Source of the DNA: Pontixanthobacter rizhaonensis
GTDB taxonomy: Bacteria; Pseudomonadota; Alphaproteobacteria; Sphingomonadales; Sphingomonadaceae
DNA length: 64,000 nt
NCBI RefSeq assembly: GCF_012972675.1
Contig: NZ_JABCRE010000002.1
Location: 919,001-983,000 of the forward strand
Reading direction: 5' to 3'
This document shows positions 1 through 64,000 of this stretch, piece after piece. Position numbers and translations under genes: made by a program. Numbering within the stretch: the stretch's first letter is position 1; every line of letters starts with the position of its first letter. Below the pieces are notes generated by a model. The model saw only the letters and a program-made list of their open reading frames with translations. It did no database searches and was not told the DNA's origin.

Positions 1-1355
1 GATATCGCGGCGGTGAGCAGTCTCAGGCTGTCGATGCCAGCGTCTATGCCGTCGAACTCGATCCGGAAAATCCGGAGGCTTTGCGGTTTCGTGCCCAGTT
101 GGTGCGCGATGCAGAAGGTATGCGGGAAGCCATTCCGTGGTTCGAACGTGCCTTAGAGCGTAATCCTGACAATGCTGATTTGCTACTCGACTACGCAGCG
201 ACGCTTGGCGAGCTTGGGCGCGCACGGGATATGCTGAGTGTCATTCGCGAGGTGGCCAAAATCGCCCCTGAAAACAAGCGAATATACTTCTTGCAATCGG
301 TACTGGCTGCGCGGGCGGGCAATTATGATCTGGCAGGATTGTTGCTATTGAGGAGCAGCAGGGAAGATCAGGAAAAGCCTGCAGCATTGTTGCTATCGGG
401 TATTATCGATCTGGAGAATGGCAATTATGCCAGTGCCGCGCAAACTCTGGAACGGCTCGCTGCAAGGCAGCCGGACAATCGACGCGTACGGCAGCTATTG
501 GCGCGTGCTTTATCACTTGGCCAGAATGATCGTGAGCTAATCTACCGCTATGGTGAAAAGGCAGCATCGCCCAGCGCATCGCCTTATTTAAGGCATCTTG
601 TGGCGCGATCTCATGAGGCGCTTGAGGACCGGGAAGAAGCAGGGCGTTTGTTTGACCTCGCGGCCCGTCCGCGCGGAGATCGGCTTGTCGCTGTGCCAAG
701 TAGCGCAGAATTGGGCGTTGCGGAGGCGCGCGGCGCGGTTGATGGCGCCGCTGCACTCGCGTTGATACGGGCCCGTATGACCGCAGGGCAGGCGGGCGGT
801 GCTAGAGCCGTCGCAGAACAGTTGCTATCGCGCTTCTCTGGTTCTGCAGACACGCTGGCGCTGGCGGGTGATGCCAATTTGGCTGCAGGAAATTACGGAC
901 GCGCTGCACGGTTGTATTTTGATGCCGGTGCTATCCGGAAACCTTGGCTAGTCACTCGAAAGCAGATCAAAGCACTTGAGGCTGCCGGGCAAAGTGATGC
1001 TGCACTGGCAATATTGGCCCGGTATTTCGTGGGCGATCCCGGCAATACGGAAGCGGCTGTGATGTTAGCGCGGGAAGCCTACCGGGGTAACGATTTTGGG
1101 AGCGCTGCGATTTTCGCCGATCATGCACTGATCAATGGGGGATCGCGTGATCCTGTATTGCATGCCATGCGCGCCGAGATTGCAATGCAGTTGGGCGATG
1201 ATGAGCTTGGGTTGGCGATGGCCCGGCGTGGTTATGATTTACAGCCAATGAGCAATGTCACCACGACGGTATTGGCAAACGTTCTGCGCGAAGCAGGCGG
1301 CTTTGAACCGCAGGTTCAAGTTATAGAGCGTAAGATAAGTCGCTTACCACGATAG
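1..1355 (+). CDS. TPR-repeat protein, 5' end outside the window
   Basis: The reading frame is open from the left edge, so the gene starts before the window; a TTG at 81 inside it is not a convincing start. The visible part, about 450 residues, is alanine- and leucine-rich helix-turn-helix repeats of tetratricopeptide type, for example around residues starting WFERALERNPDNADLLLDYA and the repeat that follows it. No catalytic domain is visible. TPR arrays are protein-binding scaffolds; the partner cannot be told from the sequence. The next gene begins 47 bases downstream on the same strand, so they may be co-transcribed. The TPR assignment is secure and the role unknown. Confidence 0.75.
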   Translation, partial: YRGGEQSQAVDASVYAVELDPENPEALRFRAQLVRDAEGMREAIPWFERALERNPDNADLLLDYAATLGELGRARDMLSVIREVAKIAPENKRIYFLQSVLAARAGNYDLAGLLLLRSSREDQEKPAALLLSGIIDLENGNYASAAQTLERLAARQPDNRRVRQLLARALSLGQNDRELIYRYGEKAASPSASPYLRHLVARSHEALEDREEAGRLFDLAARPRGDRLVAVPSSAELGVAEARGAVDGAAALALIRARMTAGQAGGARAVAEQLLSRFSGSADTLALAGDANLAAGNYGRAARLYFDAGAIRKPWLVTRKQIKALEAAGQSDAALAILARYFVGDPGNTEAAVMLAREAYRGNDFGSAAIFADHALINGGSRDPVLHAMRAEIAMQLGDDELGLAMARRGYDLQPMSNVTTTVLANVLREAGGFEPQVQVIERKISRLPR

Positions 1356-1402
1356 CTGATAAATCTATCGACATTGGCTGTGTCAAAGGGCAGTGCGCCG
1401 CG

Positions 1403-2356
1403 ATGTTTGCATGGCTCTCGCGTATTGATGTTATGATCCGGATGTTGATTGCCGCGATCCTGTTGGCAAGCTTCCTCCCGGTTAAGGGGGTCGCTCTCGA
1501 AGTGGCCTATGGGGTTTCCAACTTTGCCGTATTCGTGCTGTTCTTCCTAAACGGCATACGGTTGTCACGCAATGATGTGGCGCGCGGGATACGGAATGTG
1601 ACGCTTTTGGTTCCGCTGGCCCTATGGTGTTTTGGCGCGATGGCGGCAGCGGGCTTCACTCTGTCTATTGCCGCAGCCGGATTGGTTCCGCCGCTGATCG
1701 CTTTGGGATTGCTGTATCTGGGGGCTTTGCCGTCGACAGTCCAATCGGCCACCGCATATACATCGATGGCTGGTGGAAATGTTGCGAGCTCAGTCGTGTC
1801 AGCGGCCTTGCTCAACATTCTTGGAGTGTTTGTATCGGCTCCAATCTTCGCATGGCTCAGCGGCGGAGCCTATGTCGATATGGGCTTGGACGGACTGGTT
1901 AAGCTGTTTCTGATTTTGCTTCTGCCATTTGGATTGGGGCAGCTGTTCCAGTCGCGGTTCTCACCTTGGCTCAAATCGCATCCTGCGCTGGTGGGATGGA
2001 TGGATCGCACGGCCATTTCAATTGCGGTCTATGTCGCATTTTCAGGTGCGGTGGAGCAGGGGATATGGAGCAGGTTAGACCTGACGAGTTGGAGCTGGCT
2101 GATTGCCCTTTTGGGCGTGTTATTGATCTTTGCTTATGGCGGCGCTTGGGTGCTTTCCGGAGCATTGTCTTTAGCCCGTGGCGACCGAATATCTTTTATG
2201 TACGCAGGGGCGCATAAAAGCATCGCGATGGGCGCGCCGCTCGCACTGGTTATGTTTCCGCCTGCAACAGCAGGGCTGATTCTGGTTCCGCTATTGGTGT
2301 ATCATTTGCTGCAATTGGTCGTTTCAGCGCCAATCGCGAGCCGCCTTAATCGGTAG
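1403..2356 (+). CDS. Bile acid:sodium symporter (BASS/SBF-like) family transporter
   Basis: The 317-residue protein is almost wholly hydrophobic, with about nine or ten membrane segments. It carries the conserved core of the BASS/SBF-like fold: a LYLGALPSTVQSATAYTSMA stretch near residue 110 and a GGN..SSVVSAALLN segment right after it, which in this family line the ion and substrate site. Relatives transport bile acids, other organic anions or pantoate, and some are linked to arsenic; the substrate cannot be read here. It is 317 residues long, normal for the family. The ATG at 1403 directly begins the first membrane segment. The 3' end overlaps the convergent TerC-like gene by 11 bases. Confidence 0.8.
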   Translation: MFAWLSRIDVMIRMLIAAILLASFLPVKGVALEVAYGVSNFAVFVLFFLNGIRLSRNDVARGIRNVTLLVPLALWCFGAMAAAGFTLSIAAAGLVPPLIALGLLYLGALPSTVQSATAYTSMAGGNVASSVVSAALLNILGVFVSAPIFAWLSGGAYVDMGLDGLVKLFLILLLPFGLGQLFQSRFSPWLKSHPALVGWMDRTAISIAVYVAFSGAVEQGIWSRLDLTSWSWLIALLGVLLIFAYGGAWVLSGALSLARGDRISFMYAGAHKSIAMGAPLALVMFPPATAGLILVPLLVYHLLQLVVSAPIASRLNR

Positions 2357-3401
2357 CGTCGGGGTTGTTCCGATTATACCGGACCGACCACCACAGCGAC
2401 AGGCCGATCAACACCGCCCCGATAAGCCCGGTAATGGTCTCCGGGATATGTACGATCGCTGATAGCAGCATGATCACACCCAGAATGATAATCGCCCAAA
2501 AGGCCCCATGTTCCAAGAAACGATACTGAGCGAGAGTGCCTTGGCGGACAAGATGGATTGTCATCGAGCGGACAAACATGGCCCCCACTGACAGGCCCAA
2601 TGCGATCACGACCATATTATTGGAAAGGGCAAATGCGCCTATCACACCGTCAAAGCTGAACGAGCTGTCGAGGACTTCGAGATAGAGAAAGCCGCCCAAG
2701 CCAGAGCGGACCACTTCGCCGGCAGCTTTCTTCCGCGCCTCGCGTTGTTCAATCAATGCGCCCAGAGCATTGACCCCGATAAAGGTGACGAGGCCCAGAA
2801 TACCGGAGGTAAGGAAGGTCAATGCGTCGTCCTGCGGCAAGGCGGTCGATACACCGTAGACAAGCAACAGAACGAGCCCGATTTCCACTGCGGGTATGCT
2901 GGAAAAGCGGTTAATTGCACGCTCCAGTGAAGCGATCCAATGAACGTCTTTCTCCCCGTCAAAGAAGAATGTCAGGCCAACCATCGCAAGGAAAGCTCCG
3001 CCAAAGCCGGCGATGCCAAGATGTGCGTCTGAGACAATTCGCTCATATTCTGCGGGTTCATTGAGCGAGAGCGTTACCGCTTCGACAGGGCCAATATTGG
3101 CGGCAATGGCAACGATAGCTATCGGGAAAATAATCCGCATTCCGAACACGGCGATGAGAATACCCCAAGTGAGGAACCGTCTTTGCCAAACTTCGTCCAT
3201 TTCCCTCAGGACGGTCGCGTTCACAACCGCATTGTCAAAGCTGAGTGACACTTCAAGGATCGACAGGACAATCACAATCCACAGAATGGATAGAGTGCCG
3301 GTGATTGATCCCGTGCTGGCCCAGCCATACCACCCAGCGAGAGCCAGACAGACGGCAGTAAAGCCAAGCGAAAACGTATAATAGCGTAGCAGCGTTGCCA
3401 T
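2346..3401 (-). CDS. DUF475 / TerC-like integral membrane protein
   Basis: The 351-residue protein has about nine hydrophobic segments and matches the DUF475 branch of the TerC superfamily. It contains two copies of the acidic signature of that superfamily: ILEVSLSFDNAVVN near residue 50 and LEVLDSSFSFDGVIGAFALS in the second half, with Glu and Asp inside membrane helices. TerC-type proteins are linked to metal ion (often Mn) export or metal loading of secreted enzymes; which ion is unknown here. I chose the ATG at 3401; a TTG ten codons upstream is the alternative. A perfect 14-base palindrome, CGCGCAATTGCGCG, lies just upstream at 3425-3438. panB lies upstream on the same strand, 88 bases away. 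Confidence 0.75.
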   Translation of the reverse strand: MATLLRYYTFSLGFTAVCLALAGWYGWASTGSITGTLSILWIVIVLSILEVSLSFDNAVVNATVLREMDEVWQRRFLTWGILIAVFGMRIIFPIAIVAIAANIGPVEAVTLSLNEPAEYERIVSDAHLGIAGFGGAFLAMVGLTFFFDGEKDVHWIASLERAINRFSSIPAVEIGLVLLLVYGVSTALPQDDALTFLTSGILGLVTFIGVNALGALIEQREARKKAAGEVVRSGLGGFLYLEVLDSSFSFDGVIGAFALSNNMVVIALGLSVGAMFVRSMTIHLVRQGTLAQYRFLEHGAFWAIIILGVIMLLSAIVHIPETITGLIGAVLIGLSLWWSVRYNRNNPDATD

Positions 3402-3489
3402 CGTAGAACCCAATGCCTCATCCTCGCGCAATTGCGCGTCTGTTTGGGCGTGCGGCTACCTACCAGTCAACGCCAGCGCAATGGCAACG

Positions 3490-4362
3490 TTATTTTTTTG
3501 GTTGGTATGTCTGTTCAGGGCCGGGGAATGACCGGTCGCGTACCTCTTCGGCATAGGTCTGGACAGTCTTTTCAATCATACCGGCTATGTCGTCATATTT
3601 CTTTACGAAGCGCGGTACGCGGTCGAACATCCCAAGCATATCGTCCGTAACAAGGACTTGTCCGTCGCATTTGGCCGATGCGCCGATGCCAATCGTCGGG
3701 CAAGAGATGGCTTCGGTCACAGCTATGGCAATTGGCTCGACCACGCCTTCTACGACCACGGCGAAGGCTCCGGCTTCGTCCAAGGCTTTCGCGTCAGAGA
3801 CAATTTTGTCTGCTTCGCTATCGCTGCGACCGCGGGCCATGTAACCGCCCAAGACGTTGACCGCCTGCGGTGTCAATCCGATATGCCCCATCACCGGAAT
3901 GCCGCGTTGGTTCAGGAATGCAACGGTTTCAGCCATCGCTTCACCGCCTTCCAATTTGACAGCTGCCGCCCCTGTTTCTTTGAGCAAATGGGCAGCACTT
4001 TCAAAAGCCAATTGCGGTGAGCTTTCATATGATCCGAATGGCATATCGACCACAACCACTGAGTGGTAGCTGCCGCGAACAACCGCCGCGCCGTGATTGG
4101 CCATCATGTCCAAAGTGACGGGTATGGTAGACGGCAGTCCGTAAATTACTTGGCCCAGGGAATCCCCCACCAGCAGCAAATCGCAATGGGCATCCAGCAA
4201 TTGGGCCTGACGCGCGGTATAGGCGGTTAGCATCACCAACGGTTCTTCCGTCACGCCGTCAACCTTACGCGACCGTATGCGGGGCACGGTCAGGCGCTTC
4301 ATCGGTGCCGGGGTGGGGGTGGCGCGGCTAGTCGCGGTATCGAGCTGAAAAGTAGTAGACAT
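3490..4362 (-). CDS. panB: 3-methyl-2-oxobutanoate hydroxymethyltransferase
   Basis: PanB transfers a hydroxymethyl group from methylenetetrahydrofolate to 2-oxoisovalerate, giving ketopantoate, the first committed step of pantothenate and CoA synthesis. The 290-residue protein is full length with a short extra N-terminus of about 30 residues. Diagnostic segments are [24 protein letters not shown] with the metal-binding Asp67, the VKLEGG stretch, and [16 protein letters not shown]. Its substrate 2-oxoisovalerate comes from the valine branch served by ilvB, ilvN and ilvC in this window, although those genes are 20 kb away. The ATG at 4362 is in a divergent arrangement with the SNF transporter, leaving about 120 bases for two promoters. 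Confidence 0.95.
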
Positions 4363-4482
4363 GACGCGCTTTTAGCCGAGCGGGGGATTTGCGCAAATGC
4401 TACCTCGACTAGGCGCGCGATTCATTGCAGAAGCGTGTTCGGAGAAGCGCGAGGGGTCGCGCCTATTGAGGATTTTGGACTT

Positions 4483-5910
4483 ATGGCGGCAATAGGAAGC
4501 AGCGGAGCGAAGGCGCGGGATGGTTGGTCATCGCGCTCTGCATTTATTCTGGCGGCGGTGGGGTCGGCAGTCGGGCTTGGCAATATGTGGCGCTTCCCGG
4601 CGGAAGCGGGTGCCAATGGCGGCGGCGCATTCGTATTGTTTTATATCCTCTGTGTGGCGTTGATCGGTCTTCCAATCTTGCTTTCGGAAACACTGATTGG
4701 CCGGCATGGGCAATCCTCTGCTCCAGAGAGCGTCCGCCGGATTGCAAAGGAATCGGGTAAGTCCTCCCACTGGGATACGTTGGCATCATTCGGTGTCTTG
4801 GGTGCGTTTTTGGTGCTGAGTTTCTACTGCGTCGTCGGTGGATGGGTGCTGTATTACATTGGTGTTTTCGCGCAGGATCTGTTCTCGACCGGAGTGACTG
4901 GCGGTGCCTTTGAAGGGCGCCCCGCCGGTGATATTGAGGCGCTACTACCAAGCTTGTTCGGAAATGGCGGCTTGATGGTGGGGCTGCACATCGCGTTTAT
5001 CGCAATCACTTTCTATTTCGTTTCGCGCGGTGTCTCTAGCGGCATTGAATGGGTTGCGACCTGGCTGATGCCAGCGTTTTTTGTGCTGTTCTTGCTGATT
5101 ACAATCTACGGCGCTTTTACCGGGGCATTTTCAGAAGCGCTGTCCTATTTGTTCACTTTTGATGCGTCCAAACTGACCGGTGCCGTCATGCTCGCTGCTG
5201 TTGGCCAAGCTTTCTTCTCCCTGTCCTTGGGCGTTGCGGGCATGATGACATATGGTGCGTATGTCGGTCGTGACGTCAATTTGGCTGGAACATCCGGGAT
5301 CATTGCTGGGGCGGATACAGCCGTCGCTTTGCTCGCAGGTCTTTGTATTTTCCCGATTGTGTTCGCCGCGGGATTAGAACCGAATGGCGGGCCAGGCCTG
5401 ATGTTCCAGTCATTGCCAATCGGTTTCCAATCGATGCCCTTTGGATCGGTGGTTGGCTTGCTGTTTTTCGTGATGGTATTTTTCGCTGCACTCACCAGCT
5501 CGGTATCCTTAATGGAAGCGCCGACTGCTTGGCTGAAAGACAAGGCAAAGGTGACGCGGCCGATGGCAACATTGATTGTTACTGTTGCCGCGCTTCTTCT
5601 GGGCATATTGGCAGCTTTGTCGTTCAACGATTTGTCTGATTTCCAACCGTTCGGTTTTATCCCGCTATTTGAGGGGCAGGGAATGTTCGACGTGCTGGAT
5701 ACGGTAACCAGCAAAGTGTTGATGCCTATCGGTGCGATTATGACAGCACTATTTGTCGGTTGGGTGGCAGAGCGTCGGTTAATCGATTCAGAAAATGGTC
5801 TTAGCGGCGGGCTGGAAAAGGTCTGGCTTTTCCTGGTGCGCTGGCTTTGTCCTTTGGCGCTTATAACCATTCTGATCGTTGGGATTTTCCCTTCGATATT
5901 GGGTGAGTAG
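4483..5910 (+). CDS. Sodium-dependent transporter, SNF (NSS) family
   Basis: This is a 475-residue, roughly 12-helix transporter of the neurotransmitter:sodium symporter (LeuT-fold) family. The first helix carries the unwound signature AAVGSAVGLGNMWRFP, which in the family binds sodium and the substrate carboxylate, followed by GGGAFVLFY. Bacterial members mostly import amino acids; the substrate here is unknown. I prefer the ATG at 4483, preceded by GAGGA with ten bases of spacing, over an upstream GTG at 4435. The gene is followed by a clear hairpin terminator at 5930-5960, so it ends its own transcript before the LexA-controlled genes. Confidence 0.88.
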   Translation: MAAIGSSGAKARDGWSSRSAFILAAVGSAVGLGNMWRFPAEAGANGGGAFVLFYILCVALIGLPILLSETLIGRHGQSSAPESVRRIAKESGKSSHWDTLASFGVLGAFLVLSFYCVVGGWVLYYIGVFAQDLFSTGVTGGAFEGRPAGDIEALLPSLFGNGGLMVGLHIAFIAITFYFVSRGVSSGIEWVATWLMPAFFVLFLLITIYGAFTGAFSEALSYLFTFDASKLTGAVMLAAVGQAFFSLSLGVAGMMTYGAYVGRDVNLAGTSGIIAGADTAVALLAGLCIFPIVFAAGLEPNGGPGLMFQSLPIGFQSMPFGSVVGLLFFVMVFFAALTSSVSLMEAPTAWLKDKAKVTRPMATLIVTVAALLLGILAALSFNDLSDFQPFGFIPLFEGQGMFDVLDTVTSKVLMPIGAIMTALFVGWVAERRLIDSENGLSGGLEKVWLFLVRWLCPLALITILIVGIFPSILGE

Positions 5911-5929
5911 TTTCTGCCTGTAATTTATG

Positions 5930-5960
5930 AAATGGCCGTTCCTGGCTGGAGCGGCCATTT
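5930..5960 (+). terminator. Rho-independent terminator after the SNF transporter
   Basis: A perfect 9-base stem, AAATGGCCG at 5930-5938 and CGGCCATTT at 5952-5960, encloses a 13-base loop and is followed by CTTTT. It begins 19 bases after the transporter stop codon. It also argues against using the upstream ATG at 5927 as the start of the next gene. Confidence 0.8.
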
Positions 5961-5985
5961 CTTTTGGCCAAAACCAGAATGTTGC

Positions 5986-6017
5986 TTCACATTCCGGATT
6001 GAGAACGTATAGTGAAC
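5986..6017 (+). promoter_or_regulatory. LexA (SOS) box overlapping the promoter of the radical SAM-udgX operon
   Basis: GAAC at 6003-6006 and GAAC at 6014-6017 are separated by exactly seven bases, matching the direct-repeat LexA box GAAC-N7-GAAC (equivalently GTTC-N7-GTTC) known from alphaproteobacteria. The spacer contains TATAGT (6008-6013), a good -10 element; TTCACA at 5986-5991 is a possible -35 with a 16-base spacer. A -10 here places transcription start at about 6020, the A of the preferred ATG, so LexA binding would block RNA polymerase directly and the mRNA would be leaderless. The box match is seen; repression by LexA is inferred. Confidence 0.75.
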
Positions 6018-6019
6018 AA

Positions 6020-7264
6020 ATGGGTTCTCTTTCGACAATCGAGAAGTTAGGCATTCTTGCCGATGCTGCGAAGTATGACGCTTCGTGTGCCTCGTCCGGT
6101 ACTGCTAAGAAGAACTCAATCGGCGGCAAGGGGGTGGGCTCTACCGAAGGGATGGGCATTTGCCATGCTTATACGCCGGATGGCCGCTGTATCTCTCTAT
6201 TGAAAATACTGCTGACCAATCACTGCATCTTCGACTGTCATTATTGCATCAACCGGAAAAGCAGCAATGTCCGCCGTGCACGCTTCACGCCGCAAGAAAT
6301 CGCAGATCTGACGATCAGCTTTTACAAACGCAATTATATCGAGGGCCTGTTCCTCTCGTCGGGGATTATCAAAAGCTCTAATTTCACCATGGAACAAATG
6401 GTGGAAACGGCCCGTATCTTACGGGAAGAAATGGATTTTCGTGGGTATATCCACCTTAAGACTATTCCAGAAGCGGATCCAGAACTGGTCCATCAGGCTG
6501 GCTTATTGGCCGATCGGGTGTCCATCAATGTGGAGTTGCCGACTGATAGCGGCCTCACGCGGCTCGCTCCGGATAAAAACGCCCGGCAAATCGAAGGAGC
6601 GATGGGGAAGGTAAAGTCCGATATCGTCGAAACCAAAGACGCGAGAAAACGGTTTAAGCACGCGCCGCGCTTTGCTCCTGCGGGACAATCGACGCAGATG
6701 ATCGTGGGGGCAGACGCCGCCAATGATTCCGATATTATGGGTAAGGCAAGTCGGCTGTATAAAGGCTTCCGGTTGCGGCGGGTGTATTACTCAGCATTCA
6801 GCCCCATTCCCGATGCCAGCGCAGTGCTGCCGTTGAAGCGCCCGCCGTTGATCCGGGAGCACCGTTTATATCAATCCGACTGGTTGATGCGGTTCTATGG
6901 CTATCAGGCCAGTGAGGTGATGCAAGCAACGGATGGAGACGGCAATCTTCCATTGGATATTGATCCCAAGTTAGCTTGGGCTCTCAAATTCCGGGAACAG
7001 TTCCCGCTTGATGTCAATCGGGCACCTAAAGAGCTGCTGTTGAGAGTACCAGGACTGGGCGTTACGGCGGTGCAGCGGATTGTGGCCGCGCGGCGTCATC
7101 GAACGCTTAGGCTTGATGATGTGGGCAAACTGACGGTCTCTATTGCCAAGGTCCGACCCTTTATTTGCGCCTTGGACTGGCGCCCGACAGCGTTGACGGA
7201 TCGTGCGGATTTGCGCGCATTGCTGGCTCCGAAACAGGAGCAGTTGGAACTGTTTGCGTCATGA
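6020..7264 (+). CDS. Putative DNA modification/repair radical SAM protein (UdgX-linked family)
   Basis: The 414-residue protein matches the family of radical SAM proteins that travel with UdgX-type uracil-DNA binding proteins. Cys69, Cys73 and Cys76 form the CxxxCxxC iron-sulfur and S-adenosylmethionine site, just after a conserved N-terminal part with KLGILADAAKYDASCASSG. A helix-hairpin-helix near the C-terminus (VPGLGVTAVQRI) suggests DNA contact. Its reaction is not established; repair or base modification is inferred from family and neighbour. I start at ATG 6020, where family members usually begin and where the promoter predicts the mRNA start; an ATG at 5927 would sit inside the upstream terminator. 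Its stop overlaps the next start in an ATGA. Confidence 0.87.
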   Translation: MGSLSTIEKLGILADAAKYDASCASSGTAKKNSIGGKGVGSTEGMGICHAYTPDGRCISLLKILLTNHCIFDCHYCINRKSSNVRRARFTPQEIADLTISFYKRNYIEGLFLSSGIIKSSNFTMEQMVETARILREEMDFRGYIHLKTIPEADPELVHQAGLLADRVSINVELPTDSGLTRLAPDKNARQIEGAMGKVKSDIVETKDARKRFKHAPRFAPAGQSTQMIVGADAANDSDIMGKASRLYKGFRLRRVYYSAFSPIPDASAVLPLKRPPLIREHRLYQSDWLMRFYGYQASEVMQATDGDGNLPLDIDPKLAWALKFREQFPLDVNRAPKELLLRVPGLGVTAVQRIVAARRHRTLRLDDVGKLTVSIAKVRPFICALDWRPTALTDRADLRALLAPKQEQLELFAS

Positions 7265-8724
7265 CGTCGCAGCAAACCGTTGATCAAAAATCCTATTTTT
7301 CCATTGTTATGCCACGCGCGGATGATTTTGTTTTTTGGCGAAGCCAGGCGCGGCGGTTGATCCAAAACCGAGTGCCTCCGGATCAAGTCACGTGGATGCT
7401 GCCCGGCGTGCCGGGTGATTTATTCTCAACGGCCCAATCCGGCACCGGCCATGCGGCCTTACCGGACAGTAACCCGGAAGCACCTGTTCGTGCCAGCAAA
7501 CGCTTTCTTGCGCTCGCCCGCAATGCAGCCCTACACAGTGACCCGGAACGCTTTGCGTTGTTATATTGTGTGCTGTGGCGGCTTCAGCAGAACATTCGGC
7601 TGATGGAAGACAAAGCCGATAGTGATGTGCGCCGGTTGGAAGAGCTGGATAAAAGTGTCCGGCGTGACAGCCATAAAATGCACGCATTTGTCCGGTTTCG
7701 GGAAATCACAGGTGATGGGGCGCAAGTGCCTGATCGATATGTTGCCTGGTTTGAGCCCGATCATCATATTGTGAGGGCAAATGCTGGGTTTTTCAAACGG
7801 CGCTTTGCTAATATGCATTGGTCAATCCTGACCCCAAAAGGCTGTATTCATTGGGATGGTTTCGAAATTACGGAAACCCCGCCGGCGAAACGGTCTGATG
7901 CCCCGGCTGATGACGCCACAGAGGCACTGTGGCAGCGCTATTTCACGTCCACCTTCAATCCGGCCCGGCTGAAGGTGAGCGCTATGATGAGCGAAATGCC
8001 CAAGAAATATTGGAAGAACATGCCCGAGGCCGCTCTGATTCCAGAGATGATTGCCAATGCGCAATCCCGGGAATCACGGATGGTGGATGCGGGGGCTGTG
8101 ACAGCGAGAAAGCCCTGTGCCAATTTGGCCGAGGTTGCAGACAGCATAACTGCGTGCCGGGATTGCCCAATAGGTTGTATGGAAAATCAAGCTGTTATGG
8201 GCGAGGGGCGGCATGACGTCAGTCTGATGATAGTGGGTGAACAACCCGGTGATCAGGAAGATCAGGCGGGCCAGCCATTTGTGGGTCCAGCAGGTCAGTT
8301 GTTGGATATCCATCTGGCTAAAGCAGGGATAGATCGGCGAAACGCTTACCTCACAAATGCCGTGAAGCACTTCAAATTTGTCAAGCGGGGCAAGCGCCGG
8401 ATCCATCAAACGCCGACGGCGAAGGAAATCGATACGTGTCGCTGGTGGCTGGAAGCAGAACGGAGGATTATTAAGCCCAAGATTATCTTGGCATTGGGTG
8501 CCAGCGCTGCACGTAGTATATTAGGACGGACAGTCAGCGTTTCTGCGGTCTGCGGGGCTGGTCAGCAGCTTGATGATGACAGCGAATTATGGATTACCAA
8601 CCATCCATCATACCTGCTGAGACTGGATGGAGAGGCAAAAGCTGAGCAAGAAGCCTTGTTCCACAAGGATTTGCTAAAGGTTGCGTCACGCGTACATTGC
8701 ATTGAAAGCGATGTGTCAGCCTGA
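7261..8724 (+). CDS. udgX: DUF4130-UdgX fusion, covalent uracil-DNA binding protein
   Basis: The 487-residue protein joins an N-terminal DUF4130-type domain (about residues 1-280) to a C-terminal UdgX domain. In UdgX the GEQPGDQEDQAGQPFVGPAG motif starts at residue 326, the defining KRRIH loop is at 378-382, and the family motif TNHPSYLLR follows. His382 corresponds to the histidine that in characterised UdgX bonds covalently to the abasic site after uracil is released. A cysteine cluster before the first motif (CRDCPIGC) fits the iron-sulfur site of this UDG group. The DUF4130 domain, usually a partner of the radical SAM protein, has no firm biochemical role. The ATG overlaps the upstream stop by four bases, indicating translational coupling within a LexA-box operon. 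Confidence 0.88.
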   Translation: MTSQQTVDQKSYFSIVMPRADDFVFWRSQARRLIQNRVPPDQVTWMLPGVPGDLFSTAQSGTGHAALPDSNPEAPVRASKRFLALARNAALHSDPERFALLYCVLWRLQQNIRLMEDKADSDVRRLEELDKSVRRDSHKMHAFVRFREITGDGAQVPDRYVAWFEPDHHIVRANAGFFKRRFANMHWSILTPKGCIHWDGFEITETPPAKRSDAPADDATEALWQRYFTSTFNPARLKVSAMMSEMPKKYWKNMPEAALIPEMIANAQSRESRMVDAGAVTARKPCANLAEVADSITACRDCPIGCMENQAVMGEGRHDVSLMIVGEQPGDQEDQAGQPFVGPAGQLLDIHLAKAGIDRRNAYLTNAVKHFKFVKRGKRRIHQTPTAKEIDTCRWWLEAERRIIKPKIILALGASAARSILGRTVSVSAVCGAGQQLDDDSELWITNHPSYLLRLDGEAKAEQEALFHKDLLKVASRVHCIESDVSA

Positions 8725-8806
8725 AGGTAGACATCTGGTCCATCATGACGTCACGACGTCTATTATGTTAATCAGAAATGCGCCGTATCTCTCTGATCTA
8801 ATTCGG

Positions 8807-9496
8807 TTACGTAGATTCTATCGAATATCCTGCCGATCGCACGGTACGGATTGGATCCTTAGCGTCATCCACAGTGATCGCCTTGCGAAGACGCCTTATA
8901 TGGACATCAACCGTCCGTAATTCGATATCACTCTCTGTACCCCACACACCGTCAAGCAGCTGCCCGCGGGAAAAAACTCTGCCCGGGCTTTCCATAAAGA
9001 ACTTTAGCAAGCGATATTCGGTAGGGCCCAATTGGAGGGTGCGGCCGCGCCGTTCAACACGGTGGGCGACAGGATCAAGTTTGATATCGCCGAGCTCAAT
9101 GGTTTCACCTGCGAGTGCAGGCCGCACACGCCGCATGACGGCGGAAACGCGGGCCAACAATTCGCGCGGAGAAAATGGCTTGGTGAGATAGTCATCTGCG
9201 CCAGTATCTAGCCCGCGAATGCGGTCATCTTCGGCCTCACGGGCAGTGAGCATGATGATGGGAACATGCGCCGTGTCTTTCGCTCTGCGCAATTGTCGGC
9301 AGACTTCGATACCGCTAGTTCCTTCTATCATCCAATCCAGGATAATCAGATCGGGCACGTCCTCTGCTGCCAGCATCAGTGCTTCGTCACCATCACTGGT
9401 GGCCCGGACATCGTAGCCTTCGTTTTTGAACCGGAATTCTAGCAATTCCGAAAGCGACGGATCATCTTCAACGAGAAGTAATTTGGCGGCTGACAT
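8807..9496 (-). CDS. phoB: Phosphate regulon response regulator
   Basis: PhoB is the DNA-binding output of the phosphate-starvation two-component system and activates promoters carrying Pho boxes. The 229 residues consist of a receiver domain (acidic pocket D11-D12, phospho-acceptor Asp54, conserved Lys106) and a C-terminal OmpR-type winged helix ending in the recognition segment RTVDVHIRRLRKAI. It is the last gene of the pst-phoU cluster, 86 bases after phoU, so the Pho box ahead of pstC probably gives positive autoregulation. Its kinase phoR lies at the other end of the cluster rather than beside it. The 80 bases beyond its stop separate it from the convergent udgX gene and hold only a weak ATCAGA/TCTGAT inverted repeat. 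Confidence 0.94.
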   Translation of the reverse strand: MSAAKLLLVEDDPSLSELLEFRFKNEGYDVRATSDGDEALMLAAEDVPDLIILDWMIEGTSGIEVCRQLRRAKDTAHVPIIMLTAREAEDDRIRGLDTGADDYLTKPFSPRELLARVSAVMRRVRPALAGETIELGDIKLDPVAHRVERRGRTLQLGPTEYRLLKFFMESPGRVFSRGQLLDGVWGTESDIELRTVDVHIRRLRKAITVDDAKDPIRTVRSAGYSIEST

Positions 9497-9582
9497 GAAG
9501 AATCATCCCAATGAGTGTATGCCTTGAAAGCAGTTAGCTCCTATTCGCGCCCGGGATGTTACAGTTTCACGACAATCGTCAG

Positions 9583-10254
9583 TTAACTGTCGTCCTCATC
9601 CGGCGGGTATGTGCCAACTGCCGCAAAATGAACCATTTCCGCAACATTGGTGGCATGGTCACCAATCCGCTCCAGGTTGCGGGCAATGAACAGGATTTGT
9701 GCGGCGGTAGAAATAGTCGCAGGATTTTCCACCATGTAGCTGACAACATTGCGGAAGATGCTGTTGTAAAAGGCATCTACCTTGGCGTCAGTGGCGATAA
9801 CCTCAATCGCCAAAACAGGGTCTCTAGAGGCATAGGCAGAGAGGACATCATGCACCATATCGCTGGCAATTTCACCCATTGCCGGCAGCAGAGTCAGGGG
9901 CTCAAACCGATTGCGCCCCTCAATATCCTTGATCCGTTTGGCGATGTTTTTGGAATAGTCTCCGATGCGTTCAACAACGCCTGCAATCTTCAAAGCGGCA
10001 ATCACCTCACGCAGATCATCAGCCATCGGGGCGCGCAATGCGATGATGCGCACTGCAAGCTTGTCGACTTCAGTTTCCAGCGCATCAATCTTTTTGTCGC
10101 GCTTGACTACGCCGGCTGCCAGCTTTTCGTCACCGGAAATCAGCGCATCAAGAGCTTCCTGAATAGATAATTCTGCGAGGCCGCCCATCTCGGCGATCAA
10201 GCCGCGGAGCCGCGTAATATCTTCGTCAAAAGACTTTACTGTATGGTCGTTCAT
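9583..10254 (-). CDS. phoU: Phosphate transport system regulator
   Basis: PhoU is a cytoplasmic protein linking the Pst transporter to PhoR, keeping the Pho regulon off when phosphate is plentiful. The 223 residues form the two repeated three-helix PhoU domains, each with the metal-binding E/D-rich helix pattern: VVERIGDYSKNIAKRI in the first half and NLERIGDHATNVAEMV in the second. Length is normal. The ATG overlaps the pstB stop in a TAATG junction, pointing to translational coupling with pstB. Confidence 0.95.
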   Translation of the reverse strand: MNDHTVKSFDEDITRLRGLIAEMGGLAELSIQEALDALISGDEKLAAGVVKRDKKIDALETEVDKLAVRIIALRAPMADDLREVIAALKIAGVVERIGDYSKNIAKRIKDIEGRNRFEPLTLLPAMGEIASDMVHDVLSAYASRDPVLAIEVIATDAKVDAFYNSIFRNVVSYMVENPATISTAAQILFIARNLERIGDHATNVAEMVHFAAVGTYPPDEDDS

Positions 10255-11042
10255 TAGCCGTACCGTCCTGTAATATAGTCCTGTGTACGCTGTTCGACCG
10301 GGTTAGTGAAGATATCCGACGTCCGGCCATATTCCACCATCTTGCCAAGGTGGAAGAACGCGGTGCGTTCCGAAACACGCGCGGCTTGCTGCATTGAGTG
10401 GGTGACGATGACAATCGCGTAGCGGCCGCTCAATTCAGCAATCAGTTCTTCAATTTTGGCTGTGGCGATCGGGTCCAGCGCGGAACAGGGTTCATCCATA
10501 AGAATGACCTCTGGGTCGACCGCGATGGCCCGTGCGATACATAGGCGTTGTTGCTGCCCACCAGAAAGCGCAGTGCCGCTATCGGTAAGGCGATCTTTGA
10601 CTTCTTCCCACAATCCAGCCCGTTTCAGGGAGACTTCTACGATATTGTCGAGCTCTTCCTTGCCCTGCGCAATCCCGTGAATTTTTGGCCCATAGGCGAT
10701 GTTGTCATAAATGGATTTCGGGAAAGGGTTGGGTTTTTGAAAAACCATCCCCACGCGTGCCCGCAATTGAACAACGTCCATCTTGGACCGGTAAATATCG
10801 TCACCATCCAGAGTGATAGTGCCCTCGACCCTGGCGGTTGGAATCGTGTCGTTCATGCGGTTCAATGTCCGCAGGAATGTCGATTTCCCGCAGCCAGAAG
10901 GGCCGATGAAAGCCGTGACGTATTTGGTAGGAATTTCGATCGACACATTATCGATCGCCATCTTGTCTCCATAAAAAACAGAGACATCCGACGCATTCAT
11001 TTTGGCGTCGGTCTGGTCCAAATTGGGATGAATTACTGTCAC
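10254..11042 (-). CDS. pstB: Phosphate ABC transporter ATP-binding protein
   Basis: PstB is the cytoplasmic ATPase that powers PstCA for high-affinity phosphate import. The 262-residue protein has the Walker A loop GPSGCGKST near residue 47, the Q-loop in [13 protein letters not shown], the signature LSGGQQQR, and Walker B ILMDEP followed by the switch histidine in VTHSMQQA. I start at GTG 11042, which forms a GTGA overlap with the pstA stop; the GTG immediately before it is the alternative, and an ATG lies 14 codons inside. Confidence 0.95.
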
Positions 11043-12313
11043 CACTTTTTCTCGAATTTGTTGCGCAGATAAATGGCTAGGCCGTTCATCAGCAAGAGGA
11101 AGATCAATAGCACGATAATCGCAGCGGATGTCCGTTCAACAAAACCGCGGTCTATTTCATCGGACCATAGGAAGATTTGAACAGGCAGGACGGTTGCCGG
11201 TGAAGTTAATCCATCGGGCGGCGTCGCAACGAATGCCCGCATTCCGATCATGAGCAAGGGGGCCGTTTCACCCAAGGCGCGCGCCATCCCGATAATCGTA
11301 CCGGTCAGAATGCCAGGTAGTGCCAGTGGCAGGACGTGGTGGAACACCACTTGCACTGGGGAGGCGCCCACGGCCAATGCGCCGTCTCTAATCGATGGAG
11401 GGACAGCCTTAATCGCATTGCGCCCCGAAATGACAATTACCGGCATCGTCATCAAAGCCAGAGTCATGCCGCCAATAAGCGGTGCTGAGCGGAAATTCGG
11501 GAAGATGGTCAAAAACACCGCGAGGCCCAACAGACCGAAGATGATTGAAGGGACAGCGGCGAGGTTGTTGATCGAGACTTCAATTATGTCAGTCCAACGA
11601 TTTTTTGGAGCATATTCCTCTAGATAGAGTGCCGCCATGACGCCGATGGGGAAGGCCATCAGCAGAGTAACCAGCATGGTCAGCATGGACCCCTTAAGTG
11701 CGCCCCAGATACCGACGGCTTGCGGGTCTGTGGCATCAGACCGCGTCAGAAAACCGATATCAAACCGTTTGTCGATCTTGCCCTGTTCCGCAAGGTCGGT
11801 TGCCAATGCCTGTAATTCGGCGGAGCCTTCGCCTTCATACCCGGCTGCCAAATCAGCGGATGAAGGAAGCCAGAATGTCTGTTTGGTTCGCAGAATAGCA
11901 GGGTCTGCGATAATCGCCGTTGCCACTTCGCGCCAAGCATTGCCGTTGAGTTCAGCACTGGCGTTGGCACCAAGGGATTCCTCCGCGTAGAATTCCACGA
12001 CAGAAGCGAGCCCTTGAGCTTCCAGTAATTGCGTTGCGTCGGGCCCAGACAGTGTGGCCGGATCACCGGTCAATCCGGCTTCGGTAAAGTCGATCGGTAC
12101 CGCCAGTTCAGTCCGCTGGAACCCGCCAACGCCGTTAATGGTCATAGTGACCAGCAAAAATGCCAGAACCAGAACGGAGAATAGCACCGCGACCAAGCCA
12201 GTTAGCTTGAACCGACGCTCGGCGGCATAACGCTTCTTCAACCGCGCTTCAAAGGCGGCAGAACGGCTCGGCATACCATCTGAAGGTGCCTGTTGGGGTG
12301 CAACGTCACTCAT
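11039..12313 (-). CDS. pstA: Phosphate ABC transporter permease PstA with DUF3333-type N-terminus
   Basis: This inner-membrane permease pairs with PstC to form the phosphate channel. At 424 residues it is much longer than enterobacterial PstA. The extra N-terminal part, about residues 20-200, holds one membrane helix and then a soluble, probably periplasmic stretch, the DUF3333 arrangement typical of alphaproteobacterial PstA. The permease core follows, with about six helices and the coupling loop [24 protein letters not shown] that docks on PstB. The ATG at 12313 overlaps the pstC stop by eight bases; a GTG three codons upstream is the alternative. Confidence 0.93.
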
Positions 12314-13691
12314 ACGCTTCACGGAACCTTTTAACGACGCGCAAGGCGATGAAATTCAAGCCCAATGTCACGAGGAACAAAACAAACCCGATGGCAAAGG
12401 CGCTGAGCGTAGCTGGATGATCAAAACTGCCTTCGCCGGTCAGCAATTTTACGATCTGTACTGTGGCTGTGGTCATCGCTTCCAATGGATTGGCTGATAA
12501 GTTGGCCGCCGTTGATGCTGCCATCACTACGATCATCGTTTCGCCAATTGCGCGGCTAATCGCCAACATGATCCCGGCCACAATCCCTGGCAGGGCGGCA
12601 GGCACCAAAACACGCTTGATCGTTTCTGATGTGGTTGCGCCCATTGCAAGACTGCCGTCGCGCATCGATTGGGGCACAGCTGCAATGGAATCGTCAGCCA
12701 TTGATGAAACGAACGGGATGATCATCACGCCCATTACAAGACCAGCGGCGAGGGCGCTTTCGCTGGATGCGTTGCTAATGCCCATAGACAGCGCGAGGTC
12801 GCGGACAAATGGTGCCACCGTCAATGCGGCAAAATACCCATAAACGACTGTTGGTACACCCGCGAGGATCTCCAAGGCCGGCTTCAGCCAACTGCGAACC
12901 TTCGGGTCGGCGTATTGGGTGAGGTAGATAGCACTCATCAAACCTAACGGGATCGCCACGATCATTGCAATGATCGCGCCAATATAAATAGTCCCCCAGA
13001 ATAAGGGGATTGCGCCATAGCGTGTGGGGTCGGGATTATCCGGATTGGCCATCGGATCCGGTGCCCAATGCGCGCCGAACAAGAAATCGATCGGGTTGAC
13101 CATGCCGAAGAAACGGATCGTTTCAAAAATCAAACTTGCCACGATGCCGAAGGTCGTCAGGATTGCGACCAGCGAAGCAATCAGCAGGAGCGACATCACG
13201 ATTTTTTCGACCCGGGTGCGGGCCGAGAAATCGGGACGTAACCGGAGAAATGCCCAAGCCCCGCCAGCGAAGCCAATCACTAAAGTCGCGAGCAGACCGA
13301 TCAAATTATATCGGGCCAAAGCATCACGAAATGGTTCGACAAACGCTTCGGATTGCGGGTTGAATACCGCGCTTGCAGAACCGCTTGCTACCGACTGCGC
13401 TTCACGCAGGATCGATTCGCGTTGGATACCAAAAGCCGGCAATTCCGCAGCAGCTGGCGTGGCCAGTACTGACTGGGTAACAAGATAAGGTGAGGCAAAT
13501 GACCACAGGGTGATGAATGCTGCCAGTGGCAGCACAACCCACAGCGCAACATACCATGCGTGATATGTAGGCAAGGACGCCAACCGGCCATCGCTGGATT
13601 CGCGCCGGAACGCCCAGGCGCGGGCACGGGCGGCAAGCCATCCGGCAAGGCCGAGCCCTACGGCTAGTAAAAGGAGTATTGCTGGCGACAT
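12306..13691 (-). CDS. pstC: Phosphate ABC transporter permease
   Basis: PstC is the second inner-membrane permease of the phosphate importer. The 461 residues include an N-terminal extension with two or three membrane helices and a periplasmic loop (about residues 1-150), then the conserved permease domain with the coupling loop GSLAMGATTSETIKRVLVPAALPG. It is the first gene of the pstC-pstA-pstB-phoU-phoB run, preceded by a Pho box. No gene for the periplasmic phosphate-binding protein PstS is in the cluster or elsewhere in the window, so it must be encoded elsewhere. Confidence 0.93.
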   Translation of the reverse strand: MSPAILLLLAVGLGLAGWLAARARAWAFRRESSDGRLASLPTYHAWYVALWVVLPLAAFITLWSFASPYLVTQSVLATPAAAELPAFGIQRESILREAQSVASGSASAVFNPQSEAFVEPFRDALARYNLIGLLATLVIGFAGGAWAFLRLRPDFSARTRVEKIVMSLLLIASLVAILTTFGIVASLIFETIRFFGMVNPIDFLFGAHWAPDPMANPDNPDPTRYGAIPLFWGTIYIGAIIAMIVAIPLGLMSAIYLTQYADPKVRSWLKPALEILAGVPTVVYGYFAALTVAPFVRDLALSMGISNASSESALAAGLVMGVMIIPFVSSMADDSIAAVPQSMRDGSLAMGATTSETIKRVLVPAALPGIVAGIMLAISRAIGETMIVVMAASTAANLSANPLEAMTTATVQIVKLLTGEGSFDHPATLSAFAIGFVLFLVTLGLNFIALRVVKRFREAYE

Positions 13692-13846
13692 TATGTGTTG
13701 CAGTTCCTAACTAACCGGAGCCCAACGGCCGTTATTGGCAAGGGCGGAAAACTTCAAATTTTTGCAGATTCGAACCAATGTTGGGCCTACACCGCTTTGC
13801 GCGGATCCTATCGGCGGCATGTTGAGCTTATGTGACAGCCGCCCGT

Positions 13847-13875
13847 TGTTACAAAAATATGACATTTCCATGACA
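13847..13875 (-). promoter_or_regulatory. Pho box upstream of pstC
   Basis: On the minus strand three heptamers, TGTCATG (13875-13869), TGTCATA (13864-13858) and TGTAACA (13853-13847), are spaced by four-base gaps (GAAA and TTTT). This gives the 11-base period and AT-rich spacers of PhoB sites (consensus CTGTCAT). They lie about 156 bases before pstC and begin just after the phoR stop codon. PhoB binding is an inference from this strong pattern; a fourth, out-of-phase TGTGACA lies on the plus strand at 13831. Confidence 0.75.
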
Positions 13876-13879
13876 TGAC

Positions 13880-15091
13880 CTAGTTTTTGCTGCTCGGGAC
13901 CGGGAGCCGAACTGTTACCGTCGTGCCAGAGCCGATTTCGCTGACAATGTCGAGGCGACCACGGTGACGCTCCACAATATGTTTGACGATGGCCAGGCCG
14001 AGACCGGTTCCGCCTGAAGCGCGGCTGCGGCCGGGGTCAGTGCGATAAAATCGCCGGGTGAGATGGGGGATGTGTTCTTCTGGAATGCCATCGCCTTCAT
14101 CTTTGACTTCCAGCATGGCCTCACCATTCACGGTTTCGGAAAGGGTCACCTTCACGGGGCCATCGGCCGCTCCGTATTTTAGGCCATTATCGACCAGGTT
14201 GCGGACAACCTGCTCTAACTGCCGTTCATCACCCTGGATGGTAAAATCTTGCCGGATATCAAATTCCAGACGGTCCAGCCGTTTCGGGCCGGCACCATCG
14301 CGTCCGGCAGTTCTAACCAGCGCTTCCAACTGGAGCATATCATCAGGCTGCTCATGCTTTTCTGCGACGACGCGGGACAGTGACATGAGATCACTCACCA
14401 AACTTTGCATCCGCTGCGCCTCGCCGTGGATGGTGTCCAAGAACTTTGCCCGTGTGGCTGCTGGAACATCTGGGTCTTCCTGCAGTGTCTCGACATAGCC
14501 GATCACGGAGGCGAGGGGGGTGCGTAATTCGTGGCTGGCATTGGCGACAAAGTCGGTGTGCGCGCGCGTGATATCTGCCTCGTTTGTTTGATTGATTAAC
14601 TCAATCACGGACAAATCATTTTTCAATACCTGCCGGTTGAGGCGCCAAATATCCTTACGGCGTACCAGCCCTACAATGCTGGCGATGCCGCTCTTTTTCG
14701 AATCCAGCAGTTTGATCGCTTTAGGCTGACGAAAAACCATCCGGATATCCTGGCCCACGATATGGCTGCCGAGCAGTTTTCTGGCGCTGCGGTTGGCGAC
14801 AGATATCTTGCCTTTTTCGGTCATGACGACCGGCGTGCCTGAATATTCGAGCAGCGGCTTCATATTAGTGCTGCTGAAAGCTTCTTCCTGAGGCAGATCT
14901 CGTGGTGGAGGCGGGCGAGAACTGGCAAGAATCAGGGTGCCGACCCACAATATGAGAATCGCTACTGCAAGAAAGATATCGGTGCCAAGGACCAACAGGC
15001 CGATGAACGAAAGCAAGGCCAGCAGAATGCCGGGCCAAGGCAGATTGGAGTCGCTTCCGTCCATAGATTGGCCATAGCGACGCAGACTCAT
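13880..15091 (-). CDS. phoR: Phosphate regulon sensor histidine kinase
   Basis: PhoR phosphorylates PhoB under phosphate limitation. The 403-residue protein has two membrane helices (about 20-56), a PAS-like region (about 75-165), the dimerisation and phosphotransfer helix with FVANASHELRTPL (His187), and an HATPase domain with the N box RNLVDNGLKYG, the G1 box DEGDGI and the G2 box GTGLGLAIVKH. The lack of a large periplasmic loop is normal for PhoR, which senses through PstCAB-PhoU. It is encoded upstream of pstC on the same strand, separated from it by the Pho box, while phoB lies at the far end of the cluster. Confidence 0.9.
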   Translation of the reverse strand: MSLRRYGQSMDGSDSNLPWPGILLALLSFIGLLVLGTDIFLAVAILILWVGTLILASSRPPPPRDLPQEEAFSSTNMKPLLEYSGTPVVMTEKGKISVANRSARKLLGSHIVGQDIRMVFRQPKAIKLLDSKKSGIASIVGLVRRKDIWRLNRQVLKNDLSVIELINQTNEADITRAHTDFVANASHELRTPLASVIGYVETLQEDPDVPAATRAKFLDTIHGEAQRMQSLVSDLMSLSRVVAEKHEQPDDMLQLEALVRTAGRDGAGPKRLDRLEFDIRQDFTIQGDERQLEQVVRNLVDNGLKYGAADGPVKVTLSETVNGEAMLEVKDEGDGIPEEHIPHLTRRFYRTDPGRSRASGGTGLGLAIVKHIVERHRGRLDIVSEIGSGTTVTVRLPVPSSKN

Positions 15092-15143
15092 CGCTACCAG
15101 CCTGAACTTGCTTCAGGGCACAATCCGGATGGTTTAGAAGAAG

Positions 15144-15218
15144 TGGTGACCCCTACGGGAATCGAACCCGTGTTTCAGCCGTGAAAGGGCCGCGTCCTAA
15201 CCGCTAGACGAAGGGGCC
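15144..15218 (-). tRNA. tRNA-Glu (anticodon UUC), copy 1
   Basis: The minus strand folds as a complete cloverleaf. The acceptor arm begins GGCCCCT and pairs with AGGGGTC, the anticodon loop is CTTTCAC with anticodon TTC, the T arm contains GGTTCGATTCC, and the 3' CCA is encoded. The 75 bases are identical to the copy at 15261-15335, and both probably come from one transcript. Confidence 0.97.
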
Positions 15219-15260
15219 AAATCGGGTCCTGGAAAGAACCTGAATTGAAAATGCCATCGT

Positions 15261-15335
15261 TGGTGACCCCTACGGGAATCGAACCCGTGTTTCAGCCGTG
15301 AAAGGGCCGCGTCCTAACCGCTAGACGAAGGGGCC
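15261..15335 (-). tRNA. tRNA-Glu (anticodon UUC), copy 2
   Basis: This is an identical 75-base tRNA-Glu with encoded CCA and anticodon TTC. It is the promoter-proximal copy, 42 bases upstream of the other. The flanks GCCATCG (15253-15259) and CGATGGC (15340-15346) are complementary and could extend the acceptor stem in the precursor. Confidence 0.97.
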
Positions 15336-15355
15336 AAAACGATGGCGTGGCGGGC

Positions 15356-15384
15356 CAATTAGGGCCGCCTTGGTTCTGCGTCAA
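15356..15384 (-). promoter_or_regulatory. Probable promoter of the tRNA-Glu pair
   Basis: On the minus strand TTGACG (15384-15379) is followed after exactly 17 bases by TAATTG (15361-15356). Transcription would begin about 15 bases before the first tRNA. The match to the sigma-70 pattern is good and the position fits a stable-RNA promoter. Confidence 0.6.
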
Positions 15385-15448
15385 GCCTAGGCTGGCCAAA
15401 CCGTCACTTTTGACGATTATTCTTGGTCAATTGTCATCCCTTTATGGC

Positions 15449-17254
15449 TCAATCTGCCCAAGCGGCGTCTTCCAAATGCAGTTCTGCCGCAGGCCGGCTG
15501 CCCCAATCATCGATTTTAGCCCGTCCTGCGAGCCATAATTTACGGCCCTTTGCGGCGTGCAGGATGGCCTGCCCCATGTCGGTTTCCGCGGCGCGAAAGG
15601 CGATAGCTTTTAACGAACCGCCATCTTGCCCGCCAACAATCACGCGCAAATGGTCCGTGCCAACAATGTCGGCTTTGATCAGGTGAACCGGACCAACGGC
15701 AACTTTCGGGCCAGGCCAACCGATGCCATAGGGACCACCTTCCTCCAGAGTTTCCACGAGACTGGGGTGCAAGCCGCGCGGAGCCACCGCAAGGTCCAGC
15801 TTGAGTGTCTGGGAGGCCTGAGCACGCGATACGGCAATCGATAGTCTGTCATCGAGCTTGTCGGCGAAAGCATCGAGCATATCCGCTTTGATAGTAAGGC
15901 CGGCCGCCATCGCGTGCCCGCCACCAGCGACCAGCAAGCCTTCTTCACGCGCTGCAATGATGGCAGCGCCAAGGTCTACTCCTGATATGGACCGACCCGA
16001 TCCTTTGCCTTCGCCGGTTTCTCTATCCAATGCGATTACAATGCTTGGCTTGCCGGTTTTTTCTTTGATACGGCCGGCTACGATCCCGATAACTCCGGGG
16101 TGCCAACCTTCGCCGGAAACGACCACGACTGCGCGATTGTGCTGACTTGCGATTTGCGCTTCCGCCGCCTCTTGGACTTCTGCCTCAATAGCGCGGCGCT
16201 CTTCATTGAGCTGCGAAAGTTGTGCCGCGATCATATGGGCCTCGTCGGGATCTTCGGTTGTGAGCAAGCGGACCCCAAGCGTCGACTCACCAACCCTGCC
16301 ACCTGCGTTGATTCGGGGGCCAAGTGCAAAGCCCAGATCACTGCAAACCGGTGCGCGTTTTAGCCTGCTGGCATCAATGAGTGCAGCCATGCCAGTATTC
16401 CGGCGTTGGCTCATAACTTTCAGTCCTTGCGCAACGAACGCACGGTTGAGGCCGTGTAACGCAGCCACGTCAGCCACTGTGCCCAGCGCGACAAGGTCAA
16501 GCAGCGACATCAGGTCGGGTTCTTTGCGATCTGCAAAATGGCCAGAGTTTCTAAGCGTACGGGTAATCGCGATCGCCAATAGAAAGGCGACGCCAACCGC
16601 AGCCAGGTGGCCAAACGAAGCGGCTTCGTTGGTTTCATCCAAGCGGTTGGGATTGACCATCGCGGCCGTTTTGGGAAGCTCTGTCGCGCATTTGTGATGA
16701 TCGACCACAATCACATCAACACCAGCTTCCCGGGCCATCCTCAGCGCCTCATAGGCCATGGCCCCGCAATCGACCGTTACAATTAGGCTAGAGCCGGTTT
16801 GGGCGAGTTTAACCAAAGCTTCTCCGCTGGGGCCATACCCTTCCAGCAGCCGGTCAGGGATATAATAGTCCGCGTCGCAGCCAATCATTCGCAGCAGCCG
16901 GATCAGCAGCGCAGCGCTGGTTGCCCCATCGACGTCATAGTCACCATAGACTGTGATTTTTTCGCCGGCCAAAACGGCCTGAACAATCCGTTCTGCTGCA
17001 TTGTCCATATCGTTGAATATAGACGGATCAGGCAGGAAACCACGCAGCGTAGGGGTTTTATGCCGTTCGACATCATCGGGGGAAACGCCGCGAGAGAGAA
17101 TTAGCTGGGTCAAAATGTCATTGCTAAGACTACCAACCTCTGCCGCGGACTGCCCAAGTTCCATATTGCCGCCGCGCCAGCTCCACTCCTTCCCAGAAAG
17201 AGATTGCGTCACGCCGAAAACGGGGGGCAGCGAAGTATCGGAAGCAGATGCCAT
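15449..17254 (-). CDS. recJ: Single-stranded-DNA-specific exonuclease RecJ
   Basis: RecJ degrades single-stranded DNA 5' to 3' in recombination and mismatch repair. The 601-residue protein carries the DHH-family motifs: ITVYGDYDVDGATSAAL with metal-binding aspartates, VTVDCG, and VDHHKC. These are followed by the DHHA1 part with GWHPGVIGIVAGRIKEKTGK and GGGHAMAAGLT. I start at the ATG at 17254 (MASASDTSLPP); an earlier frame of 26 codons is cysteine- and arginine-rich and looks non-coding. The gene is divergent from the flavodoxin-like gene, leaving about 80 bases. Confidence 0.93.
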   Translation of the reverse strand: MASASDTSLPPVFGVTQSLSGKEWSWRGGNMELGQSAAEVGSLSNDILTQLILSRGVSPDDVERHKTPTLRGFLPDPSIFNDMDNAAERIVQAVLAGEKITVYGDYDVDGATSAALLIRLLRMIGCDADYYIPDRLLEGYGPSGEALVKLAQTGSSLIVTVDCGAMAYEALRMAREAGVDVIVVDHHKCATELPKTAAMVNPNRLDETNEAASFGHLAAVGVAFLLAIAITRTLRNSGHFADRKEPDLMSLLDLVALGTVADVAALHGLNRAFVAQGLKVMSQRRNTGMAALIDASRLKRAPVCSDLGFALGPRINAGGRVGESTLGVRLLTTEDPDEAHMIAAQLSQLNEERRAIEAEVQEAAEAQIASQHNRAVVVVSGEGWHPGVIGIVAGRIKEKTGKPSIVIALDRETGEGKGSGRSISGVDLGAAIIAAREEGLLVAGGGHAMAAGLTIKADMLDAFADKLDDRLSIAVSRAQASQTLKLDLAVAPRGLHPSLVETLEEGGPYGIGWPGPKVAVGPVHLIKADIVGTDHLRVIVGGQDGGSLKAIAFRAAETDMGQAILHAAKGRKLWLAGRAKIDDWGSRPAAELHLEDAAWAD

Positions 17255-17335
17255 GGCTCTATGCCTACAGCAGCAGCGCGTAACCGGCAAAGAGGTTATG
17301 TTTGACAATCGACAGTTACGCCGCATGGTCAACGG

Positions 17336-17824
17336 ATGGCTGTTACTCCGTCACTACTGATTATTTGGCACAGCCGCACCGGTGCGAGCGAGCAGATGGC
17401 GTTGGCGGCGAGCAAGGGTGCTGGCGGGCAAGCCATTATAAAAAATGCATCTGACGTAACTGCCGACGACATATTGACCGCTGGTGCCTATCTATTTGTG
17501 TGTCCAGAAAACTTGGGGTCGCTCAGCGGGCTGATGAAGGATATGTTCGATAGGACATATTACCCAGCCTTGGGCCGCATCGAGGGAAGGGCGTATGCTA
17601 CCCTGATTGCCGCTGGATCGGACGGGCACGGTGCAACACGGCAAATAGATCGGATTGTCACGGGTTGGCGTCTGAAGCGATGTGCTGACCCGGTGATTAT
17701 CAATTGTGATGCTCAGGATCCCGCAGCCATCCTTGCTTCCAAATCAGTAGGCACTAAGCAGCTAGAAATATGTCGGAATCTAGGGCTTGGGATGCAAGAG
17801 GGATTGGCGTTGGGTATTTATTGA
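17336..17824 (+). CDS. Flavodoxin/NADPH-dependent FMN reductase-like protein
   Basis: The 162-residue protein has a flavodoxin-like fold. The N-terminal strand LLIIWHSRTGASEQMA carries the phosphate-binding loop for FMN, and FVCPENLGSLSGLMKDMFDR follows as the second flavin-contact region. It most resembles short flavodoxin or NAD(P)H:FMN oxidoreductase-type proteins; the electron partner is unknown. The ATG at 17336 is 80 bases from recJ in divergent orientation. A function linked to recJ is not implied. Confidence 0.7.
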   Translation: MAVTPSLLIIWHSRTGASEQMALAASKGAGGQAIIKNASDVTADDILTAGAYLFVCPENLGSLSGLMKDMFDRTYYPALGRIEGRAYATLIAAGSDGHGATRQIDRIVTGWRLKRCADPVIINCDAQDPAAILASKSVGTKQLEICRNLGLGMQEGLALGIY

Positions 17825-17991
17825 GTAAAACATCCAGATCGGACCATTCGCAGGGCCTAGGACTCGACGAATGTAACAATTGACGGCATTGTTTTAGCTT
17901 ATTGTGATAAGGGGTTAGTGTCATCTGCAACGCTGGTTCGGCTGAAATACGATTACTATTTCCTGCGGGGCAAGTTCCGTCAGTAAGTGAC

Positions 17992-18669
17992 GTGCTGGAT
18001 GCAGTTGCCAGAGCGGCAATACTCTCAGGGGTAGCCCCTCAGGGCGCGAACACTATTTCGGATGTTCTGGTTGAGTTGAACTGCAACGGGGCAACGTTCG
18101 ACCTAAGAAATGCCGGTATGCTTTTGCATCCCTGGCCCGTCCGTAATCCCGCATCGATGGTCAATGAAAGGTGCGACAGCGACCCATCTCCCGCAGAAAC
18201 GCTTTCAATCGTGCCTAGCGGCCATATCAAAAGTGCTCAGACGAGCCTTCCGATTGTTAAAACGTGGTGGCTCGCCGCCGCACAGCTGGCGGCACAGCTT
18301 GGTAATTGTGCGGGTGTGATTTGGGGGCCTAGTGCCGAGCGAATCTCGGTCAAAGATTTTGAGGAGCAGTCAGATAAATGGAATAATAAAGGGACCTTTC
18401 CGTCGTCGGGATTGGTTCGATTTATTGATGATTTGGATGAAGGGCTGAGGACAAACGGGCTGAGTTTCTTCACCAAGCAAGAGCTGCGGATCGAACCGGA
18501 GCTTGTGGATGATCGGGACTTTGCCGAGCGACTGGGATTCCGCTTGGTACAAACGCTTATCCACCGCGAGACGCTCAATGCCGTAGAAGAATTTATCGGG
18601 CCTGATGGCAGCAAGCTGAAGCTTGTGCCTTCGCAAAATGGCAAATTTGTAAGGGTATGGCGGGGTTAA
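17992..18669 (+). CDS. Hypothetical protein, start uncertain
   Basis: I do not recognise this protein of about 225 residues. It is soluble, with a tryptophan-containing core (KTWWLAAAQLAAQLG and GVIWGPSAERIS) and a charged C-terminal half ending KFVRVWRG. The GTG at 17992 has no clear ribosome-binding site. The frame stays open upstream to 17911 and reads sensibly (LLFPAGQVPSVSDVLDAV) but offers no standard start codon. A GTG at 17918 in another frame, with AGGGG upstream, opens a short reading frame that stops at 17986. This could mean a frameshift or a rare start. The 167 bases before 17992 hold no other gene. Confidence 0.55.
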   Translation: MLDAVARAAILSGVAPQGANTISDVLVELNCNGATFDLRNAGMLLHPWPVRNPASMVNERCDSDPSPAETLSIVPSGHIKSAQTSLPIVKTWWLAAAQLAAQLGNCAGVIWGPSAERISVKDFEEQSDKWNNKGTFPSSGLVRFIDDLDEGLRTNGLSFFTKQELRIEPELVDDRDFAERLGFRLVQTLIHRETLNAVEEFIGPDGSKLKLVPSQNGKFVRVWRG

Positions 18670-18685
18670 CCGCCACACCTGAAAA

Positions 18686-19654
18686 TCACCCTAGTTTTTC
18701 GAGCAAATCGTTCTTTGCTGCGATATATTCCGCCTCAATACGATCGACACGATCTGCAACGCTTTCGACAGCCGTCACAGTCCCGACACCTTGGCCAGAG
18801 CCCCAAATATCTTTCCAGGCCTTGGCTTTGCTGTTGCCGCCTGATCCAAAGTTCATCTTGCTGGGGTCGCTGGTCGGTAGGTTCTCTGGGTCAAGCCCGG
18901 CCTTTTCGATTGACCCGCGCAGATAATTGCCGTGCACGCCTGTAAACAGGTTGGTGTAAACGATGTCACCGGCGCTGCTATCTACGATTTCTTGCTTATA
19001 CGCTTCATCCGCATTCGCTTCTTTGGTGGCGATCCAAGCGGAGCCGATATAGCCGAAATCTGCGCCCATTGCCTGAGCGGCTAGTACGGAGCGGCCATGT
19101 GCAATAGAACCAGAAAGCGCGACAAGACCGTCAAACCATGTGCGGATTTCTTGCATCAGCGCAAACGGTGATTGTGTGCCCGCGTGCCCGCCGGCGCCAG
19201 CAGCGACAGGAATTAATCCGTCTGCGCCTTTCTCAATGGCTTTACGGGCGAAGCGATCGTTGATCACGTCATGCAGCGAGATACCGCCCCACTTGGTCAC
19301 GGCAGAGAACACTTCTTCGCGGGCACCAAGAGATGTGATCACCATTGGCACCTGCCACTTTGCGCATACCTCCATATCCTCATCCAAACGGTCATTGCTA
19401 CGATGAACGATCTGGTTGACTGCATAGGGGGCAGCGGGGCGATCAGGATTGTCCCGGTTATGAGCGGCGAGTTCTTCAGTAATTTGATGGAGCCACTCGT
19501 CCAGAACGCCAGAGGGGCGAGCGTTCAAGGCTGGGAATGACCCGATAATACCGGCCTTACACTGGGCGATCACCAATTCAGGGCCTGACACAATAAACAG
19601 AGGTGAACCGATTATTGGCAATCTCAGGCGGTCGAAAGGTGCGGGAAGGGCCAT
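18686..19654 (-). CDS. Nitronate monooxygenase (FMN-dependent)
   Basis: The 322-residue TIM-barrel flavoprotein matches the nitronate monooxygenase / 2-nitropropane dioxygenase family, which oxidises alkyl nitronates. Seen are the N-terminal IIGSPLFIVSGPELVIAQCK, the glycine-rich GAGGHAGTQSPFALMQEI loop and GADFGYIGSAWIATKEA, all FMN-binding parts. The true substrate of many family members is unknown. The 3' end converges on the unknown gene at 17992, and an amidohydrolase gene lies 108 bases upstream on the same strand. Confidence 0.87.
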   Translation of the reverse strand: MALPAPFDRLRLPIIGSPLFIVSGPELVIAQCKAGIIGSFPALNARPSGVLDEWLHQITEELAAHNRDNPDRPAAPYAVNQIVHRSNDRLDEDMEVCAKWQVPMVITSLGAREEVFSAVTKWGGISLHDVINDRFARKAIEKGADGLIPVAAGAGGHAGTQSPFALMQEIRTWFDGLVALSGSIAHGRSVLAAQAMGADFGYIGSAWIATKEANADEAYKQEIVDSSAGDIVYTNLFTGVHGNYLRGSIEKAGLDPENLPTSDPSKMNFGSGGNSKAKAWKDIWGSGQGVGTVTAVESVADRVDRIEAEYIAAKNDLLEKLG

Positions 19655-19762
19655 AGAGTTTTTCCGTTCTTACTGTTCAGCTGTACGAGCGACATGGGTG
19701 TAACGCTCGATTATTGAGGTTCTAAGTGATGGGAAGGGAAAGAGTTCCCGGCGGCGCAGGTT

Positions 19763-20818
19763 TCAGCCCAACAAATGCTCGATGTCGTATGACCGAGCGG
19801 CATTGCCAGAATATAGCGCAGTCTTTTCATCATCGGAGTAATCCGCCGTGATCCGTTTAAAAGCATTCCACAATACCGGATATGTCGCACCCCAACGATC
19901 GACGGGATAGTTGCTTTCAAACATTGCGCGTTTCGTGCCAAATGCTGAAATACAATGATCAATATATGGCTGCCACATTGTCGCTAGCTCGCTCGAATTT
20001 GCACCCTTTGCCGGGCCATCTTCCGGCATACCGCAGAACGCCATCGCCAATCCGCCCAGCTTGACGGACACATTCTCACACTCCGCCAAGGTGGTGATTG
20101 AGCCTCTCCACCGGTCAAAATTCTCCGGCAGAGTGCCCTGATACGAAGCGATGTTGAGCGGCGTACCGCAATGATCGAGAATGATCTTCTGATCGGGATA
20201 GGCTTTAGCCAGAGCAAGGACATCGGCCAATTGCGGTTCCAGAACCCAAGCATCGAAACTCAGCCCACGCTTTGCAAATTCAGCAAACCCATCACGGAAT
20301 GCGTCGCTGTTATATAACCCTTCCGGCGCGTGAAATGGCGGGCCCAAGACAGTCAGATCAGCATCCCAAGCGCCTTGGTGGCGAATGCCTTTGAACCTAC
20401 CATTTCCGGCGGCTGACAAGGCATCTAGAACTGCTCCAACCTGGCTGCCGAGGGTCAGGTCTGCATGCCCGATGATGGCGGCACATGCTTGCAATGGCCC
20501 ATAAAGCCCACTGGCACTTTGCGCGGCGACACCGTTTACAAATTCTACTTCGCCAACGGGCTTCATCGCTTCGCTGGCCGCAGCATTGTAGAACGCGCCG
20601 CATTCCATAAAGACGGTGCCAATTACATTGTGCCCGCTTGATATGTCGGCATGCAATTGATCGAAGGTGTAGTGAGCCGCCCCGGCGATTGCAGCAATGA
20701 AATCATGCTGCGGTTCAGGGAACATCGGTACCATTGCCCGCAAATCCCACAAATGGTGATGCGGGTCGATGATCGGCAGGTCAGGCTCAAGTATCGTTTC
20801 GGTTGTGCTGGCGGTCAT
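19763..20818 (-). CDS. Amidohydrolase family 2 protein (TIM-barrel metal hydrolase)
   Basis: The 351-residue protein has the hallmark metal site of the amidohydrolase-2 group: IDPHHHLWD near the N-terminus, ILDHCGTP in the second half, and the late acidic FESNYPVDRW. Relatives hydrolyse lactones or decarboxylate and hydrolyse aromatic and dicarboxylic ring-cleavage products; the substrate cannot be told here. Of two close ATGs I chose 20818, because GGGAGAG sits nine bases ahead of it and abuts the other (20827). The neighbouring nitronate monooxygenase is downstream on the same strand. Confidence 0.83.
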   Translation of the reverse strand: MTASTTETILEPDLPIIDPHHHLWDLRAMVPMFPEPQHDFIAAIAGAAHYTFDQLHADISSGHNVIGTVFMECGAFYNAAASEAMKPVGEVEFVNGVAAQSASGLYGPLQACAAIIGHADLTLGSQVGAVLDALSAAGNGRFKGIRHQGAWDADLTVLGPPFHAPEGLYNSDAFRDGFAEFAKRGLSFDAWVLEPQLADVLALAKAYPDQKIILDHCGTPLNIASYQGTLPENFDRWRGSITTLAECENVSVKLGGLAMAFCGMPEDGPAKGANSSELATMWQPYIDHCISAFGTKRAMFESNYPVDRWGATYPVLWNAFKRITADYSDDEKTALYSGNAARSYDIEHLLG

Positions 20819-20963
20819 TTTGGTCATCTCTCCCTGAGCAAGCCGCTGTTACGGTCTTGATGGCCCTATGTCTGACACATTTCACCCAAAGTCCAAGCCG
20901 CAATTAAGGCGCAGCCGAAAAATCACCGGATGTTCGCCGCAACCAAGTGGCCAATATACGCGC

Positions 20964-22634
20964 TTATCCTATCGCCGAATTCGCGGCGCTTAGCACGGCC
21001 CGTATACTGGCTGTCGCAACATCTTCATCTATGCCGCAACCCCAGATGGTCTGACCATCTTTGCCGCGGCACTCAAGATAGGCAGCGGCCCGTGCATCAC
21101 GCCCTGAACCCAGCGCATGTTCAGTGTAGTCTTTTATTTCCAAGTGGAGGCCGAAGGTTTGTTCGATTGTCGCAAGGACGGAAGAAATCAAACCGTTGCC
21201 GCGCCCGCTTACGCTTTGTTCCACCCCCTGAACGGCAATGGTGCCGGCAAAAATACGCGTGCCATCGGTTCCGCGGCTTTCCTCATAATCGATAAGCTGG
21301 AAGTGTTTATCCGGTGTTTGAACGTGATAGGCTGACTGGAACGCGCTCCAAATGTCGGCAGCATCCAGTTCGCGGCCCAGATCATCTGCCAAATGCTGTA
21401 CGTGCTTGGAGAAATTCGCCTGCATCGCCTTAGGTAGTTTAAGCCCTTGATGCTGTTCAAGTACCCAAGCAAAACCACCTTTACCGCTTTGCGAGTTGAC
21501 GCGAATAACGGCTTCATAATCACGCCCGAGATCGGCGGGATCAATCGGCAAATACGGGACCCGCCACTTTTCATCGTTCTGCGTATCGTGCGCCGCAAAA
21601 CCTTTCTTAATCGCATCCTGATGGCTGCCGGAGAACGCTGTGAAGACCAGCTCTCCGCCATATGGATGCCGCTCATGCACCGGAATCTGGTTGCAGAATT
21701 CAACAGTTTCAATGACCCGGTCAATATCCGAAAAGTCGAGGCCAGGATCAACACCCTGAGTGTACATATTGAGCGCTACCGTAACGAGGCAGCAATTGCC
21801 GGTGCGCTCGCCATTACCAAACAAGCAGCCTTCGACACGGTCGGCGCCTGCCATCAACCCCAGTTCGGCTGCGGCCACTCCGGTGCCCCTATCATTATGG
21901 GTATGCAGGCTGATGATCGCAGCATCGCGGTTCGGCAGGTTACGGCAAAAATACTCGATTTGATCAGCGTAGATATTGGGCGTTGCCGCTTCGACGGTCG
22001 CTGGCAGATTGAGAATAATAGGCTTTTCTGGCGTTGGTTGGAGGATCTCCATTACAGCTTCGCAAACCGCGATGCTGAAATCGAGTTCTGCGGTTGAGAA
22101 GGTTTCAGGGCTGTATTGGAAGTGCCAATCTGTTTCCGGCCGTTTGGCGGCTTCTTCCCGCATGATACGTGCACCATCGCGCGCAATCTGTAGCACTTCT
22201 TCCTTGCTCATCCGGAATACAATGTCGCGCCACGCCGGGCTAACCGCGTTGTACAAGTGCACTGTTGCCGACTTTGCACCATCAAGACTTTCAAACGATG
22301 TGCGGATCAGGTCTTCGCGCGATTGTGTGAGGACTTGCAGAGTAACGTCATCTGGCACCCTGCCGGAACGCACCAAACCCTGGATAAAGTCAAACTCGGT
22401 TGCGCCCGCGCTGGGAAACCCAACCTCGATTTCCTTCACCCCGATTTCCACCAGTAGATCGAAAAATCGGTTTTTCTTTACCGCATCCATGGGATCGATA
22501 ATTGATTGATTGCCGTCGCGCAGATCAGTTGAAAGCCATCGGGGCGCGGTTTTTATCGTCTGACTGGGCCATTGCCGGTTGGGCAAATCTACTTGTGGGA
22601 AGGCAGTATATTTTTGCGAAGGTTTATTGAGCAT
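20964..22634 (-). CDS. leuA: 2-isopropylmalate synthase
   Basis: LeuA condenses acetyl-CoA with 2-oxoisovalerate, the first step of leucine synthesis. The 556-residue protein is the long form (LeuA type 2). It has the DRE-TIM barrel signature STDLRDGNQ, the [26 protein letters not shown] metal-binding segment, and a C-terminal leucine-sensing domain (about 440-556). The ATG at 22634 has no strong ribosome-binding site; a TTG three codons earlier is less likely. About 135 bases upstream of the coding start ATG begins a leucine-codon leader peptide with hairpins, so translation-dependent attenuation is likely. Confidence 0.95.
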
Positions 22635-22692
22635 GGTGATCAAACTCGAACTACGATTTTAAGAAATTGGCGGTTTATCCCCTGGACGCTCA

Positions 22693-22738
22693 GCGCACCG
22701 GATGAGGCGCGCAGTTCGTTACGCCCAAGGGCGCGTAA
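22693..22738 (-). promoter_or_regulatory. Hairpins of the leuA leader (possible attenuator)
   Basis: On the minus strand a GCCC-TT-GGGC hairpin with flanking pairs spans roughly 22738-22719, over the last codons of the leader peptide. A second 7-base stem, GCGCGCC (22712-22706) with GGTGCGC (22699-22693) and a 6-base loop, follows. The two are close enough to compete with other pairings as ribosomes stall. There is no uridine tract after the second stem, so whether it terminates transcription by itself is open. Confidence 0.5.
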
Positions 22739-22769
22739 GTCGTAGTAGTAGGTGCTTCGCCATAATCAT
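22719..22769 (-). CDS. leuA leader peptide
   Basis: A 16-codon frame reads MIMAKHLLLRLTRPWA followed by TAA. Leu7, Leu8 and Leu9 are three successive CTA codons (22751-22743), a codon that is rare in the genes here, and a fourth leucine follows two codons later. It lies 85 bases before leuA on the same strand and is followed by hairpins. This is the architecture of leader peptides whose ribosome stalls when charged tRNA-Leu is scarce. The peptide and codons are seen; the regulation is inferred. Confidence 0.7.
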   Translation of the reverse strand: MIMAKHLLLRLTRPWA

Positions 22770-22831
22770 TGGCTGACCTATGCGGTGTGGTTGCGGCCTT
22801 GTAAAGGCAAAGTAAGGTGAGCACCCGAAGA

Positions 22832-22860
22832 AATATAATGTCGCGCGAGAAGGAAACCAA
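22832..22860 (-). promoter_or_regulatory. Candidate promoter of the leuA leader transcript
   Basis: On the minus strand TTGGTT (22860-22855) and TATATT (22837-22832) are 17 bases apart. Transcription would start near 22825, about 56 bases before the leader peptide. It directly abuts the ATG of the divergent thioesterase gene. Confidence 0.4.
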
Positions 22861-23292
22861 ATGGCTGAAGAAACGCACACGATTGAGGCGCTATATCAAA
22901 CAATGGGTCTCGTCCGGATTGTCGAGATGGATCAAAGCGGGAAAGCCGTTTTGGAATATCAAGCAAAACCCGAGCAGTGTCATTCTGGCGGTGTAGTCCA
23001 AGGCGGCTTTGTGACCGGTTGGATAGATGCTGCGATGGCCCATGCTGCCATCGCACTTAAGGGTACTGATGTGGTCCCGATGTCGCTCGAATTGAAAATC
23101 AGCTTTTTCGCGCCCGCCCGACCGGGCTTGGTCATCGTCGAAGGATGGGTGGAAAAAGATGGTCGCCGGACCGGTTTCTTTGAAGGTCGTTTGAAAGATA
23201 GTGAAGGGACCGTGCTGGCCAAAGGGACAAGCACGATCCTGTTTGCCAACCGGGCAAAGATCGAAAATGCCTCAAAGGCTGCAGGAAAATAG
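22861..23292 (+). CDS. PaaI-type hotdog-fold thioesterase
   Basis: The 143-residue protein has the hotdog thioesterase fold of the PaaI / DUF4442-like group. The conserved helix start HSGGVVQGGFVTGWIDAAMAHA supplies the usual GG turn and the catalytic Asp. The following strands MSLELKISFFAPARPG and IVEGWVEKDGRRTGFFEGRL fit the fold. Such enzymes hydrolyse acyl-CoA thioesters; the acyl group is unknown. The ATG is preceded by AAGGAAACCAA, a good ribosome-binding site. It is divergent from the leuA leader and its promoter. Confidence 0.85.
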   Translation: MAEETHTIEALYQTMGLVRIVEMDQSGKAVLEYQAKPEQCHSGGVVQGGFVTGWIDAAMAHAAIALKGTDVVPMSLELKISFFAPARPGLVIVEGWVEKDGRRTGFFEGRLKDSEGTVLAKGTSTILFANRAKIENASKAAGK

Positions 23293-23443
23293 GAAACGGC
23301 GTAGGCACCCTATGCAGTGCTCTATCGTGTAAGCCGGACTCATTAATTTTGATGGCCATGTAACGTATCGTCTGATTGGCGCGAATAACTGATCGTGAGG
23401 AGCAATGAAAATGCTCCAAGTTAAATCGATTAGGAAGTTCACC

Positions 23444-23929
23444 ATGAAGACATCGCATATTATTTTGGCTGCATTTGCAGTAATTACTCCGATGACATTG
23501 TCATTGGCTCCAGTAGAAGCAGTGGCCAAGCCAGTATATGTTGGTATCGAAGGCGAGAATATCGCAGTTGGCGGATATGACACTGTCAGCTATTTTCGCG
23601 GTAACGGTGTCCCTGAAGTAGGTTCATCGGAATTTCAGGCCGAGCATGATGGTGCGGTATATCACTTCGCCAACGCCGAAAATTTGGCCGCATTCCAAGA
23701 CAATCCAGCCATGTTTTTACCCCAATATGGCGGCCATTGCGCTTGGGCAATGTCCCGCGGATCGCTCGCGCCTGGCGATCCGACGGTCTACAAAATCGTC
23801 GATGGGAAGCTCTATCTGAACTTCAACAAGCAAGTTCAAAAGACATGGCTAACAGACATCGCGGGCTTCATCACAAAAGCCGATGCGCAATGGTTGACGA
23901 TCCCTGATGACGCCAAATTCGGCAACTGA
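23444..23929 (+). CDS. Secreted YHS-domain protein
   Basis: From the ATG at 23444 the 161-residue protein begins with a signal peptide of about 25 residues (MKTSHIILAAFAVITPMTLS, then a cleavable AEAVA-like end). It continues with a YHS-type domain containing VGGYDTVSYFRGNGVPEVGS, then EHDGAVYHFANAENLAAFQDNP and YGGHCAWAMSRG. YHS domains occur in metal-handling proteins, and the Cys and His in YGGHCAWAM could bind metal; this is inference. An alternative start at 23411, with GAGGAG eight bases ahead, would only lengthen the signal region. The next gene, 61 bases downstream, encodes a secreted cysteine-repeat protein, suggesting a functional pair. Confidence 0.83.
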   Translation: MKTSHIILAAFAVITPMTLSLAPVEAVAKPVYVGIEGENIAVGGYDTVSYFRGNGVPEVGSSEFQAEHDGAVYHFANAENLAAFQDNPAMFLPQYGGHCAWAMSRGSLAPGDPTVYKIVDGKLYLNFNKQVQKTWLTDIAGFITKADAQWLTIPDDAKFGN

Positions 23930-23990
23930 TCCACCAGAATTACCCCACTACACTTACCTTTTCTCCAACCCAAGACCCAAGGAATTACTT

Positions 23991-24407
23991 ATGAAAAAGA
24001 CAAATATCGCAGCTATGCTTATGGTCGCTGGCGGACTCTCCGTGGTCGCTACCCCCGCTGTAGCCGACGTCCCATGTGGCCCCTCAAACTTCGGCGGTTC
24101 GTCAAGTTACGAAAACCGTGAGTCTAGCGAAGAACGCGCTGCCAAACGGGAAGCGCGTAAGCAAGCGAAAGCGGAACGCAAAGCGGCAAAAGCTGCGGCA
24201 AAAGCTAGGGCTGCTAACCCCTGTGCAGCTAACCCCTGTGCAGCGAACCCCTGTGCTGCGAACCCTTGCGCGGCCAACCCCTGTGCAGCTAACCCCTGTG
24301 CAGCAAACCCATGTGCAGCAAACCCATGTGCAGCAAGCCCATGTGCAGCAAGCCCATGTGCAGCAAACCCTTGTGCGGCCAATCCTTGCGCTGCAACGCC
24401 CCAATAA
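23991..24407 (+). CDS. Secreted cysteine-repeat protein with (A)(A)(N/S)PC pentapeptides
   Basis: The 138-residue protein has a signal peptide of about 25 residues ending in AVA, and an Arg/Lys/Ala/Glu-rich helix (residues about 46-73). It ends in twelve tandem AANPC units, two of them AASPC, closing with ATPQ. With one Cys near the mature N-terminus this gives 13 cysteines. I know of no enzyme with this build; a periplasmic metal-binding or metal-buffering role is inferred from cysteine density and from the neighbouring YHS protein. The ATG at 23991 is preceded by AAGGAATTACTT. A long hairpin follows the gene. Confidence 0.8.
   Translation: MKKTNIAAMLMVAGGLSVVATPAVADVPCGPSNFGGSSSYENRESSEERAAKREARKQAKAERKAAKAAAKARAANPCAANPCAANPCAANPCAANPCAANPCAANPCAANPCAASPCAASPCAANPCAANPCAATPQ
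24210..24389 (+). repeat. 15-base tandem repeat array coding AANPC units
   Basis: Twelve 15-base units run without spacers in frame. Most differ only at third positions (gca/gcg/gct, ccc/cct, tgt/tgc); the runs reading gcagcaaacccatgt are nearly identical. Such arrays change length by slippage or unequal recombination, so the number of cysteine units may vary among strains. Confidence 0.95.
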
Positions 24408-24421
24408 AGGCTTAATCCTAT

Positions 24422-24470
24422 ACGACCGGTGCATTTCTTGAACCTCCCCAACAAGAGCCGCACCGGTCGT
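24422..24470. other. Long hairpin downstream of the cysteine-repeat gene
   Basis: An 11-base perfect outer stem (ACGACCGGTGC at 24422-24432, GCACCGGTCGT at 24460-24470) encloses an inner 5-base stem (TCTTG at 24436-24440, CAAGA at 24452-24456). There is no T tract, so it is not a standard terminator; it may be an RNA 3' end stabiliser or a protein-binding inverted repeat. It lies between the stop at 24407 and the next start at 24489. Confidence 0.7.
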
Positions 24471-24488
24471 TCAGTGGACTGATTATCG

Positions 24489-25118
24489 ATGGAACGAACA
24501 ACCGCCAGATCTCTCTTCATAGAAAGTACGCAACAAATGTTCGCTGATGCGCGTCCACTTATGCAGCGGGTCATAGGCGATCAGGCCGGTGAGGCGGAAA
24601 GCTGGATTCATTATCCAGTATCAGATGTGGTCAACGGCAAGCTTTCTGCGCGATGGTTTTACCACTGCCATGCACCAGAGGAACGCGGCCCCGGCGAACA
24701 TGGCCATTTTCATCTATTTGTCGGAAAGTCGGCTTTGCCGGATATTGTCGACGCTTTGATGGAGCCACCGCCCAGCGACGCCAAGCGAGCAGACGTGGTG
24801 CATGTCGCGGCGTTATCTATTGATTATCAGGGGCTCCCAACGGGATGGTTTAGCACCAACCGGTGGGTGACAGACGAATTTCTCTATCCGGCGGAAGATG
24901 TGATTGCTCTGCTTCCAGACCTGGATTTCAGAGGGCCACAAGGTGATCCGTTGGTCAATGATTGGCTGACCGCGATAGTTGCCCTGCAGGTGGATGATAT
25001 TTCAAAAATACTGCGCGAACGCGACCGGCACATCACCGCAAATGGCGTTGAACCAGAAGATAGGGGCGCAGAGATACTATCCTCTACGCCCCTAAATCTG
25101 GAAACCTTGCTCGATTGA
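24489..25118 (+). CDS. Uncharacterised conserved protein with HGHFH motif
   Basis: This 209-residue soluble protein has a striking central segment, WFYHCHAPEERGPGEHGHFHLF (about residues 56-77), rich in histidines that could hold a metal. It is followed by VHVAALSIDYQGLPTGWFSTNRWVTDE. I recognise it only as a conserved domain of unknown function (possibly the DUF6969 group) and do not assign an activity. It has no signal peptide or membrane helix. The gene is convergent with ilvC, and its 3' end holds a hairpin that may terminate the ilvC transcript. Confidence 0.7.
   Translation: MERTTARSLFIESTQQMFADARPLMQRVIGDQAGEAESWIHYPVSDVVNGKLSARWFYHCHAPEERGPGEHGHFHLFVGKSALPDIVDALMEPPPSDAKRADVVHVAALSIDYQGLPTGWFSTNRWVTDEFLYPAEDVIALLPDLDFRGPQGDPLVNDWLTAIVALQVDDISKILRERDRHITANGVEPEDRGAEILSSTPLNLETLLD
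25062..25093 (-). terminator. Hairpin that may terminate the ilvBNC transcript
   Basis: AGGGGCG (25062-25068) and CGCCCCT (25087-25093) form a 7-base stem extended by AGAG/CTCT across one mismatch, with an 8-base loop. It lies 35 bases beyond the ilvC stop codon on the minus strand, inside the 3' coding end of the convergent gene. After the stem the minus strand reads ATCTTCTGG, only mildly T-rich. Confidence 0.45.
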
Positions 25119-25127
25119 ACAGTTGGC

Positions 25128-26174
<1,047 letters not shown>

Positions 26175-26189
26175 TTATGAAGCCAGGCC

Positions 26190-26705
26190 TTAAGTGCTCT
26201 GTGCCCCACGCATCAATCCTACGATCCCCGTCCGGCCAACTTCGACCAATCCCAGCTCGCGCATGAGAATGATGAAGTTGTCGATTTTATCCGGAGATCC
26301 TGTGAGTTCAAAAATAAAGCTCGATTTGGTCGAATCGACCACTTGAGCGCGAAAAATCTCGGCTGTTCGCAGTGCTTCCACACGCGAGTCGCCAACACCG
26401 GCAACTTTGATCAGGGCCAGCTCTCGTTCGACATGCGCGCCTGCCTCTGTCAGATCGACGACTCTGTGAACCGGAACCAACCGTTCCAATTGCGCCTGGA
26501 TTTGATCAATCACCGCTGGCGGACCGTTGGTTACAATCGTGATCCGGCTGATCGCATGATCTTCCGCGATGTCTGCCACGGTAAGGCTGTCAATATTGTA
26601 ACCGCGCGCGGTAAACAGCCCCGCGATTTTGGCGAGAATCCCGGCTTCATTATCTACCGTTACTGCCAAAACGTGGCGTTCAGATGTGGCTTTCGTGATT
26701 TGCAT
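26190..26705 (-). CDS. ilvN: Acetolactate synthase small (regulatory) subunit
   Basis: IlvN activates the catalytic subunit and gives valine feedback inhibition. The 171-residue protein has the N-terminal ACT domain (HVLAVTVDNEAGILAKIAGLFTARGYNIDSL, with the regulatory glycine and asparagine turn) and the C-terminal ALS small-subunit domain ending LVEVGRTGIVGLMRG. It begins 11 bases after the ilvB stop. Length is typical of the IlvH type. Confidence 0.96.
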   Translation of the reverse strand: MQITKATSERHVLAVTVDNEAGILAKIAGLFTARGYNIDSLTVADIAEDHAISRITIVTNGPPAVIDQIQAQLERLVPVHRVVDLTEAGAHVERELALIKVAGVGDSRVEALRTAEIFRAQVVDSTKSSFIFELTGSPDKIDNFIILMRELGLVEVGRTGIVGLMRGAQST

Positions 26706-26716
26706 GATCGCGTCCC

Positions 26717-28468
26717 TTACACCAAGGCCTTTGCTTCATCGTCCATCGTGCCAGCAACTTGATCACCATATAACAGCATATCAGTATGCGCCGCACCGCT
26801 TGGGATCATCGGATAGCAATTGGCATCTTTCGACACTTGGCAATCGACGATTACCGGCCCGTCATGTGCCATCATCGCCTCGATACCTGCATCAAGCTCG
26901 CTTTCGTTGTGAATACGAATGCCCTTCCAGCCATAAGCCTCGGCCAGGGCAACAAAGTCCGGCAGGCTATCTGAATAGCTGTTGGAATACCGGCTTTCAT
27001 AAGTCAGTTCCTGCCATTGGCGAACCATGCCCATATATTCGTTGTTCAAAATGAACACTTTCACCGGCAAGCGGTACTGACTGGCGGTGCCCAGTTCCTG
27101 AATGTTCATTTGGATCGATGCTTCACCAGCAATGTCGATCACCAGATCATCCGGATTGCCAAGCTGTGCGCCAATGGCTGCAGGCAGCCCGTAGCCCATC
27201 GTGCCCAAGCCGCCGCTGGTCAGCCACTTGTTCGGATCGAAGAAATGGAAATATTGCGCGGCCCACATCTGATGTTGGCCGACCTCTGTCGTGATGATCG
27301 GATTGCGCTTTCGCGTTAACTCAAACAATCGCTCGACCGCTTTTTGCGGCATGATCTCGCTGTCGCTGTCAGGGTAGGCGAGGCTTTTACGCGCACGCCA
27401 GCCATCAATCCGTGCTTTCCATTCGGTTAGATCATTGGCCGGCTTACTGCCCCAGGCATCAATCAGCTGGCGCAGCACAGTACCGCAATCACCGATGATC
27501 GGCAGGTCAACCGGTACAGTTTTGTTGATAGAGGCCCGGTCAATATCGATGTGAATTTTCTTGGAATCTGGTGAGAACGCGTCAAGGCGGCCAGTGACCC
27601 GATCATCGAAACGTGCACCTACACAGATCATCAGATCACAGCGGTTCATCGCCATGTTGGCTTCGTACGTCCCGTGCATCCCCAGCATACCCAGCCAGTC
27701 ATCATGCTGGGCAGGGAAGGCGCCAAGCCCCATCAAAGTTGATGTAACAGGAGCGCCGGTTAAGCTTTGCAATTCCCGCAGCAGGGCTGTCGCTTCCGGA
27801 CCGGAATTAATCACACCGCCGCCCGTGTACAATATTGGCCGCTCTGCCTTTTCAAGCAGCGCGATCGCTTGCTGGATAGCGTCAGCTTTACCTTCCGTGC
27901 GCGGGCGGTACCGCTTGGTCGAGGGGAGTTCTTCGGGGGAATTATCCCATTCAGCCAACGCAATTTGCACGTCTTTGGGAATGTCGATCAGGACAGGGCC
28001 GGGCCGACCAGTTGTGGCAATCCGAAACGCCTCAGCGATGGTGGCTTGCAGCTCTGACGGGTCTTTGACAAGGTAGTTGTGCTTCGTACAATGCCGTGTG
28101 ATCCCGATCGTGTCGGCTTCTTGGAATGCGTCGGTACCGATGAGCGCCGTCGGAACTTGGCCCGTGATGACAACCAACGGAATGGAATCCAGATAAGCGT
28201 CTGCAATGCCGGTAACAGCATTGGTTGCACCGGGCCCAGATGTGACAAGCACTACGCCCGGCTTGCCAGTCGAGCGGGCATAACCTTCTGCGGCGTGGGC
28301 GGCACCCGCCTCGTGCCGAACAAGAATGTGGCGAATGCGCGGATTGTCGAACAGTTCGTCATAAATTGGCAGAACGGCACCGCCAGGATAGCCGAAGATA
28401 AATTCGACCTCCTGTTGAACCAAACTATCAACCAAAATGGATGCGCCGCTGCGCTCCTGCTGTGTCAC
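26717..28468 (-). CDS. ilvB: Acetolactate synthase large (catalytic) subunit
   Basis: This TPP- and FAD-dependent enzyme makes acetolactate and acetohydroxybutyrate. The 583 residues have the three TPP-enzyme domains: the N-terminal part with [14 protein letters not shown] and the cofactor Glu in [19 protein letters not shown], the central FAD domain, and the C-terminal TPP-binding motif starting [17 protein letters not shown] and ending in FILNN. The start is GTG at 28468 with AGGAA ahead. A 16-codon frame ending in a TGA that overlaps this GTG precedes it but is not rich in branched-chain codons. miaA ends about 100 bases upstream on the same strand. Confidence 0.96.
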
Positions 28469-28571
28469 TGTCGTTTCCTATTATCTGCCAATGAACCGGC
28501 TCTGCAAATCCGCATGGCGGAGTCTGCATAATGCCGGGTCGCTTTACGTAACAATTAACTCTCGTCAAGCA

Positions 28572-29528
28572 TTAGTTTTGAAATATTAATTCAAAATGAG
28601 CATTCAAATCAAAATTTTCAGGTTGTGCGCGATGCCACCAATCAGGTGGTTGATTGCGAAACCATGTGTATTGCCGCTTTGCATATTGCCTCGTCGACAT
28701 CTGTCCACGTGCAATCATTTCATCGCGCGATACTTCACCTTTCAACCAGCCTATGATCTCACGCACCCCGATCGCTCTCATGACAGGTAATTCAGGGTTG
28801 AGATTGCGGGCTGCAAGTGCCTCGGCTTCCTCCACAGCACCATTATCCAGCATCCACTCAAAACGTGCGTCACATCGATTATAAAGTGCCTCACGCTCTG
28901 GGACCAGCACAAGCGGATGGAGCTGGATCTTGTCTCCAATCCCTCCCTCGTGCTTTCCATGCCATTGCCACATTGGTTTTCCGGTGGATCGCATGACTTC
29001 CAGCGCGCGAGCTGTGCGGGTGGTATCTGCTGGCGCCAACCGGCCAGCGGCTTCCGGATCTTCGGTTTCCAAGGCTTGCCGGGCAGCGCTTTGTTCCATT
29101 GCGCGGATTTCTGCTCGGATATCTGGATCAATTGCGGGGATGGGGGAGATACCATCCAGCAATGTCCGCATATACAGGCCGGTGCCGCCAACAAGAATGG
29201 GCATGGTTCCAATCCGGTGCATATCGGCGATTGTTTGCTTCGCTGCATTTGCCCAATCGGCGGTTGAGCATGCGGCAGCGCCATCCCATTCACCGAACAG
29301 ATGATGCGGAATACTCTTCATTTCGGCCGGTGTGGGGCGTGCGCTTAGCGTTGAGAGATCACTATAAACCTGGGCGCTGTCGCAATTGATGATTGCCGCA
29401 TTGCGCCCTCGCTTTGCGAACGCCAAAGCCAACCGCACCGCAATATCGGTCTTGCCGCTGGCCGTTGGCCCTGCAATGAGCGCGAGCGGCGGCTTGCCAT
29501 TGGAATCAGGAGAACTGTTTGTGCTCAT
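28572..29528 (-). CDS. miaA: tRNA dimethylallyltransferase
   Basis: MiaA adds the dimethylallyl group to A37 of tRNAs that read codons starting with U. The 318-residue protein has the P-loop GPTASGKT (20-27), the INCDSAQVYSDL segment with the catalytic Asp, LVGGTGLYMRTLLDGI, and the C-terminal STRQYAKRQYTWFRNQ motif. The ATG at 29528 overlaps the 5' end of the divergent serB gene by eight bases, so the two start regions occupy the same DNA. Confidence 0.95.
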   Translation of the reverse strand: MSTNSSPDSNGKPPLALIAGPTASGKTDIAVRLALAFAKRGRNAAIINCDSAQVYSDLSTLSARPTPAEMKSIPHHLFGEWDGAAACSTADWANAAKQTIADMHRIGTMPILVGGTGLYMRTLLDGISPIPAIDPDIRAEIRAMEQSAARQALETEDPEAAGRLAPADTTRTARALEVMRSTGKPMWQWHGKHEGGIGDKIQLHPLVLVPEREALYNRCDARFEWMLDNGAVEEAEALAARNLNPELPVMRAIGVREIIGWLKGEVSRDEMIARGQMSTRQYAKRQYTWFRNQPPDWWHRAQPENFDLNAHFELIFQN

Positions 29529-30399
29529 CGCTCGGCTAATAGCAGACGTTGACGAAGTGAAAACGCGTTATCGTGCAGTATCGGAAGAGCTTGCTCTCGC
29601 CGGGATCAAGGCTGGGCGCTTAGGGTTCCTGGAGCTGGGCGAGAAGGTCGCGCAAATTTCGGCTGAAGGCGCCGACCGGGTTGCTTTTCGTGAGATCTTG
29701 GAGCGCCATTTTGCAGCGCCTGTCGGAATGATCGCGGATCATGAAATCGATCTGCCCAACCTGTTCATATCCGACATGGATTCCACCATGATTGAACAAG
29801 AATGTATCGACGAATTGGCCGATTTTGCTGGGTTGAAGGAGAAAGTCTCCGCCATCACCGAGCGCGCGATGCAAGGGGAACTGGACTTTGAAGATGCGCT
29901 GAAGGAGCGAGTCTCACTGCTCAAAGGATTGCCGGAAACGGCCATCAGTGAGTGTTTAGAACAGCGCATAAGCCCTATGCCAGGAGCCAGAATGTTGGTG
30001 CAGACTCTGAAGAGTAAAGGGTGCCAGACCGTGCTCGTTACAGGCGGCTTCCACCATTTTGCCGATCCCGTGGCTGAGCAGCTGGGCTTCGAACACGTGG
30101 TCGGTAATCGCTTGGCAGTGGCTGGCGGTAAATTGACGGGTGAAGTTGAAGGGCCGATTGTGGACAGCTCGACCAAATTGGCGGTTCTGCGCGAGGAGCA
30201 GGCGAAAATTTCCGATTGCACCGTTCTGGCCAGCGGAGATGGAGCCAATGACATTCCGATGCTTGAAGCAGCTAATTATGGCATAGCGTACAAAGCCAAA
30301 CCCAAAGCGAGAGCGGCTGCATCAGGCTGGATAGACGAGGGCAGCCTGACATCAGTTCTGGAGCTTTTGGGCATCCCGGAAAGCGATTGGGTCCAGTAA
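29521..30399 (+). CDS. serB: Phosphoserine phosphatase
   Basis: SerB dephosphorylates O-phosphoserine in the last step of serine synthesis. From the GTG at 29521, which has AGGAGA with good spacing, the 292-residue protein has a short N-terminal domain. The HAD catalytic motif ISDMDSTMIEQECIDELADFAG follows, with Asp85 and Asp87, then motif II LVTGGFHHFADPVAEQLGF and motif IV SGDGANDIPMLEAANYGIAYKAKP. Its ribosome-binding site lies inside the first codons of miaA on the other strand. Upstream in-frame ATGs fall within miaA and are unlikely starts. Confidence 0.93.
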   Translation: MLIARLIADVDEVKTRYRAVSEELALAGIKAGRLGFLELGEKVAQISAEGADRVAFREILERHFAAPVGMIADHEIDLPNLFISDMDSTMIEQECIDELADFAGLKEKVSAITERAMQGELDFEDALKERVSLLKGLPETAISECLEQRISPMPGARMLVQTLKSKGCQTVLVTGGFHHFADPVAEQLGFEHVVGNRLAVAGGKLTGEVEGPIVDSSTKLAVLREEQAKISDCTVLASGDGANDIPMLEAANYGIAYKAKPKARAAASGWIDEGSLTSVLELLGIPESDWVQ

Positions 30400-30423
30400 T
30401 TAGCCCAGTAATTAGCCAAGTAA

Positions 30424-31110
30424 TCAGAGCCAGCTAGATATTTGCGTAAGCGGTTTCTTTCGCAGGGCATGGGTCGGAACCGTCGCATCCTTCGCTGGAT
30501 GACCAACCACGATGATCATCACCGGCTTTTCCTCTGGTGGGCGGCCACAAATATCGCGAAGAAAACCCATCGGGGAAGGGGTGTGTGTTAAAGTCGCCAA
30601 CCCAGCTTCATGCAGCGTGGTGATCAGCATTCCGCACGCCAACCCAACGCTTTCATTGACATAATAATTTTGGGTTTTGCCGTCTTCTTCAATCCCGCCC
30701 TTACGTTGGGCGAACACCACGATCAGCCATGGTGCGGTTTCCAAGAATGGTTTTTGCTCGTCAGTTCCAAGAGGATCGAGAGCGCCAAGCCATTCGTCGC
30801 TGGCTTTGGCTTTGCCCGTGTCTGCTCCGTAGAATTCGCGCTCCTCGTCCTCAGCGGCAGTTCTGATGGATTTCTTGATGTCCGGCGAGGAGACCACAGC
30901 AAAGTGCCATGGCTGATGATTGGCACCGTTCGGCGCGCTGCCGCCTGCCAAAATAGCCGCTTCAATGATTTCCTTGGGGACAGCTGCGTCGGAGAAGTAC
31001 CGACATGACCGTCTGGAAGACAAGCTCTCCCGAAATGCCTGTGCGCGGCGAATTCGCTCTGCGTCATCGATTGTGGGAAGGCTGTACGGGACGGAGTCGT
31101 GCTGTTTCAT
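30424..31110 (-). CDS. Nitroreductase-family FMN protein
   Basis: The 228-residue protein belongs to the nitroreductase superfamily. It has the N-terminal FMN-phosphate contact FRESLSSRRSCRYFSDAAVPKEIIEAAI, then GGSAPNGANHQPWHFAVVSSPDIKK, and near the C-terminus the segment GLATLTHTPSPMGFLRDICGRP. The fold is closest to the BluB / iodotyrosine deiodinase branch, but the substrate is unknown. I start at ATG 31110; an upstream TTG would overlap the coq4 promoter region. It is divergent from coq4. Confidence 0.82.
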   Translation of the reverse strand: MKQHDSVPYSLPTIDDAERIRRAQAFRESLSSRRSCRYFSDAAVPKEIIEAAILAGGSAPNGANHQPWHFAVVSSPDIKKSIRTAAEDEEREFYGADTGKAKASDEWLGALDPLGTDEQKPFLETAPWLIVVFAQRKGGIEEDGKTQNYYVNESVGLACGMLITTLHEAGLATLTHTPSPMGFLRDICGRPPEEKPVMIIVVGHPAKDATVPTHALRKKPLTQISSWL

Positions 31111-31214
31111 GTTTGGGATATCGGGTATTTCACCGTGCGATGGAAGGCCCTTTACCAAACCTTATTGACATCAATGTAAGTAGTGTGCAGAAAGAGGTTC
31201 AAGGAGCAATGATA

Positions 31215-32021
31215 ATGTCTGCGATTGACCTGCCACTGAAACACCCAAAACGGGAACTTACTGGTTTCCAGCCGATCAAGGCGATCCAGCATTTCCGTCA
31301 ATTGGTGGCCGATAAAGAAGACACCGAGCAGGTTTTTCACATTATCGAGGCGTTTAAGGGTCGTAAAAGCGCCAAACAGGCGGCGGATTTTGTACAATCG
31401 TCGGAAGGCCGTGCATTGCTGGTGGCTGATCGTGATTTGCCATCCATGCTCGACAATCATGACAATTGGGCAGGGGCCGCTGATGACAGTCTGGCTCAGC
31501 ACTATGTTCGGTTCATGCGGCGCGAGGGGCTAACGGCAGCGGGTCTGGTCGAAGAGTCCTATAAATGGCAATCCAAGGAAGAGCGCCTAAACGACCTGTA
31601 TGAATGGTATTTTGATCGGCTGCGCGACACGCATGATCTGTTCCATGTCCTTTCAGGATATGGCCGGGATGCGCTTGGCGAATTGTGCCTGTTAGGGTTC
31701 AGTTACGCCCAAAACCATAATCGCGGGGTCCAATTCATCGCTTATGCCGGTGCCCGTCAACTTAAGAAGGATTCGCGAACTTCCGCACCAGTGTTTGCCG
31801 CTGTCCGCGAAGGCCAACGTCTTGGTGCTGCTGCCGCGAAATTGGCGCATCAGGATGTTGAAAAACTCATGCAATTACCGCTGGAGGAGGCACGCGAGAT
31901 GCTGGGCATTGGCAAGCCCGAGCTATATCGGGAATGCTTGCGCACTTTCGAAGCGGAAGGGCTATCAGTGCAAGACCCCGGTAACATTCCACTGGAACAG
32001 CCGGAATGTTGCGCTGCCTGA
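31215..32021 (+). CDS. coq4: COQ4-family ubiquinone biosynthesis protein
   Basis: The 268-residue protein matches COQ4, which acts in the ring-modifying stage of ubiquinone synthesis. The diagnostic metal motif HDxxHx11E is intact: His140, Asp141, His144 and Glu156 in DTHDLFHVLSGYGRDALGE. Alphaproteobacterial COQ4 proteins carry out or support the C1 decarboxylation-hydroxylation step; I infer the same here. The ATG at 31215 follows AAGGAG with eight bases of spacing; the ATG at 31209 is too close. The C-terminal quarter is soluble and charged. The gene is convergent with purL. Confidence 0.88.
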   Translation: MSAIDLPLKHPKRELTGFQPIKAIQHFRQLVADKEDTEQVFHIIEAFKGRKSAKQAADFVQSSEGRALLVADRDLPSMLDNHDNWAGAADDSLAQHYVRFMRREGLTAAGLVEESYKWQSKEERLNDLYEWYFDRLRDTHDLFHVLSGYGRDALGELCLLGFSYAQNHNRGVQFIAYAGARQLKKDSRTSAPVFAAVREGQRLGAAAAKLAHQDVEKLMQLPLEEAREMLGIGKPELYRECLRTFEAEGLSVQDPGNIPLEQPECCAA

Positions 32022-32085
32022 CGTAGCTCCGTCCTGATCATCAATCTCGCGCTGAGCCGCTCTGCCTACAAGCGGCGACGACTTA

Positions 32086-34416
32086 TTAGTCTTCCATCCA
32101 ATCTTTGAAGAAGCTTTCATTGGCTTTGCTCAGTTCCTGCACGGGAATATCCAGTACGACGGCATCTTCATCGTCTTTCCACGTGAACCTGTCGCCGCCA
32201 GTGAAGCCTATCCAGTCAGCACTGATTCCTGCTTCGCTGCATTCCGCCTGGAATGCTTCCCATTCGTCACGCTCTGTAATCGGCAGGCAGATGATGTAGC
32301 GGCTTTGATCTTCGCCGAACATATCCAGAATACTATCGCCAAGCGTGTGGACATTGGCACCAATCCCGCCCGCCATCGCCATTTCGGCAATCGCAACTGC
32401 GGCTCCGCCATCGGATATGTCATGCACAGTATTGCACCGATAAGATGTTATGAGATCGCGCACGAACTCACCAACTTTGCGTTCCGTCGCAAGATCAACC
32501 GGTGGAGGCGCGCCATCTTCAAGCCCGCGTATTTCCCGAAGCCAAGTTGACTGGCCGAGATGCGATCCGATTGCCCCGATGCTACCTTCCGCGCGCATTG
32601 CTGCGAGATCCGGCTCTCCGGCCTTGGCATTCCAGAGCGCGTCGCCATTATCGGTAAAGCCACCAAGGACGATGATAGCTTGCCCTTCGTCTTTAAAGGC
32701 GATGGTTGCCATCACATCGTGATCATCCATCAAGCCAACCCCGCCAATTGCAGGGGTGGGAAAGATTGCGCTGCCACCGCCAGTGGCCTTGCTCTCATTA
32801 TATAGAGACACGTTGCCGCTCACGATTGGGAAATCGAGCGAACGACAGGCCTCACCCATGCCATCAAGGCAGCCAACAAATTGGGCCATAATTTCCGGCC
32901 GCTGGGGATTGCCAAAGTTCAGGCAGTTTGTGACCGATAGAGGCGTTGCACCAACCGCGCAGAGATTGCGGTATGCCTCAGCAACAGCGTGCTTGCCGCC
33001 TTCATAAGGGTCAGCGTAACAATAGCGCGGATTGCAATCGGTGCTTATCGCCAGCGCTTTTTCAGTACCATGAACCCGCACAACAGAGGCATCACCGCCT
33101 GATTTTTGGAGCGTGTCTGCGCCAACTTGGCTGTCATACTGTTCCCAGATCCAACGGCGAGAAGCGAGGGCTGGTGTGCCCAGCAAATGCAGCAATTCGG
33201 CCCCCAAATCTTGGCTCGCCTCAACTTTGTCGACAGATGATATGCCAGCCCACGCCTTATATTCGTCTTTGGAAATATAGGGGCGTTCATATTCAGGGGC
33301 ATCTGACGCAAGCGGACCAAGCGGGATGTCGCAAACCACGTCGCCATCAAATTCCAGCACCATGTGACGGGTATCGGTGACTTCACCAATGACGGCGAAA
33401 TCCAATTCCCACTTCTTGAAAATCTCTGCGGCCATTGCCTCCTTACCAGGCTTCAAGACCATCAGCATCCGCTCTTGGCTTTCGCTCAGCATCATTTCGT
33501 AAGGGGTCATACCCTCTTCACGGCAGGGGACTTTGTTCATGTCGAGCCGGATGCCGGTTTTGCCATTCGTAGCCATTTCGACACTTGAGGATGTCAGGCC
33601 AGCTGCACCCATGTCTTGGATGGCAACAATCGCATCGGTCGCCATCAGCTCCAGGCAGGCCTCGATCAGCAGTTTTTCAACGAAGGGATCGCCGACTTGA
33701 ACTGTTGGGCGTTTTTCCTCGATATCATCACCGAAATCAGCGCTGGCCATGGTTGCGCCATGGATACCGTCACGCCCGGTTTTCGAACCGACATAGACGA
33801 TAGGGTTGCCGATGCCAGTTGCCGCACTGTAGAAAATCTTATCCTGTTCAGCGACACCAACGGTCATCGCATTCACGAGGATATTGCCATCATAGGCTGG
33901 GTGGAAATTGGTTTCGCCGCCGACTGTGGGGACGCCTACGCAGTTTCCATATCCGCCAATGCCCGCAACGACCCCTTTGACGAGATGCTTCATCTTGGGG
34001 TGTTCTGGTGAGCCGAACCGTAGCGCGTTCATATTGGCTACCGGGCGCGCACCCATGGTGAACACATCGCGCAGAATTCCGCCAACCCCTGTCGCAGCAC
34101 CTTGATAAGGCTCGATATAGGACGGATGGTTGTGACTCTCCATTTTGAAAATGGCAGCTTGGCCATCACCAATATCGATAACACCGGCATTCTCGCCCGG
34201 GCCGCAAATTACCCAAGGTGCCTCGGTCGGCAGCTTCTTGAGATGAAAGCGAGAAGATTTGTAGGAGCAATGCTCTGACCACATGACAGAGAAGATACCC
34301 AGCTCGACCATGTTTGGTTCGCGGCCAAGCGATTTGAGCACCTGCTCATATTCTTCAGGGCTGAAGCCGTGGGATTCGACGACTTCGGGAGTGATTTGCT
34401 CAGATGATTCAGCCAT
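32086..34416 (-). CDS. purL: Phosphoribosylformylglycinamidine synthase subunit II
   Basis: PurL makes FGAM from FGAR, ATP and ammonia in purine synthesis. The 776-residue protein is the short form that works with separate PurS and PurQ, neither of which is in this window. Conserved parts include [19 protein letters not shown], the substrate-binding [39 protein letters not shown], and two repeated AIR-synthetase-type halves. The ATG at 34416 is preceded by a membrane-protein gene ten bases upstream on the same strand. Confidence 0.96.
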
Positions 34417-34425
34417 GGAGAGCGT

Positions 34426-35106
34426 TTAGCGCCGAGGTCCGCCGCCTGCTAGCCCCCGATCATCTATGTGACGCCTACTTGTCCCCACCCAAGATGCAAT
34501 CCACGCCGCAATTCCGAACGAAGCGAGTGCTGTGAGGTATAGGGCAAGGCCAGCTTCGGTTGGTTCCGGGCCAAACCAGTTGATAGCTTGAACCAGCAGC
34601 AGGAAGCCCAACAGGATCCAAGGCGGCAATAGTGGCCCCTTGGATTTGCTCACATACCACAGGAAAGCGGCCAAGGTTATCCCCAATTCTAAGCTAATGG
34701 CGATCGCTGGATGGTTCCAAAGTCCCATTCCATAACGGGTTTCACCGCCAGCCATCGTCAAATCTGGGCGGTGAACCAGCAAATCTACAAACCAATGGGA
34801 CAGAACGACGGCCCCGCCGATCAGCGCGGTGACCAGTTCACGTTTCAGGAGCAGCAACACGGCAACAAACCCCAACGCCCAAACAGCGCTGCCCAGCAGA
34901 CTGTGGGTATAAGGCATATGATATAGATCGAGGGGGTTCATGGCAGTTGCTCCGGGCTCGATCCGCATACGCTCCAGGCCTACTGTAGCGAATAGAAAGA
35001 ATCCCCAATCGACCAATTGTGCAGCGATGAACAATGTCCCCAATTTTGGTGACCGCTTAGAAACCGCAGCCGCGGCGAAAGCCGGTGCCCAATGGCCGAT
35101 GAACAT
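34426..35106 (-). CDS. Multi-pass membrane protein, YdjM/DUF457-like
   Basis: The 226-residue protein has about six membrane helices. Its histidines and aspartates fall at helix ends: MFIGHWAPAFAAAA at the start, YHMPYTHSLLGSAVWALGF, and VLSHWFVDLLVHRPDLTMAGG. This spacing resembles the YdjM / DUF457 membrane proteins, sometimes called metal-dependent hydrolases, though activity is unproven. The ATG at 35106 follows AGGGG with good spacing, and an upstream start would add 18 non-hydrophobic residues. It immediately precedes purL, so they may share a transcript. It is divergent from xseB. Confidence 0.65.
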   Translation of the reverse strand: MFIGHWAPAFAAAAVSKRSPKLGTLFIAAQLVDWGFFLFATVGLERMRIEPGATAMNPLDLYHMPYTHSLLGSAVWALGFVAVLLLLKRELVTALIGGAVVLSHWFVDLLVHRPDLTMAGGETRYGMGLWNHPAIAISLELGITLAAFLWYVSKSKGPLLPPWILLGFLLLVQAINWFGPEPTEAGLALYLTALASFGIAAWIASWVGTSRRHIDDRGLAGGGPRR

Positions 35107-35185
35107 TCGATATACCCCTGCTTTTTTGCCCCTGTGGCCGAGTATCCTTGACCCAGCCATCCGTGAGCGTCATTGCATCATCATT

Positions 35186-35437
35186 ATGGCAGACGCAAAC
35201 CCCAACATCGCTGAAATGACGTTTGAAGACGCTCTGCGCGCCTTGGAGGATGTTGTTCGGCGGCTCGAAAGCGGCGAGGTGCCGCTCGATGATTCGATCA
35301 ATCTGTACGAGCAAGGCGAAAAGCTTCGCCAGCATTGTCAGGCCCGATTGGATGCCGCCCAAGCCAAGATAGAAAAGATCGTGCAAGCCCCGGACGGACG
35401 CGCAGTAGGCACTGCGCCATTCGATACGGATGCCTGA
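35186..35437 (+). CDS. xseB: Exodeoxyribonuclease VII small subunit
   Basis: The 83-residue helical protein matches XseB, which assembles with XseA to make the single-strand-specific exonuclease VII. The signature is FEDALRALEDVVRRLESGEVPLDDSINLYEQGEKLRQHCQ, nearly the whole domain. The ATG at 35186 has no strong ribosome-binding site. xseA is not in the window. The next gene, ispA, follows within a few bases, the pairing common in bacteria. Confidence 0.93.
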   Translation: MADANPNIAEMTFEDALRALEDVVRRLESGEVPLDDSINLYEQGEKLRQHCQARLDAAQAKIEKIVQAPDGRAVGTAPFDTDA

Positions 35438-35438
35438 T

Positions 35439-36347
35439 ATGAGCGTGGTTGCGAGTACTGATAGCCGCTTGGCTAGTGGACTTGCCGCAATCCAGTCAGA
35501 GGTGGATGCGGCATTTGATGCGTTGCTTCCTGTACCGGACGACACAAGAGGCAGACTTGTTGAAGCCATGCGTTACGCCGCAATTGGCGGGGGAAAGCGG
35601 GTTCGGCCATTATTGCTGTCTGCCACAGCTGATCTTTTCGGCGTAGATCGGACCGCTGCTGTTCAGGCCGGATGCGCAATCGAGGCGATACATGTCTATT
35701 CGCTGATCCATGATGATTTGCCGTGCATGGACGATGATGATTTGCGCCATGGCAAGCCAACTTTGCACAAGCATTTTGACGAGGCGACTGCTGTGTTGGC
35801 AGGCGACTCGCTTCATGCGCTGGCGTTTGAGATTCTGTCTGACGAAGCGATTTACGGCGATCCATTTGTTCGCGCGGAACTGGTTGCGACGCTTGCCAAT
35901 GCGAGCGGAATGAACGGTATGGCTGGCGGCCAGATGATGGATATGGAGGCAGACCATGCAGCGTATGATCTGCACGCTATCACCCGGCTTCAACAGCTCA
36001 AGACCGGCGCGTTATTGGCTGCATCTGTAGAGATGGGCGCAATTTTGGGTAAGGTTCCGATAGAGGGCCGGGCCAATCTGCGTGCCTATGCCCGGGATAT
36101 CGGCCTGGCATTTCAAATTGCTGATGACTTGCTGGATCATGAAGGTGACGAGACCAAGGCGGGTAAAGCTTTGCGAAAAGATGATGAGCAAGGCAAACAG
36201 ACTTTTGTGACTTTGATGGGACCAGACGGGGCCAGAGACCAAGCAAAAGCGTTGGTCGAACAAGCGACCGCCCGCTTGTCTTCATTTGGGGATGATGCCG
36301 CGCTGTTATGTGATCTTGCGCGCTATATTGTGGAGAGGGATAGATGA
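35439..36347 (+). CDS. ispA: Farnesyl diphosphate synthase (short-chain polyprenyl synthase)
   Basis: The 302-residue all-helical enzyme condenses isopentenyl diphosphate with allylic diphosphates, feeding ubiquinone and cell-wall lipid synthesis. The first aspartate-rich motif is in HDDLPCMDDDDLRHGKPT with the upstream GGGKRVRP, and the second is IADDLLD. The aromatic pair just before the first motif (VYSLIHDD) fits a C15 product. I chose the ATG at 35439, with GGA eight bases ahead; an ATG three codons earlier overlaps the xseB stop. Its TGA overlaps the coaD ATG in an ATGA. Confidence 0.93.
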   Translation: MSVVASTDSRLASGLAAIQSEVDAAFDALLPVPDDTRGRLVEAMRYAAIGGGKRVRPLLLSATADLFGVDRTAAVQAGCAIEAIHVYSLIHDDLPCMDDDDLRHGKPTLHKHFDEATAVLAGDSLHALAFEILSDEAIYGDPFVRAELVATLANASGMNGMAGGQMMDMEADHAAYDLHAITRLQQLKTGALLAASVEMGAILGKVPIEGRANLRAYARDIGLAFQIADDLLDHEGDETKAGKALRKDDEQGKQTFVTLMGPDGARDQAKALVEQATARLSSFGDDAALLCDLARYIVERDR

Positions 36348-36856
36348 ACGAGCGTATTGGTGTGTATCCGGGCACATTCGATCCCATCACTCTAGGCCAC
36401 GCGGATATCATCCGCCGCGGATCCAAACTGGTTGATCGGTTGATCATCGGGGTCACGACCAACCCGTCCAAGAACCCGATGTTTTCAACCGAAGAACGCC
36501 TGGCGATGGTTAAACGCGAGGTCGCCAACTTAGGGTTGGATAACGTTGAGATTGTCGGCTTTAATGCCTTGCTGATGAAGTTCGCCAAGGCACAAGGGGC
36601 CAGCGTTATTGTGCGTGGTTTGCGAGCGGTTGCTGATTTTGAATATGAATACCAAATGGCCGGTATGAACCAGCAGATCGATGCGAACATTGAGACCGTA
36701 TTTTTGATGGCCGATGTCTCATTGCAGCCGATAGCTTCGAAGCTGGTCAAAGAAATCGCGCTGTTTGGCGGTGATGTTACGCCGTTTGTGAGCGCGGATG
36801 TGCGCGATGATGTGGTGGCCCGCGTCGAGAAAGTCGGCCGGATGGGTGATTACTAA
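36344..36856 (+). CDS. coaD: Phosphopantetheine adenylyltransferase
   Basis: CoaD adenylates 4'-phosphopantetheine, the penultimate step of CoA synthesis. The 170-residue protein has the nucleotidyltransferase motif YPGTFDPITLGHADIIRRG, the NPSKNPMFSTEERLAMV loop, VRGLRAVADFEYEYQMAGMN, and a C-terminal GGDVTPFVSADVRDDV motif. The ATG overlaps the ispA stop by four bases. panB, at the other end of this pathway, is also in the window. Confidence 0.97.
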   Translation: MNERIGVYPGTFDPITLGHADIIRRGSKLVDRLIIGVTTNPSKNPMFSTEERLAMVKREVANLGLDNVEIVGFNALLMKFAKAQGASVIVRGLRAVADFEYEYQMAGMNQQIDANIETVFLMADVSLQPIASKLVKEIALFGGDVTPFVSADVRDDVVARVEKVGRMGDY

Positions 36857-36949
36857 CCCACGCCGTCTGGATCATTCATTGAAGTGACAGCAGCGGGCGG
36901 CTAAGCCATTCGTCACAATTTCCATATACGTTTGTTTGACAGGATCTTT

Positions 36950-37642
36950 ATGTTTGGACGCCTTATCGCCGCTGGTGCGATGTTTACGATGGCTCTCTCG
37001 CCAATGGGAGCGGCTGCACAGGATGCTGCCGAGGCTGCGCCAGAAACCAGCGAACCACGCCGGTATATGCCGATCAACTATAATGTCGCCGAAGATCGTG
37101 AGAATATTCTGGTGCTCGATTTGTCCAATGGCAAACGGGTGCAAATCCGCTTGATGCCCAGCTGGGCACCCAATCACGTGGAGCGGATCAAAACCTTGTC
37201 ACGGCAGGGGTTTTATGACGGGGTTATTTTTCACCGGGTAATCGAAGGGTTTATGGCGCAGACTGGTGACCCCACCGGCACCGGGCGCGGCAGCTCGGAG
37301 CTTCCCGATCTTAAACAAGAGTTTAATCCATTTCCGCATCTGCGCGGGACGGTGGCAATGGCACGGGGTGCAAATTCGGAAGACAGCGCAAACAGCCAGT
37401 TCTTTATCGTCTTTTACCCGCGTTTCAGTCTGGATGAAGAATACACAAATTTTGGCCGGGTGATTTCCGGCATGGATGCGGTTGATGCGATCAATCGGGG
37501 TGAGCCGCCTGCGAACCCGACACGGATTCTTCAGGCTTCCATTGGTTCTGATAACAAACCAGTTCCAGTAGCGGCTCCGCCTGCCGTCTCGGCTGAGCCC
37601 GTGATCAGTGCAGACGCTCTCAACGCGCCGATTGGCCAGTAA
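36950..37642 (+). CDS. Periplasmic peptidyl-prolyl cis-trans isomerase (cyclophilin)
   Basis: The 230-residue protein begins with a signal peptide (MFGRLIAAGAMFTMALSPMG, then AAAQ) and carries one cyclophilin domain (about 50-200). The core includes GFYDGVIFHRVIEGFMAQTGDPTGTG, with the catalytic Arg and the Phe/Met pair, then GTVAMARG, SQFFIVF and FGRVISGMD. It probably speeds folding of secreted proteins. The C-terminal 35 residues are proline- and alanine-rich and likely unstructured. The ATG at 36950 has AGGA six bases ahead. queA follows on the same strand after 32 bases. Confidence 0.93.
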   Translation: MFGRLIAAGAMFTMALSPMGAAAQDAAEAAPETSEPRRYMPINYNVAEDRENILVLDLSNGKRVQIRLMPSWAPNHVERIKTLSRQGFYDGVIFHRVIEGFMAQTGDPTGTGRGSSELPDLKQEFNPFPHLRGTVAMARGANSEDSANSQFFIVFYPRFSLDEEYTNFGRVISGMDAVDAINRGEPPANPTRILQASIGSDNKPVPVAAPPAVSAEPVISADALNAPIGQ

Positions 37643-37674
37643 TTCAATCCAGCATTTAGCAGGAGCATCGACAG

Positions 37675-38703
37675 ATGCGTGTTGATCTGTTCGATTTTGA
37701 CCTGCCGCAGGAATTGATTGCGCTTCGGCCCGCAGCGCCGCGGGATAGCGCGCGGATGCTGCTGGCAAAGGCGGGGGAACCGCTAGCCGACAAGACAGTG
37801 CTCGATCTGCCGCAATTGCTGAATCCGGGCGATGTGCTCGTTTTTAACGATACACGCGTTATCCCGGCACAGTTGGAAGGAACGCGCGGCAATGCGCGTA
37901 TCGGCGCCACATTGCACAAACGGGTCGATTTGCGCCGTTGGCAGGCATTTATCCGCAACGCCAAACGGCTTAAGCCGAACGACACGATCACATTCGCAAA
38001 CGGCGTGACCGCGTTGGCAGAAACACGTCATGAAGATGGCAGCTTCACCCTGTACTTCGATGGTGATGAACCCGTTGAGGTATTATTGGAACGGGCAGGC
38101 AGGATACCGCTGCCGCCCTATATTGCGGGCAAACGATCTGCGGATGATCAAGACAAGGCGGATTACCAAACCATCTTTGCCAAAGAAGACGGAGCCGTCG
38201 CTGCGCCCACAGCGGCTTTGCACTTTACTGACCGTCTATTAGAAGCACTCGATCAGCGCGGCATTCTCCGTGAAACCCTGACACTGCATGTCGGGGCCGG
38301 TACGTTTCTGCCAGTTAAGGCCGATGACACCGAAGATCATCAAATGCATTCGGAATGGGGCAGGATTGATGCTGCGACCGCTGATCGCTTGAATGCCATT
38401 CGGCAGGCAGGGGGACGGATCATTGCCGTGGGCACGACCAGCCTCAGATTGTTGGAAAGCGCGAGCTCTGCGGATGGGCAAGTCAGACCCTTTGACGGGG
38501 ATACCGACATTTTCATCACGCCAGGGTACCAGTTTAACGCGGTGGACGGGTTGATGACCAATTTTCACTTGCCGAAATCCACATTGATGATGTTGGTCAG
38601 TGCCTTGATCGGCATTGACCGGATGAAGGAAGTCTACGACCACGCTGTTTTGCAGGAATACCGTTTCTACAGCTATGGCGATTCCTCACTTCTTTTACCC
38701 TGA
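37675..38703 (+). CDS. queA: S-adenosylmethionine:tRNA ribosyltransferase-isomerase
   Basis: QueA moves the ribose of S-adenosylmethionine onto preQ1 at tRNA position 34, forming epoxyqueuosine. The 342-residue protein is full length. Seen are the start [60 protein letters not shown] and the C-terminal [15 protein letters not shown] with YRFYSYGD. The ATG is preceded by AGGAG. Its pathway partner tgt lies 2.6 kb downstream, with an exporter and a TSUP carrier between. Confidence 0.97.
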
Positions 38704-38750
38704 GTAAGAATTGCTTGGCAGTGGCACCTTTCTGAGCGCATAGCCTGCCA

Positions 38751-39695
38751 ATGGAACCAATCTTAGAAATCGACGGGCTGACCAAAATTTACGCTGGCGG
38801 CCTCAAGGCTTTGGACGATGTACAACTGACTATCAAAAGAGGGGAAATTTTCGCCCTCTTGGGCCCTAATGGCGCGGGCAAGACTACGCTGATCGGGGCG
38901 GTTTGCGGTTTGGTGAGAACCAATGGCGGGACGATTAAGGCGTTTGGTCAGGACTTGACCAAAAACTGGCGTAGCGCGCGGGCAAAGATCGGTCTTGTTC
39001 CCCAAGAACTGGCAACTGATATGTTTGAGGAAGTCGGGCGCTTCGTCGCATACTCCCGCGGTCTGTTTGGCTTGCCGTCTGATCCAGCCCGGATTGAAGA
39101 AATACTGCGTTCGCTGAGTCTGTGGGACAAGCGGAAAGAGCAAATCCGGGCATTGTCTGGCGGGATGAAGCGCAGGGTTCTGATTGCCAAGGCGCTGGCC
39201 CATGAGCCGGATTTGCTATTTCTTGATGAGCCGACTGCGGGCGTCGATGTCGAATTGCGGCGCGATATGTGGAAATTGATCGGCGCAATGAGAGAGCGCG
39301 GGGTCACGATTATTCTGACTACGCATTATATCGAAGAAGCAGAAGAGATGGCCGATCGGGTAGGGGTCATTCGGCAAGGCAAGATCCTGATGGTTGATGA
39401 CAAAGCGGCGATGATGGCGCGTCTCGGCCGGACAGAAGCGGTGATTTCGCTGGTAAGGCCTATTGCAGAATTACCCAGCAGTTTCGCCGATTATCCGATT
39501 ACCTTGTCTGATGATGGAACCGAGTTGTGCTATCGAGGGGGTGACGGAAGCGGGAAGGGTAAAGCTGACGTTGCGGCGATCACCAAAGCGCTGACATTGG
39601 CCGGGATCGATTATGACGGGATTGATGTCCACGAATCCAGCCTTGAGGATATTTTTGTTGATCTGGTCGAACACAGCGAAGGGGAAACCGCATGA
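38751..39695 (+). CDS. ABC exporter ATP-binding protein (YadG-like)
   Basis: The 314-residue protein has one ABC ATPase domain (about 1-225) with Walker [15 protein letters not shown], the Q loop in GLVPQELA, the signature [15 protein letters not shown], Walker B LLFLDEP and the switch His in [16 protein letters not shown]-terminal extension is of the DUF4162 kind seen in ABC-2 exporters. Sequence and partner resemble E. coli YadG/YadH, whose substrate is unknown. Its stop overlaps the permease ATG in an ATGA, so the two are coupled. Confidence 0.9.
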
Positions 39696-40462
39696 TCGGG
39701 TTCAATGTCCGAAGCACGTGGGCGATCTATACACGTGAGCTAATGCGGGCATTGCGCACCGCCTTTCAGTCGATTCTTGCACCTGTGCTTACGACATCGC
39801 TTTATTTTATCGTGTTTGGGGCAGCCATCGGTGAACGTATGCCGGATCTCGGCGGAGTAGGCTATGGAGCGTTCATCGTACCGGGTTTGCTGTTGCTTAC
39901 CTTGCTTAGCGAAAGCACATCCAACGCCAGTTTCGGGATCTATATGCCGCGCTTCACAGGTACAATTTACGAGCTCCTTTCCGCCCCCGTTGGCGTGGCG
40001 GAAACACTGGTTGGTTTTGTCGGAGCCGCCGCAACGAAATCGCTGATACTCGCGTCGATAATTTTGCTGACGGCCACATTATTTGTCGATTATTCCATTG
40101 CTCATCCAGTTCTGGCCATCGGATATATCATGCTGGTTGCAGCCAGTTTCTCCCTGTTCGGTTTCATTCTGGGGGTATGGGCGGACAGTTTCGAGAAATT
40201 AGGAATCATCCCGCAGCTGTTCTTGCTGCCGCTGACCTTTTTGGGCGGCACGTTCTACTCGATAGATATGCTACCAAAACCGTGGGACACAATCGCTCTG
40301 TTCAACCCAATCGTATATTTGGTGAGCGGTTTGCGTTGGACCTTCTATGGCACTTCAGACGTCAATATCTGGGTGTCATTTGGAATGACCATCGGCTTCC
40401 TAATACTGTGCGTGGGTATTATCGCCTATATCTTCAAAACAGGTTGGCGGCTGCGGGATTAG
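39692..40462 (+). CDS. ABC-2 type exporter permease (YadH-like)
   Basis: The 256-residue protein has six membrane helices in the ABC-2 layout. The family stretch [35 protein letters not shown] precedes the central helices. Toward the end [17 protein letters not shown] and [13 protein letters not shown] match the conserved C-terminal signature. With the ATPase upstream it would form a half-by-half exporter of unknown substrate. The last four bases overlap the end of the convergent TSUP gene. Confidence 0.9.
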
Positions 40463-41226
40463 GCAAGCATATCCCAGACGATTTTGGCCGTCAGACCAAG
40501 AGACGCGACAATCATAAGTGGCCGGATAATTTTGGCCCCGTGACGCATGGCGAAATGTGACCCTATATACCCGCCCAGCATCGCCCCTGCGGCCATTGTA
40601 AAACCCAAGATCCAAACCACTTTTCCGCCAACGGCGAAGATCAAAACCGCTGCCCAGTTGGTTGTCGCATTAAGTAATTTGGCGTTGCCTGTCGCACGGG
40701 TTAGGCCATGACCACGCAGGCCAACAAGGCTGGTGGTGAAAAATTGGCCTGTCCCCGGCCCAAAGAACCCGTCGTAAAATGCAATAGAACCTGCGACTGG
40801 CGCGTAGCCTTTGCGAGAAAGCCGCTCCTGCGCGTCCTCATCCGTCATTCGCGGCGACAGGATGACATAGGCGGCCATGCCAATGAGAAATACCGGAACG
40901 ATATAGCGCAGAACACCGGCATCGACTTGCTGAACCAAAACCGCGCCCAAGACAGAACCGCAAAAGACCAGCGCGACTAGCGGCAGATTACCGCGCACAT
41001 CAACCAAACCGCCTTTCCAATAATTCCAGCACGACATGCTGGTCCCGAACAAAGACTGTAGCTTGTTTGTCCCTATTGCGAGATGGGGCGGCAAACCTGC
41101 CGCCAGCAGCGCAGGCATCATGACCAATCCGCCACCGCCTGCGATGGAGTCAATAAAACCGGCCAAAACCGCGACGCCAAACATGGCCACGAGCAGCCAT
41201 ATTTCGGGTGTCAAACTCTCTAACAT
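40459..41226 (-). CDS. TSUP (TauE/SafE) family membrane carrier
   Basis: The 255-residue protein has about eight helices and the two family repeats. The first is [41 protein letters not shown] and the second carries [24 protein letters not shown]. Characterised relatives export or import sulfite, sulfoacetate and related anions; the substrate here is open. The ATG at 41226 faces away from tgt, leaving about 60 bases between the two starts. Confidence 0.88.
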
Positions 41227-41246
41227 GACATTCGCTGTGGTTGTGA

Positions 41247-42428
<1,182 letters not shown>

Positions 42429-42448
42429 ATGCGCGGGTATAGGGAAAC

Positions 42449-42482
42449 AAAAAAGGGCGGCCCGTGAAGGCCGCCCTTTTTT
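42449..42482. terminator. Bidirectional terminator between tgt and rpsD
   Basis: AAAAAAGGGCGGCC and GGCCGCCCTTTTTT flank a CGTGAA loop, giving an 8-base GC stem with A and T tracts on both sides. It works for both strands and ends tgt (+) and rpsD (-). Confidence 0.95.
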
Positions 42483-42502
42483 ATGTAGCGTTGGTATAAA
42501 CC

Positions 42503-43117
42503 TTAGCGTGAATAGAATTCGACGACGAGGTTCGGTTCCATCGTGACCGGATAAGGCACTTCGTCCAGCTTCGGTACGCGGGTATATGTGACTTTGTCAT
42601 TGCCGTCTGGCGAAACATAGTCAGGAATTTCGCGCTCAGGCAGGCTTTGTGCTTCGATAACCAAAGCCATTTCCTTGGCCTTGTCACCCAAGCTGATTTC
42701 GTCACCCACATTAATGCGGCGGCTTGCAATGTTGCACTTCACGCCGTTCACTTTGATGTGACCGTGGGAGACAATCTGACGCGCTGCGAAGATCGTTGGT
42801 GCGAATTTGGCGCGGTAAACGATCATATCGAGGCGGCGTTCGAGCAAACCGATCAAGTTCTGGCTTGTATCACCCTTGATGCTGGATGCTTCTTTATATG
42901 TGCTGCGGAACTGCTTTTCCGTCACGTCGCCGTAATAGCCCTTAAGCTTTTGTTTGGCGCGCAGCTGCAGCCCGTAATCGCTTACTTTGCTCTTGCGACG
43001 CTGACCATGTTGGCCAGGACCGTAAGACCGCTTGTTTACTGGGCTGTTTGGACGGCCCCAGATGTTTTCACCCATCCGGCGATCAAGTTTATGCTTCGAT
43101 GCTTTACGCTTCGACAT
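42503..43117 (-). CDS. rpsD: 30S ribosomal protein S4
   Basis: S4 binds 16S rRNA early in 30S assembly. The 204-residue protein has the start [18 protein letters not shown], the central [33 protein letters not shown]4 domain, and the end [14 protein letters not shown]. The ATG at 43117 follows GGAGT with good spacing; the open frame beyond it upstream is not coding. No zinc cysteines are present. It is a single-gene unit next to the tgt terminator. Confidence 0.97.
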
Positions 43118-43344
43118 AGTCGTACTCCATTCTGCTATCGCCGCTCCTCCAACTGCTGGAGTGCTAGCGCTTTCACCCGGTATCGCTCCGTCAGAGTGGC
43201 CAATTTCTGGCCAGTGTCTCACGCGGTTGCCGCTTCACCGGGATGCGGAACCAAATTGCGAAGCGCGCGAATAGCAGGAATAGTGCCCGCGTCAACTAAA
43301 TCCGCACTCGACAAATCGGCCAGCGGAGGCCAGAGCGCGCGGTG

Positions 43345-43662
43345 ATGACTAACTCACCCAAATCTCCTGAAGACTGTGTTTCCATGACCGACGTCCGCGT
43401 CGGAGTTGATGCGTTGGACCAACAATTGGTTGCGCTGCTTGAAACACGTTTCGGTTATATGCGTGCAGCGGCGCGGATCAAAGAAACCCGCAACGCCGTT
43501 CGGGATGAAGACCGTAAAGCTGCTGTAATCCGTGCCGCATCAGAAACCGCCGCGGCTGCGGGACTACCTAAGGAAGCAATCGCCGATATTTGGGACCGGT
43601 TGGTAGAGGCATCCATTGCTTACGAGATGGCCGAATGGGATCGCATTCGCGAGATGAAATGA
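43345..43662 (+). CDS. Chorismate mutase (AroQ class)
   Basis: The 105-residue helical protein matches AroQ-type monofunctional chorismate mutase, which turns chorismate into prephenate for phenylalanine and tyrosine. The first helix RVGVDALDQQLVALLETRFGYMRAAARIKE contains the active-site Arg and Lys. The second contains the Arg of RDEDRKAAVIR, and the third helix is in IADIWDRLVEASIAYEMAEWD. The start could be ATG 43345 or ATG 43384; the shorter form (92 residues) also holds the whole domain. Confidence 0.87.
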   Translation: MTNSPKSPEDCVSMTDVRVGVDALDQQLVALLETRFGYMRAAARIKETRNAVRDEDRKAAVIRAASETAAAAGLPKEAIADIWDRLVEASIAYEMAEWDRIREMK

Positions 43663-43691
43663 GGCCAGTTCGCCATTCGATTGAAGGACGA

Positions 43692-43937
43692 TCAATTGCC
43701 GTTATTGAATTCTTGCCACTGCTCGCGTGTCAGACATAAGCGTTTTGAGCTACGGCTGCCGGTGTCTTGAACCCTTCTACATACCTTTTTAGGTTTGGAT
43801 TTTTCGACCTTTTGGGTTGTTTGCAGGTCCTTAGTTGTCTGCTCGCTCGGCTTCTCGCTGTCCTCAGGTTCACCAGCCAAAGCAGAAGTGGGTACAGTCA
43901 AAGTCGAAAGCAAAAGCGTGGCAGCAAAAGCGCGCAT
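43692..43937 (-). CDS. Small secreted protein with CRRV..TGSR..R.C.T motif
   Basis: The 81-residue protein has a signal peptide of 21 residues (RAFAATLLLSTLTVPTSALA) and a mature part of about 60. It ends in a compact motif: KVCRRVQDTGSRSSKRLCLTREQWQEF, with two cysteines 15 residues apart that may form a disulfide. I recall similar small exported proteins in sphingomonads, but no function is known to me. It is divergent-free, sitting between the chorismate mutase gene and the trmJ group. Confidence 0.65.
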   Translation of the reverse strand: MRAFAATLLLSTLTVPTSALAGEPEDSEKPSEQTTKDLQTTQKVEKSKPKKVCRRVQDTGSRSSKRLCLTREQWQEFNNGN

Positions 43938-44015
43938 GATATCATCTCTATGCAGCTAATAAGGGGTCACTAGACGTTATGTCGCGTTGGGCAACTTGTC
44001 GAGCCTCAAGAATCA

Positions 44016-44741
44016 TCAATTGCGATCTTGCCGACCAAGCGATGATAGCACCCCGCGCAATGTACGGATCTCCAGATGATTCCAGCGCGGTTTGGTCAGC
44101 ACATTTCGTAATGTTCTTTTGGTGGCATCAGCCCGAGAATCCGGCAGGAAATAGCCTTTAGGTTCAAGCAACTGACCAAAGTGATGAATCAAACCGTCCA
44201 GATCGGCCTGCGGTGCCGGTGGCAATTGTTCCTCCAGCGTGGGTTGGGCCAGAGCTTGGGTTTTCGACCATTCATATGCGCACAAAATAATCGCCTGCGC
44301 GAGGTTGAGTGATCCGAAGTCGGGATTGATTGGAACGGTGAGGATGGCCCGTGCCATTGCGACGTCCTGAATGTCGAGGCCCGAAGCTTCTCGCCCAAAC
44401 AAGAATGCGCTGCGGCCGGGATGTACTATAATCTCTGCGGCCGCTTCCTCCGGCGACACCACAGGTTTTGCGTCGCCGCGCTTCCTCACAGTGGTGGCAT
44501 AAATATTGGTGCAGTCAGCCACGGCTTCGGCTGTTGTTTTGAAAACCTTTGCTTGATCAAGCACGATATCTGCACCTGCGGCTGATGGCCCAGCGCTTGG
44601 GTTGGGCCACCCGTCACGTGGAGCGACAAGCCGCATCTCAGTAAGACCAAAATTCAGCATCGCGCGGGCAGCTTTGCCGATGTTTTCACCAAGCTGTGGC
44701 CGGACCAGTACGAATACCGGTGGCTTGGCCAGATCAGTCAT
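44016..44741 (-). CDS. trmJ: TrmJ-type tRNA 2'-O-methyltransferase (SpoU/TrmH superfamily)
   Basis: The 241-residue protein is a SPOUT methyltransferase of the TrmJ group, which methylates the 2'-OH at tRNA position 32. It begins [26 protein letters not shown], the family motif 1. It continues with [38 protein letters not shown], which forms the SAM-binding knot. The C-terminal 70 residues form the dimer and tRNA part. The ATG at 44741 overlaps the nrdR stop by eight bases; a much longer frame exists upstream but covers nrdR. Confidence 0.83.
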
Positions 44742-45210
44742 CGTGTTTTCCGGCCTCTGCGACCTCGGCCACTGAACTGGCAAATTCTTCAAAGTCGCGT
44801 GCTTCACTGAAGTCACGATAGACGCTGGCAAAACGGATATACGCAACACTATCGAGCTGACGCAGCCCATCCATCACCATCTCGCCCAGTTTTGAGGAAG
44901 GCACTTCGCTGTCGCCGGTTGTTTCCACCTGTCGCTGGATACCCGAAATTAGTCTGTCGATCCGCTCTTGCGAGATGTCCCGTTTCCGGCAGGCTAGAGC
45001 GATCGACTGTTCCAGCTTCCGACGTTCAAACGTCTCTCTGCGATCACCGGATTTCACAATCGTCACTTCGCGTAACTGGATACGCTCAAACGTCGTAAAT
45101 CTAGCACCGCAGCTCGAACACTGCCGTCGCCGCCGGATAGAGGTATTATCCTCTGTCGGGCGGCTATCTTTTACTTGCGTGTCATCGAAGGCGCAGAAAG
45201 GGCACCGCAT
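44734..45210 (-). CDS. nrdR: Transcriptional repressor NrdR
   Basis: NrdR is an ATP/dATP-sensing repressor of ribonucleotide reductase genes. The 158-residue protein has the zinc ribbon (Cys3, Cys6, Cys31, Cys34), a basic hinge, and the ATP cone (about 49-139) starting [22 protein letters not shown]. It starts just behind glyA (six bases) and overlaps trmJ, forming rpiB-glyA-nrdR-trmJ. Confidence 0.97.
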
Positions 45211-45216
45211 GGTGAA

Positions 45217-46527
45217 TTAACGTCCCGGGTAGACTGGGAAAGCGGCGCATAATTCAGCGACTTTCCCGCGTACGGCTTCTTCAACCTGTGCATCACCTTC
45301 GGGGCCGTTCTTGGAAAGACCTGAAACCACTTGGGCAATCAAAGCGCCCACTTGGCGGAATTCTGCCGGGCCAAAGCCGCGTGTCGTACCTGCTGGTGTG
45401 CCCAAACGAATTCCGCTCGTCACAAACGGACTGCGGGTGTCATATGGAATACCGTTTTTGTTGCAGGTCAGCCATGCCCGGTCGAGGCCTTTTTCTGCCG
45501 CTTTACCGGTTACATCCATAGCTGTGAGGTCAACCAACATAGAGTGGTTGTCTGTCCCGCCAGACACAATGCGTAAGCCATTTTCTTCCAAACTGGCAGC
45601 CAAAGCGCGGGCGTTTTCTACGATCGCAGCAGCATATGTTTTGAAATCCGGGCGAAGTGCTTCGCGGAAGGCTGTCGCCTTGGCAGCAACAACATGCATC
45701 AAGGGGCCGCCTTGCATACCCGGGAACACCGCCATGTTGATTGGTTTGGTGAGTTCCTCGTCATTCCAGAGGATAATTCCAGAGCGTGGTCCGCGCAGGC
45801 TCTTATGCGTTGTGCTGGTCACAATATGAGCGTGCGGGAAGGGGGAAGGGTGCGCTCCGCCGGCTACCAATCCGGAGATATGGCTCATATCGCACAGCAA
45901 ATACGCGCCAACTTCATCGGCGATCTCGCGGAAACGTTTGAAGTCCCAAGTGCGTGAATAGGCAGTGCCGCCGCAGATGATCAATTTCGGCTTATACTCG
46001 CGCGCTGTTGCAGCGACTGCGTCCATATCAATCAGTTCGTCTGCTTGGCGAACGCCGTAAGCGACAGGGTTGAACCATTTGCCAGACATGTTGACGGGTG
46101 AACCATGCGTCAGGTGGCCGCCGGAATTCAGATCGAGGCCCATAAAGGTGTCCCCCGGCTGTAGCAAAGCCAAGAACACGGCCTGGTTCATTTGGCTGCC
46201 GCTATTGGGCTGAACGTTCGCGAAGTTGCACCCGAAGAGTTCCTTCGCACGGTCAATAGCCAGCGTCTCAACGACATCAGCGTAGTCGCAGCCGCCATAA
46301 TAGCGTTTGCCTGGATAACCCTCGGCATATTTGTTGGTGAACACAGATCCAGTGGCTTCGAGCACTGCCTTGCTGGCAATATTCTCACTGGCGATCAGTT
46401 CGATCTTGTCCTGCTGGCGGGACAATTCACTGCCGATAGCCGCTGCAATCTCTGGATCTGCTTCAGCTAGGCTGTCGTGCCAGAAACGGTGCATGATATC
46501 GGTTGTTTGGTTTGGTGCTGTGCTCAT
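45217..46527 (-). CDS. glyA: Serine hydroxymethyltransferase
   Basis: GlyA interconverts serine and glycine and supplies methylenetetrahydrofolate, the one-carbon donor used also by PanB. The 436-residue PLP enzyme has the segments [33 protein letters not shown] and [13 protein letters not shown], with the Schiff-base lysine in [15 protein letters not shown]. Length is normal. It lies 29 bases downstream of rpiB on the same strand. Confidence 0.97.
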
Positions 46528-46556
46528 GACGGGTTCTCGGTAGCTTGGATGATGAA

Positions 46557-47009
46557 TTATTTCGGGTCTGACAATTTATCGACCCGGCGTTGATGGCGGC
46601 CAGTGCCACCAGGCTGCGAGTCGGCAAATTCGGTTTGTATAAAAGCTGTAACGCACGCTTTGGCCATTTCGATCCCAGTCAAGCGAGCACCGATGGCAAT
46701 GCAGTTCGCATCATTATGCTCCCGCGCCAATGCCGCGGATAGTGGTTCTGATACCAATGCGCACCGACAGGCCGCATTACGATTGACCGATATTGATATT
46801 CCAATGCCTGACCCGCAAAGCGCGATACCACGCTCTGCCGTGCCATCAGCGACAACGGCGGCTAGTTTGTAACCGTAATCAGGATAATCGACACTTTCGC
46901 CCGGTCCCGGGCCAAGATCAGCGACCTCGTGCCCTTCTTCGATCAGCCAATCGCGCAGCTGGGTTTTAAGGTCTGTGGCTGCGTGGTCAGAGGCAATCGC
47001 GATGCGCAT
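46557..47009 (-). CDS. rpiB: Ribose-5-phosphate isomerase B
   Basis: RpiB interconverts ribose-5-phosphate and ribulose-5-phosphate. The 150-residue protein has [17 protein letters not shown], the phosphate-site [16 protein letters not shown], the catalytic Cys in [15 protein letters not shown], and the [17 protein letters not shown] loop. It is first gene of the rpiB-glyA-nrdR-trmJ group and divergent from the M28 peptidase gene. Confidence 0.95.
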
Positions 47010-47161
47010 AAGCGGCGTCCTGCATTGAAGGAATCAGTTGCGCACCCTTTAGAAGTATCGCGGCATCCAGACTACCTCCAACACCAGATCATCCCCATCG
47101 CGTTACCGAATTGACACAACCACAGGCTCGGCGCATCACACTCGCGAGAGAGAGGGACGGG

Positions 47162-48850
47162 ATGGAACGATGGAAAACCGCTTGTATTGCCTTGATTTTG
47201 GGCGTTGGTTTGGCGGTTTTGGGGACCACCCCGCAGCCAGCCGCCCCAATTGATAGCGACCCAGCCGGTTTTTCTGCGGCGCGGGCAATGGACCATGTTC
47301 GTATTATTGCTGCAGAGCCGCATCCGACCGGCTCGCAAGCCAATGCAGACGTCCGTGCATATATCATCGCGGAAATGCGGGAGATGGGGCTTGAGGTCTC
47401 CACCACCACAGGCGATGTGCCGGATCGCAGCCTTGACCGTTTCGGGCATTGGAGCGGCACCCGGCCTGATGCCCTGACTCTCACGAACATTATCGGCGTG
47501 TTGCCAGGGAATAACCGTGCGGCACCCGCCGTCGCCTTGATGGCGCATCATGACACCGTCTGGGCGTCGCCCGGTGCGCCCGACGATACAGCCGGTGTCG
47601 CAAGCATATTGGAAACCGTCCGCGGCGTGAAAGCATCTGGTATTCTAGAACGCGACGTAATCGTTGTTCTTACAGATGGCGAGGAGTTGGGTCTGCTTGG
47701 TGCGCGCCAGTTTTTCGATAGCAATCCATTGAGTGACCGTATTGGAGCGATCATTAATCTGGAGGCTAGGGGTGGTGGTGGCCGAACCACTTTGTTCCAA
47801 ACGTCATCCCAGAACGGCGAGGCGGTGGACGTCTACCGGCAGGCTGTCAGTCGCCCGGGTGGATCTTCACTGGCGACATTCGTTTATGAGGCGCTGCCGA
47901 ATGACACCGATCTAACCCCAGCACTGGAAAGGGATTACACCGCGTATAATTTGAGTTTTATTGGCCGTTCGGGGCTGTATCACTCACCGAAAGCGACACC
48001 CGAAAACCTTGACCAAGGATCGCTTCAAGACATGGGCGAGCAAACGCTCTCATTGACACGCGCTTTGGGCAATGCCGATGAATTACCACAGCCAAGCCCG
48101 AATACGACGTTCTTCGATGCTTTCGGGATTATTCTTGTTTCCTATGGCACAGCCATTGGCTGGGTACTGTTCGGTGTTATGGCGGCGCTGCACATATATT
48201 GTCTGCGCGGCAATGGCGGCGGCATGGCCGGAACATTGCGCGGGTTGGGAGCAAGCGCCGTTGTCATAGTGGGCGGCGGCGCGGTGCTATATGGTTTGAA
48301 CATAATTTCCGGCGCAGCCAGCGGAGAAGCGGATTATTACGATCGCCTGGCCGCCATTCCGATGTTGACCGGCCAGGCGCTGCTGATTTGTGTGGCCGCT
48401 TTGGCCGCATCCGCGCCGTTATGGGCTGGCCGAAACGGCAGCGCTGCCGGCGTGCTCATCGCGCTGGTTCTACAAATTTATGCCCCGATCACGTCCTACA
48501 TCGTGGTATGGCCATTCTTACTCAGCGGTATCGCAGGGGCGGTAGCGACACGGTTTAGCGGGCGCTGGGTTGAAGGCGTAAAAGCAGTCTGCGGCGCGTT
48601 GCTGCTCGGTTTTGTGCTGCAATATGGTTTTCAGCTGATGCAAGGCGTGGGGCCGGATCTCCCGGCTGTAACGGCCGTGTTGGCGGCACTGATGATACCG
48701 ATGCTGGGTACATTGATACCGGCCGTGAACCGGCGATCCGCCTTTGCAGTGACTGCGCTCTGCCTCGTTTTGGCCAGCACAATTGCCCTCTGGGTTCGGT
48801 TTGATCCGGTGGCCGATACGGTCGCGGCGTATGAATCATTGAAGGGCTGA
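47162..48850 (+). CDS. Membrane-bound M28-family zinc aminopeptidase
   Basis: The 562-residue protein has an N-terminal membrane anchor (about 7-24) and a soluble M28 domain (about 45-320) on the periplasmic side. The M28 metal ligands are in VALMAHHDTVWASPGAPDDTAGV, TDGEELGLLGARQF, IINLEARGGGG and the late GLYHSPKATPENLD. Then follow about eight membrane helices (about 330-555). This build resembles Fxna/ER-metallopeptidase-like proteins. The peptide substrate is unknown. The ATG at 47162 follows GAGAGGGACGG, and a TTG at 47111 would add 17 charged residues. Confidence 0.85.
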   Translation: MERWKTACIALILGVGLAVLGTTPQPAAPIDSDPAGFSAARAMDHVRIIAAEPHPTGSQANADVRAYIIAEMREMGLEVSTTTGDVPDRSLDRFGHWSGTRPDALTLTNIIGVLPGNNRAAPAVALMAHHDTVWASPGAPDDTAGVASILETVRGVKASGILERDVIVVLTDGEELGLLGARQFFDSNPLSDRIGAIINLEARGGGGRTTLFQTSSQNGEAVDVYRQAVSRPGGSSLATFVYEALPNDTDLTPALERDYTAYNLSFIGRSGLYHSPKATPENLDQGSLQDMGEQTLSLTRALGNADELPQPSPNTTFFDAFGIILVSYGTAIGWVLFGVMAALHIYCLRGNGGGMAGTLRGLGASAVVIVGGGAVLYGLNIISGAASGEADYYDRLAAIPMLTGQALLICVAALAASAPLWAGRNGSAAGVLIALVLQIYAPITSYIVVWPFLLSGIAGAVATRFSGRWVEGVKAVCGALLLGFVLQYGFQLMQGVGPDLPAVTAVLAALMIPMLGTLIPAVNRRSAFAVTALCLVLASTIALWVRFDPVADTVAAYESLKG

Positions 48851-48929
48851 GCCAAGGCTGCTGAGCACGCTTTACCAATTTAGGGGGTTCAAACCTGCCC
48901 CGGCAGCACACAGCTTATAGCTATAACCC

Positions 48930-49514
48930 TTATTCAGCTTGTACCAATTCGCCTTCTTCTGCCGAATATATATAGCCGGCAAGGCGTTCAGATAGTTCAT
49001 CAACCGACGGGCTATCAGATTGCGCGATTTTAACCGCAAAATCTGCGATTGCGGCTTTTACTGCCGGGTTTGAGCGGACCTCAGCGTGACTGCGCACATA
49101 TTTTTTGCCGGTGGGTGTCGAGACAAACGCCAGTATCTCACGCAATTCATCAGTCGTGTAGGTATCAACAAAAAATTCTTCCTGGGCCAAACGGATTGCA
49201 GGATAGTGCGCACGGAAAATAGCGCGCGCATTCGACATCCGTTCGTCGATCCAATCGTCAAGTATCTTCGACAGTGGCGGGTTTGCCTCTATCGTCGGGT
49301 TAGTCATGGCCGCGCGGCGCTGCACCATTTCCTGCGCAATTGACGAAAATACCAGGTCCTCGAATTCAACAGCCGACACAGATTCGGCTACGATCTGCTG
49401 TGCTAATGCAGTTTCGACTTCGAATTCGCTGGCGGTATCATCCGATTGTGCCGCAGCGGGGGCCGTGAGCAATATGGCGGAAGTCAGCCATACTACATAG
49501 CCACCAAGTCGCAT
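48930..49514 (-). CDS. Secreted DUF2059-family protein
   Basis: The 194-residue protein has a signal peptide of about 22 residues ending in APAAAQ. It then has a helical mature part with the DUF2059-type segment RLAQEEFFVDTYTTDELREILAFVSTPTGKKYVRSHAEV near the C-terminus. The function of DUF2059 is unknown. The ATG at 49514 shares a base with the rpoD stop codon (TGATG), so it is probably translated as the tail of the dnaG-rpoD transcript. Confidence 0.75.
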   Translation of the reverse strand: MRLGGYVVWLTSAILLTAPAAAQSDDTASEFEVETALAQQIVAESVSAVEFEDLVFSSIAQEMVQRRAAMTNPTIEANPPLSKILDDWIDERMSNARAIFRAHYPAIRLAQEEFFVDTYTTDELREILAFVSTPTGKKYVRSHAEVRSNPAVKAAIADFAVKIAQSDSPSVDELSERLAGYIYSAEEGELVQAE

Positions 49515-51520
49515 CACTGATCCAGGAAGCTTCGCATTTTACGTGAACGGCTTGGGTGTTTCAGCTTGCGCAGTGCTTTCGCTTCAATCTGGCGAATACG
49601 CTCACGCGTAACGGAGAATTGCTGCCCCACTTCTTCAAGCGTGTGGTCGGTATTCATCCCGATGCCAAAGCGCATCCGCAGAACACGCTCTTCACGCGGG
49701 GTTAGTGAGGCCAGGACGCGTGTCACCGTTTCCTTCAAGTTCGCCTGAATGGCGGCGTCCACTGGAATGATCGCGTTCTTGTCTTCGATAAAGTCGCCAA
49801 GGTGCGAATCTTCCTCGTCACCAATAGGTGTTTCGAGAGAGATAGGCTCTTTCGCGATTTTCATAACCTTGCGCACTTTTTCAAGCGGCATGGACAGGCG
49901 CTCTGCCATTTCTTCCGGCGTCGGCTCGCGGCCTTGCTCGTGCAAGAATTGCCGGCTCGTACGGACCAGCTTGTTGATCGTTTCGATCATGTGGACAGGA
50001 ATACGGATCGTTCGCGCCTGATCGGCAATAGAACGGGTGATCGCCTGACGGATCCACCATGTAGCGTAGGTGCTGAATTTATAACCGCGGCGATATTCAA
50101 ACTTGTCCACCGCCTTCATCAGGCCGATGTTACCTTCTTGAATAAGATCAAGGAATTGCAGGCCGCGATTGGTGTATTTCTTGGCAATCGAAATAACCAA
50201 ACGAAGGTTGGCTTCGACCATTTCCTTCTTCGCGATACGTGCCTCGCGCTCGCCCTTTTGCACCATGTTCACGATGCGGCGGAATTCCGGCAAGCTCATG
50301 CCGGTTTGGCTGGCAATATCTGCAATTTCAGTGCGGATACGGTCAACTGCATCGGCTTCTTTCTCGATGAAAGCCGCCCACTTTTTGTCTTTCTTAACCC
50401 GCTCTGTCAGCCAGTTATCATCAAGCTCATGCCCGATATACGCATCGAGGAAATCGATACGTTTCACTTTATGACGTTCTGCCAGGCGCAGCATCTGGCC
50501 GCCAAGCGCTGTCAAACGGCGGTTGAACGCATACAGATTGTCGACCAAGAATTCGATCTTGGTCGCGTGGAACTGCACGCTTTCGACTTGTGCGGTCAGA
50601 TCTTCGCGCAAGCTTTCATATTTCTTTTCTTTAGCAGCCGGGAATTCACCGCCTGCACCCATAATATCGACACGCTCAGCCTGAAGTTTCTCGAACTTCT
50701 TGAACATGGTGGTGATACGGGCAAAAGTTTCCAGCGCTTCCGGTTTAAGAGTTGCCTCCATCTGGGCGAGGGAAAGGGTGTTGTCTTCCTCTTCTTCGTC
50801 TTCACGCTTGGATGAACCTTCTTCGCCATCCTCACCTTCTTCATCCGAAGATTCGTCGTCAGAATCGTCATCTTCACGGATATCGACACCAGCGGTTTCT
50901 TCCGAAATCTCGCCGTCATCATCTTCGTTTTCTTCTTCCATCTTATCGACGGGAGGTTCTTTGGAGAGCATCGCGTCAAGATCGAGGATCTCGCGCAGCT
51001 GCATTTCTTCATTATTCAGGGCTTCTGACCAGTGAATAATGGCATGGAATGTAATCGGGCTTTCGCACAGGCCAATGATCATCGTGTCACGGCCAGCTTC
51101 GATCCGCTTGGCAATCGCGATCTCGCCTTCACGGCTGAGCAATTCCACCGCGCCCATTTCGCGCAAATACATCCGGACCGGGTCGTCCGTCCGTTCACCG
51201 GCGGCTAGTTTTTTCGGAGCAGCAGCAGGCTTCTTGGCATCTTTGGCGCCAACGCTGATCTCTTCGACTTCGGCTTCTTGCTCTTGCTCGGCTTCGGCTT
51301 CCTCGTCATTTTCAACGATATTGACGCCCATTTCAGAAATTGCAGACATTACGTCTTCAATCTGATCGGTGTTCATCTGATCCTGAGGCAAAGCCGCGTT
51401 AAGCTCATCATAGGTGATGTAGCCCTTACGCTTGGCCTTCGCGAGAAGCTTCTTCACTGATGCCTCATTGAGGTCGATCAGTGGTGCGTCTTCTTTCTCA
51501 TTCTTCACTTTGGAAGCCAT
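49514..51520 (-). CDS. rpoD: RNA polymerase primary sigma factor (sigma-70)
   Basis: RpoD directs RNA polymerase to housekeeping promoters. The 668-residue protein has region 1.1 at the start, region 1.2 in [31 protein letters not shown], and a long non-conserved region. This is followed by region 2 with [23 protein letters not shown] and [20 protein letters not shown]. Regions 3 and 4 end with [14 protein letters not shown] and the DNA-binding [29 protein letters not shown] strongly acidic stretch (about residues 187-247) sits in the non-conserved region. It begins ten bases after dnaG. Confidence 0.97.
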
Positions 51521-51529
51521 AAAACTGTA

Positions 51530-53434
51530 TCAGTCCGTTTCTATCTCGCTCTGGTCCGCCGTGGCGGCAGAACGATTTGAATCATCGTGTGAATCACTTG
51601 GGGCCGCTCTCGCAGCCCGTTCACTGCCCATTTGCCTGAGTTGCTGCTCGAATTCCAGCTTTCGTTTGAGCAAGCGTTGTTGCTCGGCGAAAGCGCCCTC
51701 CGGATCAGTCTCAAACCGCTCTGTTGCCGCAGCCAATGCGGATTCCAAAGCCGGTCTTTCAACCAACAGCGACACAGCCTCGGCTAGATCACTCAGAGCA
51801 GCTTGCGGATCGATACCTTCGCGAAGGAAGGAGAAACGGGTTTCATCCGGCGCTTGAGAAAAGCCTTCTGGCATCAATATGGGAGACATATCGCCAGGAT
51901 CAAGCGTCTCGGCAGTATCTATCAACGAATCAATGATCGGGCCGAGTTTTGCATCAGTTCTTGCCAGCCGTTCCAGAGTATCGACATTAGACAGAATGGC
52001 AGCAGGCCATTTGGCAAGGCCCGCGACAACCGCTGTTCCCAAACGATCCCTGTTTCCGCCGCTGTTCATGTGTTTCAGGCGTTTGGCAGCATCCGGAGAC
52101 AGCGTTGGATTAGCTGCTTTGAAGTTTCCTGCCTTCCAGTCCCGTTTAACCCAGGGTTTCTTCTCGCGGGGCGGGAATGCGAAAGCAGAGAATTTTTCCA
52201 ACAACTCGCGCCGGTACAGGGCCTTGATGTCCTGATCTTCGATTGTGTCGATATGCGCGTTGAGGCGGGCTTTCAGTCCAGCCTTGTCTTCCGGCGATTT
52301 CAGCGGCTGCGCGTCCCGTTCAAAAGCCCATAGCGTTTCCAGCAAGCTGGGCGCGTCATCCAGCAACGCATCCATCGCCCCGCGGCCTTTTTGTTTGAGC
52401 AGATCATCGGGATCAAGTCCGGTCGGAAGGCGCACAATACGAAGCGAGTGGGCAGGGCGCAGCATCGGCAATGCTCGCGATATTGCCCGCATCGCCGCTC
52501 TCTGTCCCGCTGCGTCACCGTCAAAACACAGCACCGGCGTATCCACCATGCGCCACAGCAATTCGATCTGGGTTTCGGTGAGGGCCGTACCCATCGGGGC
52601 CACGGCATCCTCAATTCCCGCATTGGCGAGGGCAATCACATCCATATAGCCTTCCACCACAACCACCCGGTTTGTCTGGCGGGAGGCAGGGCTGGCGCGG
52701 TGAAGATTATAAAGGTTGCGTCCCTTGTCGAACAAAGGCGTATCGGGGGAGTTGAGATATTTCGCCGCTTTGGCGTCTTTATCCAGAATACGCCCGCCAA
52801 AAGCGATCACTCGCCCCCGTGCATCCTGAATCGGCAGCATCAGGCGCGCACGGAACCGGTCATATTGCGCGCCATCATCAACCGAAATCCGCATTCCGGA
52901 TTCGACCAGCATGGCATCTTCGAAATTCGACAATGCGCGTTTTAGTGCGTTGCGATCATCTGGTGCGAACCCGAATCCGAACTCGCGCATTACTTCGGGT
53001 TTGAATCCGCGATTTTTAAGATAGGCCAAGGCATCAGCACCATCGGCTGATCGCAAATTTTCCATGAACCAGACTTGCGCTGCCTCCATGACGTCATTCA
53101 GCCCGGCACGCTGTTCGGCGCGTTGTGCGGCGACAGGATCGGGCGCGGGTACTTCCATCCCGGCCTCTGCAGCCAGTTCCTTCACCGCATCCATAAAGCC
53201 AAGACCGCGCTGGTCGGTCATCCACCGGATCACGTCACCATGCGCGCCGCAGCCGAAGCAGTGATAGAAGCCCTTTTGGTCGCTTACCGTAAAGCTGGGG
53301 GATTTTTCGTCATGGAAGGGACAGCACGCTTTCCACTCATGCCCGGCTTTCTGGAGCTTGGTCGTGCGCATGATGACACTGGAAAGCGTCACGCGAGCAC
53401 GCAGCTCATCAAGCCATTGAGGGGAAAGCGCCAT
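51530..53434 (-). CDS. dnaG: DNA primase
   Basis: DnaG makes RNA primers for DNA replication. The 634-residue protein has the CHC2 zinc finger (CCPFHDEKSPSFTVSDQKGFYHCFGCGAHG, about 36-65), the catalytic core with the basic pocket, and the TOPRIM domain with VVVEGYMDVIALANAGIEDAVAPMGTAL and CFDGDAAGQRAA. A less conserved C-terminal helicase-binding part of about 180 residues follows. It stands in the classic dnaG-rpoD order, with the GIY-YIG gene six bases upstream. Confidence 0.96.
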   Translation of the reverse strand: MALSPQWLDELRARVTLSSVIMRTTKLQKAGHEWKACCPFHDEKSPSFTVSDQKGFYHCFGCGAHGDVIRWMTDQRGLGFMDAVKELAAEAGMEVPAPDPVAAQRAEQRAGLNDVMEAAQVWFMENLRSADGADALAYLKNRGFKPEVMREFGFGFAPDDRNALKRALSNFEDAMLVESGMRISVDDGAQYDRFRARLMLPIQDARGRVIAFGGRILDKDAKAAKYLNSPDTPLFDKGRNLYNLHRASPASRQTNRVVVVEGYMDVIALANAGIEDAVAPMGTALTETQIELLWRMVDTPVLCFDGDAAGQRAAMRAISRALPMLRPAHSLRIVRLPTGLDPDDLLKQKGRGAMDALLDDAPSLLETLWAFERDAQPLKSPEDKAGLKARLNAHIDTIEDQDIKALYRRELLEKFSAFAFPPREKKPWVKRDWKAGNFKAANPTLSPDAAKRLKHMNSGGNRDRLGTAVVAGLAKWPAAILSNVDTLERLARTDAKLGPIIDSLIDTAETLDPGDMSPILMPEGFSQAPDETRFSFLREGIDPQAALSDLAEAVSLLVERPALESALAAATERFETDPEGAFAEQQRLLKRKLEFEQQLRQMGSERAARAAPSDSHDDSNRSAATADQSEIETD

Positions 53435-53440
53435 ATCGCT

Positions 53441-53767
53441 CTATTGCCCAACCTCTCCGTTCGTGTCGAGCGCAGTCGAGACACGGTCTGTTGGCGGCTT
53501 GGCAAGCCATGAAAGTCGGTCCCAATCTTGGGCGGCCAGCGCTTCTTTCTTTGCGCGAGACCACTTCTTTACCACCAGTTCGCTCTCCAGCGCTTCATAG
53601 CGCGTCGCAAATTCCTGCGTCCAGAAAAGTTCAACCGGAAGGCGCTTAGAGGTAAAGCCGCCATATTGGCCAGATTGGTGCTGAGCCAACCTCCGCTCAA
53701 GATTGTCCGTGTGGCCGGTGTAATACTTTCCGTCCGAGCATTTGAGGATATAACACCAGAAGGCCAT
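53441..53767 (-). CDS. GIY-YIG nuclease-domain protein (UPF0213-like)
   Basis: The 108-residue protein consists of one GIY-YIG domain (about 1-90). Strand motifs are CYILKCSDGKYYTGHTDNLERRLAQHQSG with the catalytic Arg, then ALESELVVKKWSRAKKEALAA with the Glu. Members of this small family are presumed structure-specific nucleases; the target is unknown. Residues 95-105 (VSTALDTNGEV region) are encoded by one arm of the palindromic repeat described at 53455-53485, so the original protein was probably shorter. It begins inside a yqeY-dnaG-rpoD string, 109 bases from yqeY. Confidence 0.82.
   Translation of the reverse strand: MAFWCYILKCSDGKYYTGHTDNLERRLAQHQSGQYGGFTSKRLPVELFWTQEFATRYEALESELVVKKWSRAKKEALAAQDWDRLSWLAKPPTDRVSTALDTNGEVGQ
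53455..53485. repeat. Single arm of a dispersed palindromic element
   Basis: The plus strand reads CTCCGTTCGTGTCGAGCGCA then GTCGAGACACG. Its first 29 bases match the right arm of the element in carA (55134-55218, reverse strand) with one difference (GCGCAG for GCGAAG). The matching half-arm of the palindrome is absent. It supplies the C-terminal codons of the GIY-YIG protein. Confidence 0.75.
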
Positions 53768-53803
53768 TTAGCGAGATGAACCTATATCTCGACTACGGCC
53801 CTT

Positions 53804-53869
53804 GGCCTCCGCTCGATACGAACGGAGGTGATGTGGAAGCCAATGCGCGGTTGGTATCGAGCGGAGGCC
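53804..53869. repeat. Intergenic 16-base inverted repeat of the same family
   Basis: GGCCTCCGCTCGATAC (53804-53819) and GTATCGAGCGGAGGCC (53854-53869) form a perfect 16-base inverted repeat around 34 bases that include GAACGGAGGTG. The motif CTCGATACGAACGGAGGTG parallels CTCGACACGAACGGGGGTG in the carA element, so it is a diverged relative. It fills the gap between yqeY and the GIY-YIG gene. Confidence 0.7.
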
Positions 53870-53876
53870 ACGCACT

Positions 53877-54329
53877 TCAACTCAACGCGGCTTTCACCAG
53901 ACCGCTGGCCTTGCTCATATCGAGTTCTGCACCGTGACGGGATTTGAGCTCTGCCATCACTTTGCCCATATCTTTCATGCCGTCAGCACCGATATCTGCC
54001 TTAACCGCTTCAATCGCCGCAGCCGTGGCCGCTTCGTCTAGCTGACTTGGCAGATATTCTTCGATTACCGCCAGCTCACCCTTTTCCTTGGCAGCCAGTT
54101 CGGTGCGGCCGCCATCTTCAAACATGGTGATCGATTCGCGGCGCTGCTTGGCCATCTTTTGCAGAACATCGATCACCAACGCTTCGTCATCCACATCTTT
54201 GGACGAGGTGCGCAGTTCAATGTCGCGGTCCTTGATTTTCGCGCCAATCAGACGGAGCGTGGCCGTGCGTTCTTTGTCGCCTGCCTTCATAGAGCTGATT
54301 GTGGCGGCTTTAATGTCATCGCGAAGCAT
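53877..54329 (-). CDS. GatB/YqeY domain protein
   Basis: The 150-residue helical protein is a YqeY-type protein with the fold that in GatB binds tRNA. It starts MLRDDIKAATISSMKAGDKERTATLRLIGAKIKDRDIE and has the segment AVIEEYLPSQLDEAATAAAIEA, ending GMKDMGKVMAELKSRHGAELDMSKASGLVKAAL. It has no known enzymatic role. Position before dnaG and rpoD and facing carA is the usual alphaproteobacterial order. Confidence 0.9.
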   Translation of the reverse strand: MLRDDIKAATISSMKAGDKERTATLRLIGAKIKDRDIELRTSSKDVDDEALVIDVLQKMAKQRRESITMFEDGGRTELAAKEKGELAVIEEYLPSQLDEAATAAAIEAVKADIGADGMKDMGKVMAELKSRHGAELDMSKASGLVKAALS

Positions 54330-54530
54330 GATTCGGTCCTGTCAGAGTAATAATTCAGAAAGATGGCCCGAGGGCCGGCTCCTCGTCGAGCCCTTAATTG
54401 AGCCCTAAGTTGGGGATGCATTCGTAATAACGCAATATTTGCGCCTTGGACAGCTTGACGAAGGGCAGGGCACGCTTTAGCCGCCGCCTCTTAGCAACAT
54501 CGCCGTAATTCATGATCTCGGAGCGCCAAT

Positions 54531-55814
54531 ATGGCCCACGCCGCCACCACTCCTGCGCAACCTAAAGAAGCGACCGGAGTCCTCGTTCTGGCGGATGGCA
54601 CGGTCATTTGGGGAATGGGCTTTGGCGCGGCGGGTGATGCGGTGGGTGAAGTATGCTTCAACACCAGCATGACCGGCTATCAAGAAGTGATGACGGACCC
54701 GAGCTATGCAGCGCAGATCGTCACCTTTACTTTCCCGCATATCGGAAATGTCGGCGCCAATGGCGAAGATATCGAAGGCAATGTTGAAAGCGCCGTGGGC
54801 TGCGTGGTTCGTGAAGATGTCACCAAGCCAGCCAATTTCCGGAGCGAGCAGAACTTCACTGACTGGATGGCGGCGAATAACAAAATCGGCATTTCCGGGA
54901 TCGACACCCGCGCCCTAACGCGCCGTATCCGTATGTCAGGCGCGCCCAACGCAGTGATCGCCCATTCGCCAGAGGGGCAGTTTGATATCCCCGCCTTGCT
55001 CAAACGCGCGCAGGAATGGGCCGGGCTAGAGGGCATGGACCTCGCCCAGCGTGTGACGAGGGAAGGGCAGGAAAGCTGGGAGGGCGGCTATTGGACGCTC
55101 GGCGCGGGATATGGTCGGGCACCTTGGAAGAAACCTCCGTTCGCCTCGAGCGAAGTCGAGAGGCAGGGTAGCGAAGCGTCTGAAGATGTCTCGACTTCGC
55201 TCGACACGAACGGGGGTGAAGAGCTCCCCCACGTCGTCGCGATAGATTACGGCGCGAAGGACAATATCTTCCGCAATCTGGTGAAGGCCGGTGCGCGGGT
55301 GACAGTGGTTCCCGCAAAGACATCGCTGGAAGATATAGAGGCGCTGAAGCCTGACGGTGTTTTCCTGTCCAACGGACCGGGCGATCCGGCGGCGACAGGG
55401 GCCTACGCCGTGCCAGTGATTAAGGCGTTGCTTGATAAAGATGTGCCTTTGTTCGGCATCTGCCTCGGCCACCAGATGCTCGCGATTGCGGCGGGCGCAA
55501 AGACCACCAAAATGCACCAAGGCCACCGCGGCGCAAACCATCCGGTTCAGCGCGTGGGCGAGGGTTGGGGCGACACCTCGGGCCTTGTCGAGATTACCAG
55601 CATGAACCACGGCTTCGCAGTCGATGGCGACACTCTGCCCGAAGGCGTAGAGCAAACCCATGTCAGCCTATTCGACGGCAGCAATTGCGGCATCGCCGTG
55701 ACGGGCAAAAAAGCGTTTGGTGTGCAATATCACCCAGAGGCGAGTCCCGGCCCGCAGGACAGTTTTTATCTGTTCGAGAAGTTTGTGGGGATGTTGGGGG
55801 AAAGCGCTCAATGA
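54531..55814 (+). CDS. carA: Carbamoyl-phosphate synthase small (glutaminase) subunit, with palindrome insertion
   Basis: CarA releases ammonia from glutamine for CarB to make carbamoyl phosphate, used for arginine and pyrimidines. The 427 residues consist of the N-terminal CPSase_sm domain (about 15-160), a linker, and the class I amidotransferase domain with the nucleophile Cys in FGICLGHQMLAIA and the His/Glu pair in VQYHPEASPGPQD. Residues 202-229, just before VVAIDYGAKDNIFRNL, are encoded by an 85-base palindromic element and read FASSEVE...STSLDTNGG; this explains why the protein is longer than usual. The ATG at 54531 has GGAG eight bases ahead. The stop overlaps the next ATG in an ATGA. 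Confidence 0.95.
   Translation: MAHAATTPAQPKEATGVLVLADGTVIWGMGFGAAGDAVGEVCFNTSMTGYQEVMTDPSYAAQIVTFTFPHIGNVGANGEDIEGNVESAVGCVVREDVTKPANFRSEQNFTDWMAANNKIGISGIDTRALTRRIRMSGAPNAVIAHSPEGQFDIPALLKRAQEWAGLEGMDLAQRVTREGQESWEGGYWTLGAGYGRAPWKKPPFASSEVERQGSEASEDVSTSLDTNGGEELPHVVAIDYGAKDNIFRNLVKAGARVTVVPAKTSLEDIEALKPDGVFLSNGPGDPAATGAYAVPVIKALLDKDVPLFGICLGHQMLAIAAGAKTTKMHQGHRGANHPVQRVGEGWGDTSGLVEITSMNHGFAVDGDTLPEGVEQTHVSLFDGSNCGIAVTGKKAFGVQYHPEASPGPQDSFYLFEKFVGMLGESAQ
55134..55218. repeat. In-frame palindromic element inside carA
   Basis: The left arm CCTCCGTTCGCCTCGAGCGA (continuing AGTCGAGAGGC to 55164) is mirrored by the right arm, whose reverse complement reads CACCCCCGTTCGTGTCGAGC (continuing GAAGTCGAGACA). 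About 30 bases per arm differ at only a few positions, with a short central part between. It keeps the reading frame and adds about 28 residues to CarA. Confidence 0.9.
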
Positions 55815-56296
55815 CGATGATCGCTCTACTCTCCGCACCGCTGTTTTCTATTGCAAGCCTATCGGCTGCGCACACCGTTGCGGAGGTGCAAGAGGTGCCT
55901 GCGTCGCTCAGCGAAAGAGCGCAAAAATGTGTGGCCGATCACCGCGAACTGATCGACACAAACGAATTTAGCGCTGAGAACAAAATCAAACTTGCTTACG
56001 TGTTTACGGTTTTGGGCAACGACGCATCGAAGGTTGAGAACGGTATTGATGGCATCCGCCCGACAACCATTCAGCATGGCGCACCCTTCGCTTTTGCCGA
56101 CGTGCGCCGCAATATTGGCAGCACAAAACCGGGTAGCGGCACTCTAATGCTCGCTGAGGGGCAACTCGCTTACATCTACGTGCCCGAGGAATTGGAAAGC
56201 AAAGAAACCGCATTGGATGGCCTCAAATCAATGTGCACACTGTTCGACGATGGCATCCAGTTAGTGCTGGTTGATGCGAGTGTGCGGATCCTGTGA
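55811..56296 (+). CDS. Secreted protein of unknown function, coupled to carA
   Basis: The 161-residue protein has a probable signal peptide (about residues 1-20) ending near LSAAHTVA. A soluble domain follows with two cysteines (Cys40 in [20 protein letters not shown], and one in [10 protein letters not shown]) and the segment [22 protein letters not shown] do not recognise it. Its ATG overlaps the carA stop (ATGA) and it is followed by a second, degenerate carA 3' end. Hence it may have entered with a cassette that rebuilt the end of carA. Confidence 0.7.
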
Positions 56297-56298
56297 TC

Positions 56299-56388
56299 GT
56301 GTTCAGCGTGCAATATCACCCAGAGGTCAGCCCCGGCTCGCAGGATAGCTTTTATCTGTTCGAGAAGATTGTGGGAGGCTTGGGGTGA
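56299..56388 (+). pseudogene. Second, diverged copy of the carA 3' end
   Basis: A 29-codon frame starting GTG reads ...[20 protein letters not shown] and on to VGGLG, then TGA, matching the end of CarA at 55722-55799. By hand alignment 11 of about 78 bases differ, several at third positions. It has no body of carA before it. The following gene's GTG overlaps its stop (GTGA), exactly as the 55811 gene overlaps the real carA stop. It is a remnant or duplicate tail, not a functional gene by itself. Confidence 0.85.
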
Positions 56389-56747
56389 GTAAACTCGCTC
56401 CCAATCATTGGCGTTACAGATATGCCGCAAGGATGACGGACTTTTGGCCATTCCTAGCCATCCTTATGTTTGGCGGGATAATTGGTGCAATAGTACTTGA
56501 ACAACCATGGGTCGGGGTTGCTACGATTGTGCTCGCTTGGCCGTTTGTTCTCCCTGCCGCCAATCTTGGCTGCCATGACTGTGCCTACAATTTGTTTTTA
56601 CCTTACAGAGGCGCAAATTTTCCTGAGCATGGGGACAGTTGGACCAAATTCCATCTTCATGGATGGTTCAAGCCAATGACCATCCCGGAAACTTGCCCCA
56701 AATGCGGAGCGGAAATTTTGACAAAGCAATTTGAGAAAAAGGCCTAG
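56385..56747 (+). CDS. Small membrane protein with zinc-ribbon-like cysteines
   Basis: The 120-residue protein has two membrane helices (about 20-53). A cytosolic or periplasmic tail holds CHDC at about 60 and CPKCGAE near the C-terminus, two CxxC pairs that could bind zinc. I do not recognise the family. The GTG at 56385 overlaps the stop of the carA tail copy, and its own stop is one base before the carB ATG, so it is translated within the car transcript. Confidence 0.65.
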
Positions 56748-56748
56748 G

Positions 56749-59700
56749 ATGCCCAAACGTACTGACATTTCCTCCATCCTCGTCATTGGCGCTGGTCCGA
56801 TTATTATCGGGCAGGCGTGCGAGTTTGATTATTCTGGCACGCAGGCGATTAAGGCGCTGAAGGAGGAGGGCTACCGCGTCATCCTCGTCAATTCCAATCC
56901 GGCCACGATTATGACCGATCCGGAATTTGCCGACGCGACCTATATCGAGCCGATTACGCCCGAGATTGTCGCCAAGATTATCGAGAAAGAGCGCCCTGAC
57001 GCGGTGCTGCCGACGATGGGCGGACAAACCGCGCTGAACTGCGCCTTGTCGCTCGAATCGATGGGTGTGCTGGAGAAATTCGGCGTTCAGATGATCGGCG
57101 CGGATGCGGAGGCTATCGACAAAGCCGAAGACCGCCAGAAATTCCGCGATGCGATGGACAAGATTGGGCTTGAAAGCGCGCGCAGCGGCGTCGCGCATTC
57201 GGTCGAAGAAGCACACGAAATCCTCAAGCGTACAGGCCTGCCCAGCATAATTCGGCCCAGCTTTACGCTCGGCGGAACGGGCGGGGGCATCGCTTATAAC
57301 AAGGCCGAGTTTGAGAAGATCGTCCGCGACGGTCTCGACGCAAGCCCGACCACAGAGGTTCTGATCGAGGAATCGCTGCTCGGTTGGAAAGAGTACGAGA
57401 TGGAAGTCGTGCGAGACCGCGCTGACAATTGCATCATCATTTGCTCGATCGAAAATGTCGATCCGATGGGCGTGCATACGGGTGACAGTATCACCGTCGC
57501 GCCTGCGTTGACGCTGACTGACAAAGAATATCAGATCATGCGCAATGCCAGCATCGCTGTTCTGCGCGAGATTGGCGTCGAAACTGGCGGTTCCAACGTG
57601 CAGTTTGCGGTCAATCCCGCCGATGGCCGCTTGATCGTGATCGAGATGAACCCGCGTGTTTCGCGGTCGTCTGCCTTGGCGTCAAAAGCCACCGGCTTCC
57701 CCATCGCGCGCGTCGCGGCGAAGCTGGCGGTGGGCTATACGCTGGACGAGATCACCAACGAGATCACCGGCGCAACACCGGCCAGCTTTGAACCGACAAT
57801 TGACTATGTCGTCACCAAAATCCCGCGCTTTGCATTCGAAAAATTCAAAGGCGCGAAGGATGAGCTCGCCACGGCGATGAAATCCGTCGGTGAAGTGATG
57901 GCGATTGGCCGGAACTTCCAGGAATCGATGCAAAAGGCCCTGCGCGGGCTCGAAACCGATTTGGATGGCTTCAACCGTGTCGTGGAACTCGAAGGGGTCA
58001 ATCGTGATGTGCTGACCGGATCGCTTTCCAAACGCACGCCCGACCGTATTTTGAAAGTCGCACAAGCATTCCGCGAGGGGATGAGTGTCGAAGAGATCAA
58101 CCAGATCACCGGCTATGATACGTGGTTCTTGCGGCAGATCGAACAGATTATCGCGACCGAAAAGCAGATCGCGGCTGACGGATTGCCCGGCGATGCCGCT
58201 GGTTTGCGCCGCCTGAAGTCAATGGGCTTCTCCGACAAGCGGCTTGCGACATTGGCCGTCCGTTCTGTCGGTGTGGCTGGCGGTATGGGTGAAACTCAGG
58301 CCCGCCGGTCCGGATTGCTGCATGACGCGCTGCAAGCGATGGCCGGCGCGACATCAGAAACCGAAGTGCGCGATTTGCGTGAGAAGCTGGGCGTACTGCC
58401 CGTATTCAAGCGGATTGATAGCTGCGCCGCCGAGTTTGAGGCGATTACGCCCTATATGTACTCGACTTATGAAGCCCCGACCTTTGGCGAGCCTGAGAAT
58501 GAGGCGATGCCGAGCGACCGGCGCAAAATCGTCATTCTGGGCGGCGGTCCCAACCGGATCGGCCAAGGGATCGAGTTCGATTATTGCTGCGTTCATGCCT
58601 GTTTCAGTCTGGCAGAAGCCGGTTTTGAAACCATCATGGTCAATTGCAATCCGGAAACGGTTTCAACCGATTATGATACATCGGACCGATTGTATTTTGA
58701 GCCTTTGACTACCGAAGATGTGCTGGAAATCCTGCGGGTGGAGCAGCAGTCGGGCGAACTGGTCGGCGTGATTGTCCAGTTTGGCGGAATGACGCCGCTC
58801 AAACTGGCGCAAGCGCTGGAGGATGCGGGCATTCCTATCCTCGGCACCAGCCCTGACGCGATTGATTTGGCGGAGGACCGTGAACGCTTCGCCAAGCTGG
58901 TCAATTCTTTGAAACTGAAACAGCCTGACAATGGCATTGCCTATAGCCGCGATGAAGCCGCCGCAGTGGCTGCCAATATCGGCTATCCTGTCTTGCTGCG
59001 CCCATCCTATGTTCTGGGCGGCCGCGCGATGGAGATCGTCGATAGCGAGGCGCAGCTGGATGATTACATCAAAACCGCTGTGAACGTGTCAGGTGAGAGC
59101 CCGGTACTGGTCGATCAATATCTGCGCGATGCGATTGAATGCGATGTTGATGTGATTTGCGATGGCGAGCAAGTCGTTGTCGCGGGCGTAATGCAGCATA
59201 TTGAGGAGGCCGGCGTCCACTCAGGCGACAGTGCGTGTACTATCCCGCCATATTCGCTGCCATCTGACATTGTGGACGAGATGGAACGTCAGGCAGAAGC
59301 GCTTGCGATGGCGCTCGGCGTGCGCGGTTTGATGAATGTGCAATTCGCTGTGAAAGACGGCGTTGTGTATCTGATCGAAGTCAATCCGCGCGCGAGCCGC
59401 ACCGTGCCATTCGTCGCAAAAGCCATTGGTCAGCCAGTGGCGAAAGTCGCAAGCCGTGTGATGGCGGGTGAAATGCTCAGCAGCTTCCCCGCATTTAAGC
59501 GCGATTTGCCCTATATGGCGGTGAAAGAGGCTGTGTTCCCGTTTGGCCGTTTCCCTGGTGCTGACCCGGTTCTTACACCTGAGATGAAGTCTACTGGCGA
59601 AGTGATGGGCATTGATGCTGATTTCCCGACCGCGTTCCTGAAATCGCAATTGGGGGCAGGGGTCACTTTGCCGCAAAGCGGGGTCGTGTTTGTGTCGGTG

Positions 59701-60075
59701 AAAGAAGGCGACAAGCCGATTATCGTGCCAGCAGTGCGCACTTTGATTGAGTGCGGCTTCACTATTATCGCAACCAGCGGCACTCAGCGGTACTTGTCTG
59801 AGCAAGGCCTTCCGGTGGAGCGGGTGAACAAAGTCGCGGAAGGGCAGCCCCACATTGTCGATAAGATGATCGATGGGGAAGTTGCCTTGGTGATCAATAC
59901 AACCGAGGGTTGGCAAAGCATGATCGACAGTAAATCGATCCGCGCCACCGCCTTGGAAATGAAGATTCCATACTACACGACCGCCGCCGCCTCGCTGGCC
60001 ACAGCGGAAGCAATCAAGTCGGTAAAACCGAGTGAGCTTGAAGTCCGCGCACTCCAAGACTATTATAGCGTGTAA
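56749..60075 (+). CDS. carB: Carbamoyl-phosphate synthase large subunit
   Basis: CarB makes carbamoyl phosphate from bicarbonate, ammonia and two ATP. The 1108-residue protein has the two homologous halves. Each has an ATP-grasp synthetase part (first half [19 protein letters not shown] and [18 protein letters not shown]; second half [20 protein letters not shown] and [16 protein letters not shown]). A C-terminal allosteric MGS-like domain (about 950-1080) carries [16 protein letters not shown]. The ATG at 56749, the family start, has AAGG ahead and lies one base after the preceding gene. Confidence 0.98.
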
Positions 60076-60184
60076 ATAGACGCACTCTCCCGACATTGTT
60101 TTGCGGAAATGCGCTGTCCCTGTTGGACGGCACGGTACTGAATTGTCTCTTGGGAGGGGCACTGAAAGAAGATTGAGAGTTACG

Positions 60185-60652
60185 ATGGATAAGGTTCCAA
60201 TGCTCGCTGAGGGCTACGAAACACTGACTGCTGAATTGAAAGAACTTCGCGCGGAGCGTCCGCAGATTGTCGATGCCATCGAAGAAGCGCGGGCACATGG
60301 TGATTTGTCCGAGAATGCCGAATATCACGCGGCGAAAGAACGTCAGGGTCAGGTCGAAGCAATGATCGCTGACATTGAAAACAAAGTGACGCGCGCGCAG
60401 ATTATCGATCCAACGACATTGTCAGGCGATAAAATCGTATTTGGCGCGACTGTCACATTGCTCGACGATGATGATAAGCCAATTAAATATCAAATCGTCG
60501 GCCAAACGGAAGCCAATGCCAGCAAGGGCATGATTTCTTACAGCTCGCCCATTGGCAAAGCGCTGATCGGAAAAAGTCTGGGTGATGAGATTGAAGTCAC
60601 TGTGCCAGCCGGTGACAAGTTTTATCTAGTCGAAAAAGTCGAATATATTTGA
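60185..60652 (+). CDS. greA: Transcription elongation factor GreA
   Basis: GreA rescues backtracked RNA polymerase by stimulating cleavage of the nascent RNA. The 155-residue protein has the N-terminal coiled coil with the acidic tip ([28 protein letters not shown]) and the C-terminal globular domain with [23 protein letters not shown]. The ATG at 60185 has GAGAG in front. It follows carB on the same strand after about 110 bases. Confidence 0.97.
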
Positions 60653-60674
60653 TCTTAAAATCGGGAGCAGCCGC

Positions 60675-61154
60675 TTACTTGAGCGGTTTTTCCATCGCGT
60701 AATTGTGGATCGCGACCCCGTCTAAATCAAAGTCACGGCGATGCGTGACCATGTATCCGGCCCGTTCAAAAGCTGGGCGGGCCAACTCGCTTGCCTCGGT
60801 ATAGAGCCTGCTGACAGATAACGCCCGTGCGTAATCTTCGGCCGTTGCAAGCAAGCGGTCGGGTAAGCCCTTGCGGCTGTGGTCTGGCGAACAATAGAGC
60901 TGGTCTAAGTGACCATCCTTTTCGAACATCGCAAATGCGGCCGGAGCATCGCATTCATCAACAGCGACGAAGATGACTGCACCATTCGCTGCCAAGTCTG
61001 CCAATCGCGACGGATTATTATGCCGTCCTGACCAAACCGCAATTTGCTCGTTTGAATATCGCGCAGACCCAATATTTTCGATAGCCTCAACAGTCATCGC
61101 ATGCAGAGCAGCACTGTCCTCGGCGCGAAACCGGCGGATGGAGTAGCGGGACAT
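60675..61154 (-). CDS. GNAT-family N-acetyltransferase
   Basis: The 159-residue protein has the GNAT fold. It starts YSIRRFRAEDSAALHAMTVEAIENIGSARYS and carries the acetyl-CoA loop in LYCSPDHSRKGLPDRLLATAEDYARA, in which the usual R/Q-x-x-G-x-G/A pattern is seen as RKGLPD. The C-terminal strand HRRDFDLDGVAIHNYAMEK ends the domain. The acceptor is unknown. It lies 23 bases downstream of the DUF4170 gene and converges on greA. Confidence 0.85.
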   Translation of the reverse strand: MSRYSIRRFRAEDSAALHAMTVEAIENIGSARYSNEQIAVWSGRHNNPSRLADLAANGAVIFVAVDECDAPAAFAMFEKDGHLDQLYCSPDHSRKGLPDRLLATAEDYARALSVSRLYTEASELARPAFERAGYMVTHRRDFDLDGVAIHNYAMEKPLK

Positions 61155-61177
61155 CGGATATGGTTGTTACGGTTTGA

Positions 61178-61408
61178 TTAAACGCGCGGCGTCAGCAGTT
61201 TGTGCAGCGGAACAATTACATATTTCATTTCAGCATCATCGACTGTGCGCTGGGCGTTTCCGCGCCAAGCTTCTACCGCATTGTCATAATCGCTAAACAC
61301 GCCAGCGACATGGATACTTTCCGGGTCCTGGAATTCCATAGAGCGCGGATCTTTTACACGGCCACCCATAACAAGGTGGAGAGTTTGCTTGACTTCTGTT
61401 TCTTCCAT
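61178..61408 (-). CDS. DUF4170 protein
   Basis: The 76-residue protein matches the small DUF4170 domain. It contains QTLHLVMGGRVKDPRSMEF, then HVAGVFSDYDNAVEAWRGNAQRTVDDAEMKYVIVPLHKLL, the characteristic end. The function is unknown. The ATG at 61408 is preferred over a longer frame that adds 25 low-complexity residues. It precedes the GNAT gene in the same direction. Confidence 0.82.
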   Translation of the reverse strand: MEETEVKQTLHLVMGGRVKDPRSMEFQDPESIHVAGVFSDYDNAVEAWRGNAQRTVDDAEMKYVIVPLHKLLTPRV

Positions 61409-61537
61409 GGCTCGGCTCACAATCGGGGAGGGCTGACTAGCAGCGGATGTGGGTGCCAATAATGGAATTGCAGTGTCAAGCAACCCCGTCGACGCAGGCC
61501 GGTGCGTATCCTGCGATCCTGTTGCACTACTGCGTCG

Positions 61538-62029
61538 TTAGTGTTTGGCCGCATTTCCCATATCGCGAAGCGCCCGGCCAGCCTTCTTGCCAGCCTCCCG
61601 CGAAATCGATTTGGCAGCCGCCGCAGCGTTCCCACCACTGAAAATCGCCTTCCGTTTCAAAGCACCGGCATTGTCGGTGACTGTATCGGTTACATCTTCG
61701 AGCGCGTCTTTGCCGTCACTGACAACTTCGCCCAAGGATGCGAGTAGACCTGCCGCGTAGGCAAGGCCGATTTCTGAAGCGTAACCAGCAAATTGGCCAG
61801 CATTGGCTCCGGCCTTTTTACCTGCCTCGCGGCCGGGTTTGGTCATTGCACCGATCGCAAGGCCAAGCACGGCTACGCCGGCAATTGCTGCGAGCGGGTG
61901 GCGCTTAACAAAATCGGTTGCCATTTCGGCAGCGTCTTGCGCTGTGTCACCAGCCAACCGCAGAGCGTTACGCATCTCAGCCGCTTCGATTTTGGCTTTC
62001 AAGGCATTGCGTTTATCGGCGGCACTCAT
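61538..62029 (-). CDS. DUF883/ElaB-like membrane-anchored helical protein
   Basis: The 163-residue protein has an N-terminal charged helix (residues 1-40) and a membrane helix HPLAAIAGVAVLGLAIGAMT of the sort found at the end of DUF883/ElaB proteins. A long amphipathic alanine- and glycine-rich tail follows with repeated GREAGKKAGA motifs (GREAGKKAGANAG and later SREAGKKAGRALRD). Relatives are stress-related inner-membrane proteins. Its ATG overlaps the upstream stop by four bases. Confidence 0.6.
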   Translation of the reverse strand: MSAADKRNALKAKIEAAEMRNALRLAGDTAQDAAEMATDFVKRHPLAAIAGVAVLGLAIGAMTKPGREAGKKAGANAGQFAGYASEIGLAYAAGLLASLGEVVSDGKDALEDVTDTVTDNAGALKRKAIFSGGNAAAAAKSISREAGKKAGRALRDMGNAAKH

Positions 62030-62406
62030 TCGGGTATCTCCACATGATTGGCTTCGTCGCTGCTGCCATCAATTTCTCTGGCCGTGCTGGGTTTAGTCTC
62101 ACTGCCATCGGCATTGACGGCGGTGTCTTCACCATCATTGAACAACGACATTATCGGATTGCGAGCGAACCATAGAGCTATGGCGGCTACAAGAACCACC
62201 AGGATACCACGTTGGTCGCTCGCTTTGGCCGATGCCTGTTCCAACACATCATGCGCGCCTTCTGTCATCCGATTGGCAAACCGCTTGCCAATGTTTTTGG
62301 CACTGTGGTCTTGTTTGACCTGTTCAATGTCTGCTTTGACGACAGCTAGCGCGCTGTCGCGCAAAACTTTATCCTCGCGCAATTGACGATCAAATTTATC
62401 GCTCAT
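62026..62406 (-). CDS. Small membrane protein of unknown function
   Basis: The 126-residue protein has a charged N-terminal helix (about 1-55, DKFDRQLREDKVLRDSALAVVK), one membrane helix near residues 65-85 (GILVVLVAAIALWFARNP) and a low-complexity acidic tail. I do not recognise a domain. The ATG overlaps the stop of the holin-like gene upstream and its own stop overlaps the next ATG, so it is part of a tightly coupled four-gene unit. Confidence 0.6.
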   Translation of the reverse strand: MSDKFDRQLREDKVLRDSALAVVKADIEQVKQDHSAKNIGKRFANRMTEGAHDVLEQASAKASDQRGILVVLVAAIALWFARNPIMSLFNDGEDTAVNADGSETKPSTAREIDGSSDEANHVEIPE

Positions 62407-62822
62407 TGCTCACTATCCTCAGCGGCGCCGGTTTTAAACGCGTTGGACAGGCTTAGAAACTTGGCCCGTGCCATCCATAGGAACGCAGCAACGCCAATCA
62501 AAAGCCCGCCAACTACAGCGAGAGTAGCACCGCCAGGGCCCATTAGCGGTATCAAAGTAATTATTCCGCCGATGACAGCGCCAATCAGGGCAAGATGCAG
62601 GAACGCCAATGCGGCCAGAATGTAGATAACACCCGACTTTGACCGGTTGGCCGCAAGCGAAATTCGCGACTTTTGAAAAGCCAGCTCGGCTTCCACATAC
62701 GTTTTGCCATCGTCGATGAGCGCATTGACGTCAGCCTGCAAGGAGCGGTCCAATTCTGGCCGCTCCTCGATAGGTTCATTGGCGTCGTTCTCTGGCTCGC
62801 CGGAGTGATTACTGTTCGTCAT
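62403..62822 (-). CDS. Holin-X-like (Phage_holin_3_6) membrane protein
   Basis: The 139-residue protein has an acidic N-terminus, an amphipathic helix (DVNALIDDGKTYVEAELAFQKSRISLAANRSKSG), and two membrane helices (about 70-115) with the GVIYILAALAFLHLALIGAVIGG and GGATLAVVGGLLIGVAAFLWMARAKF pair of the family. Despite the name this family is widespread on chromosomes and not part of a prophage here. It leads into the ATGA-linked gene downstream. Confidence 0.72.
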   Translation of the reverse strand: MTNSNHSGEPENDANEPIEERPELDRSLQADVNALIDDGKTYVEAELAFQKSRISLAANRSKSGVIYILAALAFLHLALIGAVIGGIITLIPLMGPGGATLAVVGGLLIGVAAFLWMARAKFLSLSNAFKTGAAEDSEQ

Positions 62823-62861
62823 TTGGTCGCCCTAGCGCGGACTGCGTCCACTAGCGAGAGC

Positions 62862-63416
62862 TTAGCGGCTGCTGCTGAACAGCCGCGCCACCATAAAGCC
62901 GATTACTGCCGCAATCCCGATAGCGGTGCCGGGGCTTTTGCGGACGGCTGCACGCGCATCCTCGCCAAGCTCTTCAACGCTTTTATTATCAATCTTAGCC
63001 GCAGTTTCTTGCAGGCTGCGTGACGCGCTGCGTGCGTAATCGCCATATTTTTCGCCAAGTTTCTCATCGATCAGTCCGGCGTTTTCGGACACAACTTTTC
63101 CAAGTGTAGCAATGCCGTCGCTGGTTTTCGCTTTGGCTTCAACAGCCAGTTCGCCAGCCCGTTCTTTGGCGTCACCGGCCCAGTCTTCGGAACGAACCTT
63201 CGCTTCATCGCGGTAGGCGGCTGCTCGCGTTGCGGCTTCACCCTTAAGGGCGGCCGCGCCCGCTTTCGCTTCTTCCAGCGCCGTATTGAAACGTGTCTTG
63301 GCCTCGTCGGTCGCTTCGACCTTTTTAGCCGGAGCCGCTTTCTTTGCTGCGGGCTTACGTGCTGCCGGCTTTTTTGCGGCTGCAGGTTTGGTGGTGGTTT
63401 TCTTTGCTTCTGCCAT
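62862..63416 (-). CDS. Histone H1-like Lys/Ala-rich tail fused to a membrane-anchored helix
   Basis: The 184-residue protein begins with about 36 residues of KPAAAKK/RKPAAKK-type repeats like those of histone H1. A long charged helix follows (about 40-160, many AA/KE/DE patterns), then a C-terminal membrane helix PGTAIGIAAVIGFMVARLFSS of DUF883 type. The basic tail could contact DNA or the membrane surface; both are inference. The ATG at 63416 has GGGAA ahead; a frame seven codons longer exists. It heads the four-gene unit 62862-61538 and is divergent from eno. Confidence 0.65.
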   Translation of the reverse strand: MAEAKKTTTKPAAAKKPAARKPAAKKAAPAKKVEATDEAKTRFNTALEEAKAGAAALKGEAATRAAAYRDEAKVRSEDWAGDAKERAGELAVEAKAKTSDGIATLGKVVSENAGLIDEKLGEKYGDYARSASRSLQETAAKIDNKSVEELGEDARAAVRKSPGTAIGIAAVIGFMVARLFSSSR

Positions 63417-63593
63417 GAGTATTCCCTCGTATTCCATTCAATATGTTGACCAGTTCGCTTGCGATGCACCACGCGGGATGCTTCTGCATACGGTTTCTGG
63501 CCGCTCAATATTACAACGCAACTTGCGCCCTTTTGTTCCTGCGAATAAGGCCACATTGCACGCTGATCCACTACCAATATGGCGGTGTATTAG

Positions 63594-64000
<407 letters not shown>

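Follow-up and report, generated by a model that had tools for sequence, protein, structure and literature searches.

In Pseudomonas aeruginosa the carbamoyl-phosphate synthase operon reads carA-orf-carB-greA, and in Neisseria the spacing between carA and carB is variable. The locus analysed here resembles both in that carA and carB are separated by a gene or by variable DNA and that greA follows carB. To our knowledge, the reports on Neisseria and Pseudomonas describe neither frame-to-frame gene turnover nor displaced carA ends. The minimal mobile elements of Neisseria were reportedly described by Saunders and Snyder in 2002. In the part of one account that was available, such elements are gene units lying between conserved genes and incorporated solely by homologous recombination of the flanks (PMC3898611). 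A second point of comparison is the C-terminal displacement of Rhs genes, in which, according to the section consulted, a conserved body receives a new end and the old end, its orientation unchanged, comes to lie downstream (Jackson et al., 2009; PMC2935791). Homology-facilitated illegitimate recombination, which joins a homologous and a non-homologous junction, is known from laboratory transformation and conjugation, as far as the consulted excerpt reports (PMC3240628). As for the packing of genes in general, the portion consulted of a survey of gene overlaps gives co-directional overlaps for about 15% of gene pairs in most groups, the commonest overlap being 4 nt (PMC6728339).

The window, meaning the whole 64,000-nucleotide stretch that was analysed, was located in genome G000 (2.79 Mb, 4 contigs). 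It has the gene order carA-carB-greA, with a gap of 934 bp between carA and carB (Table 1). The reading frames follow one another in the order carA, ATGA, X, GTGA, a 31-codon link, GTGA, Y, one base, carB. Two of the overlapping starts had been pointed out in the sequence-only reading and are as it described them: ATGA at 55811 opens a 161-codon ORF (X), and GTGA at 56385 opens a 120-codon ORF (Y). A further start, GTG at 56293, lies across the stop of X; from it, copy 2 of the carA end is read in carA's own frame, and the stop of this short ORF, at 56388, overlaps the GTG of Y. On paper, the arrangement keeps carA whole and retains coupling for the 120-residue gene, as had been proposed, with both genes starting in 4-nt overlaps with a carA tail. 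A GGAGG six nt before the overlapping start is a feature of the congener-type carA tail and is retained in copy 2, and the duplex energy for the 18 nt preceding Y is -10.2.

The two carA ends form an 85-nt direct repeat, returned by the repeat finder, in which 71 of 85 positions are identical (84%, 14 differences, ungapped, start spacing 586). The earlier description of about 78 repeated bases with about 11 differences proved exact, since 55722-55799 and 56308-56385 differ at precisely 11 positions. Elsewhere in the window, on both strands and with 54501-60200 excluded, the best ungapped match to the 85-mer was 42/85. Shuffled gap sequence gave a top ungapped score of 11 (20 and 25 shuffles), compared with 57 observed, and chance is therefore ruled out as the source of the repeat. 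Assembly error was likewise rejected, given that the copies differ at 14 of 85 bases.

Table 1. Features of the carA-carB-greA region, in positions of the window.
Feature	Coordinates	Strand	Basis
carA, small subunit of carbamoyl-phosphate synthase	54531..55814	+	ORF list; sliding identity
Copy 1, 3' end of intact carA, apparently of incoming type (FEKFVGMLG, then ESAQ)	55715..55799	+	
X, 161-residue orphan protein	55811..56296	+	ATGA overlap with carA stop
31-codon link ORF made of copy 2	56293..56388	+	sequence; ORF-chain script
Copy 2 of carA 3' end, apparently displaced native type (VGGLG)	56301..56385	+	
GGAGG, Shine-Dalgarno-like, 6 nt before GTG of Y	56374..56378	+	
Y, 120-residue protein, presumed older slot gene	56385..56747	+	
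carB, large subunit, ATG one base past Y stop	56749..60075	+	
carB-greA spacer, control junction	60076..60184	+	

A different kind of repeat was observed further upstream, within carA. This is an inverted repeat at 55133-55217, in frame, with 29-nt arms that are 90% complementary. The linker that it occupies is about 30 residues long and has aligned sequence in only 5 of 81 relatives, and one arm is found again at 53459-53481, in the terminal part of the ORF 53441-53767. The inverted repeat seems to belong to a family of repeats that insert into coding sequences.

We compared the carA-carB junction between species, using one genome per species. carA was matched in all 148 genomes searched (the window's own included, a few matches being only weak), and the survey of the gap between carA and carB, hereafter the slot, covered 143 loci: the window and 142 relatives, one further locus without carB having been dropped. 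Across these loci the gap ranges from -1 to 2202 bp. The 135 slot proteins of at least 50 residues fall into 66 families, 43 of them singletons, a family count that is an upper estimate because some forward slot ORFs are antisense to a DUF559 gene. Turnover extends to the window's own genus: in the seven slots read there, no two carA-adjacent genes are of one family. G004 and G007 have the same second unit, a DUF559 gene in reverse orientation that follows a carB-start fragment. Gap G+C lies below that of the flanks in 117 of the 122 loci with gaps of at least 150 nt (mean -0.11). At the neighbouring junction, the carB-greA spacer measures 100-125 nt in all 21 genomes compared (the window's and 20 relatives), and no genes have been taken there. 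Our best reading of these sequences is that the junction of carA and carB is a slot that has repeatedly taken in small foreign genes, usually fitted in such a way that translation could run into carB.

The nearest named records in the carA scan come from Aurantiacibacter, Parerythrobacter, Erythrobacter, Tsuneonella, Qipengyuania, Novosphingobium and their kin. Among 80 named loci, 26 had no carB in the stretch read; 24 of these were records with non-sphingomonad titles, in which 3.2 to 4 kb were read behind carA, and the other two were sphingomonad contigs ending within 0.5 kb. Outside the family, carA and carB are often further apart.

As to what the slot carries, Pfam assigned DUF6680, RraB and DUF1508 to one each of ten slot representatives and gave no family for the other seven. 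None of the ten, out of 135 slot proteins, matched a PADLOC defence family at E 0.01. Several recurrent contents were seen along the way. A DUF559 nuclease-like gene lies reversed in the slot at L037, L040, L080, L090, L126, L161, L186 and L190, recognized by Pfam in L037 and by the same motif, by eye, in the other seven; at these loci the forward strand is still open and links to carB. One slot family recurs in six loci (L085, L091, L119, L162, L163 and L194), its L091 member being RraB-like (RNase E inhibitor family). L203 carries three consecutive slot genes with 1- or 4-nt overlaps, the last two of which are lipoprotein-like and apparently related by eye.

X appears to be secreted, judging by eye from its hydrophobic N-terminus. 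No relative of X was found at E 0.001 in 147 other relatives, and 396 other family genomes gave one weak 30% match only (G200, E 0.004). A peptide-pattern scan of contigs also returned none, a scan that covered near relatives and may have left out the window's own and very near genomes. X matched no Pfam family and no PADLOC model, and its one NCBIfam match fell far below cut-off. Y has two hydrophobic stretches and two CxxC pairs and is zinc-ribbon-like by eye; nothing in Pfam exceeded a curated score, and weak zinc-ribbon-like matches lay far below the curated scores. The sequence-only reading had suggested looking for relatives in which carA is followed directly by the 120-residue gene. No close copy stands in that position among the relatives; distant ones do, in G382 and G294 (24 and 23% identity; phmmer 2.7e-5 and 1.3e-4 in the 135-protein set). 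Y also has two clear relatives outside the slot, in G050 and G015. With relatives both in the slot and elsewhere, Y is therefore an ordinary slot-type gene that is not confined to the slot.

Differing units between the same conserved genes, here at most 66 families for 135 proteins at 143 loci, are what characterizes minimal mobile elements. The likeness, as far as the available part of the account describes those elements, extends to whole-gene units between the same two flanks, the lack of a recombinase and apparent exchange in the flanks (PMC3898611). The slot differs in that its flanks are consecutive cistrons of one operon, that its units mostly lie frame to frame, and that fragments of the flanks are kept as link ORFs; it was also compared between species, not strains. 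What seems to be new is that the units fit translation within a single operon and that pieces of the flanks are reused as links; among the open-licence papers listed by our searches, none describes the slot in its title or the start of its abstract.

The frame-to-frame arrangement was examined by following series of ORFs, each starting between -20 and +12 nt from the stop of the one before. An unbroken series leads from carA to carB in 112 of the 122 gaps of at least 150 nt, the other 10 being without one. Controls, which gauge the openness of the frames and not translation, connected in 8/122 cases for the reverse-complemented gap, 203/1220 for rotated gaps and 671/1220 after deletion of one base (7-55%). 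A narrower version of the series connects 108 of the 122 gaps and 2% of mononucleotide shuffles. A 4-nt overlap on the carA stop starts 90 of these 108 series, and 87 of them finish with a stop at -1, 0 or -17 relative to the start of carB. The window's series has spacings of -4, -4 and -4, followed by one base before carB, and so shows the overlapping or abutting frames of a coupled operon. Strong Shine-Dalgarno-like pairing (-6 or below) is scarce before carB: as raw fractions, it was found at 11% of carB starts, against 28% for slot starts and 16% for random places. Taken together, the frames fit a carB that would rely on ribosomes handed down from upstream, and such reliance would explain why displaced ends persist as links. 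By the same token, we infer that the link may be translated and that carB may depend on it.

The slot could also be a neutral dumping place, in an operon that tolerates insertions and whose ORF series represent the usual tight packing of bacterial operons. Small or single families, G+C-poor gaps and the seven of ten scanned proteins without a Pfam family would all suit such a site, and 4-nt overlaps are the commonest kind generally, in the part of the survey consulted (PMC6728339). However, the 112 of 122 open series include multi-gene ones with link ORFs and several that are antisense to DUF559, and they beat every control; moreover, the next junction, between carB and greA, is gene-free in 21 genomes. 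We regard neutral dumping as unlikely.

Among the six congeners with data, four (G001, G004, G005 and G007) have a carA ending in VGGLG, as in copy 2. Ranked by identity among the 142 relatives, G005, G004, G007 and G001 stand at positions 1, 2, 3 and 5 for copy 2 and at positions 68, 55, 85 and 67 for copy 1, the best match of which is a non-congener (G196, 78/85). Sliding identity along the window's carA shows a body that is congener-like up to about -90 and a foreign-like stretch over the last ~60-90 nt. In a tree of tails (84 columns, 52 rows, with 50 of the 142 relatives, chosen as the nearer ones), copy 2 grouped with the four congeners and one further row in a starred set (98/91), copy 1 was placed beside G196 (96/79), and the two copies were joined in 0 of 200 bootstrap trees. 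A topology test rejected copy 1 with the four congeners (p 0.034, the groups having been named after the data were seen); holding copy 2 with exactly G001, G004, G005 and G007 was worse and was not rejected (p 0.17). Measured against the majority sequence of the four congeners, copy 2 carries 12 base changes in 84 (7 being C>T or G>A) and 4 residue changes in 28, and all four congeners match the majority at every residue. On this evidence, copy 2 looks like the species' own old carA end, displaced and no longer serving the CarA protein. The other two of the six, G003 and G006, have a VGMLG carA end like copy 1; among the 142 relatives, G003 ranks 27 for copy 2 and 37 for copy 1, and G006 ranks 100 and 69. 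Not every congener therefore fits, and the difference could partly be an old polymorphism of the genus.

A second case comes from the wider family. A 30-residue carA-end query found a match in 376 of 397 family genomes, and two tails only in G000 and G307. The unbiased count of tail copies is thus 2 of 397 genomes (376 with any match), and the corresponding 2 of 143 loci is biased because G307 was taken in for its two tails. The search for other carA-tail copies at this site, suggested by the sequence-only reading, accordingly yielded one independent case among 396 other family genomes, and in the same direction. In G307, which belongs to another genus (g119), the order is carA with a FEKFV end, a 138-codon X, a displaced tail (FERFAG), a 126-codon Y and carB, and both X and Y differ from those of the window. 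The second tail lies in the carA-carB gap and, as in the window, forms a 31-codon ORF that overlaps the stop of X with its start and the start of Y with its stop; by ungapped cores, the fragment starts about 24 nt further in than the window's.

The lineage signal in G307 points the same way. FERF, as in the displaced tail, occurs in 8 of 9 congeners of G307, the resident carA end having FEKF. Over 45 nt, seven of the nine congeners are nearer the displaced tail by a margin of 1 to 4 bases (displaced/resident matches of 39/35, 36/35, 39/35, 38/37, 40/37, 37/33 and 36/35), one is tied and one is nearer the resident end. For the 142 loci outside G307, the mean is 34.7 matches to the displaced tail and 35.8 to the resident tail. 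The patterns in the window and in G307 therefore place the old end downstream and a new end on carA, apparently twice independently.

An old end lying downstream in the same orientation, as found in the window and in G307, is also the hallmark of Rhs displacement, where a conserved body acquires a new end. The gene here is carA rather than a member of the rhs family, and its copies are 84% identical rather than sharing an identical core. Compared with the part of the Rhs account that was consulted (PMC2935791), the carA protein is hardly changed and the cargo is a gene of its own, placed after the end. The old carA end is also an open link, not a silent tip, and the copies appear to come from different lineages.

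The two copies of the carA 3' end in the window might instead descend from an old local duplication. A tandem copy of the carA end would have arisen within the lineage, X would later have entered between the copies or grown from the spacer, and the resident end would have drifted or been converted toward another type. The codons TTT TAT are common to both copies and, by eye, rare in relatives, a sharing that could reflect common descent of the copies. The two congeners with a copy-1-like ending would suit a duplication as well, and an AU test on the 84 columns leaves the copies as one clade unrejected (p 0.21). Against this, none of the 200 bootstraps joins the copies, each copy has its own closest relatives, and G307, in another genus, has the same pattern of an old end downstream. 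We consider local duplication quite unlikely, and less likely than capture of a carA end together with X.

The main proposal of the sequence-only reading, that a unit made up of a new carA end and the 161-residue gene entered carA and pushed the old end downstream, is supported by the congener ranks, the switch near -90, the tree and G307. Its claim that the incoming copy came from another lineage is supported with caveats: copy 1 resembles other genera and is never joined to copy 2 in the bootstraps, but the AU result and the VGMLG ends of G003 and G006 weigh on the other side. The phylogeny of both tails, proposed as a check, is divided in the same manner, with the copies apart in the tree and their union as one clade unrejected. 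As to the donor of the carA end, the signal would reach as far as "not this part of the genus", and any closer placement would be conjectural.

Pieces of the other flank are found in the slot as well. A copy of the carB start lies inside the gap at 12 of 143 loci and at 4 of 39 further named loci, as ungapped matches of 26 to 124 nt, of which 13 of 16 begin at carB's first base. Flank matches in L023, L114, L199 and L203 were dropped as chance before these counts, the first three by position or score only (L023 scored 14, below threshold) and L203 with its sequence read. In L037, L040 and L167 the carB piece forms a link ORF; its start coincides with the end of X or precedes it by 17 nt, and its end has a 4-nt overlap with Y. 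In L048 and L059 it is fused in frame with the next ORF, which runs to carB. For six loci with carB fragments the direction of entry was compared: in 5 of 6 more relatives are nearer the resident carB start, and in G004 they are nearer the fragment; the fragments are decayed.

As a separate observation, a duplicated carB start is fused in frame with the following ORF in L059, L048 and L057, and in L059 and L057 the carB N-terminus is now lipoprotein-signal-like by eye (LSAC and LSGC). Such fusions offer a possible route of gene birth.

The general form of the scarred loci, carA followed by X, a carB-start or carA-end piece, Y and carB, is the outcome expected from a homologous junction on one side and a non-homologous one on the other. 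The foreign-type carA tail fits homologous exchange on that side, and the ragged ends suggest that the second side was non-homologous in the loci with scars. Homology-facilitated illegitimate recombination, with homology in carA and a non-homologous junction ahead of the old tail or within carB, could give the scars seen. That process is described from the laboratory in the excerpt consulted (PMC3240628), whereas at the slot it is read from end products. The term "cassette", used earlier in the sense of a fixed mobile unit, does not hold for this locus: the fragment ends are ragged and there is no recombinase gene, and the duplication is better seen as a single vestige of wider exchange at the junction. 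A reading in which an integrase-type element used the carA 3' end as its attachment site and restored that end with its own, as many elements do for the gene they enter, would account for a tail copy on both sides of X, but it is highly improbable and was rejected, given that the 934-bp gap holds no recombinase-like ORF (only X, the link and Y), that the fragment ends differ between the window, G307 and the carB-start cases with no fixed attachment core, and that a tail copy occurs in only 2 of 143 loci, a count already biased toward such copies.

The probable history of the locus, in our view, is the homology-guided capture of a carA end and X from another lineage, with the old end and Y displaced downstream and kept because translation of carB would depend on the relay. 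Foreign DNA bearing a carA 3' end followed by X would have recombined with the resident carA end, and on the other side, immediately upstream of the resident carA end, the junction would have formed without long homology. The product would be carA with a foreign end, X, the displaced native end of carA, the earlier slot gene Y and carB, with CarA left whole. The old end would have been kept as the 31-codon link from X to Y, together with the GGAGG before Y, and would remain because it is still doing a job. Ribosomes would then pass from carA to X, the link, Y and carB by termination-reinitiation. The recombination may have had one homologous and one illegitimate side, or may have been a single crossover with a small circle. 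If X and Y have functions of their own, these are a matter of inference.

How orphan genes enter genomes and persist in them is an open question. The slot offers a fixed site with conserved biosynthetic flanks and scars that record direction, so that arrival, displacement and translational continuity become directly testable. Small ORFs made of a neighbour's fragment may, by this example, be working links rather than pseudogene debris. We suggest, tentatively and with somewhat less than even confidence, that the carA-carB junction of Sphingomonadaceae may act as a coupling-gated trading post, at which an incoming gene would be kept only if it completes the ribosome relay, and where pieces of carA and carB would be reused as relay ORFs or, for the carB start, as new lipoprotein N-termini. 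If this is true, the operon would filter foreign DNA for intact, translatable genes and would help orphan genes to become established.
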